From contig NZ_JMIY01000008.1 of the NCBI RefSeq assembly GCF_000685155.1, positions 55,651-119,650 on the forward strand: a DNA stretch of 64,000 nucleotides, in the 5' to 3' direction. The stretch is from Candidatus Methanoperedens nitratireducens. GTDB lineage: Archaea > Halobacteriota > Methanosarcinia > Methanosarcinales > Methanoperedenaceae. Each line of letters opens with the position of its first letter. Position 1 is the stretch's first letter. The notes beneath the pieces were generated by a model, which was given only the letters and a program-made list of their open reading frames with translations, ran no database searches and was not told the DNA's origin. The position numbers and the translations under genes are program-made. Shown here one piece after another: positions 1 to 64,000 of this stretch.

Positions 1-174
1 CTTCAAAATAGATGTGTTGATATTTCATTCATTCGGAAGTAGGGCTATTCGGAAGTACTGAAGATACCGAAAAGTATTTTAATACCACGTTCGTTATCTA
101 TCGAACAGGATATGCGGGTCTATTTTTGACGGATACCACCCACTCCCTAACCCTCCACTTCTAACCCGCTTATC
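1..174. other. Intergenic edge, no gene seen
   Basis: I see no open frame or RNA gene here. An 11-base word, attcggaagta, occurs twice about 20 bases apart near positions 33-56, which is too short to call a repeat family. The stretch lies downstream of the leftward winged-helix gene and probably carries its 3' end signals. Confidence 0.4.
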
Positions 175-513
175 CTACTCTTCATTAAGAAGACCGAATA
201 TCCATTCAGAGAGGGGTACACACTGCGCTGGTGTGCACTCAAGATTGCAGCCTGTACATGGGGCGAACATATCATCGACCATTAATAACTTAAAGTCCTT
301 AACTGTTTCTTTTCTCTCGATATACTTAATTCGGTAGGTTCGCAGGCCCTTATTTAATTCTTGCTCCCTGTTAATCTCTCCGTCTTTTTCTAGCCTGTCA
401 ACAATACGGGAGCATTTACGGCGATCTATCTTAGCCTCTCTCCAGAGCTCATTTTGTAAAATTCCATGTTCTCTGGACATTATCAACTCCAGGATCCTTT
501 CTTCATCTTCCAT
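175..513 (-). CDS. Winged-helix protein with C-terminal four-Cys motif
   Basis: A 112-residue protein. Residues 5-65 read as a winged helix: a helical run, the recognition-helix-like stretch DRRKCSRIVDRLEKDG and a basic wing. The tail has C86-x2-C89-x3-C93-x4-C98, a plausible Fe-S or zinc site. A winged helix followed by a Cys cluster is the layout of the archaeal transcription factor TFE-beta (relative of RNA polymerase III subunit RPC39/Rpc34), so that is my leading guess; a plain DNA-binding regulator with a metal site is the alternative. It overlaps the end of the upstream LSm gene by 11 bases, so the two are co-transcribed and probably translationally coupled, which fits a role in basic RNA or transcription metabolism. 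Confidence 0.7.
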   Translation of the reverse strand: MEDEERILELIMSREHGILQNELWREAKIDRRKCSRIVDRLEKDGEINREQELNKGLRTYRIKYIERKETVKDFKLLMVDDMFAPCTGCNLECTPAQCVPLSEWIFGLLNEE

Positions 514-739
514 TCTTTTCCCCTACAGGACATAGCAGGATTATATTATTTCCTCTTAACACTACTGAGCCCAGAGAACGCGACTTTACTCCGTCTGCAA
601 TCTCAAAGGTATCTACAAGATGCAGATTCAAATTGTCATCAACACTCTCAAGCTTGCCCTCAAGGGTATTTTTATCACCTTTCATCTCAACCTGTATGCG
701 TGTACCAATTAATGTTTGAACTTTTTTATTTGGAAACAA
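503..739 (-). CDS. Archaeal LSm (Sm-like) RNA-binding protein
   Basis: A 78-residue Sm-fold protein expected to form a hexameric or heptameric ring that binds U-rich RNA. The Sm1 motif spans about residues 9-44 with the D34-D35-N36-L37-N38 signature, and the Sm2 motif is GSVVLRGNNI at 57-66 with the RNA-contacting R62-G63. The length is normal for archaeal SmAP proteins. The start is TTG at 737-739, chosen because a perfect GGAGGT ribosome site lies 7 bases upstream (plus-strand acctcc at 746-751). The last bases overlap the start of the winged-helix gene. No L37e gene follows, unlike the common archaeal LSm-L37e arrangement. Confidence 0.93.
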   Translation of the reverse strand: MFPNKKVQTLIGTRIQVEMKGDKNTLEGKLESVDDNLNLHLVDTFEIADGVKSRSLGSVVLRGNNIILLCPVGEKNGR

Positions 740-768
740 AATATGACCTCCGTCCTATTTTATTTCCT

Positions 769-1488
769 TTAGTACTTCAATTTTTGCATGAGTCTTGCAA
801 TCTCATCGAGAATACCCGGTGGATTGTCAAGTACAGTTATCCCTTCAAGTTCTCTTATCATCCTGACGTTCTTTGAATCTATATCACGGACCTTAAGCCT
901 GGTCAATCCACCTCTTATTGCACCAAAACTGCATAGTTTCACGCACTCTCCGCATCCATTGCATTTTAGAAGATCAATCTGGTCTACAATCGCGTATCCC
1001 GGGCAATTCTCTCTGGGAGGACATATCTCGCAGTTCATACAGATCTCCCGATCTATAGAATACGGCATCCTGGACTCGATCTCTCCTGCGATATCTACAG
1101 GAACAATAAACACGGGAACACTTCCTTTCACTGCCTGGGCTACTGCGTTTGTTACAATGGTATCCGCTATCCCATAAGCGATCTTTGCGGTTGAGTTGGA
1201 TGTGGCAGGAGTAATTATCAGGGCATCGTACTTTTGCAGCAGGAACCTGCCGGATTTTGGAACACTTGCTCCCTGATTGCGCTCAAAGAAGATCTCTTCA
1301 AGGTATCCACCGGGTGAGATATTTAAGAGTTCATCTGCCAGTCCATACATCTTGATAACCTCTTCACCTGCCCGGGATACAAAGGCTGTCACTTTTAGAT
1401 CTGCTGTTGTCTCTTTGATCCTCTTAAAAACTTCAAAACTTTCGCGCAGGAAATGTCCTGCGCCTGTGATGCCCCATGCGATTCTCAT
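769..1488 (-). CDS. dmrX: Archaeoflavoprotein with two [4Fe-4S] clusters, DmrX-like dihydromethanopterin reductase
   Basis: The N-terminal 140 residues are a flavoprotein (HFCD-like) domain starting RIAWGITGAG and containing the TPATSNSTAKIA segment typical of FMN-binding lyase/reductase relatives. The C-terminal part is ferredoxin-like: Cys at 150, 153, 156, 162 and at 176, 179, 182, 186 make two [4Fe-4S] sites. This flavoprotein-ferredoxin fusion of about 240 residues matches the Methanosarcina enzyme DmrX, which reduces dihydromethanopterin to the tetrahydro C1 carrier using low-potential electrons. I use ATG at 1488 because the longer frame begins with TTG and adds only three residues. 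An AfpA-like electron-transfer flavoprotein of other function is the alternative. Confidence 0.82.
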   Translation of the reverse strand: MRIAWGITGAGHFLRESFEVFKRIKETTADLKVTAFVSRAGEEVIKMYGLADELLNISPGGYLEEIFFERNQGASVPKSGRFLLQKYDALIITPATSNSTAKIAYGIADTIVTNAVAQAVKGSVPVFIVPVDIAGEIESRMPYSIDREICMNCEICPPRENCPGYAIVDQIDLLKCNGCGECVKLCSFGAIRGGLTRLKVRDIDSKNVRMIRELEGITVLDNPPGILDEIARLMQKLKY

Positions 1489-1547
1489 ATATATCAAAAG
1501 CTTTCGGTTATAGTACCCATCATACCATATAAATTTTAGCCATGTCT

Positions 1548-2252
1548 TTAAATCCCCAGTACAACCTCAAAAAGAGGCACAACTATCGCACCAGAGATAA
1601 CACTTACCACCACCCTCCAATCAACCCGCTCATGGGCATGGGGTAGAAGGTCGCTTGCACCGATATAGATGAAAGTGCCTGCTGTAAAGGCGAGGATATG
1701 GCCAAAATATTCCCGGGGGAAAAAACCTGCCATCAATGCGCCTACAACCGTCAGGAGTGAGGTAGCTATTAATATCTTAAGGGTATCCCTTGTGTTAAAA
1801 GCTGCACGCCTCATTATAATACTTGTTGAGAAACCGACAGGCAGTTCATGAACAGCCACGGCGAATGCAATAATCAGGCCAAGGACAGGCTCTGTAAAAT
1901 ACCCCACCGCGATAGCAATTCCATCGAGTATGCTCTCAAGGCCAAGACCTACAGCACCTATCCAGCCCGATATATGGATATCACATTCTGTCTCTTTGCA
2001 GGCATGGACCATTATGCTTTTCTCAAGCAGATACAATGAGAAAAAACCCAGTGCAAGTGGATTCACTATTTTAGCATTTGCCTCCAGTACCGCTTCAGGC
2101 AGCATCTCAAAGATAGCCGTAGAGATCAATACACCGGCTGCAAACCCGATTAAATAATTTGTACTGACCTGCCTTAAGCCTGTGTAAATAGGCAGCAGTC
2201 CTCCGATGATTGAAAATGTACTGGCTATTAGAGCATACACCAGATAAATCAT
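1548..2252 (-). CDS. ZIP-family divalent metal transporter
   Basis: A 234-residue integral membrane protein with about eight hydrophobic segments. The family hallmarks are visible: GLGLESILDGIAIAVGY in the fourth helix (metal-site helix, with E and D where many ZIPs have H and D) and AVHELPVGFS in the fifth, matching the HExPxG metal-binding motif. ZIP proteins import Zn2+, Fe2+ or Mn2+ into the cytoplasm; which ion is used here cannot be told. A short loop with CKETECDIH between helices three and four could be a metal-sensing or delivery site. It stands alone, leftward, between dmrX and the repeat protein. Confidence 0.88.
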   Translation of the reverse strand: MIYLVYALIASTFSIIGGLLPIYTGLRQVSTNYLIGFAAGVLISTAIFEMLPEAVLEANAKIVNPLALGFFSLYLLEKSIMVHACKETECDIHISGWIGAVGLGLESILDGIAIAVGYFTEPVLGLIIAFAVAVHELPVGFSTSIIMRRAAFNTRDTLKILIATSLLTVVGALMAGFFPREYFGHILAFTAGTFIYIGASDLLPHAHERVDWRVVVSVISGAIVVPLFEVVLGI

Positions 2253-2383
2253 AGCCCCCGTAACATTTTTGTTTTTATTTAAACATAATTGTTTTTAAAG
2301 AAGCTTATAGTTATCCTCAAGACATATAAGACTAAAAACACAGGGCTGGAACGAGCTTAAAAAAAATAATGCAAGAGTATCGC

Positions 2384-3064
2384 TTATTCTTCTGTTCTCT
2401 GTGCTGCCACGAAAGCTTTTCTTGCATCGTCGTGGCGTCCCTGATGAAGACACGTCTCACCGCATTCACGGAGTATCTCCTTTGGCGGGATCTTATTAGC
2501 TATTTTGTATGCTTCTAACCCGGGAGAGGGAAATCCCTCATCGAAGCATTTATCACCGCAGGTAATGAGACCCTCCTCCGGTGGAGTTCTGTTAGCTTTT
2601 TTGTATGCCTCCAGGCCAGGATAGAGCTGCCCATCACTAAAACACTTATCACCGCAGGTAATGAGTTCCTCCTCCGGTGGAGTTTCATCAGCAAGACCAT
2701 AGGCTTCCATGCCAGGATAGAGCTTTCCTTGCAGAAGGCACTCCCTTCCAATCATGATGAGTTTATCTTTTAGAAGCGGTGTCCCGGTAATCTTAGAGCC
2801 CTCAATAGCAGAGTAGATCTGGCCTTCATCAAGATATTTATTAACATAGCCAGTAAGAACTTCTTTTGGAAGTTCTATCCCTGCAGCTTTAGAGCCTGCT
2901 ACGGCCCTGGATATCCATCCATTCTCAAGATATTTATGAATATAACCTTTGAGCTCCTCTTTTGAAAGCGGTACTCCGGTGGCCTCAGAGATCTCTATAG
3001 CCTCAGGCATCCGTCCTGCTTCAAGGCGCTCTTTGATATATATAATAAATTTTTCTTCTCCCAT
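2384..3064 (-). CDS. Helical 32-residue repeat protein
   Basis: A 226-residue protein made of six tandem units of 32 residues plus a partial seventh, each ending in a K/C-rich helix and a turn of the form (D/Q)G. Units 4-6 carry a repeated C-G-[DE]-x-C word (CGDKC, CGDKC, CGETC), while the first units lack these cysteines. The pattern resembles TPR- or Sel1-like alpha-solenoids, with two short helices per unit, and suggests a cytoplasmic scaffold. No signal peptide or membrane helix is seen. I do not recognise a named family. It lies 160 bases downstream of ftsZ on the same strand and could be read through from it. Confidence 0.75.
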   Translation of the reverse strand: MGEEKFIIYIKERLEAGRMPEAIEISEATGVPLSKEELKGYIHKYLENGWISRAVAGSKAAGIELPKEVLTGYVNKYLDEGQIYSAIEGSKITGTPLLKDKLIMIGRECLLQGKLYPGMEAYGLADETPPEEELITCGDKCFSDGQLYPGLEAYKKANRTPPEEGLITCGDKCFDEGFPSPGLEAYKIANKIPPKEILRECGETCLHQGRHDDARKAFVAAQRTEE

Positions 3065-3224
3065 TACTTTCTCTTTCTCTATTGCTCTTATGAATACTAC
3101 CTTACTAACCCGTAATAAATCCTTCTCCTCCTCAGAGAAACATCAGCATGATTGTTAAAAAGATATGGAGAAAAGATGCAAGGGACATAATGTTAAAAAA
3201 GTATGCCCTGGCTATTGCCCTTGC

Positions 3225-4418
3225 CTATTGCATGAAATACCAGAGCAGAATGAATATTACCAGGAGGATCAGACCGATCCATATGTATGAATTACCTGTC
3301 TTCTCTTCCTCTTTCTTTATATCTTGCTCTGGCTCTTTGACTTTTACAGCGGGCTCTGGTTGAGGAGGTTCTACATCCTGTCTGACTGGCTCGGGTTTTA
3401 CCTCTTCAACAGCCTCTATAGCAACCGCTTTCTCCTTTACTTCTATCTCTCCTGATATAAATGGACTCTCAACACCTGTCAATACTGCCATTACACGGAC
3501 AGCGCCTGTCAGAGAGTGATCAACCTTTGCGCCCCAGATTATCCTCTTGGTATTCGGTACCTTATCCATTATCAGTTCGCCTGCTACCGCCACTTCCTCA
3601 AGTGTCAGGTCCTCTCCGCCGATTATGTGAACCAGCACACCGTAGCTTGCGGATACATCCCTTACATCGAGCAGTGGAGTGCTGATAGCCTGTGCAACCG
3701 CTTTCTCGACCCTATTCTCACCAACGCTTTCACCTATCCCGATTGATGATACTCCGCCGCGTTCCATGACTGCACGCAGATCAGCGTAGTCAAGGTTAAC
3801 AAGGCTTGGCTGAGTGATCGTATCAGTCAGGTTCTTTACAAATGCTCCTACAAGTGCGTTAGCAACATTAAGAGCTTCTTTTAATGGAAGGTTTCCTGCT
3901 ACTTCCCTTAATTTTGAGTTATCGATTATTACTACAGAGTCACATGACTGAGCAAGCAGCTGTATAGATTCCCTTGCCTTCTCTCTTCTTGACATCTCGA
4001 TTGTAAACGGGATGGTCACGCATCCGACGGTAAGGATACCCAGCTCTCGCGTGAGTTCAGCAGCTACCGGCATGGCGCCGGTCCCTGTTCCTCCACCCAG
4101 TCCTGCGACAAGAAATACAAGGTTTGTTCCTTCAAGTTCAGTCCTCAGATCGCTCAAGTTGTCTCTGGTTGCCTGCGCACCTTTCTCAGGGAAACCTCCG
4201 CATCCATGCCCTTTGCATAATCTTTCCCCGAGAAGAACCAGTTTATCAGCCTTCTGTATATGCAGGTGATTCGCATCGGTGTTTGCGGCAATTATCCTGC
4301 CACCGGCCATTCCTTTCTCTGCGATCCATGTCGTGATATTACAACCAGCACCACCAAGCCCGACAACAGCAACAGATGGTTTTGCGGTTTTTGCGAACTC
4401 TTTAATGTCTGTAACCAT
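3225..4418 (-). CDS. ftsZ: FtsZ with C-terminal transmembrane anchor
   Basis: A tubulin-fold GTPase of 397 residues that would polymerise at the division site. Seen: the T1 loop GGAGCN at 22-27, the GGGTGTG nucleotide signature at 108-114 (followed by AMP rather than the usual AAP), and the catalytic T7 loop NLDYAD at 208-213, so hydrolysis should be intact. The globular part ends near residue 320. It is followed by a Glu/Pro-rich linker (321-377) and one hydrophobic helix, IWIGLILLVIFILLWYF, at 379-395. Typical FtsZ ends in a short peptide that binds SepF or FtsA; here a membrane helix takes its place, which is unusual. The FtsZ core is certain; whether this is the main division FtsZ or a specialised paralogue is not. 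Confidence 0.92.
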   Translation of the reverse strand: MVTDIKEFAKTAKPSVAVVGLGGAGCNITTWIAEKGMAGGRIIAANTDANHLHIQKADKLVLLGERLCKGHGCGGFPEKGAQATRDNLSDLRTELEGTNLVFLVAGLGGGTGTGAMPVAAELTRELGILTVGCVTIPFTIEMSRREKARESIQLLAQSCDSVVIIDNSKLREVAGNLPLKEALNVANALVGAFVKNLTDTITQPSLVNLDYADLRAVMERGGVSSIGIGESVGENRVEKAVAQAISTPLLDVRDVSASYGVLVHIIGGEDLTLEEVAVAGELIMDKVPNTKRIIWGAKVDHSLTGAVRVMAVLTGVESPFISGEIEVKEKAVAIEAVEEVKPEPVRQDVEPPQPEPAVKVKEPEQDIKKEEEKTGNSYIWIGLILLVIFILLWYFMQ

Positions 4419-4545
4419 TTTTAAAGCCTCCTTCGAAAATACAGTATTTAAATAGCTGTTTTAGTATATAAGTTTTTCAACTGCACAGAATTTTTCAAGC
4501 AGGACTGATTATAGAATAAGAATATTCGAAGCTACTGCTGCAGGC

Positions 4546-5865
4546 TCATGCTCCGAATTTTTTCATCATTTTTTGGATGTTGAATTTGCCTCCCTTCATA
4601 CCTTTAATGGCCTTTTGCATCATCTTGTGGTATTTAAGAAGCTCTCGTACATCCTCATAGTTTGTTCCTGATCCACGCGCGATCCGTGTGATTCTCGAGC
4701 TGTTTATATGTCTTGGGTCTTCCAGTTCTTTATCTGTCATGGAGTCCATAATGTACTTATAGGTGCCAAGTTTATCCTGGGTCACGCTGTACATATCATC
4801 AGAGATTTTCATTCCGAGTTTACCCATGGGCAGCATCTGCATTATCTGCTTGAGAGGCCCCATTTTGTTCACGGCTTCAAGCTGTTTATACATATCTTTC
4901 AGTGTGAATCGCCCGCTGAGCATTGACTCCATATCAATGTCTTCACTCTTCAGGGTATCTTCTGCTTTCTCAATAAGGGACTTGATATCCCCCATGCCCA
5001 GTAAGCGGGAGATGAACCTGTCTGCTTCGAACTTTTCAAGGTCATCCGTGGTCTCGCCAATACCGATGAAAGCAACTGCGGAATCAGTCTCAGAGACTGC
5101 TGATAACGCGCCCCCGCCTTTGGCAGTACCGTCAAGTTTTGTTATGACCACACCTGTTATCCCTATGGATTTATCAAAGGCCTTTGCCTGCTCGCTTGCG
5201 AGCTGACCCATAGCCGCATCCAGGACCAGGAGCTTATGATCCGGCTGAGCAGTGCTGTGGATATCCTCCATCTCCTTGATAAGATCCTTCTCAAGGGCAT
5301 GTCTTCCAGCCGTATCGATTATCTTGACATCATATTTTTCAATGGCCAGCAGTCCCCGCTGTGTAATTGCCACAGCATCCTCTACATCCTTCTCACCATA
5401 GAAGAAGATTCCCAGCCGATCGCATAGCGTTTTTAGCTGGTCAAATGCCCCGGGCCTGAACGTATCTGCGCAGATAACCGCTGCTTTTAATCCTTTCCTC
5501 TGGAAATAGCGCGCTAACTTTGCAGTCGTTGTTGTCTTACCACTTCCCTGCAGCCCTACCATCATTATGGTCTGGGGGGCAAGCCTGACATTCGCACTCT
5601 TACCCAGGATATTCACCAGTTCCTGGTAGACAATGCGTATCACATGCTCCCTGGGGCTCATCCCGCTCGGTGGGGGTTCCTTGAGTGAGCGCTGCTTTAT
5701 CCTCTGGGATAATGTCATTACAAGCTTGACATTCACATCAGCCTGCAGGAGAGCACGCTGGATATCCTTCACTACTTCGTTCACTACATTTTCATCGATT
5801 CTACTTGCACCAACGAGTTTCTTAAGTGCATCCTGAAGCGAACCGCCTAGTTTATCAAGTACCAT
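4546..5865 (-). CDS. srp54: Signal recognition particle GTPase SRP54
   Basis: This 439-residue protein recognises signal sequences on nascent chains and brings ribosomes to the membrane through FtsY. The N-terminal helical bundle covers about 1-95. The G domain has the P-loop GLQGSGKTT at 104-112, the DTAGRH G3 motif, and TKLDG at G4. The Met-rich M domain (about 300-439) has many Met residues and the basic helix [17 protein letters not shown] that binds 7S RNA. Length is normal. Downstream on the same strand, after a 127-base gap, comes ftsZ. Confidence 0.97.
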
Positions 5866-5994
5866 AGCCAGTTAATTTTTTGATTATTACATGTACCCTT
5901 AATAAAGCTTATGCTTAACTTTATACTGCTTTTTGAATGATAAAACATACAATAGCAGCTACAGGGGTTGTGATACCTATTACGCTGGCTATAG

Positions 5995-7707
5995 TTATAA
6001 ATTCAACTCTCTCAGCTTTTCCTCTGTTGGTATCCCGTTCTCATCCCATCCCCTGAAATGATAGTACTCATCCAGGGTTCTCTCAAACTCCACCCTGTTG
6101 ATCCCCCCGCTCCCGAAGAACCTCTCTGGAAGAGTATCATCTTTTCGCGTGAATCCTGCCCTGATATTGAACAGTCTCTCAAGGTTCCAGATCCTCTCAC
6201 CGCATCTTAAGAACTCCTCGGTGGAATAATCGATCCCTGTTGCAGAGCTTAACAGGTTTGCGAATTCCTCTTCAGAGACCGCAAACGATGCGAACTTGCA
6301 CAGCACCAGCGAATCAAGAGATGCCATCTCGTTCTGGAATATCTGCACAAGCCCTGCCTTACCTGAGAAGGTCAGGCGGTCGATCTTCTTGGGTTTTCCC
6401 AGGATCTCAGGCGCGACCATGTAGGCACGAAGATGGCACCCTCCCCGGTTTGATGTGGCATAGGCAAGAGCCATTCCCAGAACACCGCGCGGGTCATAGC
6501 CTGGCAGTTCAAGCCCTTTGGCATGCATTGCAACATCTTTCCCGTACGAGCCTGAAAGAGCCTTTGAGCCCTTTCCGAGTTCCTTCCCGAGCCCTTCATT
6601 CTCACCTATTTTTTTAACGAGCTCTGATAACTCCGTGATATCCTCATTCATTATCTCAGCATAGGCCGCTATCGTTGAGCCTGATGAGATGGTATCTATT
6701 CCATAGTCATTGCATAGTCGGTTGGCCCTGATAATATCATCCATATCTGCATTGTTGCTGTCCGGGCCGTAGGCCCACAGGGTCTCATACTCAGGTATCT
6801 CATGGCCTTCAAGCGCCCCGCTTTTTATGATGTGTTTGCATGCGATGATACAGTTGTAGCAGGCATGGCCTTTAATATCATAATGCTCTTTGATGAACTC
6901 ACCTGAGACTCTATCAGCACCGCCAAACTCGGAGTTCTGGAAGTTCCTCGTGGGCAGTATCTTCATATAGTTCATCAGGTTCACAAGTGCAGACGTTCCG
7001 TATGTGCTCAGTCCTTTTGATGCGACCGGGCCTGCTTTTATAAGGCGGAGCGCATCCTGGCGCGCTTTCTCAAACCCTTCTTCATCTGCTATCGCGGGTC
7101 TCTGATCCCCTTTTACAACGACCGCTTTAAGGTTCTTTGAGCCCATGACCGCACCAAGTCCCCCGCGGCCGCAGGCATGGAAGTAGTCGTTCATGACATT
7201 TGCAATAGTAACAAGCCGCTCACCTGCACGACCTATACATGCCACGTGCCCCTGGGGTGAAAGTTTATGGGTACATGACCTGACGTTCTCTCCCCATAAT
7301 TTTCCTGCAGGCAGTATATCGATATCATCATTTATGATAGAGATATAGACAGGCTGCTTGGCTTTACCTTTTATTATAAGCGCATCGATCCCTGCGAATT
7401 TTAATTCTTTTCCAAAAAATCCCCCGCTGCTTGAATCAAAGATTGTACCGGTAAGAGGGGATTTAGATACCATTACATGCCTGCCTGACATCGGGGAGGC
7501 AGTACCTGTCAGAGGCCCTGTTGCGAATATAAGGATATTCTCAGGTGCAAGAGGATAAATACCTGGATGGATGGCATCGCAGTACAGTTTTACTCCAAGC
7601 CCTCTTCCCCCGATGAAGGAATGGAGAATAGCAGTATCGCTCTTTGTTTGGGTTATTCTGCTATCAGTTAAATCAATTATTACAATTCTTCCGGTCCAGC
7701 CGTGCAT
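5995..7707 (-). CDS. aor: Aldehyde ferredoxin oxidoreductase (tungstopterin enzyme)
   Basis: A 570-residue AOR-family enzyme, which oxidises aldehydes to carboxylates and passes electrons to ferredoxin. The N-terminal domain has the GGRGLGVKLY motif and RGGLGAVMGSKNLKAV at 181-196, typical of the pterin-binding region. Cluster ligands are C283-x2-C286-x3-C290 and the distant C470, matching the four Cys of the archaeal enzymes. The active site should hold W-bis-pyranopterin, which fits the moaD-moeA pair at the far end of the window. Substrate is not predictable; acting on aldehydes from amino acid breakdown is one option, given the transaminase and dehydrogenase genes nearby in the genome. 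It is a single-gene leftward unit. Confidence 0.93.
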   Translation of the reverse strand: MHGWTGRIVIIDLTDSRITQTKSDTAILHSFIGGRGLGVKLYCDAIHPGIYPLAPENILIFATGPLTGTASPMSGRHVMVSKSPLTGTIFDSSSGGFFGKELKFAGIDALIIKGKAKQPVYISIINDDIDILPAGKLWGENVRSCTHKLSPQGHVACIGRAGERLVTIANVMNDYFHACGRGGLGAVMGSKNLKAVVVKGDQRPAIADEEGFEKARQDALRLIKAGPVASKGLSTYGTSALVNLMNYMKILPTRNFQNSEFGGADRVSGEFIKEHYDIKGHACYNCIIACKHIIKSGALEGHEIPEYETLWAYGPDSNNADMDDIIRANRLCNDYGIDTISSGSTIAAYAEIMNEDITELSELVKKIGENEGLGKELGKGSKALSGSYGKDVAMHAKGLELPGYDPRGVLGMALAYATSNRGGCHLRAYMVAPEILGKPKKIDRLTFSGKAGLVQIFQNEMASLDSLVLCKFASFAVSEEEFANLLSSATGIDYSTEEFLRCGERIWNLERLFNIRAGFTRKDDTLPERFFGSGGINRVEFERTLDEYYHFRGWDENGIPTEEKLRELNL

Positions 7708-7796
7708 AGGCTTTAAGATATGATTTTTTGTATTAAAGGTATGGATGGGTTAATTATTCCTGGCATCTCTGTCTCTGCCTGATCCATGTTACGGCT

Positions 7797-8318
7797 TCAT
7801 TTTTCAGAAGCATACTCCATGTTCATGAGTGGATTAGTCTCATCTTTAAATCGATATTCTCTTTGGTTATGGTTCCCTTTTCTCTCAAGTATATTATCCC
7901 TATACATCCTTGCCAGATATGTGGATACAGTGCTAAGATTAATTTTTCCGTAGACTCTCTCGTATTGCCTCTTTACATCAAGGGAGGTGAACCAGACCCT
8001 GGGGTATTCAAATCTTAAAAACATCTCTAACCGCTCTTTCAATGTGAGCGATTCCTGATGGAATTCATCGGAGGAAGTGGATAACTCAGGGGCCTGTTTA
8101 TTCTTTGATGCAGATAGTATGAACTTGGTTGCAGACATGCTCCAGAATTCTCCAGAGAACTCTGCAAATGCCTTTGTTCCGTCATCTCTCACCAGGTATA
8201 TCTGGACTTCATCTGCTTCTATCGAATTTAGATACGTTACTGCCAGTTCGGCTGAATCCGGTCCTTTGTAACTCAAACTGCCCGCATTCTTTCCATCGAT
8301 CTCAAGCCGTATCTTCAT
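7797..8318 (-). CDS. Unknown protein with C-terminal winged-helix-like domain
   Basis: I do not recognise this 173-residue protein. Residues 1-75 look beta-rich (MKIRLEIDGKNAG, then EADEVQIYLVRDDG), and residues 95-165 look like a winged helix: KERLEMFLRFEYPRVWFTS, KINLSTVSTYLARMYRDN as recognition helix, and a basic wing ending REYRF. It could bind DNA as a regulator. The start has a GAGGT ribosome site 5 bases upstream. Its leader, on the opposite side from position 8319 on, contains two hairpins in a row (see 8340-8391), which may affect its expression. Confidence 0.72.
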   Translation of the reverse strand: MKIRLEIDGKNAGSLSYKGPDSAELAVTYLNSIEADEVQIYLVRDDGTKAFAEFSGEFWSMSATKFILSASKNKQAPELSTSSDEFHQESLTLKERLEMFLRFEYPRVWFTSLDVKRQYERVYGKINLSTVSTYLARMYRDNILERKGNHNQREYRFKDETNPLMNMEYASEK

Positions 8319-8719
8319 AATACCTCAAAAAATTAGAGCGCTGTCCGTCAACAGGGACGAACAGCGGCGCATCAGGAATCCCCTCCGATGCCTCCTTCTG
8401 AGTGAAATAATTGTGAACGACGTGTTGACTAAATGGAATTAATACTATATAAAGTTTTCAATTGAAATAAAGGTTAATCTAGGTTATAACTGAAAAATAC
8501 TCAATGATTACTTATATTTTTAAAATATAGGCTATATCCTCCCTATAAATTGATTAAGCTTTATCTGATGTTAAAATGTCCCTTAGAACCCATATAATTA
8601 TCAGGATCAATTCTCCAGTAGAAATATAGGGGTAGGCTTATTTAGGTTAACCACAGTTATTTACAGTTTTTAGCCAAAATAAAGTAACAATATAAATGCA
8701 ATAGCCCAAAAATGCAGGA
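8319..8719. other. AT-rich intergenic region
   Basis: Four hundred bases without a coding frame I would defend. Apart from the hairpins at 8340-8391 it is strongly AT-rich. It includes a 17-base palindrome, tatatttt-t-aaaatata, at 8513-8529, and small palindromes ggttataacc-like near 8480 and ggttaacc near 8645. It should hold the promoter of the leftward 173-residue gene and the terminator of the nitroreductase-TusA operon. Confidence 0.4.
8340..8391. repeat. Two adjacent hairpins in leader region
   Basis: First hairpin: gctgtccgtc at 8340-8349 pairs with gacgaacagc at 8356-8365, ten base pairs with one mismatch and a six-base loop. Second: gcatc-a-gga from 8369 pairs with tcc-gatgc ending at 8391, eight pairs with a bulged A. 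They lie 20-70 bases upstream of the leftward winged-helix gene, so they would be in its 5' leader or upstream control region. Confidence 0.5.
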
Positions 8720-8962
8720 TTACCCTTTCCGTATCAGAAAATGGAAATGTTCATCCTCTTTAAACCACTTTAAGAACTGATGTCCTGCCCTCTTAGCCCA
8801 GCGCGGGATATCCTGTACAGCAGCCGGATCATCGGTAATCATCTCAAGTACCTGTCCGGGCTCAATTTTCTCCATCTCCTGTGTGGTATTAAAGATCGGT
8901 ATGGGGCAGTAAAGACCTATGCAATCAAGAACCTTATCAGGTTTAATCTCCTCTTCATTCAT
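8720..8962 (-). CDS. TusA/SirA-family sulfur carrier protein
   Basis: An 80-residue TusA-like protein. The diagnostic N-terminal motif DCIGLYCPIP is present, with C19 as the persulfide-carrying cysteine in C-P-I-P and another Cys at 14. The middle has the MITDDPAAVQDIPRW segment characteristic of the family. Such proteins relay sulfur for tRNA thiolation, molybdopterin or Fe-S assembly, or act in redox enzymes; the target here is unknown. It overlaps the upstream nitroreductase gene by 8 bases, so both are made from one transcript and a joint redox or sulfur role is likely. Confidence 0.9.
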   Translation of the reverse strand: MNEEEIKPDKVLDCIGLYCPIPIFNTTQEMEKIEPGQVLEMITDDPAAVQDIPRWAKRAGHQFLKWFKEDEHFHFLIRKG

Positions 8963-9500
8963 TCTGTCTGCTCCTCACCCCGTATTTTTCATAGAACAGC
9001 ATATCATCAAGCTTTTTCCTGAAGCTCTCTTCATGTTTTGAAGGCATGACCTTGGGGTATCCTATTGGAATGACTGTCAGCACAAAATGGGTCATGGGAA
9101 CATTAAGTATCTCAGCGACCTTTTCCCTCTCTATACTTACCGTGCATGTCCCTATTCCAAGTTCCCATGCTGCAAGCATCATATTCTGCACCGCCTTGGC
9201 AGCAGCAAACCTGGGTTCTCCCAGGTGTTCAGTCCACGAGAACTTTATATCCAGCGGCGGCACAACCACGGCAATTGCCATCGGAGCATCAGCAAGATAA
9301 CCAGAATATCTGGCATACCTTGAGATGGCTTTCAGGGTCTCTTTATCCTTGATGATTATGAATTCCCAGGGCTGGGTATTAAACGGACTTGGAGCCCACC
9401 TCGCAGCATCCAGTATCTTCCGAAGGGCTTCATCTGGAATGATATCTGGTTTGAACTGCCGTACACTGCATCTATTCCTGATTGCTTCAAAAACATCCAT
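8955..9500 (-). CDS. Nitroreductase-family FMN oxidoreductase
   Basis: A 181-residue flavoenzyme. The N-terminus, MDVFEAIRNRCSVRQF, is the classic FMN-phosphate-binding RRSVRxF start, followed by DAARWAPSPFNTQPWEFI with the SxxNxQPW flavin-contact motif. The C-terminal third has GIGTCTVSIER and IPIGYPKVMPSKH, also typical. Members reduce nitro groups, quinones or flavins with NAD(P)H; substrate cannot be predicted. It heads a two-gene operon with TusA. A second nitroreductase paralogue lies at 13264-13782 on the other strand, only moderately similar. Confidence 0.92.
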   Translation of the reverse strand: MDVFEAIRNRCSVRQFKPDIIPDEALRKILDAARWAPSPFNTQPWEFIIIKDKETLKAISRYARYSGYLADAPMAIAVVVPPLDIKFSWTEHLGEPRFAAAKAVQNMMLAAWELGIGTCTVSIEREKVAEILNVPMTHFVLTVIPIGYPKVMPSKHEESFRKKLDDMLFYEKYGVRSRQNE

Positions 9501-9523
9501 ATATTCCCTAAGTAAGCTTGCGC

Positions 9524-9595
9524 TTACAGTAATTTAAGCTTTGTGGTGATCTTGAACCCATCCGCTAATTCAACATACATTAACTGTGGGTTCAT
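9524..9595 (-). pseudogene. Possible gene relic (short C-terminal fragment)
   Basis: The minus strand can be read as a 23-codon frame ending GFKITTKLKLL and a stop at 9524. The word encoding GFKIT (plus-strand ggtgatcttgaa) occurs again at 9796 in the same sense inside another relic, so both may come from related genes. It is too short to assign and could be chance. Confidence 0.2.
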
Positions 9596-9618
9596 AGATA
9601 ACAATGAAAAAGACGATT

Positions 9619-9692
9619 AACAACGAACTCAAAACGAACTTAAACGAACTCATCAGCCCGAGTTCGTTTTGAGTTTGTACCAGTTCGTTGTT
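9619..9692. repeat. 74-bp palindrome built of aacgaact iterons
   Basis: An interrupted palindrome centred at 9655.5. Outer arms aacaacgaact (9619-9629) and agttcgttgtt (9682-9692) are perfect over 11 bases; inner arms aaacgaactc (9642-9651) and gagttcgttt (9660-9669) are perfect over 10; the 12-base stretches between them do not pair. The left half holds three direct copies of aacgaact starting at 9622, 9633 and 9643 (steps of 11 and 10 bases, one DNA turn), and the right half holds two inverted copies. This looks like a protein-binding array or a mobile-element end rather than a terminator. No gene for a matching protein is obvious next to it. Confidence 0.7.
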
Positions 9693-9720
9693 TATATTAG
9701 CTGAACCACATCCGAGTCTA

Positions 9721-9751
9721 AGCTTTGCGTTCTTTGCGCCCTTTGCGGTGA
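9721..9751. repeat. Dispersed-type ctttgcg repeat unit
   Basis: The stretch contains ctttgcgttctttgcgcc followed by ctttgcggtg: three copies of the word ctttgcg in about 27 bases. Short tandem words of this kind occur as dispersed intergenic repeats in many environmental genomes. Another such element, of the cgcagat type, lies at 54598-54650. Confidence 0.45.
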
Positions 9752-9772
9752 TATATGAGTCTATATTTTATA

Positions 9773-9844
9773 TCATCTGAATTGGCAGATGGTCTCGGTG
9801 ATCTTGAAACCGCTCTGCTTTAGCTCGTCAATTGTAGCTATATT
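9773..9844 (-). pseudogene. Relic resembling a PIN-domain toxin C-terminus
   Basis: In the minus strand a 24-codon tail reads IATIDELKQSGFKITETICQF and ends in a stop at 9773. The pattern x-I-D-E-L-x-x-x-G-F-x-I is what I know from the last helix and strand of DUF3368/PIN-type VapC-like toxins. There is no start or catalytic part left: the frame runs into the end of the secreted-protein gene. It is therefore called a decayed fragment, with modest confidence in the family. Confidence 0.35.
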
Positions 9845-9846
9845 AT

Positions 9847-10284
9847 CTATAGTAAGTCTTTGTAAATCATCCACATCCTGAACTGCTCATATGGAGTGAT
9901 TTTTCCGTCTGCAATGTAGTGTTTTACCTGGTCAATTTGTGCCTTGCTTACAGTGATTTCAATATTGCTGGTGGGGTAATCTTCGAGAATTCCGTAATCT
10001 TTGACCACATAGAAGTTTTTGTTATAATCTGTTACTCCAATTTTTATTGCATTAATTCCGTAGTGTTGCATCTTCTTGCTCAGAATTTGAATGTTAGCGG
10101 GAGTGTTCAATTGGTAAATTTGAGCCATAAGGCTGTCAAAGTCATCCTCCATTACAGATTGTGTATTATTGACCCCAAGCGGTTGCGAATATGGAACTAA
10201 TTTATTAAATACATCGGTGAAGATGTTTGCACTTGCAGCAGGTACAAGCATCAAAATTATTAATACCGTTATCGATTTTTTCAT
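9847..10284 (-). CDS. Secreted protein of unknown function
   Basis: A 145-residue protein with a clear signal peptide: MKKSITVLIILMLVPAASA, then mature sequence from about residue 20. The mature part has no cysteines and no membrane helix, so it is likely exported or surface-associated. I do not recognise the family. The start is placed at the second ATG (10284) because a GGAGGT ribosome site lies 6 bases upstream of it. That site is itself paired in a hairpin with an upstream CCTCCT (see 10292-10307), suggesting translational control. A gene relic lies directly downstream. Confidence 0.75.
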   Translation of the reverse strand: MKKSITVLIILMLVPAASANIFTDVFNKLVPYSQPLGVNNTQSVMEDDFDSLMAQIYQLNTPANIQILSKKMQHYGINAIKIGVTDYNKNFYVVKDYGILEDYPTSNIEITVSKAQIDQVKHYIADGKITPYEQFRMWMIYKDLL

Positions 10285-10291
10285 ATACATA

Positions 10292-10307
10292 CCTCCTTGG
10301 AAGGAGG
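10292..10307 (-). promoter_or_regulatory. Hairpin hiding the ribosome binding site
   Basis: The leader of the secreted-protein mRNA reads CCTCCT-TCCA-AGGAGG, so the Shine-Dalgarno sequence AGGAGG is fully complementary to a CCTCCT six pairs long just before it, with a four-base loop. The start codon follows within 8 bases. Such a stem would keep ribosomes off until it opens, for example with heat or a bound factor. Confidence 0.6.
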
Positions 10308-10373
10308 ATTGCTTAAGAGCACTTAAGTCTTTGCATTAGCTTTTTAAAAAAATTCAGTAGTGAAGGAAATGAT

Positions 10374-11630
10374 TTATTTTATACATTTTGCGACTTTTTC
10401 CATGATTGTATGATCATCCCCGAACTTGCAAATAGATTCGCAATGCTCGCAAAGTTCGGAGAATAAAATGTATGATATTTTGATAGCTTCTTTGGCTGCA
10501 AGGGACGGTCTTTTCAATTGCGCGATTATTTCCTTCTCTCTTTGTTCTGGGGCAACCAGATAGAGCAATATCTTTTCTGAATTTGGAAGTGTGAGCGCAA
10601 GATCGGCCAGGCGCAGGATACCGGAATAGATCGATGTGCTTTTTTCGACCTCATAGGCACTTACAATTTTAGTAGTGCCTTTTTCAAACCAGATTACATC
10701 AATAAGGGCAACGGTTCTCTTAACATCTTCATCAATTTTGATATCTGGAAATTCTGGCAGAGATATAAACGAAAAATTTTCATTGTTATACGATTTTGCC
10801 CTGTCATTGGAAGCCACAATGACATCGTAGCCAAGAGATTTTCCAATTTTCATCAGCAGATACTGGATTTTTGTGTGCGTGTTCTCTTCTTCAATCTCAG
10901 CTTGTACCTGTTGATGCCTTTTCTTCAGGAGTTCTTTTCTCTTTTTCTCTATTACCATCTGAGCATTTCCATCCACTACAATTTTCCCTACGCCGATATC
11001 AAAAAGCAATCCCGAAATTGCCCCAAGGTCCTTTGATAGTAAATTCTTATATTGGTCGTTTACTTGCAGAATCGTATCCCGCATCTCTAAATAATCATTC
11101 CAGGAGCCCAGCTTTTTCTTCTCTTTAAATAATAAATTGAATCCGTTTACCATAGCCGTGTTAAACGGTGGAATAATTGTTGGATGGATAAAATACAGAA
11201 TATTTGCCACTGCTGGTCCCAGTCCTTTAATATTGTAATGTGATAGTTTAACAACCTCTTTAATAATCTGTTCCTCTTTATTGGCTTTTATGCACGATTC
11301 CAGGAATTGGCCGAAAAGAGATTTATTTGTATTGTTCTCATAAATATCTGGAATTCTGAGCTTTGGTTTCCAGTAAAACGGATGGGCAGCACCTTCAAAA
11401 ACTTGTTTTTGCTCAGTTATGGCAGTCAGGACTATTTCAAGGGAAGAACCTTTAAAATCAGCAGGAAAAGTACCTTCCTTGATATCCTTTATAACCTGTT
11501 CAACGCCTCTGCGAATTGCTCCAAAGGCTTTTAATCTTGCCTCATTATTAACAAACCATGTGTTGTATACACTCTCTGAATCGTCTTTGTAAGCCTGTAT
11601 AATAAATTGTACTCTTTCGTTATTAATCAT
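10374..11630 (-). CDS. Orphan PD-(D/E)XK nuclease with helix-hairpin-helix segment
   Basis: A 418-residue protein with type II restriction endonuclease features. The N-terminal 220 residues are helical and include IKGLGPAVANILYFIHP at 135-150, a helix-hairpin-helix-like DNA-contact element. A charged coiled linker (225-255) leads to a C-terminal nuclease-like domain with ALIDVIW (D311) and SAYEVEKS (E327, E329, K330), arranged as the D-(about 15)-ExE/K core. The stretch after it, SGILRLADLALTLPN, fits helix B of this fold. No methyltransferase or partner gene lies beside it. It may be a standalone defence nuclease; a repair or mobile-element nuclease is possible. Codon use looks AT-rich compared with neighbours. 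Confidence 0.72.
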   Translation of the reverse strand: MINNERVQFIIQAYKDDSESVYNTWFVNNEARLKAFGAIRRGVEQVIKDIKEGTFPADFKGSSLEIVLTAITEQKQVFEGAAHPFYWKPKLRIPDIYENNTNKSLFGQFLESCIKANKEEQIIKEVVKLSHYNIKGLGPAVANILYFIHPTIIPPFNTAMVNGFNLLFKEKKKLGSWNDYLEMRDTILQVNDQYKNLLSKDLGAISGLLFDIGVGKIVVDGNAQMVIEKKRKELLKKRHQQVQAEIEEENTHTKIQYLLMKIGKSLGYDVIVASNDRAKSYNNENFSFISLPEFPDIKIDEDVKRTVALIDVIWFEKGTTKIVSAYEVEKSTSIYSGILRLADLALTLPNSEKILLYLVAPEQREKEIIAQLKRPSLAAKEAIKISYILFSELCEHCESICKFGDDHTIMEKVAKCIK

Positions 11631-11722
11631 CTTAACACCTTATTTATTATATATAGAGGGCAATTTTGCCTATTTCTGATTGCGTAGAAAGCTGATTAAT
11701 TTTTCTTATCCCTTTCGTGCTC

Positions 11723-12019
11723 TTATCTATCTCCTTTAGCCGATACGGTCATAAACCTCAATGGCACGCTTCCCGTATTCAACAACGTATGGGGTGCAGA
11801 TGCAGGTATATACACCACATCCCCGCGTGAGATTTCCTGTTTTTCGTCCCCGATGGTCATGATGCCGTATCCAGAGAGGATATAGTATATTTCCTCAGAT
11901 TCAGGGTGATAATGGGGCTGAATGCTCTGGCCGGGTTCAAGTGAGGTATCATAGATTGCTGCAACGCTCTTTGCTATGCCTGTAAGGTCAAGACCGTTTT
12001 CTATTTGTTTCACGTACAT
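11723..12019 (-). CDS. Small cupin-domain protein
   Basis: A 98-residue single-domain cupin beta-barrel. Metal ligands are visible: H36 and H38 in QPHYHPESEE with E43, and H77 in PASAPHTLLN, the two conserved cupin motifs. The fold binds Fe, Mn, Ni or Zn, but the function of such small cupins ranges from isomerases to sugar- or ligand-binding regulators. The start at 12019 gives the normal small-cupin length; the frame is open farther upstream but there it runs over the DUF2269-like gene in another phase and reads as non-protein. It sits 25 bases after that gene on the same strand. Confidence 0.85.
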   Translation of the reverse strand: MYVKQIENGLDLTGIAKSVAAIYDTSLEPGQSIQPHYHPESEEIYYILSGYGIMTIGDEKQEISRGDVVYIPASAPHTLLNTGSVPLRFMTVSAKGDR

Positions 12020-12044
12020 GAGATGCCTGGTTCGGTTGCTATGC

Positions 12045-12683
12045 TCAACGGCCACCTGGACCACCGCCAATGAGGTGAAGAATGACAACCAACAGAACCA
12101 GGATGATAAGCCCAAGCAATGTGTATAGCCCCCAGGATTTCTTGGTTTTCGATCCGCGATCTGGCACCCCTTCATGCTGCTCGTACTCCTTACGCGGCCC
12201 GTACCGGATTCTGCCCCACGGCTTATACACCGATATCGTTGTGGCTGCGAGCAAGACCAGCAAGGCGGCACCGGCATCGGCAACGAGTTGGATCTGCAAC
12301 CCTCGGAGTTCGGTATTAGAGAGTGACGTCTCTGACGCTACCCCCGCTATGTAGCTAATTGGCTGCATGTGTAGCAGCAAGACGATGGTGGCACCTATGG
12401 TCAACAGGAATTTTACCAGTACCCAGTAGTGCCGAAACAAGCCCCACTCGGTGCCCAGTGACTGGACAAGACCGGTTAGCAGAGCACCAATACTGAATGG
12501 AACGATTACGAACCAGCCGATCAACTCCATCGCGAGATAGGCGGCACGAATCATCTGAGCGTCCTGACTGGTCAGACCGGCTATGGCAAGAGCTAAAAAT
12601 CCAGCGACAGCACCGAGCCAGCCAACTGAAAAAGTGATATGCGCGGTGAGTACGAACTTGCGGAAACGGGATGTCATGGTCAT
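12045..12683 (-). CDS. DUF2269/CopD-like membrane protein
   Basis: A 212-residue protein with about five hydrophobic helices: residues 8-35, 48-70, 85-105, 130-150 and 188-206. The first contains VLTAHITFSVGWLGAVAGF, a histidine in a membrane helix followed by Gly-rich packing, which resembles the DUF2269 family and the CopD/heme-like membrane group. The C-terminus ends with a short Gly/Arg tail after the last helix. It is visibly richer in G+C than the surrounding genes, a sign of transfer. Followed closely by the cupin gene. The role is unknown. Confidence 0.75.
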   Translation of the reverse strand: MTMTSRFRKFVLTAHITFSVGWLGAVAGFLALAIAGLTSQDAQMIRAAYLAMELIGWFVIVPFSIGALLTGLVQSLGTEWGLFRHYWVLVKFLLTIGATIVLLLHMQPISYIAGVASETSLSNTELRGLQIQLVADAGAALLVLLAATTISVYKPWGRIRYGPRKEYEQHEGVPDRGSKTKKSWGLYTLLGLIILVLLVVILHLIGGGPGGR

Positions 12684-12759
12684 AATTTTTAATTTTTTTT
12701 TGGTTGTGTCTAATCTTCGGCTAAAATTCTCCTCTGACTGAACTAATCTTGGCCTCTGC

Positions 12760-12775
12760 CCTAATAAATATTAGG
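12760..12775. promoter_or_regulatory. Palindrome over a TATA-like core
   Basis: The sequence cctaata-aa-tattagg is a 7-2-7 palindrome with an AT-rich centre that could be a TATA box. It lies between the divergent DUF2269-like gene and the Cys-rich 112-residue gene, so a protein binding here could shut one or both promoters. The arms are CCTAA...TTAGG, the inverse orientation of the DtxR-type operator at 27594. Confidence 0.4.
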
Positions 12776-12834
12776 TTTTCTGTTGTGAGAACAAAACCCG
12801 CGAGCCCTGCTGGTGTGAGATGAATAAAATGCTG

Positions 12835-12864
12835 AACGGTTATAGATGGGTCTTGGTAGCCACC
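12835..12864 (+). promoter_or_regulatory. 30-bp upstream element shared with the tatA promoter region
   Basis: A stretch starting aacggttatagatgggtc matches the one at 27685-27714 at 25 of 30 positions without gaps. Both lie about 80-85 bases upstream of a rightward start codon (12921 and 27766). Neither is inside a coding frame I would accept. It may be a common regulator site or a small repeat family. Confidence 0.4.
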
Positions 12865-12920
12865 CAGTATGACCCACATACTAATCAAAAGGGATTTAGT
12901 ACAGAAAGACCAATATTAGA

Positions 12921-13259
12921 ATGATGAAAGAAGAAATTATTTCTTTATCACAGAAAGCCAGGAATAATATATTCTTTAAAAATAAGATCGAGTTGAGATG
13001 TAATTGCGGCCATTCAGAAAAGATCACGTACTATGAGTTTCTAACAGGTGGGGAGTTTAACATTGGACAGGCAACATCTACAGTGAGCCCTTTTATATCC
13101 GAAACCATTTATGATGAGACGATCAGCGTAACTCCACTCTATCTATCAAAACGGTGTGCTACCTGCGATGAAGAATTAACAGTCGTGTTTCCCATAGCTC
13201 TTGAAGCCCTTATTTTAATTTTAAGGTCTAATCCACCTGATCCGCAGATGTACGGATGA
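12921..13259 (+). CDS. Unknown protein with CxC...CxxC metal site
   Basis: A 112-residue protein I cannot assign. It has ELRCNCGH near residue 26 and SKRCATCDEE near residue 78, forming a C-x-C plus C-x2-C set that could make a split zinc ribbon, with about fifty residues between. The rest has no signal peptide; the end, ALEALILILRSNPP, is mildly hydrophobic. It ends 4 bases before the nitroreductase-like gene, so the two are one transcription unit, which hints at a redox or regulatory partner role. Confidence 0.7.
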   Translation: MMKEEIISLSQKARNNIFFKNKIELRCNCGHSEKITYYEFLTGGEFNIGQATSTVSPFISETIYDETISVTPLYLSKRCATCDEELTVVFPIALEALILILRSNPPDPQMYG

Positions 13260-13263
13260 TATC

Positions 13264-13782
13264 ATGGACACGATCGAGGCCATTAAATCGCGCAGAAGCG
13301 TTCGTGAGTTCACAGATGACGACGTAAGTGATGAGGTAATTGAGCTGATTATCGATGCGGGCAGGTGGGCACCATCTGGTTTGAATAACCAGGCATGGAG
13401 GTTTATTATAATAAGAGATCCTGATATAAAGGAGGGTATCTCAAAGCTCACGCACTACGGCAGAATCATTAAAAACGCCCCTGTATTGATAGCAGTTTTT
13501 CTTGATAATGACCAGATGTATGATTATACAAAAGATGTTCAATCCATCGGAGCATGCATCCAAAATATGCTGCTTGCCATCCATTCACTCGGGCTCGGAG
13601 GGGTGTGGCTTGGTGAGATTTTAAAGAATAAAGAGATGGTGAATAAAGCACTTGGAGCCCCGGATTCTTATGCACTGATGGCTGTAATAGCTCTCGGCCA
13701 TCCAGATGAGGGAAACAGGGTTTCTGAAAGAAAGGATATCTATTCTCTTGTTTTTCGTGAGAGATTTGGATCAGGCTGGTAG
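13264..13782 (+). CDS. Nitroreductase-family FMN oxidoreductase
   Basis: A 172-residue paralogue of the enzyme at 8955-9500. The N-terminal motif is MDTIEAIKSRRSVREF, followed by DAGRWAPSGLNNQAWRFI, where the flavin-contact residues are kept but QPW becomes QAW. The C-terminal part has SLGLGGVWLGEIL and VIALGHPDEGNR, typical of the short nitroreductase group. Substrate unknown. The upstream Cys-rich gene is probably cotranscribed. Confidence 0.9.
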   Translation: MDTIEAIKSRRSVREFTDDDVSDEVIELIIDAGRWAPSGLNNQAWRFIIIRDPDIKEGISKLTHYGRIIKNAPVLIAVFLDNDQMYDYTKDVQSIGACIQNMLLAIHSLGLGGVWLGEILKNKEMVNKALGAPDSYALMAVIALGHPDEGNRVSERKDIYSLVFRERFGSGW

Positions 13783-13907
13783 GCATCTTATAACGGGCAT
13801 TCCATAATGAGCCTATGGTTATAATGATAATTATCCTTATATATATCGGGATAAATATTATATAGTTTTAGGGATATGAACTGATTGTTAATACAGGAGG
13901 TATCGGA

Positions 13908-14063
13908 ATGGGTTATCACTTGGGACTAACAATGATAAACTGGTGTAAATTCCTATCCCGTAAAGAGAAAGATATAAAGGAAAACGTATGTCTCAGAAGG
14001 GATATGAACGCTGGTAATTGTTTCGGTTGCACTAATATGAAAACAACAATAAGATGTTTCTGA
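13908..14063 (+). CDS. 51-residue Cys-rich small protein
   Basis: A short frame with an excellent GGAGGT ribosome site 6 bases before the ATG. The product has five cysteines, at 13, 28, 38, 41 and 50, including C38-F-G-C41, plus a basic middle (SRKEKDIKEN). It may be a small metal- or Fe-S-binding protein. A TATA-like run (ttatatatatcggg, then ataaatattatatag) lies 40-80 bases upstream. I know no family for it. The strong ribosome site is the main reason to accept it. Confidence 0.55.
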   Translation: MGYHLGLTMINWCKFLSRKEKDIKENVCLRRDMNAGNCFGCTNMKTTIRCF

Positions 14064-14165
14064 CAGATCGTGACAGATTCATCTTTCAGCCAGTTTTTCC
14101 AAGATCAATGTCCTCATCTGCAAGCATTTTTGACTCCGAATGAGATATTGTACTATATTCAATGC
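14064..14165. other. Short intergenic stretch
   Basis: About 100 bases between the 51-residue gene and the convergent AbrB-like gene; no frame or RNA gene is seen. It leads into the inverted repeat at 14166-14193, which may end transcription from both sides. Confidence 0.35.
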
Positions 14166-14193
14166 TTTAGCTTAAGCTTTACCTTAAGCTAAA
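14166..14193. terminator. Perfect 11-bp inverted repeat at convergent gene ends
   Basis: tttagcttaag (14166-14176) pairs perfectly with cttaagctaaa (14183-14193) across a six-base loop. The right arm includes the stop codon of the AbrB-like gene. It lies between the convergent 51-residue and AbrB-like genes, so a bidirectional transcript end or RNA-stabilising hairpin is the simplest reading; a protein site is possible. Confidence 0.45.
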
Positions 14194-14405
14194 TCCTGAG
14201 GGGAATCTACCTTTTCAATGATGAATGTATCACCGTTTATTATAATCTTGAGCTTATCACCATGCTTAAACGGGCATTGTGAATCCCTTGCGACCTCCGC
14301 CGGCACATAAATGAAAAACGAATCGTACTCTTTGCCTGCTACCTTTGATTTTCTATTTATGAATTTGCCTATTCCTTCCCTCATTGCACCATAGATTTGT
14401 ATCAT
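14184..14405 (-). CDS. AbrB/SpoVT-like swapped-hairpin DNA-binding protein
   Basis: A 73-residue protein whose middle, FFIYVPAEVARDSQCPFKHGDKLKI, fits the SpoVT/AbrB barrel (x-x-x-hydrophobic-P-x-x-V-x-x-x-L-x-x-G-D). These dimers act as transcription switches or as antitoxins. No toxin gene overlaps it. It is divergent from the 80-residue gene at 14529 and the shared control region has an inverted repeat (14427-14458) that it might bind itself. Confidence 0.68.
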   Translation of the reverse strand: MIQIYGAMREGIGKFINRKSKVAGKEYDSFFIYVPAEVARDSQCPFKHGDKLKIIINGDTFIIEKVDSPQDLA

Positions 14406-14426
14406 AGTTTATCATCTTTATTTATA

Positions 14427-14458
14427 ACTAATATTTGCTCATATAATTTGATATTAGT
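14427..14458. promoter_or_regulatory. Inverted repeat between divergent promoters
   Basis: actaatat at 14427-14434 and atattagt at 14451-14458 are perfect 8-base inverted copies, 16 bases apart, in the 123-base region between the AbrB-like gene and the 80-residue gene. The right arm is just upstream of a TATA-like aaatataaatatct at about 14470. A dimeric regulator, for example the AbrB-like protein, could bind here. Confidence 0.4.
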
Positions 14459-14528
14459 GTATGATACAAAAATATAAATATCTTATGTGCCTTGTATCTG
14501 GCAGAATACAACATAAGAGGTGAAAAAC

Positions 14529-14771
14529 ATGGCAGAATACCAGGTAATCAATGCACCCAATATACAAAAAGATGCAATAATAGCAGAAAAGGAGGTTCTG
14601 GAGAGACTGGTTGCGCACTACGATATACCCATGTTCGCACAAAAAGAAGGAAAAGGGCCTGAAGGCAAGACAATATATTTCATTTTTTTGCCACACTGCA
14701 GAACCATAATAGCATATGAAGAAAAAATCAAGCAAGATAAGAATAAGAAAACGCAGATATTACATGGGTAG
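14529..14771 (+). CDS. Unknown 80-residue protein
   Basis: A small soluble protein beginning MAEYQVINAPNIQKD and ending with a Lys-rich tail. I chose ATG 14529 because a GAGGTG ribosome site lies 6 bases upstream; the frame is open three codons farther to a GTG inside that site. The single Cys is in LPHCRTIIAY. A TATA-like run about 55 bases upstream suggests its own promoter. I recognise no domain. Its neighbours are an AbrB-like regulator (divergent) and a 41-residue peptide gene (downstream). Confidence 0.62.
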   Translation: MAEYQVINAPNIQKDAIIAEKEVLERLVAHYDIPMFAQKEGKGPEGKTIYFIFLPHCRTIIAYEEKIKQDKNKKTQILHG

Positions 14772-14881
14772 CGTAATGTTTTTGCTGTACTTTGCGATAT
14801 TCCTTATACCTTATATTTATATCTGTGGAATACAAAGCTATGTTAGTAGTTTCCTGTACATCAAAAAAGGAGGTGAATACA

Positions 14882-15007
14882 ATGATTGAAGATGAAACGA
14901 AAGAGGAAGGTAAAGAAAGTGAAGATAAGAAAAATAAAAGACCAGACCTGTCTAAACTTGAAAGAAGTATTGGATGGGAAGGTAATATAGATGGTGGAAG
15001 TTGTTAG
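14882..15007 (+). CDS. 41-residue acidic peptide ending in Gly-Gly-Ser-Cys
   Basis: A short frame with a near-perfect ribosome site, aaggaggtga, 5 bases before the ATG. The first 24 residues are almost all charged (Glu, Asp, Lys), then come PDLSKLERSIGWEG and a C-terminal NIDGGSC. A charged front and a short Gly/Ser/Cys end recall peptide precursors that are cleaved or modified, but no modifying enzyme lies next to it, so I do not claim this. A hairpin follows at 15024-15043. Confidence 0.55.
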   Translation: MIEDETKEEGKESEDKKNKRPDLSKLERSIGWEGNIDGGSC

Positions 15008-15023
15008 AGTAGCTGAAATGCCC

Positions 15024-15043
15024 ACAGACTTACTACCGTCTGT
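15024..15043 (+). terminator. Hairpin after the 41-residue peptide gene
   Basis: acagac (15024-15029) pairs with gtctgt (15038-15043) across an eight-base loop and is followed by ttt. It begins 17 bases after the stop codon, which suits a transcript end or a stabilising stem. Confidence 0.35.
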
Positions 15044-15188
15044 TTCAATTAGCATATGTTTCTACCATACCTGCTTTTGTATTATAAATGTATAAAAAAC
15101 GCGGTAGTATGTTTCTTAAATATCAGAATCTTTATATCGGATAAGGGTTATGTATGGTTTTGTCAAAACTTATGATATTGGAGGATAT

Positions 15189-15617
15189 ATGACAACAAGC
15201 CTGAAATTCTTTAAACAATACCACAGCATAGTTATAAAAGCACTGGGAGAGGATGCCAAGAAAGTAAATGCTAAGGTTGGCTCGATAATAGCTGATAACT
15301 GGGCAAGCAATGTGGGGAAATTCAATAATAACGCCGAGTTTGCACAGAGTTTTGAGAATTACCTGAGGAACCAGCTTGAATTTGCAACAGATGTTAAGAT
15401 TGATTGTGATGAAAATAACTATACGCTTGATATCAGAGGATGCGCCATCTGCCACGGAAACGAGATACTGAGAAACGAAGGTATAGCGACCGCATGCCCT
15501 ATCGTCCAGGCTGCTAAGTATGCTGCTGTTAAAAAGATAGGGAGAAATGTAGTCACGAATGGTATAGATAAACCAGGCGTAGTTGGTGAGTGCACTATAA
15601 GGTTTGGACTGGAATAA
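15189..15617 (+). CDS. V4R-like small ligand-binding protein
   Basis: A 142-residue protein whose C-terminal half reads RGCAICHGNEILRNEG, then ATACPIVQAAKYAAVKKIG and ends GECTIRFGLE. The order 'C-P-[VI]-x-x-A' helix followed by 'G-[ED]-C-x-[IF]-x-F' strand is what I know from V4R/hydrocarbon-binding domains and from the related ATC-hydrolase-like group. C-x2-C could hold a metal. The start is set at 15189 because GGAGG lies just upstream, rather than at the earlier ATG 15150. It is convergent with the PLP decarboxylase. Function unknown; a sensor or ligand carrier is my inference. Confidence 0.65.
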   Translation: MTTSLKFFKQYHSIVIKALGEDAKKVNAKVGSIIADNWASNVGKFNNNAEFAQSFENYLRNQLEFATDVKIDCDENNYTLDIRGCAICHGNEILRNEGIATACPIVQAAKYAAVKKIGRNVVTNGIDKPGVVGECTIRFGLE

Positions 15618-15631
15618 AAAGCCCAGTTGTT

Positions 15632-17296
15632 TTATTTTTTTGCCTGCATTCGTGCCTCCAGCACCTGGCGAGCAACCATATCCACGGCTTTCAAATTCGT
15701 CCACGGGCTCATAATGAACGACTTCAGGGCTGCAACAGGAGGCCCATCGGGGTAGTTAGCATGACGACAGGCATCCGTCCATGAGAGGAGGATACCTTCA
15801 CCTCGCATTGCTCGCTCATGAATTTGCTTGAAGATACGAAGGTTATAGGTGTTGTATTCTTCAAGTTGCTCTCTATAGTCGGGATCGGTCAGTTCTCGCT
15901 GGAAAATTTCTTCTGCATCTGCTCCATCCGGGTACACACGGAAGAGCGTGACAGGGCCGTAATTGTAGTCATTGAGTATCTTGATGAAAGTATGTCTCTC
16001 CAGTTGATCCCGCAGCATCTCAGCCATCTCCACCACATGACCGAGCAGTACGCGATAGCCCTGCTTACCTAACAGCCGCATGTTAGCCAGAGCAGCAAGG
16101 GCGCCGGTTCCAGGGCGCGAGCATTCCAGGGTATATATGCCGGGATGATAATAGCCGTACTGATAGAGGTAAGGCATCTGCTCTGGCGCACGGCTTAAGA
16201 GAATCAGATCCTGTCGGTTCTTTACCAGCATGGCACTTGAGATGTAAGGAGCGTAACCTGTTTTGTGGAAATCGATTCCTATACTATCGGCCATATGGAG
16301 AGAACTGATCCGCTGAAGGGAGTCCTGCAGCGAACGCAATGTCCGCGCGTGGAAGCCAAGAGGATTGATCTCGAAATCATAATCCTTGAACACAGCCCAT
16401 GCCCAGCCTATAACAGCATCGGCATGGATATGGGGCAAATGTTCTAACCTGTACTCAGCAGCGAGTTTGTCTCGCAGCCGCACAATGGATGCAAGGTCGT
16501 CAATCCCGAAGGTGTCTGTGGTGCCCAATGTAGCTAAAATAATGGCCACTTTTTCCCCTGTCTCGAACGCATGCCGCAGGTAATCTTCAAGGTCTGTCAG
16601 CGACATCTCATTCTCGCGGGTAGTTGGTATGGTCACCACATTTTTTGTTCCTACTCCCAGCCAGCCAGCCACATTGAGTCGTGAGTAGTGTGATGATTCC
16701 GAAGCCACTATCTTCACATCATCACGAACCCCCTCTGTCATAGCACGACCGCTGAATATCTTCTCAACCCCCAGTTTGCAACCGTACAGGATCGTACCAG
16801 TACCGCCGAATGTAAAGATACCGCTGGATTTCTTCGAGTCGTAACCAACCAGATCCGAGAGCATGGCCACAGCCTCAAGCTCGGCTTCGGCGAACATGCA
16901 CGAATATTCATCCCATATGAGGTTCGGGTTATAGATTGCAGCGGCAATGAAAGCTGTAATACTGGGGATTGTAGGTGGAGGTACGACATTAGCCTGGGCA
17001 TTCGGATGTGCCCAGATCGTCATACCAAGACAGTAATCAGCCAGCAGTTCAGTTACCTTTTCTATAGAACTCATCTCATCAGGGAAGTTTTGATTGTGAG
17101 CGTTCTCAGATTGTTCTCCCTGCTTTATTCTGGATAACATGGCGAGCTTTTCTCTATCAATATTACGGCGAGTGCCCTCCATGCACTTTTCATATCCTAT
17201 CCCAAGTACAGGTGCAATGCACTTCAGACTATCTACATGATCAAGAAAGTGTGAGATGGTATGTATAAAGTAGCCATCCATAATAGGATCAGACAT
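15632..17296 (-). CDS. PLP-dependent group II amino acid decarboxylase-like protein
   Basis: A 554-residue fold-type I enzyme of the glutamate/tyrosine/aromatic-L-amino-acid decarboxylase group. Key residues: the TFGGTGTILYG phosphate loop near 162-172, H203 in SESSHYS (ring stacking), HADA with D293 (pyridine nitrogen), and K345 in DFHKTGYAPY (Schiff base). It removes CO2 from an amino acid whose identity is not predictable. The frame stays protein-like 24 codons upstream of ATG 17296 (YTEILEDLKTYFPAP), and a strong AGGAGG site lies at 17379-17385, but no ATG, GTG or TTG is present there; an ACG at 17366-17368 is the only near fit. G+C-rich, possibly acquired. Confidence 0.85.
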   Translation of the reverse strand: MSDPIMDGYFIHTISHFLDHVDSLKCIAPVLGIGYEKCMEGTRRNIDREKLAMLSRIKQGEQSENAHNQNFPDEMSSIEKVTELLADYCLGMTIWAHPNAQANVVPPPTIPSITAFIAAAIYNPNLIWDEYSCMFAEAELEAVAMLSDLVGYDSKKSSGIFTFGGTGTILYGCKLGVEKIFSGRAMTEGVRDDVKIVASESSHYSRLNVAGWLGVGTKNVVTIPTTRENEMSLTDLEDYLRHAFETGEKVAIILATLGTTDTFGIDDLASIVRLRDKLAAEYRLEHLPHIHADAVIGWAWAVFKDYDFEINPLGFHARTLRSLQDSLQRISSLHMADSIGIDFHKTGYAPYISSAMLVKNRQDLILLSRAPEQMPYLYQYGYYHPGIYTLECSRPGTGALAALANMRLLGKQGYRVLLGHVVEMAEMLRDQLERHTFIKILNDYNYGPVTLFRVYPDGADAEEIFQRELTDPDYREQLEEYNTYNLRIFKQIHERAMRGEGILLSWTDACRHANYPDGPPVAALKSFIMSPWTNLKAVDMVARQVLEARMQAKK

Positions 17297-17593
17297 CGGG
17301 GCAGGGAAATAAGTCTTCAGATCTTCGAGGATCTCCGTATAATTCTGCCGCCTGGGATTTCGTTTCGTTTTCTAACCCCCTCCTTACAATACTTCATTTT
17401 TTGTTTATCTATGATGGCATATATACTTTACTTACAGCGTGAACCCATCCAATAATTAGACGGGATAACAGGTTAAGAAATCATGATTGTAGCCTATGTG
17501 TTATTGGATGAGCTCACTTCGCCCGGATCAGGTATATATAAGTTTGATGACAACCTCTCAATGACGTTAGTAGAAGGGGGGAACATCATTCCA

Positions 17594-18652
17594 ATGATTA
17601 CAATTAAAAATCTTAACATTCCAGGTTATGAAGAAGTGATCTTTTGCCAGGATGATGAAGCAGGGCTTAAGGCCATAATAGCAATTCACGATACAACTCT
17701 TGGTCCAGCGGTCGGAGGCACGCGCATGCTGCCCTATGGAACAGAGGATGAGGCTCTGGCCGATGTGCTGCGCCTTTCTCGCGCTATGACCTACAAAGCT
17801 GCTGCCGCAGGTCTGGACTTTGGCGGTGGAAAAGCTGTCATTATCGGGGATGCCCGCAGGGATAAATCAGAGAAGTTGCTTCGTGCATTCGGGAGGTTTG
17901 TTGAGAGTTTCGATGGCAGATTTTTGACCGCAGAAGATGTGGGAACATCTCCTGAAGATATGCGGGTTATCGGCCAGGAGACAGAGTACGCTACATGTCC
18001 TCCAGATATCCCCGAAGCGAACTGGCAAACCTCTTTCATCACTGCGTTTGGCATATTTCGTGGAATCCAGGCATCAGTGATGGAGATGTACGGAAGCGAT
18101 TCGCTATCCGGGATAAGGATAGCAATTCAGGGTATCGGCAAAGTGGGTGATAAGCTGGCCCGGATTCTTCATGCTGAAGGCGCAAAGCTCACAATAGCGG
18201 ATCTTGATCGCAGCCGATTACTGGCAATCAGCAAGGAGCTGGGCGCGGCTGTTGTCGAGCCTCATGAGATCTATCAGGTAGATACTGATATACTCGCACC
18301 CTGCGCGCTTGGTGGGGTTCTAAATGATGATATTATTCCTCTTCTTGGATGTAATATCGTGGCCGGGGCGGCCAATAATCAGCTTGCTGATGAGCGGCAT
18401 GCAGAAGAGTTATCGAAAAAAGGAATCCTTTATGCCCCTGATTACATAATCAACGCCGGAGGATTAATCTCTACGCTTTATGATATAGGAGAGTGCGATA
18501 GACAGACAGTGATTCACAGGACAGCAGAGATTTATGATCGTTTACGAGTTATCTTTGATATAGCCAGGCTGGAGAAAATCTCAACTCAGGTTGCCGCTGA
18601 TCGCATGGTCGAAGAAAGAATCAGGCAGGCGAAAAGAGATATGGCTAAATAA
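17594..18652 (+). CDS. Leucine-dehydrogenase-like amino acid dehydrogenase
   Basis: An enzyme of the Leu/Phe/Val/Glu dehydrogenase family that interconverts a branched or aromatic amino acid and its 2-oxo acid using NAD+. The catalytic domain has IAIHDTTLGPAVGGTRM, MTYKAAAAGLDFGGGK with the two catalytic Lys, and TAEDVGT; the Rossmann domain has IQGIGKVGDKLA. From ATG 17594 it is 352 residues, close to the usual 350-366; the frame is open 37 codons farther to ATG 17483, but that part does not look like the family. It is divergent from a PLP decarboxylase and 21 bases ahead of nif3. Bacterial-type sequence, perhaps acquired. Confidence 0.88.
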   Translation: MITIKNLNIPGYEEVIFCQDDEAGLKAIIAIHDTTLGPAVGGTRMLPYGTEDEALADVLRLSRAMTYKAAAAGLDFGGGKAVIIGDARRDKSEKLLRAFGRFVESFDGRFLTAEDVGTSPEDMRVIGQETEYATCPPDIPEANWQTSFITAFGIFRGIQASVMEMYGSDSLSGIRIAIQGIGKVGDKLARILHAEGAKLTIADLDRSRLLAISKELGAAVVEPHEIYQVDTDILAPCALGGVLNDDIIPLLGCNIVAGAANNQLADERHAEELSKKGILYAPDYIINAGGLISTLYDIGECDRQTVIHRTAEIYDRLRVIFDIARLEKISTQVAADRMVEERIRQAKRDMAK

Positions 18653-18673
18653 ACCCCTGGATAACAAATAACC

Positions 18674-19402
18674 ATGGAACTCAGAGAAATAATCGCAGTT
18701 CTTGAAAACATAGCACCTCCCGAGCTTGCCGAGGATTTTGATAAGGGAAGAACAGGACTTGTACTTGATAGGGATAACGATATTAAAAAGATCGCTGTCG
18801 CGCTTGACCCCACAGACTTTGTCCTGAACAGAGCTGCACGCCTGGGCGTAGATCTGCTCATCACCCACCATACGCTGATATTCGATCCCATAAACCTGAT
18901 ATCAAAACGCTTATCCGATACACTAAAGATCGCCATAGATAACGATATATCCATCTACACCATGCATACGAACTATGACAAAGCAGAAGGGGGAGTGAAC
19001 GACGTGCTTGCTGAACTCCTGGGCTTACGCAATCCTGTACCACTTGAATTGGGAAGGTTGGGCGAAATAGAGCCCTGCAGCGCCTCAGAATTTGCATCTT
19101 TCATAGCAGAGAAGCTGGATACCAGTGTGCAGTACACTGGAGAGGGCCAGATAAGAAAAGTCATGGTGATAGGAGGAAGCGGCTTTCGCAGGGAGTATAT
19201 CGATATAGCCTTTGCACACGGTGCCGATGCCCTTATATCAGGAGAGCTCAGGCACGATATAATACGCTATGCGGGGAAATTATGCCTCTTTGATGCAACC
19301 CATTACGCCACTGAAGCCCCTGCCATGGAGAGATTATGCGAGCGGTTACCAGTCGAATCGGTTTTTATAGAAGATAGACCTGATATACGAAGTGCTAAAT
19401 AA
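18674..19402 (+). CDS. NIF3-family dinuclear metal protein
   Basis: A 242-residue NIF3/YbgI-type protein with a two-metal centre. Ligand residues are visible: LLITHHTLIF with H65 and H66, MHTNYDKAEGG with H98 and D102, and the C-terminal DATHYATEAPA with His and Glu. The length is that of the short form without the PII-like insertion. Some members are called GTP cyclohydrolase type 2, but the true role is unsettled. It begins 21 bases after the dehydrogenase and is followed by cofE. Confidence 0.92.
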   Translation: MELREIIAVLENIAPPELAEDFDKGRTGLVLDRDNDIKKIAVALDPTDFVLNRAARLGVDLLITHHTLIFDPINLISKRLSDTLKIAIDNDISIYTMHTNYDKAEGGVNDVLAELLGLRNPVPLELGRLGEIEPCSASEFASFIAEKLDTSVQYTGEGQIRKVMVIGGSGFRREYIDIAFAHGADALISGELRHDIIRYAGKLCLFDATHYATEAPAMERLCERLPVESVFIEDRPDIRSAK

Positions 19403-19456
19403 GATTGCAGAACATATATATTACTTAAAGATTTTGGAGAGCGTAAGGAATTTTAA

Positions 19457-20224
19457 ATGCAGTTGTTCAGTATAAAAACACCCCTTATAAAGCCTGGCGA
19501 TGATATGGCAGGAGTGCTGATCGATGCGATTGATGCAGTAGGCATAGGACCGAAGGATAACGATATCTTTGTCCTTGCCGAATCAGCGGTAGCTACTGCT
19601 GAGGGACGTGTGGTCGAACTTGAGAGTGTTGTCCCGGGTGAGAGGGCTGCTGAGCTTTCAAAATTCTATGGGAATGATCCGAGAAAGATGGAGCTTATAA
19701 TCAGGGAATCTGATGAAATACTTGGCGGAGTGACAGGCGTGGTGGTTACAATAACAAAAGGAGTGCTATCTCCAAGTGCGGGTATAGATAGCTCCAATGC
19801 GCCGCAGGGGTATGTAGTACTGTTGCCAGAGGACGCGAAGAGGAGCGCCATTCAGATCAGGGAGAGGTTGATGGCTGAATACCAGTGCAATCTTGCCGTA
19901 ATAATAGGCGATAGCAGGACGCAGCCTCTGCGCCTGGGATGTGTGGGCATAGCATTGGGCTGCGCAGGTATAGAGCCTGTTGAGGATGCAAGGGGACGGA
20001 TTGATCTTTTCGGAAAACCCCTTCTGATCACAAGGCGTGCCACGGCAGATAACATTGTATCTGCGGCGCAGATAATCATGGGCGAGGCTGATGAGAGCAC
20101 ACCTGCTGTGCTTATCAGGGATGCGCCTGTGAGATTTATTAAGGGCAGCGAGGATATACCGCTCATCTCACGCAAGGAGTGCCTGTACTTTGGATGCTTT
20201 GAGAAAGAAGAGCAGAAGTATTGA
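19457..20224 (+). CDS. cofE: Coenzyme F420-0:L-glutamate ligase
   Basis: A 255-residue enzyme adding glutamates to the lactyl-phosphate tail of F420-0 with GTP, completing coenzyme F420, the hydride carrier of methanogen C1 metabolism. Family features: DIFVLAESAVATAEG near 36-50, the Arg-Glu-rich IIRESDEILGG, GIDSSNAPQGYVVLLPEDAKRSA, and IGDSRTQPLRLGCVGIALGCAGIEP with the D-S-R-T-Q motif and Asp metal ligands. Length is normal for the stand-alone archaeal form. Confidence 0.95.
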   Translation: MQLFSIKTPLIKPGDDMAGVLIDAIDAVGIGPKDNDIFVLAESAVATAEGRVVELESVVPGERAAELSKFYGNDPRKMELIIRESDEILGGVTGVVVTITKGVLSPSAGIDSSNAPQGYVVLLPEDAKRSAIQIRERLMAEYQCNLAVIIGDSRTQPLRLGCVGIALGCAGIEPVEDARGRIDLFGKPLLITRRATADNIVSAAQIIMGEADESTPAVLIRDAPVRFIKGSEDIPLISRKECLYFGCFEKEEQKY

Positions 20225-20244
20225 ATCTGGTTCTTTTCCTGCGA

Positions 20245-20472
20245 CTACTCAAAGTGCTCTGGCCATCTCTCCGGAGGCTTGGCCGGAGAAATGGGCGGGT
20301 GCTCTCCAGGGACATGATAGACCTTTGGCTCTTCTCTTTTCTTCAGCGAGCTTATGCCCATCCTTATCAAGGCAATTATGGCTTCTTCCTTTGACCCATA
20401 TACCCCTCTGGATACCAGGTCTTCTATGCTTCTCTCAAGATCTGAGGGAAGGTGTACTGCTATTTCTCCCAT
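20245..20472 (-). CDS. Ribbon-helix-helix (CopG-like) protein
   Basis: A 75-residue protein with a ribbon-helix-helix core: GEIAVHLPSDLERSIEDLV as ribbon and first helix, then GSKEEAIIALIRMGISSL as second helix. The C-terminal 25 residues are Pro/Glu/His-rich. It may be a small regulator or an antitoxin; no toxin frame is adjacent. Convergent with cofE. Confidence 0.75.
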   Translation of the reverse strand: MGEIAVHLPSDLERSIEDLVSRGVYGSKEEAIIALIRMGISSLKKREEPKVYHVPGEHPPISPAKPPERWPEHFE

Positions 20473-20541
20473 AATCTCAGTTTAGACTACTATGCTAAAT
20501 ATATCTTTACATGCCAGCGAAGAGCAAACTCCTGCCCTGAC

Positions 20542-21438
20542 TTACCATCCTCTTGCCTGCAGCACTTCCTTCTCGGTAAGACTCCTTATATCAATACCCT
20601 TCATTGCACCGCCAAGACCTTTAGAGATATTTGCAAGCACCGGGGGATTATCGTAATTATTCACGGCTTCAACAATGGCATTGGCCATCTTCTCAGGGCT
20701 CTCTGCCTTGAATATCCCTGAGCCCACGAAAACCCCATCCGCCCCAAGGCGCATCATCAGCGCTGCATCCGCTGGCGTGGCAATCCCGCCTGCTGCAAAG
20801 TTCACCACAGGAAGCCTCTGGAGTTCTGCTGTCTCTTTTACAAGCTCAATTGGGGCTTCTATTTTCCTTGCTACTGATATAAGCTCTTCCTGGCTTTTGC
20901 CTCTCAGTTCTCTTATCGCGCCCATGATCGCCCTCATATGCCTCACAGCCTCTTTCACATCTCCTGTTCCGGCTTCACCCTTTGTCCGTATCATGGCCGC
21001 ACCCTCGTTTATCCTGCGCAGCGCCTCGCCAAGGTCACGGGCTCCGCACACGAACGGTATAGTGAAACTGGTCTTATCGATATGGAACATCTCATCCGCT
21101 GGCGTCAGTACCTCGGACTCATCTACCATATCAACGCCAAGCGCCTCAAGGATCTCGGCTTCAACAAAATGCCCGATCCTCGTTTTAGCCATAACCGGTA
21201 TTGTAACTGAATCAATGATCTGTGCTATTACCTGTGGGTCTGCCATTCTCGCAACCCCGCCTGCTTTCCGTATATCCGCAGGTACTGCATGAAGCGCCAT
21301 TACAGCCACTGCCCCTGCTCTCTCTGCTATCTGCGCCTCACCTGGCGTAGTTACGTCCATTATTACTCCGCCTTTTTGCATTCTGGCAAAGCCACGTTTT
21401 AAAAGTTCTGTACCATGTCTGAGTTTTTCAAGTTGCAT
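20542..21438 (-). CDS. pdxS: Pyridoxal 5'-phosphate synthase lyase subunit
   Basis: A 298-residue (beta/alpha)8 enzyme that makes PLP from ribose 5-phosphate, glyceraldehyde 3-phosphate and ammonia supplied by PdxT. Seen: [23 protein letters not shown] at the start, [45 protein letters not shown] with the catalytic Lys, and the phosphate-binding [17 protein letters not shown]. Nearly invariant family, normal length. pdxT is not in the window. PLP is needed by the decarboxylase and transaminase in this window. Confidence 0.97.
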
Positions 21439-21490
21439 AAATGGTATTATTCATATTATATGAGGTATTATACTTTACGCCCCTGGTCGA

Positions 21491-22597
21491 TCATAGCCTC
21501 GTCTTTATTTCATCTGCCCTGTACCGAAGTGTTGCAACCCTGCTTCTCCCGCGTAAGCCTCTACCTGTAAAATCAACATCTATAAGCGAGACCGCATCAA
21601 GTTTTTTCAGCATCTCATAAAAACGTGTGTAGCCGAGATCTGTCCGGGAGTGAAATCTCTCATAAAGCTCACCGGAATTAGCTGGAGATGAATCCGCTAT
21701 CAGGCCGAGAAGGATTTTCTCATCCTCTTTCAATGATTGCATCACATAGGAGAGATGCACAAGCCGTGATCTCTCATATGCAGATTCTACATCTTCAATA
21801 GATATCGTCCTGCTTGCCCGCTTCTCTGCATTAAGACCGGCGCGCTTGAGCAGGTCTATTCCCACACGCAGATCCCCTAGATCAAACGTATGCCCGGCAA
21901 TCCTGTCAAGTACGCTGTCATCCAGTACACCGGGATAAAATCCAAGCTTTGCGCGGTTTGAGAGGATATCCCTGATCTCATCAACAGAATATGTGGGAAA
22001 GATGATCTCTTCAGGCAGGAACACAGATTCGACTTTGGGATCAAGCATATGCGGTACACCGGTATCGCTCAGTACGGCAATCACACCCATGCGCGCCCCG
22101 GGGTGCGTCTCATGCGCCCGCAGAAGAGAATAGAGCACTTCGTTGACTTCGTTCTCATAGAACAGGTAATTCATGTCATCAAGCGCCACGACGAGTATTC
22201 TCTCATGCTCTACCAGGTGCTTCACAACCTCACTGAACACCTTTTTAAAAGAGACTCCAGACGAAGGCGGAGAGTATCCTATGAGCTTATTGAATATATG
22301 GGAAAAAACCGCATACCTTGTAGAGGCCACCTGGCAATTAACAAGCACCGGGATGATTCTGGATGTATGTTTCTCGATCTCTTCAAATATCTTGATCACA
22401 GCAGTGGTCTTGCCAGTACCTGGTTTGCCAGTGCAAAGACAGTTAATGGGTCTTCCCCCGCCCAGGGCAGGACGCATGCTGAACATAAGAGACTGCAACT
22501 GCGCATTCCTGTGAAGAAAATGCTCGGGGATATGGTCAAGCTCAAAAAGCTCGCTGTCTTTAAACAGCGTTTGATCCCATGACAGCATATCTTTCAT
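21491..22597 (-). CDS. cdc6: Orc1/Cdc6-family replication initiator
   Basis: An AAA+ ATPase that recognises origins and loads MCM. Walker A is GKPGTGKTT; Walker B is VVALDDMNYL, where the usual D-E-[IL]-D is D-D-M-N, so the catalytic acid is Asp. A C-terminal winged helix (LGLIADSSPANSGELYERFHS onward) follows. The start is ambiguous: GTG 22612, ATG 22597 and ATG 22588 are in frame; ATG 22597 is used because AGGTGA lies 11 bases before it. It could be the second-type Cdc6 paralogue of methanogens. I see no convincing origin-box repeats beside it. Confidence 0.88.
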   Translation of the reverse strand: MKDMLSWDQTLFKDSELFELDHIPEHFLHRNAQLQSLMFSMRPALGGGRPINCLCTGKPGTGKTTAVIKIFEEIEKHTSRIIPVLVNCQVASTRYAVFSHIFNKLIGYSPPSSGVSFKKVFSEVVKHLVEHERILVVALDDMNYLFYENEVNEVLYSLLRAHETHPGARMGVIAVLSDTGVPHMLDPKVESVFLPEEIIFPTYSVDEIRDILSNRAKLGFYPGVLDDSVLDRIAGHTFDLGDLRVGIDLLKRAGLNAEKRASRTISIEDVESAYERSRLVHLSYVMQSLKEDEKILLGLIADSSPANSGELYERFHSRTDLGYTRFYEMLKKLDAVSLIDVDFTGRGLRGRSRVATLRYRADEIKTRL

Positions 22598-22690
22598 CAG
22601 CAATATTTTCACCTGGTAATAAATAAGCTTTCCGAGATACTCCCGGATCCAGTAAAAACCTTATTAAAAATCATCGCCAATTAGTCCATT

Positions 22691-23623
22691 ATGTGGAGTG
22701 ATGCGTTAGTCTCTGCTGCCAGTTATCTTGCCGTAGTTATTCCGCCTACGGTTATCGGTATTGTCCTGATGGAACTGTTAATCGAGCTTGGCTGGATACA
22801 GAAGTTGAGCTTTGTGACTGCACCGTTCATGCATTTTGCTCATCTGAGAGAGGAGGTGGGTATAAGTTTTCTGGCATCCTTTGGCTCACCTACTGCCGGG
22901 AATTCCATGCTGGCACAGCTTAATAAAAACGGCCTGATCGATCGAAAAGAGACCATAATTGCATCTCTTGTTAACTCTTTTCCGGCAACGTTCATTATTG
23001 TAAGGGATCTCCTTCCTGTTCTTGTAGTACTGCTCGGGACTACAGGACTGATCTATCTTGGTATTGTGGTATTCGTGGGTCTGCTCAGGACGGCAATAAC
23101 TCTTGTCCTGGGGAGGATTTTGCTGCCTCATGATAAAGTTCAGGCAATCCAGCAGGAGATAAAGAAAAAAGACTTCAGAACAGCTCTTAAGGATGCGCTC
23201 TCAGTCTCATGGGTTCCGCTTCGTCGCGTTATCCCGACAATGGTAGTTGCTGCAGTAATTGTATTTCTGCTTATTGATATCGGTTTTTTTGATATGATCT
23301 CTGTTTATTTAGAAGGTTTTCCTGCGCTTGATTATATTCCAGGTGAAGGGCTTCCGATCATTGCAGCATGGTTTGCCAGCAACATAGGGGCATATACCAT
23401 AGCAAGCAGGCTGCTGACAGAGGGGATAATGTCCCAGAAAGAGATCTTGATAACGCTGCTCGTAGGCAGGGTACTATCAAGTGTTACACGCCTGAGGTTC
23501 ACTATTCCTTACTATATGGGGATATTCACCCCGAGATTAGGCATGGAGATCATGCTGATCGCTACACTGATGCAGGAAGGGATAACGGTTATTATAATAC
23601 TACTGCTTGCCCTGTTCTGGTAA
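22691..23623 (+). CDS. Gate-domain (nucleoside recognition) membrane protein
   Basis: A 310-residue membrane protein with eight or so helices, arranged as two Gate-like halves. The first holds FLASFGSPTAGNSMLAQLNKNG and the second WFASNIGAYTIASRLLTEG, similar pseudo-repeats with Gly/Ala-rich re-entrant motifs, as in the nucleoside-recognition/FeoB membrane core. Probably a transporter or a partner of one; substrate unknown. Divergent from cdc6. Confidence 0.82.
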   Translation: MWSDALVSAASYLAVVIPPTVIGIVLMELLIELGWIQKLSFVTAPFMHFAHLREEVGISFLASFGSPTAGNSMLAQLNKNGLIDRKETIIASLVNSFPATFIIVRDLLPVLVVLLGTTGLIYLGIVVFVGLLRTAITLVLGRILLPHDKVQAIQQEIKKKDFRTALKDALSVSWVPLRRVIPTMVVAAVIVFLLIDIGFFDMISVYLEGFPALDYIPGEGLPIIAAWFASNIGAYTIASRLLTEGIMSQKEILITLLVGRVLSSVTRLRFTIPYYMGIFTPRLGMEIMLIATLMQEGITVIIILLLALFW

Positions 23624-23659
23624 AATAAATATAATATGTAAATTATGAATCGATATTAC

Positions 23660-23812
23660 CTATACATCTTTTGCAGCTCTGAGTAGTTCTTCTTTTGATG
23701 TATCCCAGTTATGCATATTCTTGTTATGCTGCTGCACGAACGAGACCAGCTCATCATCGTTCTCACTTCTGATCATAAAATTACATCTTTTACAATCTAT
23801 TTCCTTAGTCAT
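23660..23812 (-). CDS. DUF1059-family small protein
   Basis: A 50-residue protein starting MTKEIDCKRCNFMIRSEND: the family pattern C-x2-C-x-F/V-x-[VI]-R-[AS]-x-[ND]-[DE]-[DE]-E-L, followed by HNKNMH where the family has H-x(n)-H. The paired Cys and His suggest a small zinc-binding fold. The start has a GGAGGTGA ribosome site 8 bases upstream. Function unknown. Confidence 0.8.
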   Translation of the reverse strand: MTKEIDCKRCNFMIRSENDDELVSFVQQHNKNMHNWDTSKEELLRAAKDV

Positions 23813-23937
23813 GGTCACTCACCTCCCTAAACAAGTTTTGGTCTGGGAATTAATAAACCTTGTGTAGTAAGGGAGTGCATATTTTACAGGCATATTTTGC
23901 CTAAAGATTTAAATCATATAAAGGTATAGCTGTTAAT

Positions 23938-24258
23938 ATGCCAAAAACATCGGAGAAGCATATCTACTCTGAAACAGCACAGGTACAGGACGTTTACACT
24001 AAAAAGATAGAGCGGTTACCCCCTTCAGTAAAACTGGTTTTCAAGGTGCTTGAGTACAGGGGACTTATGACCCAGAAAGAGCTTGTTTCTGAGAGTTTTC
24101 TTCCTCCGCGCACGGTGCGGTATGCCCTGAACAGGTTGAAAAAAGAAGGCATACTTGAGGAGCGTCTCTACTATAAGGATGCGCGCCAGTGCCTCTATGG
24201 TGTGAGAAGCCCGCAGCATGATGAGTTAATATCAAACTTTGCATGCGGAATCGTATAG
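23938..24258 (+). CDS. MarR-like winged-helix regulator
   Basis: A 106-residue DNA-binding protein. The winged helix runs from residue 25: SVKLVFKVLEYRGLMTQKELVSE, then the recognition helix PPRTVRYALNRLKKEG and a wing YYKDARQCLYG. Such archaeal one-domain regulators usually act at their own or a nearby promoter. It begins 18 bases into a run after a TATA-like aaatcatataaagg. The following protease gene starts 35 bases after it. Confidence 0.82.
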   Translation: MPKTSEKHIYSETAQVQDVYTKKIERLPPSVKLVFKVLEYRGLMTQKELVSESFLPPRTVRYALNRLKKEGILEERLYYKDARQCLYGVRSPQHDELISNFACGIV

Positions 24259-24293
24259 TTTAATTTATATGTATTCGGATTAATATTGAGCGC

Positions 24294-24926
24294 ATGGGCA
24301 GAACCAGTTCACGCGAGACAGTACACCTCACAGTCTCTTTAATCGCACTTACCATAGCATTCTCATACCCCTATATTACTCCTCGGGCGATGGTAATAGC
24401 GGCTTTTGGTGTAGGGGCGGGTTTTATTTTTCATGAGCTTGCCCACAAGTTCACAGCCAGAAGATACGGTTATGCGGCAGATTACGAAGCAAGCCCAATC
24501 GGGCTTCTCCTTGCATTTGGTATTTCATTTATCACAGGCGGAGCGTTTATATTTGCAGCGCCGGGTGCAGTAATGATCCGTGGCAGATATGTTGATTACA
24601 GCCAGTTTGGGGACCGCTATTTGGATTCTCTTAAAAGTGCAAGGGAGTTTTCATATATATCGGTCTCAGGCGCAGTTGTGAACCTGATACTTGCTGCATC
24701 CTTTTTTGTAGCTTTATATTTCGTTGCATACTCTGGCTTATCACACGAAGTTCTTAATGAGTTGCTTATAAGAGGGACCTTTATTAATGTTATCCTTGCA
24801 GGCTTCAATATGATACCTTTTGGTCCTCTTGATGGTGCGAAAGTATTGAGATACAACCCTGCATTATGGGGAATGGTAGGGATTCCATCAATAATCCTCC
24901 TGCTTTTACTTATGGGCTTGATCTGA
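24294..24926 (+). CDS. Site-2-protease-like membrane metalloprotease (M50)
   Basis: A 210-residue membrane protease with about six helices. The zinc motif HELAHKF is seen near residue 44 and the third ligand region FGPLDGAKVL near 180 carries the conserved D-G. These enzymes cut substrates in the membrane, often releasing regulators. The length fits the minimal archaeal form without PDZ domain. The regulator just upstream might be functionally linked, but this is only context. Convergent with feoB. Confidence 0.9.
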   Translation: MGRTSSRETVHLTVSLIALTIAFSYPYITPRAMVIAAFGVGAGFIFHELAHKFTARRYGYAADYEASPIGLLLAFGISFITGGAFIFAAPGAVMIRGRYVDYSQFGDRYLDSLKSAREFSYISVSGAVVNLILAASFFVALYFVAYSGLSHEVLNELLIRGTFINVILAGFNMIPFGPLDGAKVLRYNPALWGMVGIPSIILLLLLMGLI

Positions 24927-24938
24927 GTCTTCTAATGC

Positions 24939-26942
24939 TCAGAGCAGATTGAAGTATTCGATAAACCTGTAAGCAAATCCGCCGATAAGTATTGCAAGTG
25001 TGATCGTGAACGCCATGATACTGCCTGCCCGCTTCCAGCCAAGCTCGCGCCCAAGGACAGCTATGGTGGCAACACACGGAATATAGATCGTGTTCACGAG
25101 AGCATAAACAAATAACTGGGTCTTATCCATAAACAGCAAGAGGTTATCAGCCCCTCCCCCGTAGATCACTACGGCAAGCGTGACAAGCAACTGGAGAGCA
25201 AGCTCTTTTCTGAGCACTGCAAAAATAAGCGTAAGCCCTGCAACAGCAGGAAGCCCAAGCCATCCTTCAACGACAGGGGATATCGGTGATGAAAGTCTCC
25301 AGAGATAGCCTGTCTCATACAGGGCGCCCAGAACCAGAGAACCAGCAAGTACAATCGGGAATGCCACGAACACGAAGTCCTTGAACCTGTACCATGTCTT
25401 CTTGATGATGTTCGATATTATTGGAGCCCTGAATGGGAACATCTCCATAACAAGCCCTGTTGAGCTGCCCGGCATGATGCGGTTTAACCCGACACCTACG
25501 AAGAACACAAGGGTAAGAACAATAATGTATATCGCAACAGCAGGCTTCCAGCCAACAAACAATGAGACCGCACCCAGAATCACAGCAGTCCGTGCACTGC
25601 AGGGGATGAGCGTAATTAAGGCACTGGCTATGGTTCGCTCGCGCATCGTTGTCAGTACCCTTGTTCCGATTATGGCAGGCACATTGCAGCCAGCGCCTGC
25701 CACAACCGGTATAATAGCCCTGCCGTGAAGCCCGAACCTGTGCATCAGCCTGTCTGTAAGGAATGCCACAGAGTTCAGGTACCCTGTATCCTCAAGAAAG
25801 GCGAGCATGAAATAGAATGTGAGCACATAAGGTATTCCGACAGCAAGTGCTGCCAGGATACCGGCATCAAATCCCCATATCAGGGTTTTGCCAATGTGCC
25901 CTTCGCCGAAGATTGTGAATATAGCACCATCGATCACAGGAGATACGTACGCAGCCCACAGATCACTAAATAGCGTGGAGAGCCAGTTTCCTCCATAGAA
26001 CAGAAAAGCAAAGATAACCCCGAGAGCACAGATAAGTAAAGGAATACCTGTGAGCGGAGAAGTGGTGTAGCCCCAGAGCTTATCCGATACTACAGGCGCA
26101 GCATCGTTTTGCACCTGGGAGGCAATCACACCTGCCAGTCCGTGCCTTTCACGCGCGATCCGAAGCGGTGTTTCCTCCCCGTGTTTTTCCTCTATCTCTT
26201 TGCTTATCTTTTTTACTTCCTCAAGTAAGGATCTGCCGTTTGTATGCTTCTCTACAAGTTCTATAAACTCGGCATCTTCTTCAAGGAGCAGTATTGCAAG
26301 CGCCCTTCCCGCTATCCCGAAATCATAAGGTGAGAGCAGCTCAGCAAGTCTTTTAATATTCGCTTCGATATCAGTCCCGTATTGCAGATGATATCTTATT
26401 CTCTGGCTGTCTCTTACAACATCTATGGCCTCCTGTATCAGGTCATCAAGGCCATACCCTGTTGTTGCCGTGGTCGGCACCACAGGGACTCCGAGCAGTT
26501 CAGATAATCCCGGAGCGTCGATTATGATATTCCTTTTCTCTGCCTCATCCATCAGGTTCAAGGCCACCACAATGGGAATACCAAGATCGATGAACTGGAG
26601 CACCATATAGAGGTTCCTGGCAAGATTGGTGGAGTCGAGTACCATTATCGCCGCATCGGGTTTGCTGTCAAGCACTGCCCTGCGTGCTACCCACTGGTCC
26701 TCAGATACAGCCCCGAGAGCATAGCTTCCAGGCAGGTCGATTATACCGATACGCAGGCCTTTAAAAGTAGTAGTCGCCATATTCAATTCGACTGTTTTAC
26801 CAGGATAGTTGGCAGTTACAACACCCATCCCTGTCAGCCGGTTGAATATGCTTGATTTTCCAACATTAGGATTGCCCGCAAGCACAAAAGTATAATCAGT
26901 ACTCCCCTTTATACCCTTGAGGGCTCCATGGCATGAAGGCAT
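24939..26942 (-). CDS. feoB: Ferrous iron transporter FeoB
   Basis: A Fe2+ importer of 667 residues from ATG 26942. The cytosolic G domain has GNPNVGKSS at 23-31, the switch region TVELN, DLPGSYALG and NLMDEAEKR (NxxD). The membrane half has two Gate domains with VVAGAGCNVPAIIGTRVL and RIMPGSSTGLVMEMFP, and the Cys in AGCNVPA expected for the Fe path. The start is chosen over an upstream in-frame ATG because it overlaps the dtxR stop as TAATG. FeoA is not a separate gene; a FeoA-like domain is present in the regulator. Confidence 0.96.
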   Translation of the reverse strand: MPSCHGALKGIKGSTDYTFVLAGNPNVGKSSIFNRLTGMGVVTANYPGKTVELNMATTTFKGLRIGIIDLPGSYALGAVSEDQWVARRAVLDSKPDAAIMVLDSTNLARNLYMVLQFIDLGIPIVVALNLMDEAEKRNIIIDAPGLSELLGVPVVPTTATTGYGLDDLIQEAIDVVRDSQRIRYHLQYGTDIEANIKRLAELLSPYDFGIAGRALAILLLEEDAEFIELVEKHTNGRSLLEEVKKISKEIEEKHGEETPLRIARERHGLAGVIASQVQNDAAPVVSDKLWGYTTSPLTGIPLLICALGVIFAFLFYGGNWLSTLFSDLWAAYVSPVIDGAIFTIFGEGHIGKTLIWGFDAGILAALAVGIPYVLTFYFMLAFLEDTGYLNSVAFLTDRLMHRFGLHGRAIIPVVAGAGCNVPAIIGTRVLTTMRERTIASALITLIPCSARTAVILGAVSLFVGWKPAVAIYIIVLTLVFFVGVGLNRIMPGSSTGLVMEMFPFRAPIISNIIKKTWYRFKDFVFVAFPIVLAGSLVLGALYETGYLWRLSSPISPVVEGWLGLPAVAGLTLIFAVLRKELALQLLVTLAVVIYGGGADNLLLFMDKTQLFVYALVNTIYIPCVATIAVLGRELGWKRAGSIMAFTITLAILIGGFAYRFIEYFNLL

Positions 26943-27592
26943 TATTTCACCTTGATTCTTGATGCCACCTCCCTTCCAAGTGCGTATCGGGAACCTGATA
27001 CGCACACGATCATAGGCCCTCCGAAAGGTGCAACCTCCTCTACCCTTACACAGACATCAGGGATCAATCCTAAAGATGCCATGTACTTTAACATCCTTGG
27101 ATCTTCCTCAAACACACTGACGATAATCCCCCTATCAGATGCTTTTAATTCCGACAGGGATTTTACATTTTCTTTCACCAGTACTCCATCCTTATCAGGA
27201 ATCGGATGGCCGTGCGGGCAGGTCCTGGGGTTTCCAAGGCTCTCTGAGATACGCTCTTCCATCTCAGAACTTATTGCATGTTCAAGCCTGCATGCCTCAT
27301 CATGAACCTCATCCCACCTGTAGCCCAGGACATCTGTAAGTAATCGCTCAGAAAGTCGGTGTCTTCGAATAACCTTTTTAGCTATTGATTTACCTTCCTC
27401 GGTCAGGCAGACCCCCTTCTCTGTATGCGATAGCAGACCTCTATTTGCAAGTTTTTTAACCATCTCTGAAACTGATGGCGCAGAAAGTTTTAAATGTTCG
27501 GCAAGACGTGATGTACTTACAGGGTACTGGTCCTGCTGCAGTTTGTAGATCGATTCAAGGTATTCTTCAACTCTGGGAGTATCAGCTTCCAT
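26942..27592 (-). CDS. DtxR-family metal-dependent repressor with FeoA-like domain
   Basis: A regulator of 216 residues from ATG 27592. The N-terminal winged helix has STSRLAEHLKLSAPSVSEMVKKL; the dimerisation/metal domain has HRLSERLLTDVLGYRWDEVHDEACRLEHAIS, with His, Glu, Cys and His ligands as in DtxR/IdeR/MntR; the C-terminal SH3/FeoA domain starts around residue 150. It senses Fe2+ or Mn2+ and represses transport genes. feoB follows with a one-base overlap, so it almost surely controls feoB. Its own operator lies right before the start codon (27594-27607). Farther upstream in-frame starts would put that operator inside the gene, so I reject them. Confidence 0.93.
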   Translation of the reverse strand: MEADTPRVEEYLESIYKLQQDQYPVSTSRLAEHLKLSAPSVSEMVKKLANRGLLSHTEKGVCLTEEGKSIAKKVIRRHRLSERLLTDVLGYRWDEVHDEACRLEHAISSEMEERISESLGNPRTCPHGHPIPDKDGVLVKENVKSLSELKASDRGIIVSVFEEDPRMLKYMASLGLIPDVCVRVEEVAPFGGPMIVCVSGSRYALGREVASRIKVK

Positions 27593-27593
27593 A

Positions 27594-27615
27594 TTAGGTA
27601 CACCTAACTCTAGGT
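27594..27615. promoter_or_regulatory. DtxR-type operator
   Basis: TTAGGT-AC-ACCTAA at 27594-27607 is a perfect 6-2-6 palindrome matching the TTAGG...CCTAA consensus of the DtxR/IdeR family. A third half-site, ctaggt, follows at 27610-27615, forming a second overlapping palindrome cctaactctagg. A TATA-like run (plus-strand gaataaatattt) is at about 27645-27656, so the operator lies just downstream of the expected transcript start and would block feo transcription. Confidence 0.78.
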
Positions 27616-27684
27616 ATTGCAAGCCCATATAGCTTTCTGATACCAGAATAAATATTTGACATAAGGGGATGAAAGAAAGTTACC

Positions 27685-27714
27685 AACGGTTATAGAGGGG
27701 TATTGGTAAGTACC
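27685..27714 (+). promoter_or_regulatory. 30-bp upstream element shared with position 12835
   Basis: A stretch starting aacggttatagaggggta matches 12835-12864 at 25 of 30 positions. It lies about 50 bases upstream of a TATA-like gattatataac (27734-27744) for tatA. A second partial copy, acggttatgg, follows at 27720. Confidence 0.4.
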
Positions 27715-27765
27715 TGCTTACGGTTATGGTAAAGATTATATAACAAAAAAACTCAATGATATTTG

Positions 27766-28068
27766 ATGATCGGAACTCAGGAACTGGTATTGATTCTAAT
27801 TGTAGCTTTGTTTTTGTTCGGGCCATCAAAACTCCCTGAATTAGCACAATCCCTGGGTAAAGCAGTCGGAGAGTTCAAGAGGGCACAGATTGAAACTGAA
27901 CGTGACCTGAGAGCAAATAGATTCTTAAATGATAAGGATATAAAAATACATAACCTGGCTATTGAGATGGGTTTAGATGTACAGAATAAAACACCTGAAC
28001 AGCTCGTTGAAGAGATACGCTCCAGGATAAAAGATAAAGATTTGACTGTAAAAACAGGGAGTACATGA
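27766..28068 (+). CDS. tatA: TatA-family twin-arginine translocase component
   Basis: A 100-residue TatA/TatB-like protein. It has one N-terminal membrane helix (IGTQELVLILIVALFLFG), the F-G-P-x-K-L-P-E-L hinge, and an amphipathic helix ending KAVGEFKRAQIETERD. The C-terminal tail is longer than in minimal TatA and includes a charged stretch LDVQNKTPEQLVEEIRSRIK that the next gene also has. TatA oligomers form the pore for folded proteins. ATG 27766 is preferred over a TTG one codon earlier. tatC is not in the window. Confidence 0.92.
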   Translation: MIGTQELVLILIVALFLFGPSKLPELAQSLGKAVGEFKRAQIETERDLRANRFLNDKDIKIHNLAIEMGLDVQNKTPEQLVEEIRSRIKDKDLTVKTGST

Positions 28069-28074
28069 TATAAT

Positions 28075-28371
28075 ATGATAATAGGACCGCAGGAGATTGT
28101 ACTGGTATTTCTGGTAGTTATCATCCTATTTGGTGCAAGTAAGATACCAGAACTTGCACGCTCAATCGGCAAGGCAACTGGTGAGTATAAAAAAGCCAGA
28201 CATGAGACTGAGAATGAGCTGAGGGATGTTGAGAAATCACTTAAAGAAGGTCATCCTATCGAAGAAAAATCTTCAAAAATAAAACAGATGGCCAATGATC
28301 TTGAGATAGTGGTTGGGGACAAGAGTGATGAACAACTGCTGGATGAAATACAGAAAAAAGTGAAAAAATAA
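28075..28371 (+). CDS. tatA: Second TatA-family protein
   Basis: A 98-residue paralogue of the gene before it, 6 bases downstream. It shares the helix IGPQEIVLVFLVVIILFG, hinge ASKIPELARSIGKATGEYKKA, and the C-terminal pattern MANDLEIVVGDKSDEQLLDEIQKK. The pair probably arose by tandem duplication and may form mixed pores, or one may act as TatB. Confidence 0.92.
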   Translation: MIIGPQEIVLVFLVVIILFGASKIPELARSIGKATGEYKKARHETENELRDVEKSLKEGHPIEEKSSKIKQMANDLEIVVGDKSDEQLLDEIQKKVKK

Positions 28372-28393
28372 AAAAGAGTGCAGAAATAAAAAT

Positions 28394-28804
28394 TTATTTC
28401 CTCTTTGTCTTCTCTTTTAACAGGAATTTTAATAAATCTCTGCTAAGACGGGTCTCTCTTCCCAGTCTATCAAGCATAGCAGATTCGGATAAGCCCTCTG
28501 TCTTAAGTTCCTGCATTCTGTCAAAGACCTCAGGCTTGATCTCAGAATATTCGTTTATATCCTTTCTGTGGCCCCACACATCGCCTTCCAGCAGGGCTAT
28601 GCTCTGCATATCCAGAAACATCTTGGTAGAGTTTGATATTGTTCTGATATACGAACTGGGTATATGGATTGCCTTAACATTAGGACATGCCTGTACTAAT
28701 GCGAAAATGTCTTTGTTCGATGGTCTGAAAGCAAGATGAATAATTTTTTCACCTGGTCCGAGTGAATTAATCTCTTCTTTTGAACTAACTACCCTAATTC
28801 TCAT
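28394..28804 (-). CDS. DUF1699-family archaeal protein
   Basis: A 136-residue protein of a family found mainly in Methanosarcinales and relatives. It starts MRIRVVSSKEEINSLGPGEK, continues with VQACPNVKAIHIPSSYIRTIS and DVWGHRKDINEYSEI, and ends in a helix-turn-helix-like ESAMLDRLGRETRLSRDLLKF. Function is not known; the C-terminal part could bind DNA. Convergent with the tatA pair. Confidence 0.85.
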   Translation of the reverse strand: MRIRVVSSKEEINSLGPGEKIIHLAFRPSNKDIFALVQACPNVKAIHIPSSYIRTISNSTKMFLDMQSIALLEGDVWGHRKDINEYSEIKPEVFDRMQELKTEGLSESAMLDRLGRETRLSRDLLKFLLKEKTKRK

Positions 28805-29045
28805 AATATTTTACCTCATATTGTTATACGGTTTTCATACTATTATACTTTTTCACATGGTATAGAAATTTCTTAATTTAAGAACTCATACAATTTCACC
28901 ATATAAATAATTTTCTAAGACAAGAGGATATTTAGAATAAGTTAATGATATAATAATCATCATCAGTGCCAGTTAATATCATGATATTCAGGGTTGTATA
29001 TACTACAGGATATAAACTTATTGCACTCTTAAACAGTCTCGCATT
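28805..29045. other. AT-rich intergenic region
   Basis: About 240 bases, strongly AT-rich, between the DUF1699 gene (whose promoter it must hold) and the end of the acylphosphatase gene. I see no coding frame or clear stem. Confidence 0.35.
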
Positions 29046-29333
29046 TTAATCGGAGATACTGTGCCTGACTGCAAACCCCTTAAATTCCCCGGTATATCTC
29101 TCAGGTATTACTTCAATATTATCCACCCTTGCATATTCAGGCCCTCTCCTGCACCACTGTATCATTTTTTCAACCCCACCTTGCTCACCTTCAAAAACCG
29201 CTTCAACACGTCCATCCCCAAGGTTCCTCACCCAGCCTGTAAGACCCAGTTCCTGCGCCATGTCCTTCGTGCTTGATCTAAAGAATACTCCCTGAACCCT
29301 TCCTGAAACAAAGATATGCATTCTCTTTTTCAT
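29046..29333 (-). CDS. acyP: Acylphosphatase
   Basis: A 95-residue enzyme hydrolysing acyl phosphates such as acetyl phosphate or carbamoyl phosphate. The phosphate cradle GRVQGVFFR ends in the catalytic R19, and N37 in GWVRNLGDG is the second catalytic residue. Length is normal. It overlaps the upstream phosphoribosyltransferase by 4 bases (ATGA), so both are coupled. Confidence 0.95.
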   Translation of the reverse strand: MKKRMHIFVSGRVQGVFFRSSTKDMAQELGLTGWVRNLGDGRVEAVFEGEQGGVEKMIQWCRRGPEYARVDNIEVIPERYTGEFKGFAVRHSISD

Positions 29334-30049
29334 TTCATCTCACCTCTTTGTTTTAGAGTCTCAACATTCTCCCAAAAAACCACTCTATCTTTTTCTGTTC
29401 TCTTGAGAGATCCTGCCAGGCTCATATCATCTAATATTTCCATAATGTCATTCCCTGGTATTTTTATATCAAAATTGCTCTTCAGGCCTTCTCTTATATC
29501 TTCATGTGTCATGGGATGTATCAGCACCCTTTCGATAAACCCGGCAAGATCCTCATAAAGAGCCCATGGATATATTATCCACTTCCATTCATCCTGTTTT
29601 TCACCCCAGTAATCAGGGATAAATATCGAAGAGGTCTTGTAATGCAGGACCGCAGTTCTGATTTCGGCAGGATTCTTCCTGTTTATGTGATCAACAACCA
29701 CAGAGAAGGTATCTCCGGTATCTGCGACATCATCCACGACCAGTATCCTTTTTCCAGATATATCAGCCTCTACAGGAAGTGAGTATTTTATTTTCGCTCT
29801 TCCGGATGCTGCTGCTATTCCCCAGTGCTCGGTCTTTACAGATACAAGATCTTTTTGGATAAGAAGATCACATACAGTACACGCTGGTACAAACCCGCCT
29901 CTTGCGATGCCTATGACCAGATCTGGTGTAAACCCTGATCTTTTTATTTTGTTCGCTAAGATCTTAGCAAGTCTATAGGCCTCATCCCAGCTTACCATGT
30001 GGCATCTAAAAGAATCCCCATGCTTTTCTACTGAACATGGATCGTGCAT
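29330..30049 (-). CDS. Phosphoribosyltransferase (hypoxanthine/xanthine type)
   Basis: A 239-residue type I PRTase. The PRPP motif is ILVVDDVADTGDT; the front part has GIARGGFVPACTVCDLL, the PPi loop. The family includes hypoxanthine, xanthine-guanine and adenine salvage enzymes; the base is not clear. After the PRTase core, a C-terminal extension (about 165-239, IERVLIHPMTHEDIREGLKSNF) looks helical and may be a winged helix, so the protein might have a regulatory part. Coupled with acylphosphatase. Confidence 0.88.
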   Translation of the reverse strand: MHDPCSVEKHGDSFRCHMVSWDEAYRLAKILANKIKRSGFTPDLVIGIARGGFVPACTVCDLLIQKDLVSVKTEHWGIAAASGRAKIKYSLPVEADISGKRILVVDDVADTGDTFSVVVDHINRKNPAEIRTAVLHYKTSSIFIPDYWGEKQDEWKWIIYPWALYEDLAGFIERVLIHPMTHEDIREGLKSNFDIKIPGNDIMEILDDMSLAGSLKRTEKDRVVFWENVETLKQRGEMK

Positions 30050-30119
30050 AGTGATAGATACTCCTGACTAGGAAAGCAAAAAACAACCGAGGCCGGTTTA
30101 AAAGGAAAGAGGTGCAGGT

Positions 30120-31034
30120 TTACAGAAGTCCAGATCTCTGCAGTAACATCAAATCTTCAGTGTTTAATTTTTCACCAAGCTTGAATTGATTATATACCTC
30201 TTCGGCTTCCTTCTTGGTCTTTTCTCTGATAGATTCTTCCTTACTTTCTTTTGTCTTTCTCTTTAATCCGATTATTACTTTATTAAGTTCTCGGATCTCT
30301 TTCTGGGATTGTATAAATAGTCTGTGCTGTTCGTCAGCAGCTTCCTGCGCTTTTACAAATTCTTTATGCGCTTCATCTGATTCCGATCTTATCCTATCAG
30401 CATCTTTAAAAATTACGATCATTTTATCATGATACTTTTGCGCCGCTTCAGCATACTCCTTAACCCTGTTATGATATGCTGCCGCTTCATCACGCAGGAC
30501 TTGAGCTTTTTCAAGTAATGATTTTAGTTCGCTGCTGCCCTCAAGCTGCTGCTTTTTACGCTTGAGCTCCTCAGTCAACGAGGCTATGTTATCCACAAGT
30601 TCTCTCTCTTGAGCGGGTGTCAATACCTCGGTCTGTTGCTTAAACTCTAGCCTATCTATTTCCCTTTTTAACTCCTTCAGGGATGGTCCGTTACCAAGAT
30701 TTAATTCCTTTCGGATCTTATCGATTTCAGCATATACCTTATTAGCCTGCTCATTTAATTCATCGCGTTTGAGTTTAGCCTCACTTACCTGATGGTTATT
30801 CTCATCTCGCAACTTTTTGAGCTGCTGTGCCTCATCGATCAGTTCTTTGGTGCTTTTATTTAATTCGTTTCTTTTACCAGCCCATTTACTTGCTTCCAAG
30901 TTGAGCTCATTTCTTTTATTTTTGTATTCTTCTGATTTATCCTTCAAGTCGTTCTTTCGATTCTGTAACTCATTCAACAATCTATATGTCCTCCTTTTCC
31001 AACAATCGTTGGGGTTATGCATTTCATAATGCAC
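30120..31034 (-). CDS. Long archaeal coiled-coil protein (COG1340-like)
   Basis: A 304-residue protein almost entirely of heptad-rich, Lys/Glu-rich helix from residue 15 to 265, with Asn/Leu repeats. The C-terminus, EEVYNQFKLGEKLNTEDLMLLQRSG, is the conserved tail of the archaeal family grouped as COG1340. These are likely rod-like scaffolds; no activity is known. No signal peptide. It is alone between two divergent or convergent groups. Confidence 0.85.
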   Translation of the reverse strand: MHYEMHNPNDCWKRRTYRLLNELQNRKNDLKDKSEEYKNKRNELNLEASKWAGKRNELNKSTKELIDEAQQLKKLRDENNHQVSEAKLKRDELNEQANKVYAEIDKIRKELNLGNGPSLKELKREIDRLEFKQQTEVLTPAQERELVDNIASLTEELKRKKQQLEGSSELKSLLEKAQVLRDEAAAYHNRVKEYAEAAQKYHDKMIVIFKDADRIRSESDEAHKEFVKAQEAADEQHRLFIQSQKEIRELNKVIIGLKRKTKESKEESIREKTKKEAEEVYNQFKLGEKLNTEDLMLLQRSGLL

Positions 31035-31264
31035 GATACATATCCCGGCTTACCCGGAACAGCTTTTCATCAGTATACTCTATATTATGCATTGATTAAG
31101 AATTAAGATACTCCTGTCATCATGAGATCCTGTATTTGAATCCTCAAAAGGTTTACTCCTAATCAGTACATAAAGAGTATATGTTTTCTTCACATACTAT
31201 TACATTGCTCTTAACCTTTTCGGAGGGGAAAGGATTTGTATTGTTACGAAAACATTATATGCAA

Positions 31265-31543
31265 ATGACTAAAAACCTTGTATTCATAACAGTAATAGGT
31301 AAAGACCAGAAGGGAATAATCGCCAGGGTTTCAAACGCGGTTTTCAAGCACAATATCAATATTGAGGACCTGAACCAGAAGATCATGGACGGCTATTTTG
31401 TGATGACCATGCTGGCTGATATATCTGATTCCATAATAACGATAGGAGAGTTAAAAAAAGAACTTGCGGTAATAGGGACTGAGATGGGCCTCTCAATACA
31501 GATACAGCATGAGAATATCTTCAAGGCAATGCACAGGGTGTAA
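31265..31543 (+). CDS. ACT-domain protein (UPF0237)
   Basis: A 92-residue single ACT domain: NLVFITVIGKDQKGIIARVSNAVFKHNINIEDLNQ has the beta-alpha-beta ligand-binding pattern with G-x-D-x-x-G-I-I. Such domains bind amino acids. ATG 31265 gives the normal 90-residue length; an ATG two codons upstream also fits, while farther in-frame starts do not resemble the family. The UPF0210 gene starts 2 bases after it, the same pairing seen in bacteria and other archaea. Confidence 0.92.
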   Translation: MTKNLVFITVIGKDQKGIIARVSNAVFKHNINIEDLNQKIMDGYFVMTMLADISDSIITIGELKKELAVIGTEMGLSIQIQHENIFKAMHRV

Positions 31544-31545
31544 GG

Positions 31546-32901
31546 ATGGAATACTCACTTGAAGAGGTCATGGAAACAGTCAGGATGACCCTTTACCATA
31601 ATTTTGATATAAGGACGGTGACGCTCGGCATAAACCTTAAAGACTGCATCCACTCAGATCCTGGAATTTTCAAATCGAATGTGTATGATAAGGTCACAGG
31701 ATATGGAAGAAGACTCATCATAGAGGCAGGGAATCTTGAGGATAAATACGGCATCCCGATAGTGAATAAGAGAGTATCCGTAACCCCGGTATCTCTTATA
31801 ACCGAAGCCCACTCAAGTGAGGTGCAGTTTGAGATCGCAAAGACACTTGACAGAGCAGCGCATGATGCGGGTATAGACTTTATAGGCGGATACGGAGCGC
31901 TTGTTCAGAAAGGGATGACAAAGGCAGATGCACGGCTTGTAGACTCACTCCCGGATGTCCTCTCAAGTACTGAGCGGGTATGCGCTTTTCTTAACGTAGC
32001 CACCACAGTATCGGGTATGAACATGGATGCTGTCATAAAACTTGGGAATATCCTGAAGGAAATCTCAAACAGAACAGAGAATGGAATAGGATGCACAAAA
32101 TTCGCAGTTTTTTCAAACGCGCCAGAGGATAACCCATTCATGGCAGGGGCTTTTCACGGCGTTGGGGAGCCGGACTTTTCGCTCAATATAGGAATCAGCG
32201 GTCCGGGTGTGGTAAGAAGCGTTGTTGAGAAGAACAGGAACTGCGACCTGACTGAGCTCTCCGAGATCATCAAGCGCACTGCTTTTAAGATAACACGTGC
32301 AGGTGAGCTGATCGGCAGGGAACTTGCATCCAATATGGATGTACCTTTCGGGATAGTGGATATCTCACTTGCATCAACCACAAAGGTGGGTGATTCGGTT
32401 GCAAGGATAGTTGAGCTTATGGGTATAGAGAGGATGGGTGCGCCCGGCAGTACTGCTGCGCTGGCGCTCCTAATCGATGCGGTAAAAAAAGGCGGGGCCA
32501 TGGCATCAGGGAATGTTGGAGGATTAAGCGGTACTTTTATCCCTGTGAGTGAGGATTCCTGCATGAACGCAGCGGTAAAAGCAGGTGCGCTCTCGATCGA
32601 GAAGCTTGAAGCCCTGACTTCGGTCTGCTCTGTCGGGCTTGATATGATCGCTATCCCCGGTGATACGCCTGCTGAGACGATATCAGCCATAATCGCTGAT
32701 GAACTCTCCATAGGCGTGGTGAACGGAAAAACTACAGGCGTTCGGCTTATCCCTGTCCCGGGTAAAAAAGCCGGGGATTATGTGAATTTTGGAGGCTTGC
32801 TGGGTGAGACCTATATAATGGAGGTAAACAGGTTCAGTCCCCGTGAATTTATACTGCGCGGCGGCAGGATGCCAGGCCCGATTACAAGCATGAGGAATTA
32901 A
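31546..32901 (+). CDS. UPF0210 / PFL-like family protein
   Basis: A 451-residue protein of a family conserved with the ACT partner upstream. Visible conserved blocks: FDIRTVTLGINLKDC, SVTPVSLITEAHSSEV, GPGVVRSVVEKN, FGIVDISLASTTKVGDSVARI, GSTAALALLIDAVKKGGAMASGNVGGLSGTFIPVSED. The fold is related to pyruvate formate-lyase-type proteins by sequence databases, but no glycyl-radical motif is present. The function is unknown; a ligand-gated enzyme with ACT sensing is an inference. Confidence 0.92.
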   Translation: MEYSLEEVMETVRMTLYHNFDIRTVTLGINLKDCIHSDPGIFKSNVYDKVTGYGRRLIIEAGNLEDKYGIPIVNKRVSVTPVSLITEAHSSEVQFEIAKTLDRAAHDAGIDFIGGYGALVQKGMTKADARLVDSLPDVLSSTERVCAFLNVATTVSGMNMDAVIKLGNILKEISNRTENGIGCTKFAVFSNAPEDNPFMAGAFHGVGEPDFSLNIGISGPGVVRSVVEKNRNCDLTELSEIIKRTAFKITRAGELIGRELASNMDVPFGIVDISLASTTKVGDSVARIVELMGIERMGAPGSTAALALLIDAVKKGGAMASGNVGGLSGTFIPVSEDSCMNAAVKAGALSIEKLEALTSVCSVGLDMIAIPGDTPAETISAIIADELSIGVVNGKTTGVRLIPVPGKKAGDYVNFGGLLGETYIMEVNRFSPREFILRGGRMPGPITSMRN

Positions 32902-32910
32902 AGCAGAGCC

Positions 32911-34944
32911 TTAAAACAGAGCTTTACCAACAGCCCTGAAAGCTTCTTCAAGCTCAGAGAAATTTGGTATGGATGCTTCTCTCAGGATATGCACACCGCT
33001 CATCATAGTATTTCCCCCAAGCAAGCACCCGATTATCATCTTTTGAGTATGGTTTGAGAACCGTACGATCTCCTGGGCAAGATGTCTTGAGTCCAATACG
33101 GCCGAAGGGACTGCAACAACGAATGTGATATCCCATTTATCCTGGTTACGGATCATGATATCAAATGCACGGGCATATCTATCGGCTCCAGCATCTCCGA
33201 CCAGGTCCACCGGGTTCTCATGGCTCCACTCTGGTGTCAGGAAAAAGTCCAGACTATCAAGTAGTTCCTGTGTGAGCTCAACAACTTCAATGCCGTACAT
33301 CTGCGCATAATCTGCAGCGAGAACTGCAAAACCTCCGGCATTGGTTATTATAATTGCCCTGTTCCCCTTAGGGAAATCCTCAGAGGCAAGCAGCTCACCT
33401 ATCTGAAATGCCTCTCTCAGGGAATATGAAGCAATGACTCCAGCCTGCCTGAATGCCGCCATGTACACCTCGTAGTCCCCGGCGACAGCACCTGTATGGG
33501 TTGATGCTGCCTTCTGACCTTTCTTTGATGCCCCTGATTTTATTGCTACAACACATTTTTCCTTTGCCACTTCCCTGACAACTCTCATGAATTCACGGCC
33601 GTTTTTTATTTCCTCAATGTAGAGTACTATGGCTCTTGTATCAGCATCATCCTTTGCGAATTTCAAAAAATCATTGAAACCCAGATCTGCCTGGTTGCCC
33701 ACACTTATGACAGCAGAAAGCCCAAAGCCTGTATCCTCTTTCAGGCTCCAGTCCACTACCGTTGTAATAACAGCGCCGCTTTGCGAAATGAATGCAAGGT
33801 TTCCGGGTTCAGGGGATTCAGGACCGAATGTCGCATTGATCCTTTTATGCGGCAGGATAATCCCGAGGCAGTTCGGACCGATCATCCTGATGCCATACTT
33901 TTGTGCAATTTGCACGACCCTGTCTTCAAGGATTCTCCCTTCCTCGCCTGTATCCCTGAATCCGGCAGATATGACAACCGCCAGTTTTACGCCTTTTTTA
34001 CCCGATTCCTCAATGGCCTGCGGGACGAATGCTGCCGGGATCGTTATAACCGCAAGGTCAACACTGCCAGGAATAGATTCCATGGATGGATATACTTCGC
34101 GCTCAAGTATCTCTTTTCTTTTTGGGTTCACAGCATATAATTTACCAGAAAAATTCAGTAAATTCCTGAAAACTGCATATCCAACTTTATTGGGATCAGA
34201 AGAAGCGCCAATAACAGCGATAGATCCGGGATAAAAAATCCCTGCAGAGAGCTCCTTCTCTATTTTTTTTACAGGCTCGGTCACCACATCGGTTGTATAA
34301 ATCCTCGCATCGACCACGCACGCCCCTTTCTCATACAGTATCAGTGGATTAATATCAAATTCAACCATATTACGGTTCTCATAAAATAATCCTGATACTC
34401 TATCAATGATTCTCACAAGTTCTTTTTCATCCTTGAGCGGCTCGCCCCTGTAGCCCCTTATCAGAGCATATCCCCTTATCTCTCGTATCATCTTCTCTAT
34501 CTCGTCCATCTCAACTGGAAGCACTTTTAGTGAAACGTCCTTCATAAGTTCGATAAGTTTTCCGCCAAGTCCAAAAGTAATGATCCTGCCAAAGGACGGG
34601 TCGATTTTTCCCCCTATTATAAGTTCAAGCCCGGGAGGCATATGTTTTGCAATGAGTATACCGGTTATATCGGCACCGGGGGCATTTTTCCTTATATTCT
34701 GCATTATCCTATCAAAGGCGTCTGTAACCATCTCCCTGTTCTTTATTCCGGTTATAACCCCACCGACATCGCTTTTATGGATTACCTGTGGAGAGACTAT
34801 TTTAGCCACAACAGGATAGCCCATCCTGTCTGCTGTCTCTGCAGCCTCATCAGCGTTCTTTACAATCTTATACTCTGGAACCGGGATCTCATACCTCTTT
34901 AGCAGATCGTATCCTTCAGACTCGCTTAATAACCTATCTGGCAT
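32911..34944 (-). CDS. ADP-forming acyl-CoA synthetase, beta-alpha fusion
   Basis: A 677-residue NDP-forming acetyl/acyl-CoA synthetase: acyl-CoA + ADP + Pi to acid + ATP + CoA, the archaeal energy-saving acid-forming step. Residues 1-225 are the ATP-grasp (beta) part (EIPVPEYKIV, PVVAKIVSPQVIHKSDVGGV, EFDINPL). Residues 230-677 are the alpha part: CoA-binding IAVIGASSDPNKVGYAV, and the phospho-histidine H483 in STHTGAVAGDYEVY. The order beta then alpha is opposite to the more common alpha-beta fusion. It could take acids made by the aldehyde dehydrogenases or AOR in the window in reverse. A 19-codon upstream frame ends 3 bases before its ATG. Confidence 0.93.
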   Translation of the reverse strand: MPDRLLSESEGYDLLKRYEIPVPEYKIVKNADEAAETADRMGYPVVAKIVSPQVIHKSDVGGVITGIKNREMVTDAFDRIMQNIRKNAPGADITGILIAKHMPPGLELIIGGKIDPSFGRIITFGLGGKLIELMKDVSLKVLPVEMDEIEKMIREIRGYALIRGYRGEPLKDEKELVRIIDRVSGLFYENRNMVEFDINPLILYEKGACVVDARIYTTDVVTEPVKKIEKELSAGIFYPGSIAVIGASSDPNKVGYAVFRNLLNFSGKLYAVNPKRKEILEREVYPSMESIPGSVDLAVITIPAAFVPQAIEESGKKGVKLAVVISAGFRDTGEEGRILEDRVVQIAQKYGIRMIGPNCLGIILPHKRINATFGPESPEPGNLAFISQSGAVITTVVDWSLKEDTGFGLSAVISVGNQADLGFNDFLKFAKDDADTRAIVLYIEEIKNGREFMRVVREVAKEKCVVAIKSGASKKGQKAASTHTGAVAGDYEVYMAAFRQAGVIASYSLREAFQIGELLASEDFPKGNRAIIITNAGGFAVLAADYAQMYGIEVVELTQELLDSLDFFLTPEWSHENPVDLVGDAGADRYARAFDIMIRNQDKWDITFVVAVPSAVLDSRHLAQEIVRFSNHTQKMIIGCLLGGNTMMSGVHILREASIPNFSELEEAFRAVGKALF

Positions 34945-34947
34945 AGC

Positions 34948-35007
34948 TTACCCCGTCGACTGTGCCTTTATCCATCCAGCAATGAACGAATTACTAACTT
35001 TAACCAT
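34948..35007 (-). CDS. Possible 19-codon leader peptide
   Basis: MVKVSNSFIAGWIKAQSTG, from ATG 35007 to a stop 3 bases before the start codon of the acyl-CoA synthetase. GAGGAGTGAG lies about 9 bases upstream of its ATG. The tight junction suggests translational coupling, but so short a frame may be chance. Confidence 0.3.
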   Translation of the reverse strand: MVKVSNSFIAGWIKAQSTG

Positions 35008-35313
35008 ACTAACTCACTCCTCATAATAGGTTTACCATTTTTCTTATATATAGTCTCCCGCATAACATCTGACAATAGTATATAAACCACAGAAGTTGAT
35101 TATCTTGTCTTTGCCATTTTAATACTATATGGCGACCTTATAAATCAGAACTCCAGGATCAACTGTAGATGGAGAAAATATTTAATACAGAGAAACCAAT
35201 ATACGGATTAGTACCCATTTATAGATTAAATGATCTTAGAATCAGAGAGATTAAGGGGAGAGATAAATGAAAGAAAAATATCATGAACGTAACAGAGGCT
35301 TTGCGACTGAATA
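35008..35313. other. Divergent intergenic region
   Basis: About 300 bases between the acyl-CoA synthetase and the P-type ATPase. TATA-like runs occur at 35044-35051 (tatatatag) and 35080-35090 (agtatataaac). A stretch at 35180-35206 (atttaatacagagaaaccaatat) resembles 12894-12920 at about 21 of 27 bases. A minimal frame with a good ribosome site (aaggggaga) begins at ATG 35266 but stops after five codons, shortly before the ATPase start. Confidence 0.35.
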
Positions 35314-38034
35314 ATGCCAGATGACCGGGAGAGCCAAAAGATCCCGTGGCATGCTCTATCCGAAGAGGAGGTGCTGCGGAGGGTCGGTGCTGATCAGAAC
35401 GGCCTGACAGAAGAGCAGGCCAGAGAGCATCTGGATAAGTATGGGGAGAACATACTGGAAGAAGAGAATGGCATCAGTCCGGTTCGTATGATGCTCAAAC
35501 AGCTTCGCAGTCCGCTGATCTATCTGCTCGTCGGGGCAGCTTTTATATCGCTTCTGATAGAGCATTACATCGATGCTTCTGTGATCGCCGGTGTGGTGGT
35601 GCTCAATACCATCATGGGATTCGTGCAGGAGTGGCGGGCAGAGCGGGCTCTGGCTGCACTGCGTCAGATGGCAGCACCCAGGGCCATGGTTCTTCGTGAT
35701 GGACAGGAGCGGTTGATCGCGGCCTCTCTGGTCGTGCCCGGGGACATCCTGCTGCTTGAGACCGGAGATCGTGTGGCGGCAGATGCACGCCTGCTTAAAA
35801 GCGATGATCTGGAGGTGGATGAGTCTGCCCTGACAGGAGAATCACAGCCTGTCTTCAAGCAGCCGGGCCGACACCCGGAGTCGCAGGCACTGATAGACAG
35901 AACCAACATGGTCTGGACGTCCACTTCGGTCACGGCAGGGCGGGGACGTGCAGTGGTCGTAGCCACAGGCATGGATACTGTCATAGGAGAGATTGCCACA
36001 GAGGTGCGGCAGACCGAGCGCGAGGAGACTCCACTGCAGCGCCGCATGGGTCGCCTGGGCACTATTCTGGGTATTGGAGGGATTTTGCTGGCTTCTGGTC
36101 TCTTTGGCCTGGGAATCCTGCAGGGATATGAGATCATAGAGATGGTGCTGTTCTCTGTTGCTGTAGCGGTCTCGGCCATACCTGAGGGACTGCCCGCAGT
36201 CATAAGTGTGACGCTGGCACTGGGGGTCCAGCGGATGGCCAGGCGGAATGCGATCATCCGGCGTTTACCTGCGGTTGAAACGCTGGGATCTACTACGGTC
36301 ATCTGCTCGGACAAGACCGGCACAATCACAAAGAACGAGATGACCATAACCAGAATGTGGGTCGGGAGAAGAACCTATACAGTCACAGGGCAGGGATATG
36401 AGCCCGAAGGCGAGATCTACCCTGAGGACGGGGCTTTGCCACACGAACTCTCTGATGAACTCAGGACCCTGCTGACCATAGGAAGCCTTGCCAACAATGC
36501 CAGGCTGATACATAATGAGAAGGGCTGGTGGATCGAAGGCGATCCGACCGAGGGAGCCATACTCGTTGTGGCACGCAAGGCCGGTTTCAATATAGATCAA
36601 CTCAAGCGCCAGCAGCCAAGAAAGGCTGAGATTCCCTTCACAAGCGAGCAAAAGTACATGGCGACCATGCATCCAGCACCTGACAGATCTGTGGTCTATG
36701 TCAAGGGTGCCCCTGAGCGTGTAATCGATTTCTGCACACACATGCTGGAGGATGGAAAAAGGGTGGAACTGGATGAATCCCGGCGGCAGATCATAAAAGA
36801 GGTCAATACGTCTTTTGCCAGGCAGGCGCTGCGTGTTGTGGCCGGGGCATATCGCGATCTTCCTGCAGATACTGAGAAACTGGACCGCTCTCTTGCACAG
36901 AGCGAGCTTACATTCGCGGGTCTCTGGGGCATGGTCGATCCTCCCCGTCCCGAGGCAATCAAGGCTATCAATGATGCCCGGGGCGCCGGGATTCATGTGG
37001 TAATGATCACAGGGGATCACGCTGTGACGGCCTCGGCGATCGCTGAGAAGGTGGGCATCAGCCGGGGCGCAGGGCAGGCGATCAGTGGATCGCAGATCGA
37101 GGAGATGTCAAAAGAGGAATTAGCTGATCAGGCGATGACCGTGGGCGTGTTCGCGCGCGTTTCGCCTGCGCACAAGCTCAAGATTCTGGAGGCTCTTAAG
37201 GAAAAAGGACACATCGTCGCGATGACAGGCGACGGCGTTAATGACGCTCCGGCCTTAAAAGGCGCAGACATCGGGGTAGCGATGGGAAAAACCGGAACCG
37301 AGGTGGCCAAGGAGGCAGCTGATATGATCCTCACTGATGATAACTTCGCCACCATCGTCAATGCGATAGAGGAGGGAAGGGTGATCTTCAGCAACCTGTA
37401 CCGCGTGGTTGCCTACCTTATCACTACCAATATTGGTGAGGTTTTCACTCTGACAGCCGCCCTGATGCTCGGTATGCCTCTGCCCCTTACGGCCATAATG
37501 ATTCTGTGGGTCAACCTCGTCACGGATGGTGCGTGCACCGTGCCTCTTGGAGTCGAGCCAAAGCACTGGGATGTACTCAAACAGCCGCCCAGGGCGCCGG
37601 GTTCTGGTATACTGGATCGTTTCCTGGTGCGCCGTCTGCTCCTTTTGTCCCCGGTGATGGCTGTCGGAACGCTTGGTCTGTTCGCCTACGAGCTCCAGAT
37701 CGGGAGTTTTCAGCATGCACAGACAGTGGCCTTTACCACCCTTGTCTCTTTTGAGTGGTTCAGGGCGTTAAGTGCGCGCTCAAGTTACCTGTCTTTGTTC
37801 TCCATCGGTATACTGAGCAACCGGTGGCTTATAGCTGGCATAAGCGGTGCGATACTGCTTCAACTGGGGGCTGTGTACTCAGGACCGGGGCAGGTAATAT
37901 TCAGTACCGTGCCGCTATCATTGACCGACTGGGCACTCATCATTCCTGTGGCCAGCTCAATCCTGATATTCGACGAGATACTCAAGCGGCTTGGCGTGTA
38001 CGGGCGGCTGCCTGTATCGGTTACGAAGAGATAG
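35314..38034 (+). CDS. P2-type cation-transporting ATPase
   Basis: A 906-residue pump of the Ca2+/Na+ (SERCA/PMR/Na-K) group. The N-terminal cation-ATPase domain starts WHALSEEEVLRRVGADQNGLTEEQ. The actuator has DESALTGESQPV; the phosphorylated residue is D333 in ICSDKTGTITKNE; the hinge has MTGDGVNDAPALKGADIGVAMG. The M4 helix motif VAVSAIPEGLPAVI (with PEGL) fits Ca2+/Na+ P2 pumps rather than heavy-metal P1B pumps. Ten membrane helices are expected. G+C content is clearly higher than in neighbours, indicating transfer. The start lacks its own ribosome site. Confidence 0.94.
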   Translation: MPDDRESQKIPWHALSEEEVLRRVGADQNGLTEEQAREHLDKYGENILEEENGISPVRMMLKQLRSPLIYLLVGAAFISLLIEHYIDASVIAGVVVLNTIMGFVQEWRAERALAALRQMAAPRAMVLRDGQERLIAASLVVPGDILLLETGDRVAADARLLKSDDLEVDESALTGESQPVFKQPGRHPESQALIDRTNMVWTSTSVTAGRGRAVVVATGMDTVIGEIATEVRQTEREETPLQRRMGRLGTILGIGGILLASGLFGLGILQGYEIIEMVLFSVAVAVSAIPEGLPAVISVTLALGVQRMARRNAIIRRLPAVETLGSTTVICSDKTGTITKNEMTITRMWVGRRTYTVTGQGYEPEGEIYPEDGALPHELSDELRTLLTIGSLANNARLIHNEKGWWIEGDPTEGAILVVARKAGFNIDQLKRQQPRKAEIPFTSEQKYMATMHPAPDRSVVYVKGAPERVIDFCTHMLEDGKRVELDESRRQIIKEVNTSFARQALRVVAGAYRDLPADTEKLDRSLAQSELTFAGLWGMVDPPRPEAIKAINDARGAGIHVVMITGDHAVTASAIAEKVGISRGAGQAISGSQIEEMSKEELADQAMTVGVFARVSPAHKLKILEALKEKGHIVAMTGDGVNDAPALKGADIGVAMGKTGTEVAKEAADMILTDDNFATIVNAIEEGRVIFSNLYRVVAYLITTNIGEVFTLTAALMLGMPLPLTAIMILWVNLVTDGACTVPLGVEPKHWDVLKQPPRAPGSGILDRFLVRRLLLLSPVMAVGTLGLFAYELQIGSFQHAQTVAFTTLVSFEWFRALSARSSYLSLFSIGILSNRWLIAGISGAILLQLGAVYSGPGQVIFSTVPLSLTDWALIIPVASSILIFDEILKRLGVYGRLPVSVTKR

Positions 38035-38048
38035 ATAAATATTCGCTA

Positions 38049-40037
38049 TCAATTATATGACCTGATCAGGGAGTTTATCCTGTTGATATTATCCCGGGTG
38101 CCAATCAGGATAATGATATCCTGTGCCAGTAATTGAGTATCGCCAGAAGGATTGCTTATTGTCTGTCTGCCGCGCTGAACTGCCAGTACCGTGACACCAT
38201 ACTTCTTCCTGAGCCCTACCTCAGCTAAAGTTTTCCCGTCCAGGGGCGAGGCTACCCCTATTCTAATAGTCTCTATCTCAATATCAGGCAAATGCTGCTC
38301 TAGCTGCGGGAGTACAGCATCCTTTTGATGTATATTCCTGAACATCTCATAACCATCCTTTCTAATCTCAATTATGTGTTTCTCAACCTCATCAACAGGA
38401 ATAAAATACCTGTGCAGCAACCTTGAGATTATCCCGATCGAGGTCTCAAATTCCTCAGGTATTACATCGTTTGCACCGAGAGAATACAGGGGATTAACCT
38501 CATTCATATAACGGGTTCGCGCAATGATATATATCGATGGGTTAAGCCTCCGGGCCAATTCCACGATTCCTCGTGTGGCAGAGGCATCAGAAATAGCAAT
38601 TACCACAGAACGCGCCATCATAATATCGATGTGCTCAAGTACCGCCTCCTTGGAAGCATCACCATACAATATGGGAACACCACGCTTTTTCTCAGTCTGC
38701 ACGGTCTCAGGGTTTATCTCCAGCACCACAAAAGGAATATCAAATGAAGACAGCACTCTAGAAACATTCCTGCCGTTAAGACCAAAACCCACAACGACCA
38801 CATGGTCTTTTAATTTTGCTCTATCAAAAAGGTCCTCGTGAAGGTATCCGAACTTGATCATATGCGGGATCGGCAGTCGTTCAACATACTCTGAAAAACT
38901 TCTACTTCCCTGGATCATAAATGGAGTGAACACCATAGTAATAATTGCGGACGCAAGAAATACCTGGTACTCATCGCCTGAGAATAGGCCCAGATTTATT
39001 CCTTCCTTAGATAGCACAAAAGAGAACTCGCCAATCTGATAGAGAGAAGCACCCACAAGTACACCAACCCTGAGCGGATAGCCCAGAATAACAGGAATCA
39101 GTATTCCGGCTGCAAACTTAATCACAAAGATTGCAAGTACTGCCAGAAGTATAACCAGCGGGTTTCTGAGTACAGAATCAATATCCAGCAGCATGCCGAT
39201 CGATACAAAGAAAAGGATACTAAAAATATCCTTAAGCGGCAGGATCTCACTAAAAGCGTGCTGTCCATACTCAGATTCAGAAATTATCAGTCCTGCAAGA
39301 AAAGCGCCAAGAGCAAGAGATAGACCTATAAGCGATGTTAACCATGCAGTTCCAAAACAAATCAGTACAATGCTGATCAGGAACAGCTCGCGATTGTGTG
39401 TCTGAACCACCCGGTACAGTATAAAAGGAACAACAAAACGGGATACTGCTATCATCAGGACCACGATTGCTAATGCCCAAAAAACATTTAACGCCACACC
39501 AGCAATAGAAAGATCAGATCCTCCGCCCAATATCGGTACAAGCAGTACCATCACCATAACACTCAGGTCCTGGAAGATCAATATCGCAGCGGATAGACGA
39601 CCCTGCGGAGAATCAATTTCACCTCGATCAGAGAGCACTTTAAGTACAATCGCAGTACTGCTCAGTGCTACCAAAAAACCAATAAAGATACCCTGTTCAA
39701 AAGATGCGCCAAATGATAGTGCAACCAGCAGTACAAGGGCAGTCGTCAGAAAGACCTGAAGGAACCCGCCCACAAACACGGCGCGATTGATCCTTATAAT
39801 CTCAGCAAGCGAAAACTCAACCCCGATCAAGAACAATAGCAAGATGACACCAACCTCGGCCATCATCTCGATCAACTCAATATCTCCTACAATACCCAGC
39901 ATCGAAGGGCCAAGCAGTACGCCTGCGATCAAGTAACCCACAATAGGTGCTATACGGAGATGGTGGAACAAAAGGGTAATACCAATCGCAGCACCAAAGA
40001 TGATAGCAAAATCCCGCAAAAAAATAGGCTCAGCCAT
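38049..40037 (-). CDS. Kef-type CPA2 antiporter with RCK domains
   Basis: A 662-residue K+(Na+)/H+ antiporter-like protein. About 12 membrane helices occupy residues 1-390, including IVGYLIAGVLLGPSMLG and GAFLAGLIISESEYG. A TrkA-N/RCK domain begins near 410 (HVVVVGFGLNGRNVSRVL, the G-x-G-x-x-G nucleotide site), followed by a TrkA-C domain (about 575-660). It likely exchanges K+ or Na+ for H+ under nucleotide control. Convergent with the P-type ATPase, 14 bases between stops. Confidence 0.94.
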   Translation of the reverse strand: MAEPIFLRDFAIIFGAAIGITLLFHHLRIAPIVGYLIAGVLLGPSMLGIVGDIELIEMMAEVGVILLLFLIGVEFSLAEIIRINRAVFVGGFLQVFLTTALVLLVALSFGASFEQGIFIGFLVALSSTAIVLKVLSDRGEIDSPQGRLSAAILIFQDLSVMVMVLLVPILGGGSDLSIAGVALNVFWALAIVVLMIAVSRFVVPFILYRVVQTHNRELFLISIVLICFGTAWLTSLIGLSLALGAFLAGLIISESEYGQHAFSEILPLKDIFSILFFVSIGMLLDIDSVLRNPLVILLAVLAIFVIKFAAGILIPVILGYPLRVGVLVGASLYQIGEFSFVLSKEGINLGLFSGDEYQVFLASAIITMVFTPFMIQGSRSFSEYVERLPIPHMIKFGYLHEDLFDRAKLKDHVVVVGFGLNGRNVSRVLSSFDIPFVVLEINPETVQTEKKRGVPILYGDASKEAVLEHIDIMMARSVVIAISDASATRGIVELARRLNPSIYIIARTRYMNEVNPLYSLGANDVIPEEFETSIGIISRLLHRYFIPVDEVEKHIIEIRKDGYEMFRNIHQKDAVLPQLEQHLPDIEIETIRIGVASPLDGKTLAEVGLRKKYGVTVLAVQRGRQTISNPSGDTQLLAQDIIILIGTRDNINRINSLIRSYN

Positions 40038-40172
40038 AACACAAATAACACTAAAGTACTACGACTATATAATCCTTCACAAACCATCCTGCCCGTGCTG
40101 CCTTATTACCTGAGGATTTGAGTATCTGATATGCAGTAATATTATTGACTTATTAATACAATAATTAGCTGG

Positions 40173-41171
40173 ATGTTCAGGCTTAGAATAAGTAGATCTA
40201 TTTTTTCATATATTCTTATTTTTATACTTCTTATATTAATATATAGCATGGTTTTTCTGTATCTGATGCGTACCTATGAAAATAGGGATTATGAATTTAT
40301 AACGGCAATCTACTGGGTGGTTGCAACTATAACTACAGAGGGATATGGAGATATTGTTTTTGATTCATCTATCGGGCAGTTGTTCAGTGTTATTGTAATC
40401 CTCTCAGGTATAGTTATGATATTTGCTCTTCTCTCCCCTCTTGTTGTCACTCCTGTGCTTGAGCGAACAGCCAGAAGAGAGCTGCCCTTAAAGGTTCGGG
40501 CTGATCTAAAAAACCATATTATAATATGTGGTTATAACCAGCTCATTGAAACTCTTATTACAGAGCTTGACGAGTACAGGGTTCCTTTCGTTATCATTGA
40601 TGAGAATGAAAAGAATATTACCCAACTGGTATTCAGAAAGATACTCTGCGTCCATGGGGATGCCTCAGATGAGGATGTACTGCTAAACTCCAATATCCTC
40701 TCTGCAAGGATGCTGATAGCAAATCAGAGTGATGAGAAGAATGCCAGTATAGTTCTCACCTCCAGGGAGCTTGGCAATGTCAAGGTGATATCCCTTGTCG
40801 AAGATACTGCAAAAGCAGGATACCTGACATATGCAGGCTCTGACAGGGTAATATCTCCAAAAGCATTGTTCGGGACATATTTAGGACGAAAAGCCATCGA
40901 TCCTCTAACGGTCCATCTCTCTGGAGCAACCAGGTTCTTTGCAGATATAAGCATTGTGGAGTTTCCGATCTATCTTCGAAGCGTTCTTATCGGAAAAAAA
41001 TTAAAGGATGCGCAGATTCGCGAACTCACAGGTGCGAATATCGTCGGGCTCTGGAGCGGGGGCAGGTTATCATTGAACCCACAGCCTGAGGACTTAATAA
41101 GAGAAAATTCTGTACTTCTGGCAGTCGGTACTGAGAAGAAGCTTGAGGCATTAAAAAAGATGACGCGGTGA
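40173..41171 (+). CDS. Two-helix potassium channel with RCK domain (MthK-like)
   Basis: A 332-residue channel. Two membrane helices (about 10-32 and 68-92) flank the pore helix and a canonical selectivity filter, TITTEGYGD at 52-60. A TrkA-N domain (HIIICGYNQLIETL) starts near 113 and TrkA-C near 255. This is the MthK layout, in which the RCK ring gates the pore. Some MthK genes use an internal start to make soluble RCK; here a separate RCK gene follows 9 bases later. Confidence 0.94.
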   Translation: MFRLRISRSIFSYILIFILLILIYSMVFLYLMRTYENRDYEFITAIYWVVATITTEGYGDIVFDSSIGQLFSVIVILSGIVMIFALLSPLVVTPVLERTARRELPLKVRADLKNHIIICGYNQLIETLITELDEYRVPFVIIDENEKNITQLVFRKILCVHGDASDEDVLLNSNILSARMLIANQSDEKNASIVLTSRELGNVKVISLVEDTAKAGYLTYAGSDRVISPKALFGTYLGRKAIDPLTVHLSGATRFFADISIVEFPIYLRSVLIGKKLKDAQIRELTGANIVGLWSGGRLSLNPQPEDLIRENSVLLAVGTEKKLEALKKMTR

Positions 41172-41180
41172 GTATATTAT

Positions 41181-41840
41181 ATGGATAAACATTTTATTCT
41201 TATCGGATACGGGGATGTGGGCAGGCGTATAGCACAAGTTCTTGAGAGAGCTCATGTGAACTTTGTAGTTGTTGATAAAAACGAAATGAAGTTGAAGGAT
41301 AAAGGTTTTAAGTACGTGACCGGAGATGCAACTGATGAGGAGATTCTCAAGCGCGCAGACCTTAAGAATGCAGCTACAGTTATCATAGTTCTGAATAATG
41401 ATACAGATATTATTTTCACATCCCTTATTGCCAGGAATTTAAATCCCCACTGCATAATCATCTCAAGGGCTAATGCCACAAAGTCCATTGATAAGATATA
41501 CAGGGCAGGGGCTGATTATGTGGCATCCCTATCCATCGTGGCTGCTCAGATGCTCGCCCGCATAATCCTGGGACAGGAGATAGAGGAGATCATAATGATG
41601 CCTGAAGGGCTTGAGATCGAGCGCTACCGCATAACCCCGGACTCACCCCTTGCCGGGAAAAGTATCGCACAAGCCTCTATCCGCTCCCGGATAGGATGCA
41701 CCATAATAGGAATTGAGGAGAACGGAAAGACAACAACAGATATAGATCCTTCAGTTATCCTGGGGGAGGGAATGACACTTGCCATTATCGGAAATCATGA
41801 CCAGATCTCAAAATTTAAGGAAAAATACACCAGAACCTGA
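41181..41840 (+). CDS. Free RCK/TrkA-like regulatory protein
   Basis: A 219-residue TrkA-N plus TrkA-C protein, without membrane helices. The dinucleotide-binding start is HFILIGYGDVGRRIAQVLE; the TrkA-C part starts near 145 (ITPDSPLAGKSIAQASI). It probably assembles with the channel just upstream to form a mixed gating ring, or serves a Trk transporter elsewhere. Spacing of 9 bases means joint expression. Confidence 0.92.
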   Translation: MDKHFILIGYGDVGRRIAQVLERAHVNFVVVDKNEMKLKDKGFKYVTGDATDEEILKRADLKNAATVIIVLNNDTDIIFTSLIARNLNPHCIIISRANATKSIDKIYRAGADYVASLSIVAAQMLARIILGQEIEEIIMMPEGLEIERYRITPDSPLAGKSIAQASIRSRIGCTIIGIEENGKTTTDIDPSVILGEGMTLAIIGNHDQISKFKEKYTRT

Positions 41841-41883
41841 TGGTTTATCCTCCAAAAGCTTTATCAATTAATCGATAGTTCTA

Positions 41884-41903
41884 GGATAATCTTAAGATTA
41901 TCC
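41884..41903. promoter_or_regulatory. Perfect 20-bp palindrome before rpl39e
   Basis: GGATAATCTTAAGATTATCC is a perfect 20-base palindrome ending 11 bases before the ATG of rpl39e. In RNA it folds as an 8-pair stem with a TTAA loop right next to GGTG, the likely ribosome site. It may be an operator or an autoregulatory RNA stem for the L39e-L31e-aIF6 operon. Confidence 0.7.
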
Positions 41904-41914
41904 GGTGCATTTTT

Positions 41915-42067
41915 ATGACCCAAAAGACAAAAGGTAAGAAGAAACGATTGGCAAAAGCCCAGAACCAGAACCAGCGCGTTCCAGCGTGGGTTATTGTAAA
42001 AACCAACAGGCATGTAATGACCCATCCAAAGAGACGCAACTGGAGACGCAGCACACTGGATGTTTGA
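41915..42067 (+). CDS. rpl39e: Ribosomal protein L39e
   Basis: A 50-residue, highly basic protein of the large subunit exit tunnel, starting [19 protein letters not shown] and ending in [13 protein letters not shown]. The pattern [11 protein letters not shown]-x-W-R-R matches the archaeal/eukaryotic family, and the length is the usual 50-51. The first gene of the operon with L31e and aIF6, with 9 bases to L31e. Confidence 0.97.
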
Positions 42068-42076
42068 GGTAAGTTT

Positions 42077-42340
42077 ATGGCAGATATTGAAAGAATTTAT
42101 ACGATCCCGCTCTCAGATGCAAGAAGAGCCCCGCGCTGGAAGAGGGCAAAAAGCGCATCTAAAAAGGTAAGGGAATTTCTTGCAAAGCACTTTAAGACCG
42201 ATATGACAGAGATCAAGCTTGATAAGACGATCAATGAGAGGCTCTGGGAGAGAGGCTCCATGAAGCCACCATTGAAACTGCGGGTAAGAGCAGTCAAGTT
42301 CGAGGCTGGCGGCGTGCAAGCCGAGCTTGCACAGGAATAA
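42077..42340 (+). CDS. rpl31e: Ribosomal protein L31e
   Basis: An 87-residue large-subunit protein: [27 protein letters not shown], then [31 protein letters not shown], all conserved in archaea and eukaryotes. Its place between L39e and aIF6 is the standard archaeal order. Confidence 0.97.
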
Positions 42341-42385
42341 CCTTAACCTGCCCCGGGGGAATGGACCGTAGAGTTAAAGCGCAAG

Positions 42386-43033
42386 ATGAACATCCTGGGA
42401 AGCCCGGTCATTGGCGTGTTTGCGACATGCACAGACGGGCTTGCTTTTGTTCCGTATGATACTTCTGATGAAACTATAAGAGAGCTTGAAGAATCCCTTG
42501 GTGTGACGGCAGTCCCTTCTCTGGTTGGCGGAAGCACTATTGTAGGCTCATTGATGCGTGGAAACACAGCAGGTATTGTAGTTGCAGATTTTGTTCTCGA
42601 TGGAGAGCTAAGAAAGCTAAGAAAGCATACCAGAGCTGCAAGATTATCTGGAGAATTGAACGCTGCCGGGAACATCATACTTGCTAATGATACTGCAGCC
42701 CTGGTGCATCCTGACCTATCTGATAGATCAATCGGGATAATTAAACGAACTCTCGGAGTTGATGCCAGAAGAGGTACTATCGGGGGCTTAAAGACCGTGG
42801 GTATGGCTGCAATCGCCACGAACAGAGGGGTACTTGTGCATCCGAGAGCTACCACTTCTGAGATCGCGGTCGTGGAAGAACTGTTCAACTTACCTGTGGA
42901 TATCGGGACTATCAATTTTGGCTCGCCTCTTGTGGGCTCAGGACTTCTTGCGAACAGCAGGGGCTATGTGGCAGGAGAGGACACAACAGGGCCTGAACTT
43001 GCCAGGATTGAAGATACACTGGGTTATGTATAA
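42386..43033 (+). CDS. eif6: Translation initiation factor aIF6
   Basis: A 215-residue anti-association factor that binds the 50S subunit and keeps it from 30S. The five-fold pseudo-repeat is visible as recurring pieces such as PSLVGGSTIVGSLMRGN, LANDTAALVHPDLSD, ATNRGVLVHPRAT and GSPLVGSGLLANSRGYVAG. Start ATG 42386 is 45 bases after L31e. The LX (L18a) gene that often follows is absent. Confidence 0.96.
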   Translation: MNILGSPVIGVFATCTDGLAFVPYDTSDETIRELEESLGVTAVPSLVGGSTIVGSLMRGNTAGIVVADFVLDGELRKLRKHTRAARLSGELNAAGNIILANDTAALVHPDLSDRSIGIIKRTLGVDARRGTIGGLKTVGMAAIATNRGVLVHPRATTSEIAVVEELFNLPVDIGTINFGSPLVGSGLLANSRGYVAGEDTTGPELARIEDTLGYV

Positions 43034-43084
43034 TAATCTGATATAATTGAATATAAATTACGGAAATTTAAGAGATATATCCAC

Positions 43085-44098
43085 ATGAACTGTCCTACAT
43101 GCAGCGGAGACTGCGTACTCCCCGCTGAAAAAATACTGGATGAGATATTCCAGATGTACATGGCATGCAGCTCATGCCCGCCTGACCCTCAGTATGATAA
43201 GAGCGTTCCGCTTCATGAGACTATTGATAATAACACTGGCAGGTGCAGCAAATGCGGCAAAAGGCACCTTGATTCTGTAATCGGGAACGTCCTGACAGTA
43301 TTGAAACAAAAAGGGCTTTTTCCCGCTGATGCCGTACTAAAAGAGGTCGGAACTCCGCTTATCACATCTGGTTATCAGGTGCCCTATCCTCCGCGCCTGG
43401 GGGGCAAAAATCTTGTTCTTATAATGGACTCGGTTACAAAGGAACTGGCTGATATAATAATGGCCAGTGTTCCCGAGATAAAAGGAGTGATAAAGAGAAC
43501 CGGCCACCCATTAAAGAGTATAGGAATACTGGACACAGACAGCACGCCCCATACATATGAATTACTTTCGGGATGTGATACGCGGTGCGACGTGGTATCT
43601 TCAATATTCGGAGAACTGTGCATCTATAAGAACCAGTCCATGATACACATAGAATTCAATAACACCAAGATAAAAAAACTTGAAGAGCTGTACCTTAACG
43701 GAGAACTTGATAATACTGTAATAGTTGATGGTTTCTGCGGTCCGGGCACTCTCGGTCTTTTAAGCGTACTCGGAGGTGCAAGAAGGGTGATCCTTAATGA
43801 TGCCTGGCTTCCTGCGCTGCGTAACACCATTTTAAATATCAATGCTAACTCAGATATCCTTGGAGTAGAGATTGATTTTGAGTTGCCAGATTATGATAAA
43901 CCCATAGGGGATGAGCCTGTGCTCATGGCAAAAGCTAAAGGGCAGGCAGAGATCCTGGTATATCATGGTGATATCAGAAAACTTGGAAAAGCTGTTAAAG
44001 AATGCGACATCTGTTTGATCGATACTTTTCCATCCGTGAACCCGGCAGAGTACATAACACTGTGCAGGGATATTGCAAAAAAGGTCGTAGTAATCTAA
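43085..44098 (+). CDS. Cys-rich methyltransferase-like archaeal protein
   Basis: A 337-residue protein. The N-terminal 65 residues hold eight Cys: CPTCSGDC, CSSCPPDP and CSKCGKRH, likely zinc or Fe-S sites. The C-terminal half has a Rossmann-like pattern VIVDGFCGPGTLGLLSVLGGARRVILNDAW, a class I methyltransferase SAM motif I (D-x-F-C-G-x-G) with motif-II-like acidic turn, then YHGDIRKLGKAVKECDICLIDTFPSV. I take it as a methyltransferase of the Trm5-like kind or a relative that has lost activity. It seems conserved among methanogen relatives but I cannot name its substrate. Located 50 bases after aIF6, so a translation or RNA role is possible. Confidence 0.7.
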   Translation: MNCPTCSGDCVLPAEKILDEIFQMYMACSSCPPDPQYDKSVPLHETIDNNTGRCSKCGKRHLDSVIGNVLTVLKQKGLFPADAVLKEVGTPLITSGYQVPYPPRLGGKNLVLIMDSVTKELADIIMASVPEIKGVIKRTGHPLKSIGILDTDSTPHTYELLSGCDTRCDVVSSIFGELCIYKNQSMIHIEFNNTKIKKLEELYLNGELDNTVIVDGFCGPGTLGLLSVLGGARRVILNDAWLPALRNTILNINANSDILGVEIDFELPDYDKPIGDEPVLMAKAKGQAEILVYHGDIRKLGKAVKECDICLIDTFPSVNPAEYITLCRDIAKKVVVI

Positions 44099-45141
44099 TC
44101 CCTGCAGCATACATGGTTCAGGACTATGAGGCTGGTAGAATATTTTGCCTCATACTCATGGCCGTTCGCTTTAAGAAGTAATAAATAATAATCTCTTATC
44201 TTCTTTATTGCTTTTTCATTCTTATAATTGTGGTATATACTGATACTATCATCAAAGATCTCTATTCGATCTATAATTCTCAGGGACTCATGCGTCCTCT
44301 TTAACATCACTAAGAAATCTTGGTGTGGGATATTTAATATGTGTCTTTTTGATAGCGACTCGAATATCCTTATATCAAGAAGTGAATTGCAGGCAAGTAG
44401 ATCCTCGTAGTGATCTTTATACAGGGATACCATATTGTAGTTCACAGAACGATAAATTTCAAAAAAGCTCTTCCAGAAATCCTGTTTTGACATGAACTCG
44501 TCCATCGCCTCTTTTAGGTACCCGAAGTGTTCCCTTGCGACAAGCGGATATGTTCCTTTCTCCCTGACCTTTAAATCGATACGGATAGTACTTGCCCTCC
44601 TGTGAACAACATCGATATCAAGACCTTTATTATAGACAAGGAACATTACCACAAGTTGAGCCAGGAAATCACGATAATATTCATTATCGCCTGATACTGC
44701 AACAGTTGCAGTTGCAGGGTTAATGTTGTCCATGCTGAATATAGATATTTTACAGTCCCAGCCCGATTCATTGCTGATCTCATTGATATGTTTATCCAGG
44801 TCTGATATCGTCTTGATCTGTAATGGATCAAGCAGCTCATCAAGTATTTCCTTGTCCAGCGGTATGCCTTTTGTCCATTTGATCATCCATATGAAGATCG
44901 GACTGCTAAGCATCACATTTTTCCCGGATTCTATAGATTTCTCCCTTGCTGTCAATTCCCTTTTATCCGCGGTAATACTTGATATTGCTTTTTCGATAGT
45001 GCCATAGCGGTGAAGTGCAGCTTCCGTGACATCTATAGCGTCTCGAATTGCTGCGCTCAGGTTATCATTGTGCTTTTTGGTTAGCGGCTCAAGTTTCTTA
45101 AGATGGCTATTTTCTAGTGATATGTTCTTTCTAACAACCAT
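44095..45141 (-). CDS. RHH-type regulator with large C-terminal domain
   Basis: A 348-residue protein. The N-terminus, VVRKNISLENSHLKKLEPLTKKHNDNLSAAIRDAIDV, fits a ribbon-helix-helix DNA-binding fold. The remaining 300 residues are of unknown type, rich in helices, with no membrane segment. Similar RHH proteins with long tails occur in Methanosarcina-like archaea. A palindrome, CACTAA-G-TTAGTG, between its TATA box and start probably is its own operator (45155-45167). Overlaps the methyltransferase-like gene at the 3' ends by 4 bases (convergent). Confidence 0.72.
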   Translation of the reverse strand: MVVRKNISLENSHLKKLEPLTKKHNDNLSAAIRDAIDVTEAALHRYGTIEKAISSITADKRELTAREKSIESGKNVMLSSPIFIWMIKWTKGIPLDKEILDELLDPLQIKTISDLDKHINEISNESGWDCKISIFSMDNINPATATVAVSGDNEYYRDFLAQLVVMFLVYNKGLDIDVVHRRASTIRIDLKVREKGTYPLVAREHFGYLKEAMDEFMSKQDFWKSFFEIYRSVNYNMVSLYKDHYEDLLACNSLLDIRIFESLSKRHILNIPHQDFLVMLKRTHESLRIIDRIEIFDDSISIYHNYKNEKAIKKIRDYYLLLLKANGHEYEAKYSTSLIVLNHVCCRD

Positions 45142-45154
45142 ACTATTAGGGTAT

Positions 45155-45178
45155 CACTAAGTTAGTGTCTTATAAATC
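45155..45178 (-). promoter_or_regulatory. Promoter with palindromic operator of the RHH gene
   Basis: A 6-1-6 perfect palindrome, cactaa-g-ttagtg, is at 45155-45167, 14 bases upstream of the start codon. A TATA-like TTTATAAG (plus-strand cttataaatc, 45169-45178) adjoins it. A dimer bound to it would overlap the transcript start, consistent with autoregulation. Confidence 0.6.
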
Positions 45179-45774
45179 TTTTCACATTTAGATGCTATTC
45201 TATTATATGGTATCTACGGCATCCTGAACCGCCTTGTTCAGATACCCATGTACGTCTGGCCATAAATCCTGTCCTTTCTCAGATAGTTATTCTCCCGCTA
45301 TTTATATTATTAACTACTATTTCCTACTGTAGTGTCACTGAATTAATACCAGGTGCATTATCTCTAATTTAATGCAGCAGGATGTTAATTCAGTATTACT
45401 TTATTCACAACTGAATATTTATCCGTGCTACTATTATGTATAGAATGATGATGGTGAATAGGTAGAGATAAAGTGAGATGGCAGGTTGGGGGGTGGATCA
45501 TCATTGTCAATGATCGTGCAGGTTGGGGGGTGGGTTTACTGTTTTATGTACCTGTGAGCTACTATTTTATAACGTGGGGTCAGGGGGTAGAGAAGATAAC
45601 CCTACATGTAGTGTGGTAGTTCACATTATCTGCACCGTAAACAGCGATTATTCAGTCGTTGATAACTATATTAGCTTTTGAGATAATATAACCTTCAGCC
45701 TGGAGAATACGATAATGAGAACCATAACTCCATGCTTGAAGGTAAAAACAACGAAACTGGATTGATACAGAACA
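45179..45774. other. Long upstream region of purL
   Basis: About 600 bases without a gene. Up to 45470 it is AT-rich with no clear frame. It holds the G-rich direct repeats and palindrome at 45481-45533 and a further G-rich run (gtggggtcagggggtag) near 45572. Probably the control region for purL. I see no tRNA or stable structured RNA that I could name. Confidence 0.4.
45481..45533. repeat. G-rich direct repeats around a palindrome
   Basis: gcaggttggggggtgg occurs at 45481-45496 and again at 45518-45533, identical over 16 bases and 37 bases apart. Between them is atcattg-t-caatgat (45500-45514), a perfect 7-1-7 palindrome. The unit is upstream of purL by about 240 bases. The G-runs do not make a canonical four-run quadruplex within one copy. 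Confidence 0.6.
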
Positions 45775-48705
45775 ATGGTCAGCAGAATCGAAGTCTGTTT
45801 TAAAAAAGGAATGAGAGATGCACTCGGCGAGGGCATAAAAAAAAGAATAATCGAAGACCTGCATATAGAAGTGGAATCTATCAAAACAATTGATATCTAC
45901 ACATTTGATGCAGATCTCTTGCATGAGCAGATAAGACTTCTGGGGGAGGAGGTGTTTGCCGATCCCGTAATACAGATCTATTCAGACCGTCCTCTTGCAG
46001 ATGATTTCTCATGGTTGATAGAGGTAGGATTTAAGCCTGGCGTTACGGATAATGTCGGTGCAACTGCAAAAAAAGCATCTGAGGATGTACTTAAAACCAG
46101 GCTAAAAGGAGTATATTTTTCAAGACAGTATCTTATCAAAGGGGACATTACAGAAGAGGAGACAAGGCAGATAGCAGGCGGTCTCCTTGCTAACAGTCTC
46201 ATCGAGAGGTGGAAGATTACCAGCACAAGGGACTGGGATAAAGAAAAAGGTATACATCTTCCGCTTCCTGCTATCGGGGGAGAACATGTCCCCTCAGTCC
46301 TGACACTGGATTTGAATGTAAGTGATGGCGAATTAAAAGAAATAAGCAGGCAAAGGCTTCTTGCCCTGGATCTCTCTGAGATGAGAGCGATCCGTGGATA
46401 TTTTGATAATGCTGATGTGAGAGCCATAAGGGAAGAACTTGGTCTTTTCCTGCCGACCGATGTGGAGATAGAAGTACTTGCCCAGACATGGTCTGAGCAC
46501 TGCAAGCACAAGATATTCAACAGCCAGATAACATATACAGATGAAAACGGAACAAAAATTATTAACTCTCTTTTTAATACCTTTATAAAGCGGGCAACCC
46601 TGGAGATCAACAGACCATGGCTTGTCTCTGTTTTTACAGATAATGCAGGAGTGATCAGGTTCAATGATGACTACAACCTTGTGATGAAGGTTGAGACACA
46701 CAATACGCCATCAGCCCTCGACCCTTACGGCGGCGCGATCACAGGTATAGTGGGTGTTAACCGCGATCCTCTCGGCACAGGTATGGGGGCAAGGCTGATC
46801 TTTAATACGGATGTTTTCTGCTTTGCCTCGCCGTTCTATAATGAGAGGCTTCCCCAGCGCCTTCTTCACCCCAAGAGGATATTTGAAGGCGTAAGACGTG
46901 GCGTTGAGCACGGCGGCAATAAGAGCGGAATCCCTACAGTGAACGGCTGTATCGTCTTTGATGATCGGTATCTTGGTAAACCTCTGGTATATTGCGGCAC
47001 GGGCGGGATAATGCCGTCTGTAATTAATGGAAAGCCCTCCCATATTAAAGAGATCCACCCTGGCGACCTTATTGTTATGGTGGGAGGGCGTATCGGGAAA
47101 GATGGCATACATGGTGCTACTTTCTCATCTCTGGAATTAGATGAGGATTCCCCCGTAACCGCAGTCCAGATAGGAGACCCGATAACCCAGAAGAAGATGC
47201 TTGATTTTCTGCTTGAGGCAAGGGATATGGGGCTATATAATGCCATCACTGATAACGGCGCAGGAGGATTATCTTCATCAGTCGGGGAGATGGCGCAGCT
47301 ATCGGGAGGCTGTCTAATAAACCTTGAGAGATGTCCCTTAAAATACGCAGGTCTTGATCCATGGGAGATACTGCTCTCAGAGTCACAGGAGAGGATGACG
47401 CTTGCTGTTTCCCATGAGAGAATAGATGAATTACTGAACCTTGCAAAAACCAGGGATGTAGAGGCAACGGTTATCGGAACCTTCACCGATAGCGGAAAAT
47501 TTCATGCAATATACGGAGATAAGAGTGTAGCTTACCTTGATATGGATTTCATGCACAGGGGTCTTCCCACTATGAAACTTAATGCACGGTGGGAGACCAG
47601 GAGGTTTGAGAAGCCAGTTCCTGGAGATGTAGACTTGACTGCTGCACTTAAGACGCTTCTTTCGCGTCTGAATATCTGTTCAAAGGAGTATGTGATCCGG
47701 CAGTACGATCATGAGGTACAGGCAGGCTCAGTGATAAAACCACTTACAGGAGATGGGCCAAGTGATGCCGCGGTTATCAGGCCTCTGCTTGAGAGCATGG
47801 AAGGCGTTGTAGTTGCCAACGGTATCTGTCCGAGATACGGGGATGTCGATACATACCATATGACCGCATGTGCTATCGATGAGGCTATCCGCAACCATGT
47901 ATCAGTGGGCGGCTCTTTAGATCATGTGGCAGGTCTTGATAACTTCTGCTGGTGCGATCCTGTTAAATCAGACAGGACCCCTGATGGAGAGTATAAACTT
48001 GCCCAGCTTGTGAGGGCGAACATGGCGCTGTATGATTATACAACAGCCTTCGGTGTACCATGCATATCTGGAAAGGACAGCATGAAGAACGATTACCAGA
48101 TAGGAGGCAGGAAGATCTCAATCCCTCCAACTGTACTTTTCTCGACCATCGGAAAAATAGAGGATGTCAGGAAAGCCGTGACCATGGATGTCAAAAGACC
48201 TGATGACAGGGTTTACGTCCTCGGTATGACGAAGGATGAACTTGGAGGCTCAGAGTACTTTGCCTCGCTTGGATTTATCGGGAACGACGTGCCGAAGGTG
48301 GATGCTGTGTCGGCAAAAAGGCTCTATACAGCTCTTGAGAGAGCCATCCATGAGGGCACTGTAGCCTCATGCCATGATTGCTCAGATGGTGGCCTGGGTG
48401 TGGCACTGGCTGAGAGCGCATTTTCAGGAAATTCAGGCATGACTGTTGAATTGACAAAGGTGCCTGCCGAGAACATAAAGCGCGCAGATACTGCACTGTT
48501 CTCAGAGTCCCAGAGTCGCTTCGTGGTGACAGTGTCGCCAGATAAGGTAGGAAGATTCGAGGAGATCATGGAAGGGAATGTATTTGCGGATATCGGCGTG
48601 GTTACATGGCAGCAGAATTTTACGATAATGGACGGTGAGAAAGTGATCCTGAGCGCGGGGATCGATGAGCTCAAGGAAGCGTGGCAGAAGACGCTGCGGT
48701 GGTAA
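45775..48705 (+). CDS. purL: Phosphoribosylformylglycinamidine synthase, PurS-PurL fusion
   Basis: A 976-residue FGAM synthase, step four of purine synthesis: FGAR + Gln + ATP to FGAM. Residues 1-165 are two PurS-like ferredoxin-fold halves (MVSRIEVCFKKGMRDALGEG; SWLIEVGFKPGVTDNVGATA). The linker and catalytic domain follow: EVLAQTWSEHCKHKIF with the catalytic His, VMKVETHNTPSALDPYGGAITGIVGVNRD, and DGGLGVALAESAFSG. No C-terminal glutaminase is fused, so PurQ must be separate. This 980-residue layout differs from the usual 715-residue archaeal PurL with separate PurS and resembles the form of some deltaproteobacteria, suggesting transfer. Confidence 0.93.
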   Translation: MVSRIEVCFKKGMRDALGEGIKKRIIEDLHIEVESIKTIDIYTFDADLLHEQIRLLGEEVFADPVIQIYSDRPLADDFSWLIEVGFKPGVTDNVGATAKKASEDVLKTRLKGVYFSRQYLIKGDITEEETRQIAGGLLANSLIERWKITSTRDWDKEKGIHLPLPAIGGEHVPSVLTLDLNVSDGELKEISRQRLLALDLSEMRAIRGYFDNADVRAIREELGLFLPTDVEIEVLAQTWSEHCKHKIFNSQITYTDENGTKIINSLFNTFIKRATLEINRPWLVSVFTDNAGVIRFNDDYNLVMKVETHNTPSALDPYGGAITGIVGVNRDPLGTGMGARLIFNTDVFCFASPFYNERLPQRLLHPKRIFEGVRRGVEHGGNKSGIPTVNGCIVFDDRYLGKPLVYCGTGGIMPSVINGKPSHIKEIHPGDLIVMVGGRIGKDGIHGATFSSLELDEDSPVTAVQIGDPITQKKMLDFLLEARDMGLYNAITDNGAGGLSSSVGEMAQLSGGCLINLERCPLKYAGLDPWEILLSESQERMTLAVSHERIDELLNLAKTRDVEATVIGTFTDSGKFHAIYGDKSVAYLDMDFMHRGLPTMKLNARWETRRFEKPVPGDVDLTAALKTLLSRLNICSKEYVIRQYDHEVQAGSVIKPLTGDGPSDAAVIRPLLESMEGVVVANGICPRYGDVDTYHMTACAIDEAIRNHVSVGGSLDHVAGLDNFCWCDPVKSDRTPDGEYKLAQLVRANMALYDYTTAFGVPCISGKDSMKNDYQIGGRKISIPPTVLFSTIGKIEDVRKAVTMDVKRPDDRVYVLGMTKDELGGSEYFASLGFIGNDVPKVDAVSAKRLYTALERAIHEGTVASCHDCSDGGLGVALAESAFSGNSGMTVELTKVPAENIKRADTALFSESQSRFVVTVSPDKVGRFEEIMEGNVFADIGVVTWQQNFTIMDGEKVILSAGIDELKEAWQKTLRW

Positions 48706-48778
48706 GGGTGGTAATTTTTCAATAAACTATTCTCTATCTATATTAGAGATAGTGAGCTATAAATAAGACTACATAGTA

Positions 48779-49000
48779 ATGAGCATAATTGTGATTACGA
48801 TATATCTTGATATGATACTGGAGTTACTTGAAGATTCCAGGTGGCATAATGTTAATGAGATTAAAAAGGAGATTATCCTGCCGCCACATACCTTAGATGA
48901 AATCCTCTACTTCCTGCATGAGCAGGCATTCATTGATAAAGAGCATGATGAGCTAAGAATAGCACCCCTGGGATTAAGACTGCTGGAGCTTCCATATTAG
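48779..49000 (+). CDS. Small winged-helix protein
   Basis: A 73-residue protein with one winged helix: ILELLEDSRWHNVNEIKKEI as first helices, PPHTLDEILYFLHEQAF as recognition helix, and DELRIAPLGLRLLELP as wing. The first 11 residues may not be translated (a second ATG at codon 12 is an alternative). Such proteins are plentiful in methanogen relatives and usually regulate nearby genes. Convergent with the PEF-CTERM gene. Confidence 0.72.
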   Translation: MSIIVITIYLDMILELLEDSRWHNVNEIKKEIILPPHTLDEILYFLHEQAFIDKEHDELRIAPLGLRLLELPY

Positions 49001-49007
49001 CTTCGGA

Positions 49008-49373
49008 TCATTCCTCTATTATTCTATTATATATAATGAATATTATTCCTAATGCTGCTGCTACTGGAAGGGCGATGGTTGGGAATTCTGGTATTATATA
49101 AGTGGTGTCAGGATCCATGGCGCCCTCATCTTGAGCAACAATCGATCTCTGGTTACCTGAGGAGCCCTGGTCTGTTATGGTCAGGTTATATGATGTAGAA
49201 GGTGATAAGTTGGGGCCTTCTGTATAAATTTTGGTGTCAACATCAAAATAGTCATCTCTATGCTCAGTACTATTGTCTATCAATACAGCCTCTGTATCTG
49301 CTGTCGCCACAACCCCTGTCATTGCCATCATCTCTGCAAGAAATACAGTGATTGCTATTATTTTATTCTTAAT
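49008..49373 (-). CDS. PEF-CTERM surface protein
   Basis: The C-terminus is IPEFPTIALPVAAALGIIFIIYNRI: the P-E-F motif, a membrane helix and a basic end define the PEF-CTERM sorting signal handled by archaeosortase. The N-terminal part, KNKIIAITVFLAEMMAMTGVVATA, is a signal peptide. The mature part, about 75 residues, is acidic and Ser/Thr/Asn-rich with an N-S-T glycosylation-like site. The start is unusual: a GGAGGAG site (plus-strand 49380-49386) stands 6 bases before ATT at 49371-49373, and no ATG, GTG or TTG lies upstream before two stops; using the first ATG (49331) would cut the signal peptide in half. Confidence 0.78.
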   Translation of the reverse strand: MKNKIIAITVFLAEMMAMTGVVATADTEAVLIDNSTEHRDDYFDVDTKIYTEGPNLSPSTSYNLTITDQGSSGNQRSIVAQDEGAMDPDTTYIIPEFPTIALPVAAALGIIFIIYNRIIEE

Positions 49374-49543
49374 CTTTAACTCCTCCAGTATTTATTACTA
49401 CTATAGTTAATCAACATAAGCCTATAAGTAACTTCACGGAGTGGGACTATATGCTAAAGACACATAGGAATTATAGATGCATGAAAGTATTAATAAGAAA
49501 TAAGTCGTAAGTGATACCTCAAATAAGAACGATTGATGAGATA
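49374..49543. other. Divergent control region
   Basis: Holds the ribosome site and promoter of the PEF-CTERM gene and the promoter of serS. AT-rich; no separate gene seen. Confidence 0.3.
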
Positions 49544-51052
49544 ATGGAACCTTACTTTCACCTCAAAGGCGCTTTCAAAACAAGCGCAGATGTATCCGCA
49601 GCATGCGCAGACATAGAGAGATTCATCGAAGAAGCAAAAGCGACCATCCTGCAAAAAGGTGTCCCGGCAGGAAGAGGCGCCAGGATCATAGGCTGGGATA
49701 TCAAGGATAACAGCATATTTTTTGATATTGAATCTGATAGGTACCTGCGCGCCCACGATGCATTTATACGCCTCAGAAAACCGCTTGCAGGAGTGCTTGG
49801 TAAGAAATACAGGATCGGGATAAGAGGCATGGAAATAGAGGAGTTCATTGTTAAGTTACCTTCTGAGCAGGCACTGCGCCAGCACAAAATACCTTATGTC
49901 AGGGAAATAGATTTTAAAGATGGTATGATTACGCTCACACTCGATGTCGGGGAAGCAGAACTTGAGAAGAAGATCCCTGACAGGATAATCTCACTCATAG
50001 AGGATAAGATAGCTGCGCAGAGCTTTGGCGGAAAAGCTGAACACTGGAGCCTTCTATGGGAGAGCCCTAAAAAAGAGATGAAATTCAAGGGCGACCCGAC
50101 CATTGAGGCCGAGAGGCGCGGCTGGATAAAGCATGGCGTAGGCAGGGGTCAGTGGATACACGGGCCGCAGATGACACAGATCTTCAGGACGTTTGAGCAG
50201 ATCGTGCTTGAGGAGATAATCAGGCCACTTGGCTATATTGAGATGATATTCCCGAAGCTTGTTCCCTGGGAAGTATGGAAGCGCTCAGGTCATGCAAAGG
50301 GAATATACCCTGAGATATACTATGTCTGTCCCCCGAAGACAAGGGACCCGGCGTTCTGGGAGGAGGTTATGGACTACTACAAGGTCACTCTTGAAGTACC
50401 TCTTAACCTCATCTGGGAGAAAATCGATAAACCTCTTGGCGGTATGGCCTATGCCCAGTGCCCATCGTTCTGGCCATTCCTGCAGGGAAAGATTATTGCT
50501 GATGATTCTCTCCCCATCAAGGTATTTGACCGCTCAGGCACATCCCACAGGTACGAGAGCGGCGGCATACACGGCATGGAAAGGGTGGATGAGTTCCACA
50601 GGATAGAACTTGTTTTCATCGGTACGCCTGAGCAGGTCCTTTCCCACTCAAAGGATATGCAGGAGTGCTACAAGCATGTATTCAACGATATCCTTGATCT
50701 TGAGTGGAGGATGGCATGGGTTACACCGTGGTTCATGGCGCAGGAGGGGATGATCGGGCTTGCAGGGAGAGATGATGTTGGAACAATTGATTTTGAGGCA
50801 CCGCTGCCCTACAGGGGCAAGGATGGGGAGTGGCTTGAGTTCCAGAACCTGAGCGTGAATGGCGATAAGTATCCCAGGGGCTTTAATGTGAAATCGCAGT
50901 CCGCAGAGGATGTGTGGAGCGGATGCTCTGGTATCGGTCTTGAGAGGTGGGCAAGCGTATTCCTTGCACAGAAGGGGTTTGAGCCTGAGGACTGGCCGGA
51001 TAAGTTCAGGGATAAAATCGGAGAGATACCCAGGGGAATCAGGTTTATGTGA
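49544..51052 (+). CDS. serS: Seryl-tRNA synthetase, methanogen type
   Basis: A 502-residue class II synthetase of the rare kind found in methanogens and relatives, attaching serine to tRNA-Ser and tRNA-Sec precursors. The N-terminal tRNA-binding domain starts [19 protein letters not shown]; the catalytic core has [24 protein letters not shown] (motif 1), [28 protein letters not shown] (motif 2) and [17 protein letters not shown] (motif 3). ATG 49544 is preferred to GTG 49511 because it gives the family N-terminus and the 502-residue length of the Methanosarcina enzyme. Zinc ligands include the Cys in YAQCPSFW and WSGCSGIG. Confidence 0.96.
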
Positions 51053-51108
51053 TGACACAAAAACCTTAAAATAGCATCGCCTACAACTCTATAGCAGGGT
51101 GAGGTACC

Positions 51109-52584
51109 TTGCAGGAATATAAGCTTTTCATAAACGGAGAATGGGTAGAATCAAGCACAGGCGAGACTTTTGATGATTATAACCCCACAACTCTTGAGTT
51201 AATCGGAAAAATACAGAGAGCATCGCAGGATGACGTGCAGCGTGCTGCAGATAGCGCTGAAGATGCATTTGAGAGATGGAGCAGTACACCTCCTCCATAC
51301 CGCGGCAAGATACTCTTTCAGGCAGCAAGGATGCTTGAGGAAAGAAAGGAAGAGCTTGCGCGCCTTATGACAATCGAGATGGGAAAGGTTCTGGATGAGA
51401 CGCGGGGGGATGTCCAGGAAGCAATCGATATGACATACTATGCAGCAGGGGAAGGAAGACGTCTTTTAGGGGAGACAACACCGTCTGAACTTCCGAACAA
51501 ATTCTGTCTTACGGTCAGAAGGCCCATAGGTGTAGTCGGGCTGATCACGCCCTGGAACTTCCCGCTTGCGATCCCTTCCTGGAAGATAATGCCTGCCCTG
51601 ATCTGTGGGAATACAGCAGTATTTAAACCTGCAAGCGATACACCAATACTTGCCATAGAACTTGTGAAAATACTCACAGAGGCAGGGCTTCCAAAAGGCG
51701 TACTGAACCTTGTGACCGGGGATGGAAGCACTGTGGGCGGTGCGATTATCAGGAACAGGAAGATCCGCTCCATATCCTTCACAGGCTCACTTGAGACGGG
51801 TAAACTGGTAATGGGTGAGGCAAGCAGGGATATGAAAAGGGTCTCTCTTGAGCTTGGCGGGAAGAACCCGATCATTGTTATGGACGATGCTGACCTGAAC
51901 CTTGCTGTAGACGGTATTCTGTGGGGAGCGTTCGGAACTGCAGGGCAGCGGTGCACTGCAGCAAGCCGCGTCATAGCGCATGAGAAGATACTGCCTCTCC
52001 TCCAGGAGAAACTTATCGAGAGAACAAAACAGCTTAAAATAGGCAACGGTCTTGATGAGGGTACCGACATCGGTCCTGTTATCAATAACTCACAGCTTCA
52101 GAAGATAGCAAAATATGTAGAGATAGGAAAGGATGAAGGTGCTAAACTGGTTCAGGGCGGAAGTATCATCAAGCCCCTGCCAGGCTACTTCTTTGAACCT
52201 ACCATATTTACAGATGCAGCTTCTGATATGAAAATAGCACAGGATGAGATATTCGGCCCTGTTGTATCTTTAATCAGCGCCGGTAATCTTGATGAGGCAA
52301 TACAGATCGCCAATTCCGTGGTATATGGGCTTTCATCCTCTATCTATACAGATAGCATTAATGACGCTTTCAGGGCAATTGAAAAAATAGAAGCAGGCAT
52401 AACATACATCAACTCATCTACAATCGGAGCTGAGATCCACCTGCCGTTCGGGGGTGTGAAATCATCAGGAAACGGAGCCCGTGAAGCAGGTACAACAGCG
52501 ATAGAGGAATTCACAGAATTGAAAACCGTTTATTTTGATTACAGTGGAAAGCTCCAGAAAGCACAGATAGATCTGGCGTATTAG
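51109..52584 (+). CDS. NAD(P)-dependent aldehyde dehydrogenase
   Basis: A 491-residue ALDH. Seen: ITPWNFPLAIPSWKIMPALICGN with the cofactor Asn, SLELGGKNPIIV with the general-base Glu, GTAGQRCTAASR with the catalytic Cys, and EIFGPVVSL. The sequence is nearest to the ALDH7/semialdehyde group, so it may oxidise an amino-acid-derived semialdehyde. Start is TTG 51109 with GGTGAGG 5 bases upstream. It is 8 bases ahead of a class III aminotransferase gene, making a semialdehyde the likely shared intermediate. Confidence 0.94.
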   Translation: MQEYKLFINGEWVESSTGETFDDYNPTTLELIGKIQRASQDDVQRAADSAEDAFERWSSTPPPYRGKILFQAARMLEERKEELARLMTIEMGKVLDETRGDVQEAIDMTYYAAGEGRRLLGETTPSELPNKFCLTVRRPIGVVGLITPWNFPLAIPSWKIMPALICGNTAVFKPASDTPILAIELVKILTEAGLPKGVLNLVTGDGSTVGGAIIRNRKIRSISFTGSLETGKLVMGEASRDMKRVSLELGGKNPIIVMDDADLNLAVDGILWGAFGTAGQRCTAASRVIAHEKILPLLQEKLIERTKQLKIGNGLDEGTDIGPVINNSQLQKIAKYVEIGKDEGAKLVQGGSIIKPLPGYFFEPTIFTDAASDMKIAQDEIFGPVVSLISAGNLDEAIQIANSVVYGLSSSIYTDSINDAFRAIEKIEAGITYINSSTIGAEIHLPFGGVKSSGNGAREAGTTAIEEFTELKTVYFDYSGKLQKAQIDLAY

Positions 52585-52592
52585 GAGGGATA

Positions 52593-53888
52593 ATGAGAAC
52601 TATGAGAACTACAGGCCCAAAATCCAGGGATATCATAGGCAGGGATAATAAAGTCATATCACCGTCACTTACGCGGCTGTATGACCTGGTGGTTGACCAT
52701 GCTGAGGGCTCGATCATATTCGATGTTGATGGCAACCGCTACATCGATTTTGCCGCAGGCGTGGCTGTAATGAATACAGGATACAGGTGCAAAGAGGTCA
52801 TAGACGCTGTTAAAGAGCAGGCAGAGAGGACGTTCCACTGCGAGTTTTCAGATTTTTATGCAGAGATGCCGCTGAGACTGGCAGAGAAGCTCTGCGGGTT
52901 AACAGGGTATGAGAAGGTGTTTCTCTCAAACTCAGGAGCAGAGGCGGTAGAGGCTGCAATGAAGCTTGCATTCTGGCACACACGGAGAAACAGTATGATT
53001 GCATTCTACCATGCCTTCCATGGAAGAACGCTTGGTGCGCTATCTCTTACAAGCTCAAAAATACGGCATAAAGAGCATTTCCCTTCGCTTCGGGTCGTGC
53101 ATTCCTACTACGCGTATTGCTATCGCTGCCCTTTTAATCTTGAATGCCCCCAGTGTGGTATAGCCTGCGCTAAAGAGATAGAACGCACCATACTCAAAAG
53201 AGAGCTATCACCGGAGGATACGGCTGCTATAGTAGTAGAACCAATACAGGGAGAGGGCGGGGTCATAGTCCCGCCGCCCGAATTCCACAAAGAGATTCGC
53301 AGGATATGCGATGAGAACAGCGTGCTGCTGATAGCCGATGAGATCCAGAGCGGTGGTTTCCGCACAGGTAAGTTCATGGCAATGGAGAATTTTAATGTAA
53401 AGGCTGATATCGTGTGCATGGCAAAGTCAATTGGCGGCGGGATGCCTCTTGGTGCTACGTTATCAACAGGCAAGATAATGAGCTGGCCATCCGGGGCGCA
53501 TGGCAACACATTCGGGGGAAACCTGCTTGCCTCTGCTTCCGGGCTTGCAGCGCTTGAGTTCATGGAGAGCAATAAACTTGGAGATCAAGCGGTTGATAAA
53601 GGCGCATATATTATCAAGCGCCTGAATGAGCTCAAGGATCAATATCGGATAATCGGGGATGTGCGGGGCATGGGTCTTCTGATAGGTGTGGAACTCGTGG
53701 AGGAGAACAAAGACCCTGCTGTTGAGAAACGTGATCTGATCATTAAGAAGGCTTTTGAGGGTGGATTGATCATGCTTCCTGCAGGTGATTCTGTTATCAG
53801 GTTTGTACCGCCTCTGGTAATTTCTAAGGAGGAGATCGACTGCGGCTTTGAGATATTTGAGGATGCGCTCAAGGCCGTGGGAAAATAA
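52593..53888 (+). CDS. Class III omega-aminotransferase
   Basis: A 431-residue PLP transaminase. The PLP site has LSNSGAEAVEAAMKLA, HAFHGRTLGALSLT, LIADEIQSGGFRTGK (Asp of the pyridine N) and CMAKSIGGGMP (Schiff-base Lys). The region YCYRCPFNLECPQCGIAC with four Cys is shared with archaeal GABA/ornithine/lysine transaminases and amino acid racemases of this family. Together with the dehydrogenase upstream it could turn GABA, lysine or ornithine into a carboxylic acid through a semialdehyde, or run toward a compatible solute. GGAGG ribosome site 5 bases before ATG. Confidence 0.93.
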   Translation: MRTMRTTGPKSRDIIGRDNKVISPSLTRLYDLVVDHAEGSIIFDVDGNRYIDFAAGVAVMNTGYRCKEVIDAVKEQAERTFHCEFSDFYAEMPLRLAEKLCGLTGYEKVFLSNSGAEAVEAAMKLAFWHTRRNSMIAFYHAFHGRTLGALSLTSSKIRHKEHFPSLRVVHSYYAYCYRCPFNLECPQCGIACAKEIERTILKRELSPEDTAAIVVEPIQGEGGVIVPPPEFHKEIRRICDENSVLLIADEIQSGGFRTGKFMAMENFNVKADIVCMAKSIGGGMPLGATLSTGKIMSWPSGAHGNTFGGNLLASASGLAALEFMESNKLGDQAVDKGAYIIKRLNELKDQYRIIGDVRGMGLLIGVELVEENKDPAVEKRDLIIKKAFEGGLIMLPAGDSVIRFVPPLVISKEEIDCGFEIFEDALKAVGK

Positions 53889-53944
53889 GGAATAGCGAAG
53901 GAATCTATTAATATATCAAGATTATTAATGTATTCAGATTGGAA

Positions 53945-54547
53945 ATGATCAGCACAGATTTTTTAAATTCAGAAATATTCGCATGGGTTATTCTGCCGAT
54001 ACTTATTTTTACTGCAAGGATTTTAGACGTTACTTTGGGGACAATACGCATAATTTTTATTTCAAGAGGCGAAAAATACCTTGCTCCACTGTTTGGGTTT
54101 TTTGAAATAATCATCTGGCTCTTTGCGCTCGGACAAATTATGCAAAATCTCACCAACATTGCCTATTATGTCGCTTATGCAGGAGGTTTTGCAATGGGAA
54201 ATTTCGCAGGAATATATATTGAAAACAAAATGGCAATGGGTACACTGGTTGTCCGTATTATCACAAAAAAGGACACGAGCGAATTGATTAATTCGCTTAA
54301 ATCTATTGGCTATGGGGTTACGAGCGTGGATGCTGAAGGAGCTACAGGCCAGGTAAAAATCGTTTTCACGATTATCAAACGCAAAGAGGTCAATAATGTT
54401 GTGGGCATAATTAAGAGATTTAATCCCAAGGCCTTTTTTTCTATAGAAGAGGTCAGATCAGCCAGTGAGGGCATATTTCCATCAACAAGATCCCATTATG
54501 GAAAAGACATTTTTAGTTCTTTCAGACTGAATCGACTCGGAAAATAA
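53945..54547 (+). CDS. UPF0316/DUF2179 membrane protein
   Basis: A 200-residue protein with three N-terminal membrane helices (about 10-28, 42-68 and 75-95) followed by a soluble DUF2179-like ferredoxin-fold domain from 105 (VVRIITKKDTSELINSLKS and GQVKIVFTIIKRKEV). ATG 53945 is used; a TTG two codons upstream is in frame. The family is widespread but its role is not settled. Probably a single-gene unit. Confidence 0.88.
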   Translation: MISTDFLNSEIFAWVILPILIFTARILDVTLGTIRIIFISRGEKYLAPLFGFFEIIIWLFALGQIMQNLTNIAYYVAYAGGFAMGNFAGIYIENKMAMGTLVVRIITKKDTSELINSLKSIGYGVTSVDAEGATGQVKIVFTIIKRKEVNNVVGIIKRFNPKAFFSIEEVRSASEGIFPSTRSHYGKDIFSSFRLNRLGK

Positions 54548-54597
54548 ACTGCCTTTGATTTGATACTTCTCTTTTTTCAAAATATAGGAGTTTATAA

Positions 54598-54670
54598 ACC
54601 GCAGATGAACGCGGATAAACGCAGATGCCTTTTTATAAATCTGCGTTATCCTGTTGATCCTGTTAATCTA
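54598..54670. repeat. Dispersed-type cgcagat palindromic repeat
   Basis: aaccgcagatgaacgcggat followed by aaacgcagat and, after a 12-base loop, aaatctgcgttatcctg. aacgcagat (54618-54626) and atctgcgtt (54639-54647) are perfect 9-base inverted copies. The words cgcagat/gcggat repeat several times. Sequences of this cgcagat type are dispersed intergenic repeats in many environmental genomes. It lies between the UPF0316 and alcohol dehydrogenase genes, which end toward each other. Confidence 0.6.
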
Positions 54671-55882
54671 CATCCCCGGCACAAGCTCCACCTTGACCCA
54701 GCCAGGCTGACGCAGGTCGAAGGCTTTATAGGCCTCGATCGCCGATGTGAGAGGCTCGATCTGTGTCAGGAACCTCTCTGGATCAACTGAACCGCTGCGG
54801 ATAAGATCAATGAGCATCGGGATATACTTTCGATGGTTGCAGTTCCCCATATTGATCTTGAGGTTCTTGCCCATAGCCTGGCCAATCGGGAAGAACCGGG
54901 CTGTTTCAGGATAAACGCCTATGATCGATAATGTTCCTGCTTTGGCCAGTGCCTCCACTCCCCACTGTAGTGCCTGGGAAGGTGCATCGCCAGGCTTCCA
55001 GACATCACCCTGCGGATGGGTTTCGGGCGCAACCTCCTTTACTTCCCGCTGGAACTCCCCAGCCTTCTGCTCTGCCTGCCTGACTGCAGGCCCCCTGTGC
55101 GGGTGCTCAGCCTCAACCCCGACTGCATCTATAGCACGGTCAACGCCTATTCCGCCTGTGAGGTGATGGATCACTTCGATTGGTTCCTCTTCTTCGAAAT
55201 TGATCACCTCTGCCCCCAGTGATCTTGCCATATCAAGACGGGATGGAACCTCATCGACCGCCAGGACACGGCCTGCACCGAGGAGCATGGCGCTGATAAT
55301 GGCGAACTGGCCTACAGGGCCGCATCCAAAGACAGCAACTGTATCGCCCGGATCGATCTCGGCCAGCCTTGCCCCGAAAAAGCCGGTCGGGAAGACATCG
55401 GATAGCATGATCGCCTGGTTATCACTTATCTCATCTGGCAGCTTAACAAGCCCGACGTTGGCGTAGGGAATGCGGGCTTTCTCAGCCTGAAGACCGTTGA
55501 AAGGTCCCGTATCCTTCGGCCCTCCAAAGTAGGCAGTACCTGCCAGCGGTCCGTTCGGGTTGGCATTATCGCACTGGGAGAAAAAGCCAGCGCGGCAGTA
55601 GGTGCAGTATCCACAACTGATGGTAGACGGGATAACGACCCTGTCGCCGACCCTCATGTTCCGCACCTCAGGCCCGATCTGCTCGACTATTCCTACACCC
55701 TCGTGTCCCATGATCGTGCCTGGCTGCATCCCTGGCGTTGTGCCACGGACCATATGCAGGTCAGTTCCACAGATGGAAGAAGCCGTGAGGCGCACGATGG
55801 CATCATTTGGCTGCTCGATCTGCGGCTCAGGCATATCCTCCAGGCGGATATCGCCAATACCATGAAAAACAACAGCTTTCAT
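54668..55882 (-). CDS. Zinc alcohol/formaldehyde dehydrogenase
   Basis: A 404-residue MDR-family enzyme. Catalytic zinc: C38 in ICGTDLHMVRG, GHEGVGIVE with His and Glu; structural zinc: SCGYCTYCRAGFFSQC with four Cys. The Rossmann site is VFGCGPVGQFAIISA. The long insertion and the GTAYFGGPKDTGPFNGLQAE segment fit the glutathione-independent formaldehyde dehydrogenase group, which act on formaldehyde or alcohols with tightly bound NAD. High G+C against neighbours suggests acquisition. Confidence 0.9.
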   Translation of the reverse strand: MKAVVFHGIGDIRLEDMPEPQIEQPNDAIVRLTASSICGTDLHMVRGTTPGMQPGTIMGHEGVGIVEQIGPEVRNMRVGDRVVIPSTISCGYCTYCRAGFFSQCDNANPNGPLAGTAYFGGPKDTGPFNGLQAEKARIPYANVGLVKLPDEISDNQAIMLSDVFPTGFFGARLAEIDPGDTVAVFGCGPVGQFAIISAMLLGAGRVLAVDEVPSRLDMARSLGAEVINFEEEEPIEVIHHLTGGIGVDRAIDAVGVEAEHPHRGPAVRQAEQKAGEFQREVKEVAPETHPQGDVWKPGDAPSQALQWGVEALAKAGTLSIIGVYPETARFFPIGQAMGKNLKINMGNCNHRKYIPMLIDLIRSGSVDPERFLTQIEPLTSAIEAYKAFDLRQPGWVKVELVPGM

Positions 55883-56088
55883 AATTCACTCCCCTTATCT
55901 TTCTTATTTTGATTTGTTTTCATACTTTACCCCCATATCTCCTTTTAATCTATTCTGTACTTCACCCTCTAAAATTAATCTTTGCTCTGTTTTACATATA
56001 TAACTTGCGCTGCTTTCAGATGTGGAAGTAGTTGCAGAAGTGATTAATTCCAAGTGCTTATATAAACAGTCGAACTAAATAGCACACC

Positions 56089-57282
56089 ATGTCTGGAAAT
56101 ACCTTCGGCACACTCTTTCGCATAACAACATGGGGTGAGAGCCATGGCTATGGAGCGGGCGTGGTGATAGACGGCTGCCCGGCAGGTCTTCCACTCAATG
56201 AGGCAGATATCCAGAAAGAACTTGACCGCCGCCGTCCGGGCCAGAGTGATATAACCACACCAAGGAAAGAGGAGGATAAAGCAGAGATCTTATCAGGGGT
56301 ATTCTCAGGAAAGACCACAGGCGCGCCAATATCGATAATGGTCAAAAATAAGGATGTTGACTCAAGTAAATACGAAGAGCTTAAGAGTACACCGCGCCCG
56401 GGACATGCTGATCTGACCTATGAGTTAAAATACGGCTTTCGTGACTTCAGGGGAGGGGGAAGGTCATCCGCCAGGGAGACGATAGGCCGTGTAGCCGCCG
56501 GTGCAGTTGCAAAGAAGATCCTCGCCCGCTTCGGTGTTGAGGTACTTGGCCATGTGGTTGAGCTTGGAGGTATTCGCGCAAGACCTGTTAGCATAGAAGA
56601 GATCCGTGAGAATACAGAGAAAAACCCGATCAGGTGCGCAGATCCCGGGGCGGCAGGAGAGATGCAGACCGTGGTTCACATGGCGAGAAGCGAAGGTGAC
56701 AGCGTGGGCGGGATAGTTGAGATACTTGCTCATGGTGTTCCCGCCGGCGTGGGTGAACCTGTATTCGATAAGCTCAGCGCAGAACTTGCAAAGGGGCTAA
56801 TGAGCATAGGCGCAGTAAAAGGCGTTGAGATCGGGGCGGGATTCAGATCCGCACTCATGAGAGGCAGCCAGATGAATGATCCGATTATTCTTCAGGAATC
56901 CACGTATGCCAGCAGGCATACGTGTGTGCGTCCTCCCGAGACGCAACTCGGGATGAATGACCCAATTACTCTTCAGGAATCCACGTATGATGGAAAGATA
57001 GGCATGCTTACCAACAATGCTGGCGGGATTCTTGGAGGTATCAGCAATGGTGAGACGGTCGTATGCAGGATAGCAGTTAAACCCACGCCTTCGATCTCAA
57101 AGGAGCAGTGCACTGTTGATATGAGCAATATGAAAGAGACAAAAATAAAAATAAAGGGGCGTCATGACCCTACGATTCCGCCGCGCATAGTTCCCGTGGC
57201 AGAGGCCATGGTTGCGCTTGTGCTTGTCGACCAGATGATGAGGGGTGGGTTTATTAATACTTCAACTATCGGAGAGAAGTAA
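56089..57282 (+). CDS. aroC: Chorismate synthase with in-frame insertion
   Basis: A 397-residue enzyme turning EPSP into chorismate with reduced FMN. Hallmarks: [58 protein letters not shown] and [15 protein letters not shown]. Near residues 262-300 the segment [12 protein letters not shown] is present twice; the second copy reads [12 protein letters not shown]. The extra 27 residues come from an 81-base in-frame duplication-insertion (see 56872-56989). Without it the length would be about 370, the family norm. The frame is intact and the catalytic blocks are kept, so it is probably active. sepS starts 4 bases after the stop. Confidence 0.93.
56872..56989. repeat. 37-bp duplication flanking a hairpin-rich 44-bp insert in aroC
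   Basis: Two 37-base copies, at 56872-56908 and 56953-56989, differ at only three positions. Between them are 44 bases containing a hairpin with cacgtatgcc-agca-ggcatacgtg (10 perfect pairs, partly using the first copy) and another with tcccgag-acgcaa-ctcggga (7 pairs, partly using the second). The whole adds 81 bases and keeps the frame. Confidence 0.85.
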
Positions 57283-57286
57283 GGCC

Positions 57287-58900
57287 ATGAAATTCAATCC
57301 TGATGAAATTAAAGAAGCAACAAGAGCGGATTTTGACACTGCATGGAATGAAGGAAGAAAATACATATCCAGTCCTGGAGTCAATGAAAAATACCCGCGA
57401 TACGCGTTAAGATACGGTAAACCTCATCCTGTCTTTGATACAATCCAGCGCCTGCGCGAAGCATATATGAGGCTGGGTTTTGAAGAGGTCATGAACCCGA
57501 TCATTGTAGAGGACAGGGATATACATAAGCAATTCGGATATGAAGCGCTTGCTGTTCTTGATCGCTGCTTCTATACAGGCGGTCTTCCAAGACCCAATGT
57601 CGGGATCTCAGATGAGAGGATAGGAAAGATAAAAAGCATCCTTGGAGATCTGGATGATGAAAGGATTGAGAGGATAAGGCAGATACTTCATTCATACAAG
57701 AAAGGAGAGATCGAAGGGGATGATCTGGTTCCTGAGATGGCGGCCAGGCTGGAAGTATCTGATTCAAGGGTCGCTGTGATGATCGACCGTGTATTTCCTG
57801 AATTCAAGTCCATTGTCCCTGTGTGCTCTCAGAACACGCTTAGAAGCCATATGACCTCCGGGTGGTTCATAAGCCTTGGAGCGATGTGTGATTACCGCAC
57901 AACACCCCTTAAGCTCTTTTCTGTAGACAGGTGCTTCCGCCGCGAGCAGGCCGAGGATGCCACGCGCCTTATGGCATATTATTCTGCATCCTGCGTCATA
58001 ATGGATGAGGATGTCAGCATCGAGGATGGAAAAGCCGTAGCGTCAGGACTACTTTCTCAATTCGGTTTTTCTAATTTCAATTTCAGGCCCGATGATAAGA
58101 GGAGCAAGTACTATGTTCCAGATACCCAGATCGAGGTCTTTGCCTACCACCCTAAACTTGTGGGTTCAAGGACTAAATACAGGGACGGCTGGGTAGAGGT
58201 AGCTACGTTCGGGATATACTCTCCATCCGCGCTTTCACAATACAATATACCTTACCCTGTGATGAATCTGGGGATGGGTGTTGAGCGCCTTGCCATGATA
58301 CTGCATGATTCAACAGATATACGCGCGCTGACGTATCCGCAGTTCCAGTACAGGATTAACTGGGTTATGTCTGATAGCGATATCGCAGCAATGGTATACG
58401 TAGATGATACTCCTGCAACACAGACAGGGCGGGAGATACAGAGCGCCATTGCAATGGCCTGCGAACAACATGGAGATACCCCTAGCCCGTGCGGGTTCAC
58501 TGCATGGGAGGGGCGGTTATTTGATAAAAATATAAGGGTAAAGGTCGTGGAGCCGGAAGAGAATACAAAGCTTTGCGGTCCTGCTGCGATGAACGAGATC
58601 ATTTCCTACAAAAACGATGTCCTGGGATTACCCAGGATTCCCAGATGGGACGATGCATTCAGGAATGGTGTGAGCACAGGCATCAGATATATAGATGCAT
58701 TCGCTGCACGCTGCGCCAGAGAGATAGAGGATGCAGCACAAAAGGGCAGCGATTGTGAGATCAGGGTGAGGATAATTAAGGTCCCCTCTGAGATAAATAT
58801 CAGGCTTGATCCTGTTGCACAGCTTTATATAACCGGGAACAAGAAAAAGATAGATATACGGGGACCTGTCTTTACAACTGTGAGAATGGAGATTATTTAA
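57287..58900 (+). CDS. sepS: O-phosphoseryl-tRNA synthetase
   Basis: A 537-residue class II synthetase that charges tRNA-Cys with O-phosphoserine, the first step of tRNA-dependent cysteine formation in methanogens and Archaeoglobus. It starts MKFNPDEIKEATRADFDTAW; motif 2 is in DRCFRREQAEDATRLMAYYSAS and motif 3 in NLGMGVERLAMIL. SepCysS is not in the window. ATG 57287 has GGAGAG and GTAAGG just before it and gives the usual length; a frame extension overlapping aroC is not needed. Part of the aroC-sepS-nuclease-aroK-aroQ operon. Confidence 0.97.
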   Translation: MKFNPDEIKEATRADFDTAWNEGRKYISSPGVNEKYPRYALRYGKPHPVFDTIQRLREAYMRLGFEEVMNPIIVEDRDIHKQFGYEALAVLDRCFYTGGLPRPNVGISDERIGKIKSILGDLDDERIERIRQILHSYKKGEIEGDDLVPEMAARLEVSDSRVAVMIDRVFPEFKSIVPVCSQNTLRSHMTSGWFISLGAMCDYRTTPLKLFSVDRCFRREQAEDATRLMAYYSASCVIMDEDVSIEDGKAVASGLLSQFGFSNFNFRPDDKRSKYYVPDTQIEVFAYHPKLVGSRTKYRDGWVEVATFGIYSPSALSQYNIPYPVMNLGMGVERLAMILHDSTDIRALTYPQFQYRINWVMSDSDIAAMVYVDDTPATQTGREIQSAIAMACEQHGDTPSPCGFTAWEGRLFDKNIRVKVVEPEENTKLCGPAAMNEIISYKNDVLGLPRIPRWDDAFRNGVSTGIRYIDAFAARCAREIEDAAQKGSDCEIRVRIIKVPSEINIRLDPVAQLYITGNKKKIDIRGPVFTTVRMEII

Positions 58901-58921
58901 ATAATTACTGATAAAGTATCG

Positions 58922-59467
58922 ATGATGAAACTGAAAGCTGAGCCTTATACCCTGAGATTGCGTCCGGATGTCCAGAAATCCGAGCAGGCACTGCGCCGCA
59001 ATTTAAATCTTCTATGGTGCAGTGGTGTGCTATTTAATGTTCTTGCGTTTAAGAACATGGCAAATAAAGTCGAATTTGATGCTGTTCTCTGGAACGATGA
59101 GGCGATATTATTTATTGAGTATAAGGATTCCCCGTCCATGTACAAAAACATGGAGGCAAAGCGAGCGCAGCAAATAAAAGGGTACTCAAGAAACATTGCC
59201 AGAGCGTTTGGTTTTCAGAAATATAATTTTATCATTGTGGTCAACGGTCTTGAGCAAAGGGTGGAGAAAGGGAGCGCTGCAGTGATACCGCTTAATGAAC
59301 TTATCAATTACGTACCCGGGTTCGAATCATCACTCGAAGAACTTGATTATATTGATTGGCTTTTAAGTAAATATAACCGACAGGAGAATCCGGTTGAGTT
59401 TACTAAGGAACTTGTATTAAAAGAGTTGAAGATATTGAGAGATAAGATCAAGCAGATAAATAAATAA
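58922..59467 (+). CDS. Small PD-(D/E)XK nuclease-like protein
   Basis: A 181-residue protein. The active-site layout EFDAVLWNDEAILFIEYKDS gives D53 and E66-Y67-K68, a textbook D-x12-E-x-K restriction-fold core, and the following helix AKRAQQIKGYSRNIARAFG has the Gln often found there. The C-terminus is a coiled helix ending LKILRDKIKQINK. It sits 21 bases after sepS and 1 base before aroK, so it is expressed with translation and shikimate genes although it seems a DNA or RNA enzyme. RNA or DNA target unknown; NERD-like nucleases are the nearest resemblance I can see. Confidence 0.75.
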   Translation: MMKLKAEPYTLRLRPDVQKSEQALRRNLNLLWCSGVLFNVLAFKNMANKVEFDAVLWNDEAILFIEYKDSPSMYKNMEAKRAQQIKGYSRNIARAFGFQKYNFIIVVNGLEQRVEKGSAAVIPLNELINYVPGFESSLEELDYIDWLLSKYNRQENPVEFTKELVLKELKILRDKIKQINK

Positions 59468-59468
59468 T

Positions 59469-60329
59469 ATGAAGCAATCAGGATATGCCTGTGCCTACGG
59501 GGCAGGGACGATAATCAATGCGATAGCTACATGGAAAGGGGCAGCTTTTGGCATTGATCTGAGAACAGAGGCAGAGGTTATACTGACAGATTCTAAAAAG
59601 ATCCAGGGATATATAGAAGGGGGAGGGGATACCTCTCTTATCGAGCGCTGTGTTGAACTTATTCTTCTGCGGTTTGGCGCAGGATTCGGAGCAGAGGTCA
59701 CAACAAAAAGCGAGGTACCTATATCAAGCGGACTTAAAAGCTCAAGCGCAGCCGCAAACGCAGCAGTGCTTGCAACCCTTGATGCGCTCGGTGAAAAGCT
59801 TGAACCGATTGAGGCTGTAAGAATCGGAGTTCAGGCTGCACTTGATTCAAAAGTTACAATTACCGGTGCTTTCGACGATGCATGTGCTTCTATGCTTGGT
59901 GGATTTGTAATCACCGATAACAGGAAAAAGGAACTTATCAAAAGAGTGGAGCGCGATTTTGAGGTACTTATCCTGGCGCCAGAACAAAAAAAGCCTTCAC
60001 CAGCCAGCGTTGCACGCTCAAGATTTATCGCACCCTGGGTTGATCTTGCTTATAGAGAAGCCATCTCTGGAAATTATGAGAGAGCTATGACATTGAATGG
60101 TTTCTTATACTGCGCAGCACTTGGCTTCAGTACAGAGCCCATGATGGCCGCACTTGAGCTGGGTATCGAGGGCACAGGCCTATCAGGCACAGGGCCTGCA
60201 TATACCGCGATCGGGAATCCTGACCTGCTCGATCAGCTTGAGCCTGTATGGCGCGGGATGGGCGGAAAGGTGATAAGGACCAAGGTAAATAATACAGGTG
60301 TGAATAACGGTGTAAAAACATGCAGTTAA
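59469..60329 (+). CDS. aroK: Shikimate kinase, archaeal GHMP type
   Basis: A 286-residue GHMP-superfamily kinase, unrelated to bacterial AroK, phosphorylating shikimate at O3. The ATP loop is PISSGLKSSSAAANAAV at 84-100, the first motif is AYGAGTIINAIATWKGAAFGID, and the C-terminal motif is GTGLSGTGPAYTAIG. Length is normal. Overlaps the chorismate mutase start by 10 bases. Genes for three steps (aroK, aroC, aroQ) share this operon. Confidence 0.96.
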   Translation: MKQSGYACAYGAGTIINAIATWKGAAFGIDLRTEAEVILTDSKKIQGYIEGGGDTSLIERCVELILLRFGAGFGAEVTTKSEVPISSGLKSSSAAANAAVLATLDALGEKLEPIEAVRIGVQAALDSKVTITGAFDDACASMLGGFVITDNRKKELIKRVERDFEVLILAPEQKKPSPASVARSRFIAPWVDLAYREAISGNYERAMTLNGFLYCAALGFSTEPMMAALELGIEGTGLSGTGPAYTAIGNPDLLDQLEPVWRGMGGKVIRTKVNNTGVNNGVKTCS

Positions 60330-60604
60330 AAGAGGTCAGAGGAAAAATCCAGAAAATTGATGAGGAACTGCTCTGTCTTATCGAAAAAAGGACAAATCTG
60401 GCAAAGGAAGTGCTTGATGCAAAGAGAGCCGAGGGAAAGACGATTAATGATGTTGAGCAGAATAAAGTAGTGCTGGACAGGGTGACGAATGCGGCAACAG
60501 AACGCGGGCTTGATGGTGAGCAGGTGAAGAAGATTTTTGAGATACTTATCAACATGAATATAGAGCGGCAGCATGAACTGAGCGGGGAAGGGAATTTACC
60601 CTAA
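60320..60604 (+). CDS. aroQ: Chorismate mutase, AroQ type
   Basis: A 94-residue all-helical enzyme that turns chorismate to prephenate for Phe and Tyr. It starts LKEVRGKIQKIDEELLCLIEKRTNLAKEVLDAKR: R6, the R22-type helix and K34 place the active-site residues. A second helix pair ends IFEILINMNIERQHEL. Short stand-alone form, usual in archaea. Last gene of the aroC operon. Confidence 0.94.
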   Translation: MQLKEVRGKIQKIDEELLCLIEKRTNLAKEVLDAKRAEGKTINDVEQNKVVLDRVTNAATERGLDGEQVKKIFEILINMNIERQHELSGEGNLP

Positions 60605-60615
60605 TGAGATGTTAG

Positions 60616-62208
60616 TTAAGATACCGGCTTATAGAATAATACAACCCTGTATTCTCCAGGCTGACCATTCATCTTCCTGTAGAGCAGGTAATCCAGCGTA
60701 AAATCTGCTGGTTTAAACCAGTACCACGACATCTTTGCACTGTCGAGTCTATCATAATCGCTTCTAAGACGGCGCTGGACAATATCTGCTTCAGACTCAT
60801 TCCCATCGGTATCATGTACCACAATCAGAGGGGCATTGAGCTCAGAATCAAGTTTCACCCTCCATTTAACATTATCGTAGTGGCGCAGATACCACAGGAA
60901 CTGTGTCTCCATCTGATCATCGGTAACCTGGATCTCGGTTGACTGGTTCGTGTACTGGGAGGACACCTCGGATATTTTACCAAGGAGTTCAGAAAACCTC
61001 TGGGGAGGCTGTGCCGCCTGGATCAGGGGTTCTGCAGGGTTGGTGTAGTTATAGTAATTCAGGAAAACACTTGAATGCACAAAATAAAACAGAATCATAG
61101 AGATCAGAATAACTGCAGCCGTCCCGTTTCTGGAATTTAATTTTAATCGGGGCATAAGTTCACCCAGGTACGCGGCTGCAATTATAGTAAGAGGCAGAAG
61201 CGGGTTCAGAACCAGCCAGGGAACCTTCTCCTGAAGATAAGAATAGACTATCAGGTTGGTCATAGCCCAGTATATAAGAAAGATCATGAAAAGATTATTT
61301 CTCTTATAATAATAAGCAATCCCGGCAAACCCGAATATAAGAGCAGGAAGTTCATAGAGCGCAAGTATCGGTAAATAGAAATACATAGGACCGCCAATAC
61401 GCTTTATCGAGTGCATCTCATACCAGTGCGAGAAGGCTTTTTCAATAGCTGTCCATATGCCAGAGAGATCAAGGGCCTTCCCTGTATAAAAGAGCGAAAA
61501 AACGATAAGGAAGACCATAATTAAAAAAAACCCTTCAGCAACTGTAATTAAGGCTCTTTTATCATGTCCTCTTAGCTTCTCTATCAGACCTTTATACCAT
61601 CTCTCCCTGATAAAGAGCAGGAAAAGGAAGAATACGACCAGCGCTATTGAGATATATGCATTCTCCTTAAGCGCTGCCATAGATGCAAGCGACAGCCCTA
61701 CCACAAAAAGATAAAAGCCCCTCATGACGGGGGAATTATTTTCAGTATAACTCTCTGCATATTTGACAGCACATACAAACGCAAGCAGTGTAAAGAAAGA
61801 GATAAAGATATCCTCCCTGTAGAACCGCGAGTAATAAAGAAACGAAGGCGAGAATGCAAAAAAGAATGCGGCAAGTACCATTCCGCGCTCTCCTGTATAT
61901 TTTCTTAAAGGAATTAATAGAAAGAGCATAGAAGCTCCAAGAAGCGCAGGGAGCAGGCGGGCTGAGTATATGCTGTCCCCGAAGAGCCTGAACACGCCGG
62001 CTGTAGCATAGTACATGAAAGGGCCGTGGAATGCGGGGTTGTAGGAATATATACCATCGTTGAATAATTTATATGTGAAGTAACCCACTGCCGCTTCATC
62101 ATGATGAAAAACCCTCAGATCGAGCTGGTAGAGCCTGAGGAAAAAAGCAGAAGCAACTATGAGAATAAAACCAAGGTATAAAGCAAAGTCTTTTTTATTC
62201 ATCAGCAT
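60616..62208 (-). CDS. GT-C membrane glycosyltransferase-like protein (Agl23/TIGR03663)
   Basis: A 530-residue protein with about ten to twelve membrane helices and a soluble C-terminal domain from 410. The first loop, DLRVFHHDEAAVGYFTYKLF, has the conserved D-E of GT-C enzymes, and YFLYYSRFYREDIFISFF follows. This matches the archaeal TIGR03663 family, linked to N-glycosylation (flippase-associated Agl23). It likely moves or transfers lipid-linked sugars at the outer face of the membrane. Convergent with aroQ. Confidence 0.9.
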   Translation of the reverse strand: MLMNKKDFALYLGFILIVASAFFLRLYQLDLRVFHHDEAAVGYFTYKLFNDGIYSYNPAFHGPFMYYATAGVFRLFGDSIYSARLLPALLGASMLFLLIPLRKYTGERGMVLAAFFFAFSPSFLYYSRFYREDIFISFFTLLAFVCAVKYAESYTENNSPVMRGFYLFVVGLSLASMAALKENAYISIALVVFFLFLLFIRERWYKGLIEKLRGHDKRALITVAEGFFLIMVFLIVFSLFYTGKALDLSGIWTAIEKAFSHWYEMHSIKRIGGPMYFYLPILALYELPALIFGFAGIAYYYKRNNLFMIFLIYWAMTNLIVYSYLQEKVPWLVLNPLLPLTIIAAAYLGELMPRLKLNSRNGTAAVILISMILFYFVHSSVFLNYYNYTNPAEPLIQAAQPPQRFSELLGKISEVSSQYTNQSTEIQVTDDQMETQFLWYLRHYDNVKWRVKLDSELNAPLIVVHDTDGNESEADIVQRRLRSDYDRLDSAKMSWYWFKPADFTLDYLLYRKMNGQPGEYRVVLFYKPVS

Positions 62209-62261
62209 ATCATAGTCTAAACATACTCATAGCATTTATGGTTTAAAGGAGCACTCAATTC

Positions 62262-62534
62262 ATGCCAAAAATCAGGGTCAGGCTTTTTGCTAATCTCAGA
62301 GAATATACAGGGACAAAAGAGCTTGAGCTGGAAGGTAATACTATTAAAGAAATACTTGAAATACTCTGTAAAAGATTTCCAGGGTTGAGGAATATGCTCT
62401 TCAATGGTAATAGTTTGCAGCCGTATATCAATGTTTTTTTAAACGGCAGGGATATCATAGAATCAGGAGGATTAGGGACACCCGTGCACTCAGATGATGA
62501 GATTGCGATCTTTCCTCCGGTATCGGGTGGTTAA
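62262..62534 (+). CDS. moaD: MoaD-like ubiquitin-fold sulfur carrier
   Basis: A 90-residue beta-grasp protein: KIRVRLFANLREYTGTKELELEG, ending DDEIAIFPPVSGG with the C-terminal Gly-Gly needed for adenylation and thiocarboxylation. It serves molybdopterin synthase or as a SAMP-type protein modifier. 7 bases ahead of moeA, so the molybdopterin role is favoured. This would supply the cofactor used by the aldehyde oxidoreductase at 6-7.7 kb. Confidence 0.93.
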   Translation: MPKIRVRLFANLREYTGTKELELEGNTIKEILEILCKRFPGLRNMLFNGNSLQPYINVFLNGRDIIESGGLGTPVHSDDEIAIFPPVSGG

Positions 62535-62541
62535 TGTTCAA

Positions 62542-63720
62542 ATGTTTAAAAAAAGAATAAACGCAGATAAGGCAAAAGAACTATTCTCAGGTGTGATTAT
62601 ACCTGTTTCTGATCCAGAGCTTTTGCCGATTAAGGATTGCGATGGCAGGATCAATGCTTTCGATGTAGTTGCAGGTGTGGATGTACCGCATTATCGACGT
62701 GCTGCCATGGATGGCTTTGCTGTGAGGGCATCTGATACCCTCGGCGCAGGCAGCAATTCCCCCGTTATCCTCACAGCGGGGACAGGAGTTGAGAGAGGGA
62801 CCTGTGTCATGGTGCATACAGGTTCACCCCTGCCCGAAGGCGCAGATGCCGTCGTAATGGTGGAAGATACAGTTATGCATGGCGACAGTGTTGAAGTATT
62901 TACCCAGGTACATCCCTTAAAGAACGTAGGAGAGATCGGGGAGGATATTCAAAAGGGCGAAGTTATTTTAAAGAAAGGGCACAGGCTGCGGCCGTGCGAT
63001 ATCGCTGTTATGGCATCCCTTGGTATCAGGGATATAGAGGTATTCAGGAAGCCCCTTGTGGCAATAATCCCGACAGGCGAGGAACTAGTTCCAAGAGGAA
63101 AGGAGAGCCTAAAAGAGGGCGAGATCTATGAGACCAATGGATTGATGGCTGCACTGTATATCGAGAGATGGGGTGGAACTCCAAGGCTTCTTGATATTGT
63201 GACAGACTCACCTCCCAGGATAAAAGATGCAATTATATCGAACCTTGATGCAGATATGATTATAATCAGCGGCGGGACATCGGTGGGAAGAAGGGATTAT
63301 GTCCCCGGGATTGTTGAATCTACAGGGACGCTGCTTGTCCACGGCGTAGGCATAAGTCCTGGTAAGCCAACAGCACTTGGTATTATCAACAGCAAGCCTG
63401 TGGTGTGCATGCCTGGCTACCCAGTTGCAGGTATCGTTGCGCTTTACTGGTTTGCGCGGCCAGCACTTCGAAAGCTTGGGAACCTGCCTGATGAGCCTGA
63501 CAGGATTGTTCGTGCTGTATTATCTGATAAGATAGCATCAAGAGCAGGATACAAGACATTTGCCCGTGTTAAGATCAATAATGGCAAAGCAATACCTCTT
63601 GCGACCTCAGGTGCCGGTATACTGAGCTCTGTTTCTAAAGCTGATGGTTTTGTGATCATACCTGAGAATATAGAGGGATTGAGTGCAGGTGAAGAGGTTG
63701 ATGTGGTACTGATTGAGTGA
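62542..63720 (+). CDS. moeA: Molybdopterin molybdenumtransferase
   Basis: A 392-residue MoeA. Seen: DVPHYRRAAMDGFAVRASDT, VMVEDTV, VAIIPTGEELVPRG, and DMIIISGGTSVGRRDYVPGIV with the metal-insertion loop; the end has PGKPTALGIINSKPVVCMPGYPVA. It inserts Mo or W into adenylated molybdopterin. ATG 62542 is used; the frame is open farther back over moaD but that part is not MoeA-like. In archaea several MoeA copies handle Mo and W separately. Confidence 0.95.
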   Translation: MFKKRINADKAKELFSGVIIPVSDPELLPIKDCDGRINAFDVVAGVDVPHYRRAAMDGFAVRASDTLGAGSNSPVILTAGTGVERGTCVMVHTGSPLPEGADAVVMVEDTVMHGDSVEVFTQVHPLKNVGEIGEDIQKGEVILKKGHRLRPCDIAVMASLGIRDIEVFRKPLVAIIPTGEELVPRGKESLKEGEIYETNGLMAALYIERWGGTPRLLDIVTDSPPRIKDAIISNLDADMIIISGGTSVGRRDYVPGIVESTGTLLVHGVGISPGKPTALGIINSKPVVCMPGYPVAGIVALYWFARPALRKLGNLPDEPDRIVRAVLSDKIASRAGYKTFARVKINNGKAIPLATSGAGILSSVSKADGFVIIPENIEGLSAGEEVDVVLIE

Positions 63721-63726
63721 TCGTAA

Positions 63727-64000
63727 TCATAATATAACCGCCTTTCCTGCTTCCACCTTTACTATTATAGAGCTCCAGTTAGCAGCCGCCCTCCTGAATA
63801 CTGCAGGAGAATCCCGCATCATTGCCCTCTGGACCGGGTCGTAGTATTCAAGAAGCCATGTCTCATTGCTAAAGGAGGCATTGACGGCGGATGTATAAGC
63901 CCTCCACCTGAACATCTTTATCTGCGGCAGTTCCCCTGCGGCGTCGAGTGCAGCATCCAGGTTCTCTCCATCATCTCCATCAGGTCCAATATTCAGGCGC
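63727..64000 (-). CDS. Partial protein of unknown type
   Basis: The last 90 codons of a leftward gene whose start lies beyond the window edge. It has an acidic stretch PDGDDGENLDAALDAAGEL and then MFRWRAYTSAVNASFSNETWLLEYYDPVQRAMMRDSPAVFRRAAANW, ending VKVEAGKAVIL. I do not recognise it. It is convergent with moeA, 6 bases apart. Confidence 0.55.
   Translation of the reverse strand, partial: RLNIGPDGDDGENLDAALDAAGELPQIKMFRWRAYTSAVNASFSNETWLLEYYDPVQRAMMRDSPAVFRRAAANWSSIIVKVEAGKAVIL

Follow-up and report, generated by a model that had tools for sequence, protein, structure and literature searches.

The window (the whole 64,000-nucleotide stretch of DNA analysed here, from Candidatus Methanoperedens nitratireducens) carries an ftsZ gene whose product is strongly predicted to bear a fused C-terminal membrane anchor. 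The protein falls in a third archaeal FtsZ clade, and the conservation of this tailed FtsZ beside the normal division proteins suggests a second, self-anchored cytoskeleton. The reading that we favor, with a probability of roughly two in three, is that the tail-anchored FtsZ tethers a distinct filament system to the membrane and probably assembles together with soluble paralogues.

Results

The window protein has an FtsZ core and a predicted membrane-spanning tail

The window protein scored 334.8 bits against the NCBIfam equivalog TIGR00065 (cut-off 295.2), and 127.5 and 93.1 bits against the Pfam families PF00091 and PF12327, each above its own cut-off. These matches, together with the GGAGCN, GGGTGTG (T4/G-box) and NLDYAD (catalytic T7, NxDxxD) motifs, bear out the view of the first-pass annotation that the GTPase core is intact. 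The T7 Asp residues and the nucleotide loops are all invariant, and from the intact catalytic motifs we infer that the protein would polymerise in a GTP-dependent manner. The nearest solved chains by sequence, 1fsz and 1w58, both annotated as FtsZ, matched at E values of about 1e-79 over query residues 5-337, the tail lying outside the matched region. Identity with CetZ was set aside on the score above the cut-off of 295.2, a comparison made with the FtsZ model only; the tubulin-like matches of other genomes of the phylum fell below that cut-off, mostly at less than 100 bits. The gene begins with ATG behind a Shine-Dalgarno sequence (Table 1), and most orthologues have a GGAGG-type site ahead of their start codon. 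The T3 loop carries a C-x2-H-x-C motif, for which a redox or metal role is possible. Its last residue, C73, is present in 100% of the third-clade rows of the alignment and in none of the FtsZ1 or FtsZ2 rows, where the position is occupied by Ala, or by Ser in one FtsZ1.

Table 1. Coordinates in the window of the third-clade ftsZ gene and its parts
Feature	Position	Strand	Evidence
Third-clade FtsZ with predicted C-terminal membrane anchor, 397 aa	3225..4418	(-)	ORF, profile matches, alignment, tree
GTPase and FtsZ C-domain core, residues 1-322	3453..4418	(-)	Pfam/NCBIfam; dN/dS 0.04
T3-loop subfamily signature CKGHGC (C68, H71, C73)	4200..4217	(-)	alignment
Disordered Glu/Pro/Lys-rich linker, residues 323-377	3288..3452	(-)	pLDDT <50; dN/dS 0.17
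Predicted C-terminal transmembrane helix, residues 378-396, aromatic belts Y378/W380 and W393/Y394	3231..3287	(-)	hydropathy, orthologues, AlphaFold2
Shine-Dalgarno AAGGAGG	4427..4433	(-)	8 nt 5' of ATG

The hydrophobic segment YIWIGLILLVIFILLWYFM occupies residues 378-396 of 397, so that the protein has the layout of a tail-anchored protein, with a single transmembrane (TM) helix that lies no more than about 30 residues from the C terminus. A Glu/Pro-rich linker followed by a helix at residues 379-395 had been described before; our measurement agrees to within one residue, and the linker is about 55 residues long. The segment has a KD17 value of 2.81. On the Hessa scale its 19-mer sum was -4.1, which was reached by 0 of 20,000 shuffles of the tail, and sums of -2.7 to -5.4 in the orthologues predicted insertion in 26 of 26. 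AlphaFold2 placed an isolated helix at residues 375-396 (pLDDT 87-94) behind a linker below 50; the model was built from 16 close rows and its core is poor (mean pLDDT 57), and it is used here for order and disorder of the tail only. Among orthologues the linker varies in length and sequence, and the helix keeps its hydrophobicity and its aromatic belts. The dN/dS values of core, linker and TM helix (0.04, 0.17 and 0.25) indicate purifying selection that includes the tail. The N terminus, MVTDIKEFAKTAKPS, is hydrophilic and carries no N-terminal signal. An N-terminal amphipathic helix of the OdinFtsZ1 type is absent: only about 15 residues stand ahead of the core, and the hydrophobic element is C-terminal.

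A GID/IID-like C-terminal end is the kind of motif by which archaeal FtsZ binds SepF (PMC8178401). Reference FtsZ1 and FtsZ2 proteins from the phylum end in this way and have no TM helix (30 of 30), and no GID/IID peptide of the SepF-binding type was found in the TM tails, the peptide-bearing (CTP) tails or the short tails of the third clade. Because the TM helix is conserved under purifying selection, the SepF-type tail is missing, and the 30 reference proteins have no such helix, the fused anchor is well supported, and we consider the case for tail-anchored membrane insertion to be strong.

The gene and its tail are conserved in a narrow set of archaea

The closest relatives of the window protein, 74-96% identical, are encoded in metagenome-assembled genomes of Ca. 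Methanoperedens. In an order-level search the gene was found in 30 of the 31 genomes of the genus, the one without it being 68% complete, and linker and TM helix are kept in all 30; these include one genome in which the frame is broken upstream (G106) and one in which the contig begins inside the gene (G102). A diverged copy in another genus of the family (genome G092, genus g3) has also kept linker and helix. At that locus (L145:210-1926) a gap of about 145 bp separates the end of an upstream, tail-less third-clade ftsZ from the TM-ftsZ, which is on the same strand. The sister genus g2 and other Methanosarcinales yielded no close relative of the third clade; there the profile matched weakly, mostly at two genes each. 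Matches with E <= 1e-95 among 394 genomes of the phylum were confined to Methanoperedens and one ANME-1 genus, and across about 500 sampled phylum genomes the third clade is restricted to the Methanoperedenaceae and that ANME-1 genus. A scan of viral contigs yielded no relative, and viral carriage was rejected on that ground. An SRP54 gene lies directly upstream of ftsZ in the window (4546-5865). Of 27 orthologue loci, 14 have a clear SRP54 match ahead of ftsZ and the other 13 gave none, so this neighborhood does not settle whether SRP54 is a functional neighbor. On the other side, window positions 2384-3064 encode a repeat protein of 226 residues with no Pfam or NCBIfam match; among the relatives, only the closest (L077) showed it downstream of ftsZ.

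Two explanations that dispense with a membrane anchor can be weighed here. That the tail is a product of a frameshift or misassembly deserves hardly any credence: we found nothing in its favor, and the same tail, under purifying selection, recurs in the 30 genomes of the genus and in a second genus, which rules the artefact out. Both outcomes that the first-pass annotation had named as damaging, a frameshift that removes the helix and relatives whose FtsZ stops before it, are absent among the orthologues found. It is also very improbable that the segment is a buried packing helix or a peptide-binding element. At 17-19 residues it is short, and many orthologues have a positive residue at the end; however, it comes after a disordered linker of 55 residues and consists of non-polar residues throughout, with aromatic belts. 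Insertion is predicted for every orthologue scored, and the segment stands as an isolated helix in the AlphaFold2 model. One property does speak against a tail anchor: many orthologues end in K or R while the near side of the helix is rich in Glu, and the positive-inside rule does not favor a C terminus on the outside.

The third clade contains putatively anchored and soluble paralogues

A tree of 69 rows placed the TM proteins, the CTP proteins, the tail-less proteins and further short paralogues in one clade apart from FtsZ1 and FtsZ2 (support 100/100), and the window protein fell inside neither of those two clades. The stem of the third clade measures 1.3 changes per column; long branches meet there, which leaves its exact sister unsure. 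Five FtsZ genes are present in the window genome; they encode FtsZ1, FtsZ2, the window protein, a paralogue of 379 residues that ends in KAAVLSKEK, and one of 326 residues that ends directly after the core. Its TM, CTP and short proteins are mutually 69-79% identical. Up to nine FtsZ-type matches occur per Methanoperedens genome, and two more lineages of short third-clade paralogues (L127-L151) are present in many genomes of the genus.

Cores and tails of these proteins do not follow the same tree. The TM and CTP proteins of G092 pair by core (100/98), and the two ANME-1 copies likewise pair by core, yet their tails belong to types that are present in other genomes. AU tests rejected trees that hold all TM proteins together (p-AU 1e-4) or all CTP proteins together (p-AU 0.005). 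Two explanations are at hand: the cores were homogenised within genomes, or the tails were swapped or gained anew. In G092 no conversion tract of near identity was visible. Homogenisation of cores within genomes is what co-assembly of the paralogues would predict.

SepF, FtsZ1 and FtsZ2 are retained

The window genome has one SepF, and its FtsZ1 and FtsZ2 have ends of the GID/IID type. The fused anchor had been interpreted previously as an alternative to SepF, with SepF possibly missing from genomes that have the tailed FtsZ. The anchor itself has stood up, on the conserved helix, the selection and the lack of a SepF-type tail. SepF, however, is present in 21 of 21 high-quality Methanoperedenaceae genomes as well as in the window genome, and its replacement by the fused anchor was rejected. 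SepF, FtsZ1 and FtsZ2 having been retained, the window FtsZ therefore adds to SepF-based division and does not replace it. The presence of several third-clade paralogues points to an extra filament system, not to another way of anchoring the ordinary Z-ring.

A two-TM protein has nearly the same distribution as the third clade

The window genome encodes a 115-residue protein in which two TM helices are followed by a long helical tail (L188:1489-1836; C4:252634-252978). No Pfam family matched it above the cut-off, and AlphaFold2 modelled a helix at residues 5-32 followed by a single long helix at 38-114. In ANME-1 (L076:1173-5089; L149) the gene order is a divergent ftsZ2, ftsZ3a, a two-TM gene (117 residues) and ftsZ3b; ftsZ3a has a long linker ending in KKKRAPLFGR and no TM helix, and ftsZ3b has a CTP-like tail. 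Homologues of the two-TM protein were found in 31 of 31 genomes of the genus and in both ANME-1 genomes; they were found in neither of the two genomes of sister genus g2, nor elsewhere among 247 sampled phylum genomes. A 67%-complete g3 genome that holds a third-clade FtsZ gave no match. The distribution is nearly that of the third FtsZ clade, and at the Methanoperedens loci examined the two-TM gene is unlinked to ftsZ. By guilt of association, the two-TM protein is a candidate membrane partner of the third-clade FtsZ.

Discussion

The general view is that FtsZ cannot reach the membrane without an adaptor; in archaea, SepF has been described as the adaptor that co-occurs with it. FtsZ-mts, which Osawa and colleagues reportedly engineered in 2008 by fusing an amphipathic membrane-targeting helix to E. 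coli FtsZ, has the same adaptor-free design of core, linker and fused anchor as the window protein, but it is artificial, and its anchor is amphipathic, not transmembrane. A native TM-anchored FtsZ beside SepF, in a third clade, would be the natural counterpart of FtsZ-mts and would offer a test of adaptor roles beyond tethering. We found no description in the open-licence papers searched of a native FtsZ with a TM span, nor of a third archaeal FtsZ clade. Adaptor-free FtsZ as such is already known. OdinFtsZ1, also a native FtsZ, needs no adaptor to bind membrane (PMC12583498), but it does so through an N-terminal amphipathic helix on an FtsZ1, whereas the window protein is of the third clade and has a C-terminal TM helix behind a long linker. 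In mycoplasma FtsZ and chloroplast FtsZ1, as cited in PMC12583498, a terminus binds membrane directly, as we propose here; the passages on them describe membrane-targeting sequences or C-terminal membrane binding and mention no TM span. With the canonical archaeal FtsZ1/FtsZ2 and SepF system (PMC8178401, PMC8187382), which is co-resident in the window genome, the window protein shares the fold, the nucleotide loops and T7; it differs in its separate clade, its own TM helix, the lack of a GID/IID tail and Cys73 in the T3 loop.

In the mechanism that we envisage, the GTPase core would build protofilaments at the cytoplasmic face in a GTP-dependent manner, a tether between core and helix would be provided by the disordered linker, and the single C-terminal helix across the membrane would hold the filaments there without SepF, FtsA or another adaptor. 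The anchored subunit most likely co-assembles with the soluble paralogues, which are tail-less (about 326 residues) or end in a short C-terminal peptide, and so fixes their filaments to the membrane. Core identities of about 70-80% and gene linkage (the tandem in L145) argue moderately for such co-assembly. The two-TM helix-tailed protein could be a partner of the mixed filaments, and the whole might act as a cytoskeletal or division-accessory system; a role in the cell beside the retained FtsZ1/FtsZ2/SepF ring is weakly suggested. More tentatively, and at somewhat below even odds, one could envisage that anaerobic methanotrophs, namely the Methanoperedenaceae and the ANME-1 genus, possess a second FtsZ cytoskeleton that is independent of SepF. 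It would be made of TM-anchored, tail-less and peptide-tailed FtsZ with a dedicated two-TM, helix-tailed membrane protein; anchored and soluble forms would co-polymerise, and membrane attachment would depend on the ratio between them.

Retention of SepF, FtsZ1 and FtsZ2 leaves the need for a fused anchor unaccounted for under our preferred reading, and two other functions have to be considered. The intact FtsZ fold and motifs, and the position of third-clade genes next to ftsZ2 in ANME-1, would suit a division FtsZ of the lineage with a built-in anchor that gives a redundant or improved hold on the ordinary Z-ring. We regard this as unlikely, given that FtsZ1, FtsZ2 and SepF are all still there, that the third clade is separate and multi-copy, and that sister genus g2 does without it. 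Nor do we think it probable that the window protein is a membrane-bound regulator that forms no long filaments of its own and, at the membrane, recruits or caps those made by FtsZ2 or by the soluble paralogues; anchorless paralogues with similar cores do occur in the same cell, and being fixed by a TM helix might curb exchange and treadmilling, but the invariant T7 Asp and nucleotide loops and a core dN/dS of 0.04 are as for an active polymerising GTPase.

Other FtsZ-like proteins invite comparison. CetZ and FtsZl1/FtsZl2 are also extra FtsZ/tubulin paralogues, suspected to act in cell shape or membrane remodelling (PMC9871819, PMC2875224). The FtsZ-tubulin homologues of Borgs, described as large and Borg-borne (PMC9605863, PMC12660748), are also linked to Methanoperedens; the window gene is chromosomal, and the two are set apart here by description. 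The third clade represents a lineage-specific expansion among the filament proteins of archaea important to the methane cycle, and it comes with a candidate partner in the membrane. According to PMC11208441, whose text leaves the paralogue unspecified, tubulin/FtsZ belongs to the Methanoperedens genes that are better expressed in situ.
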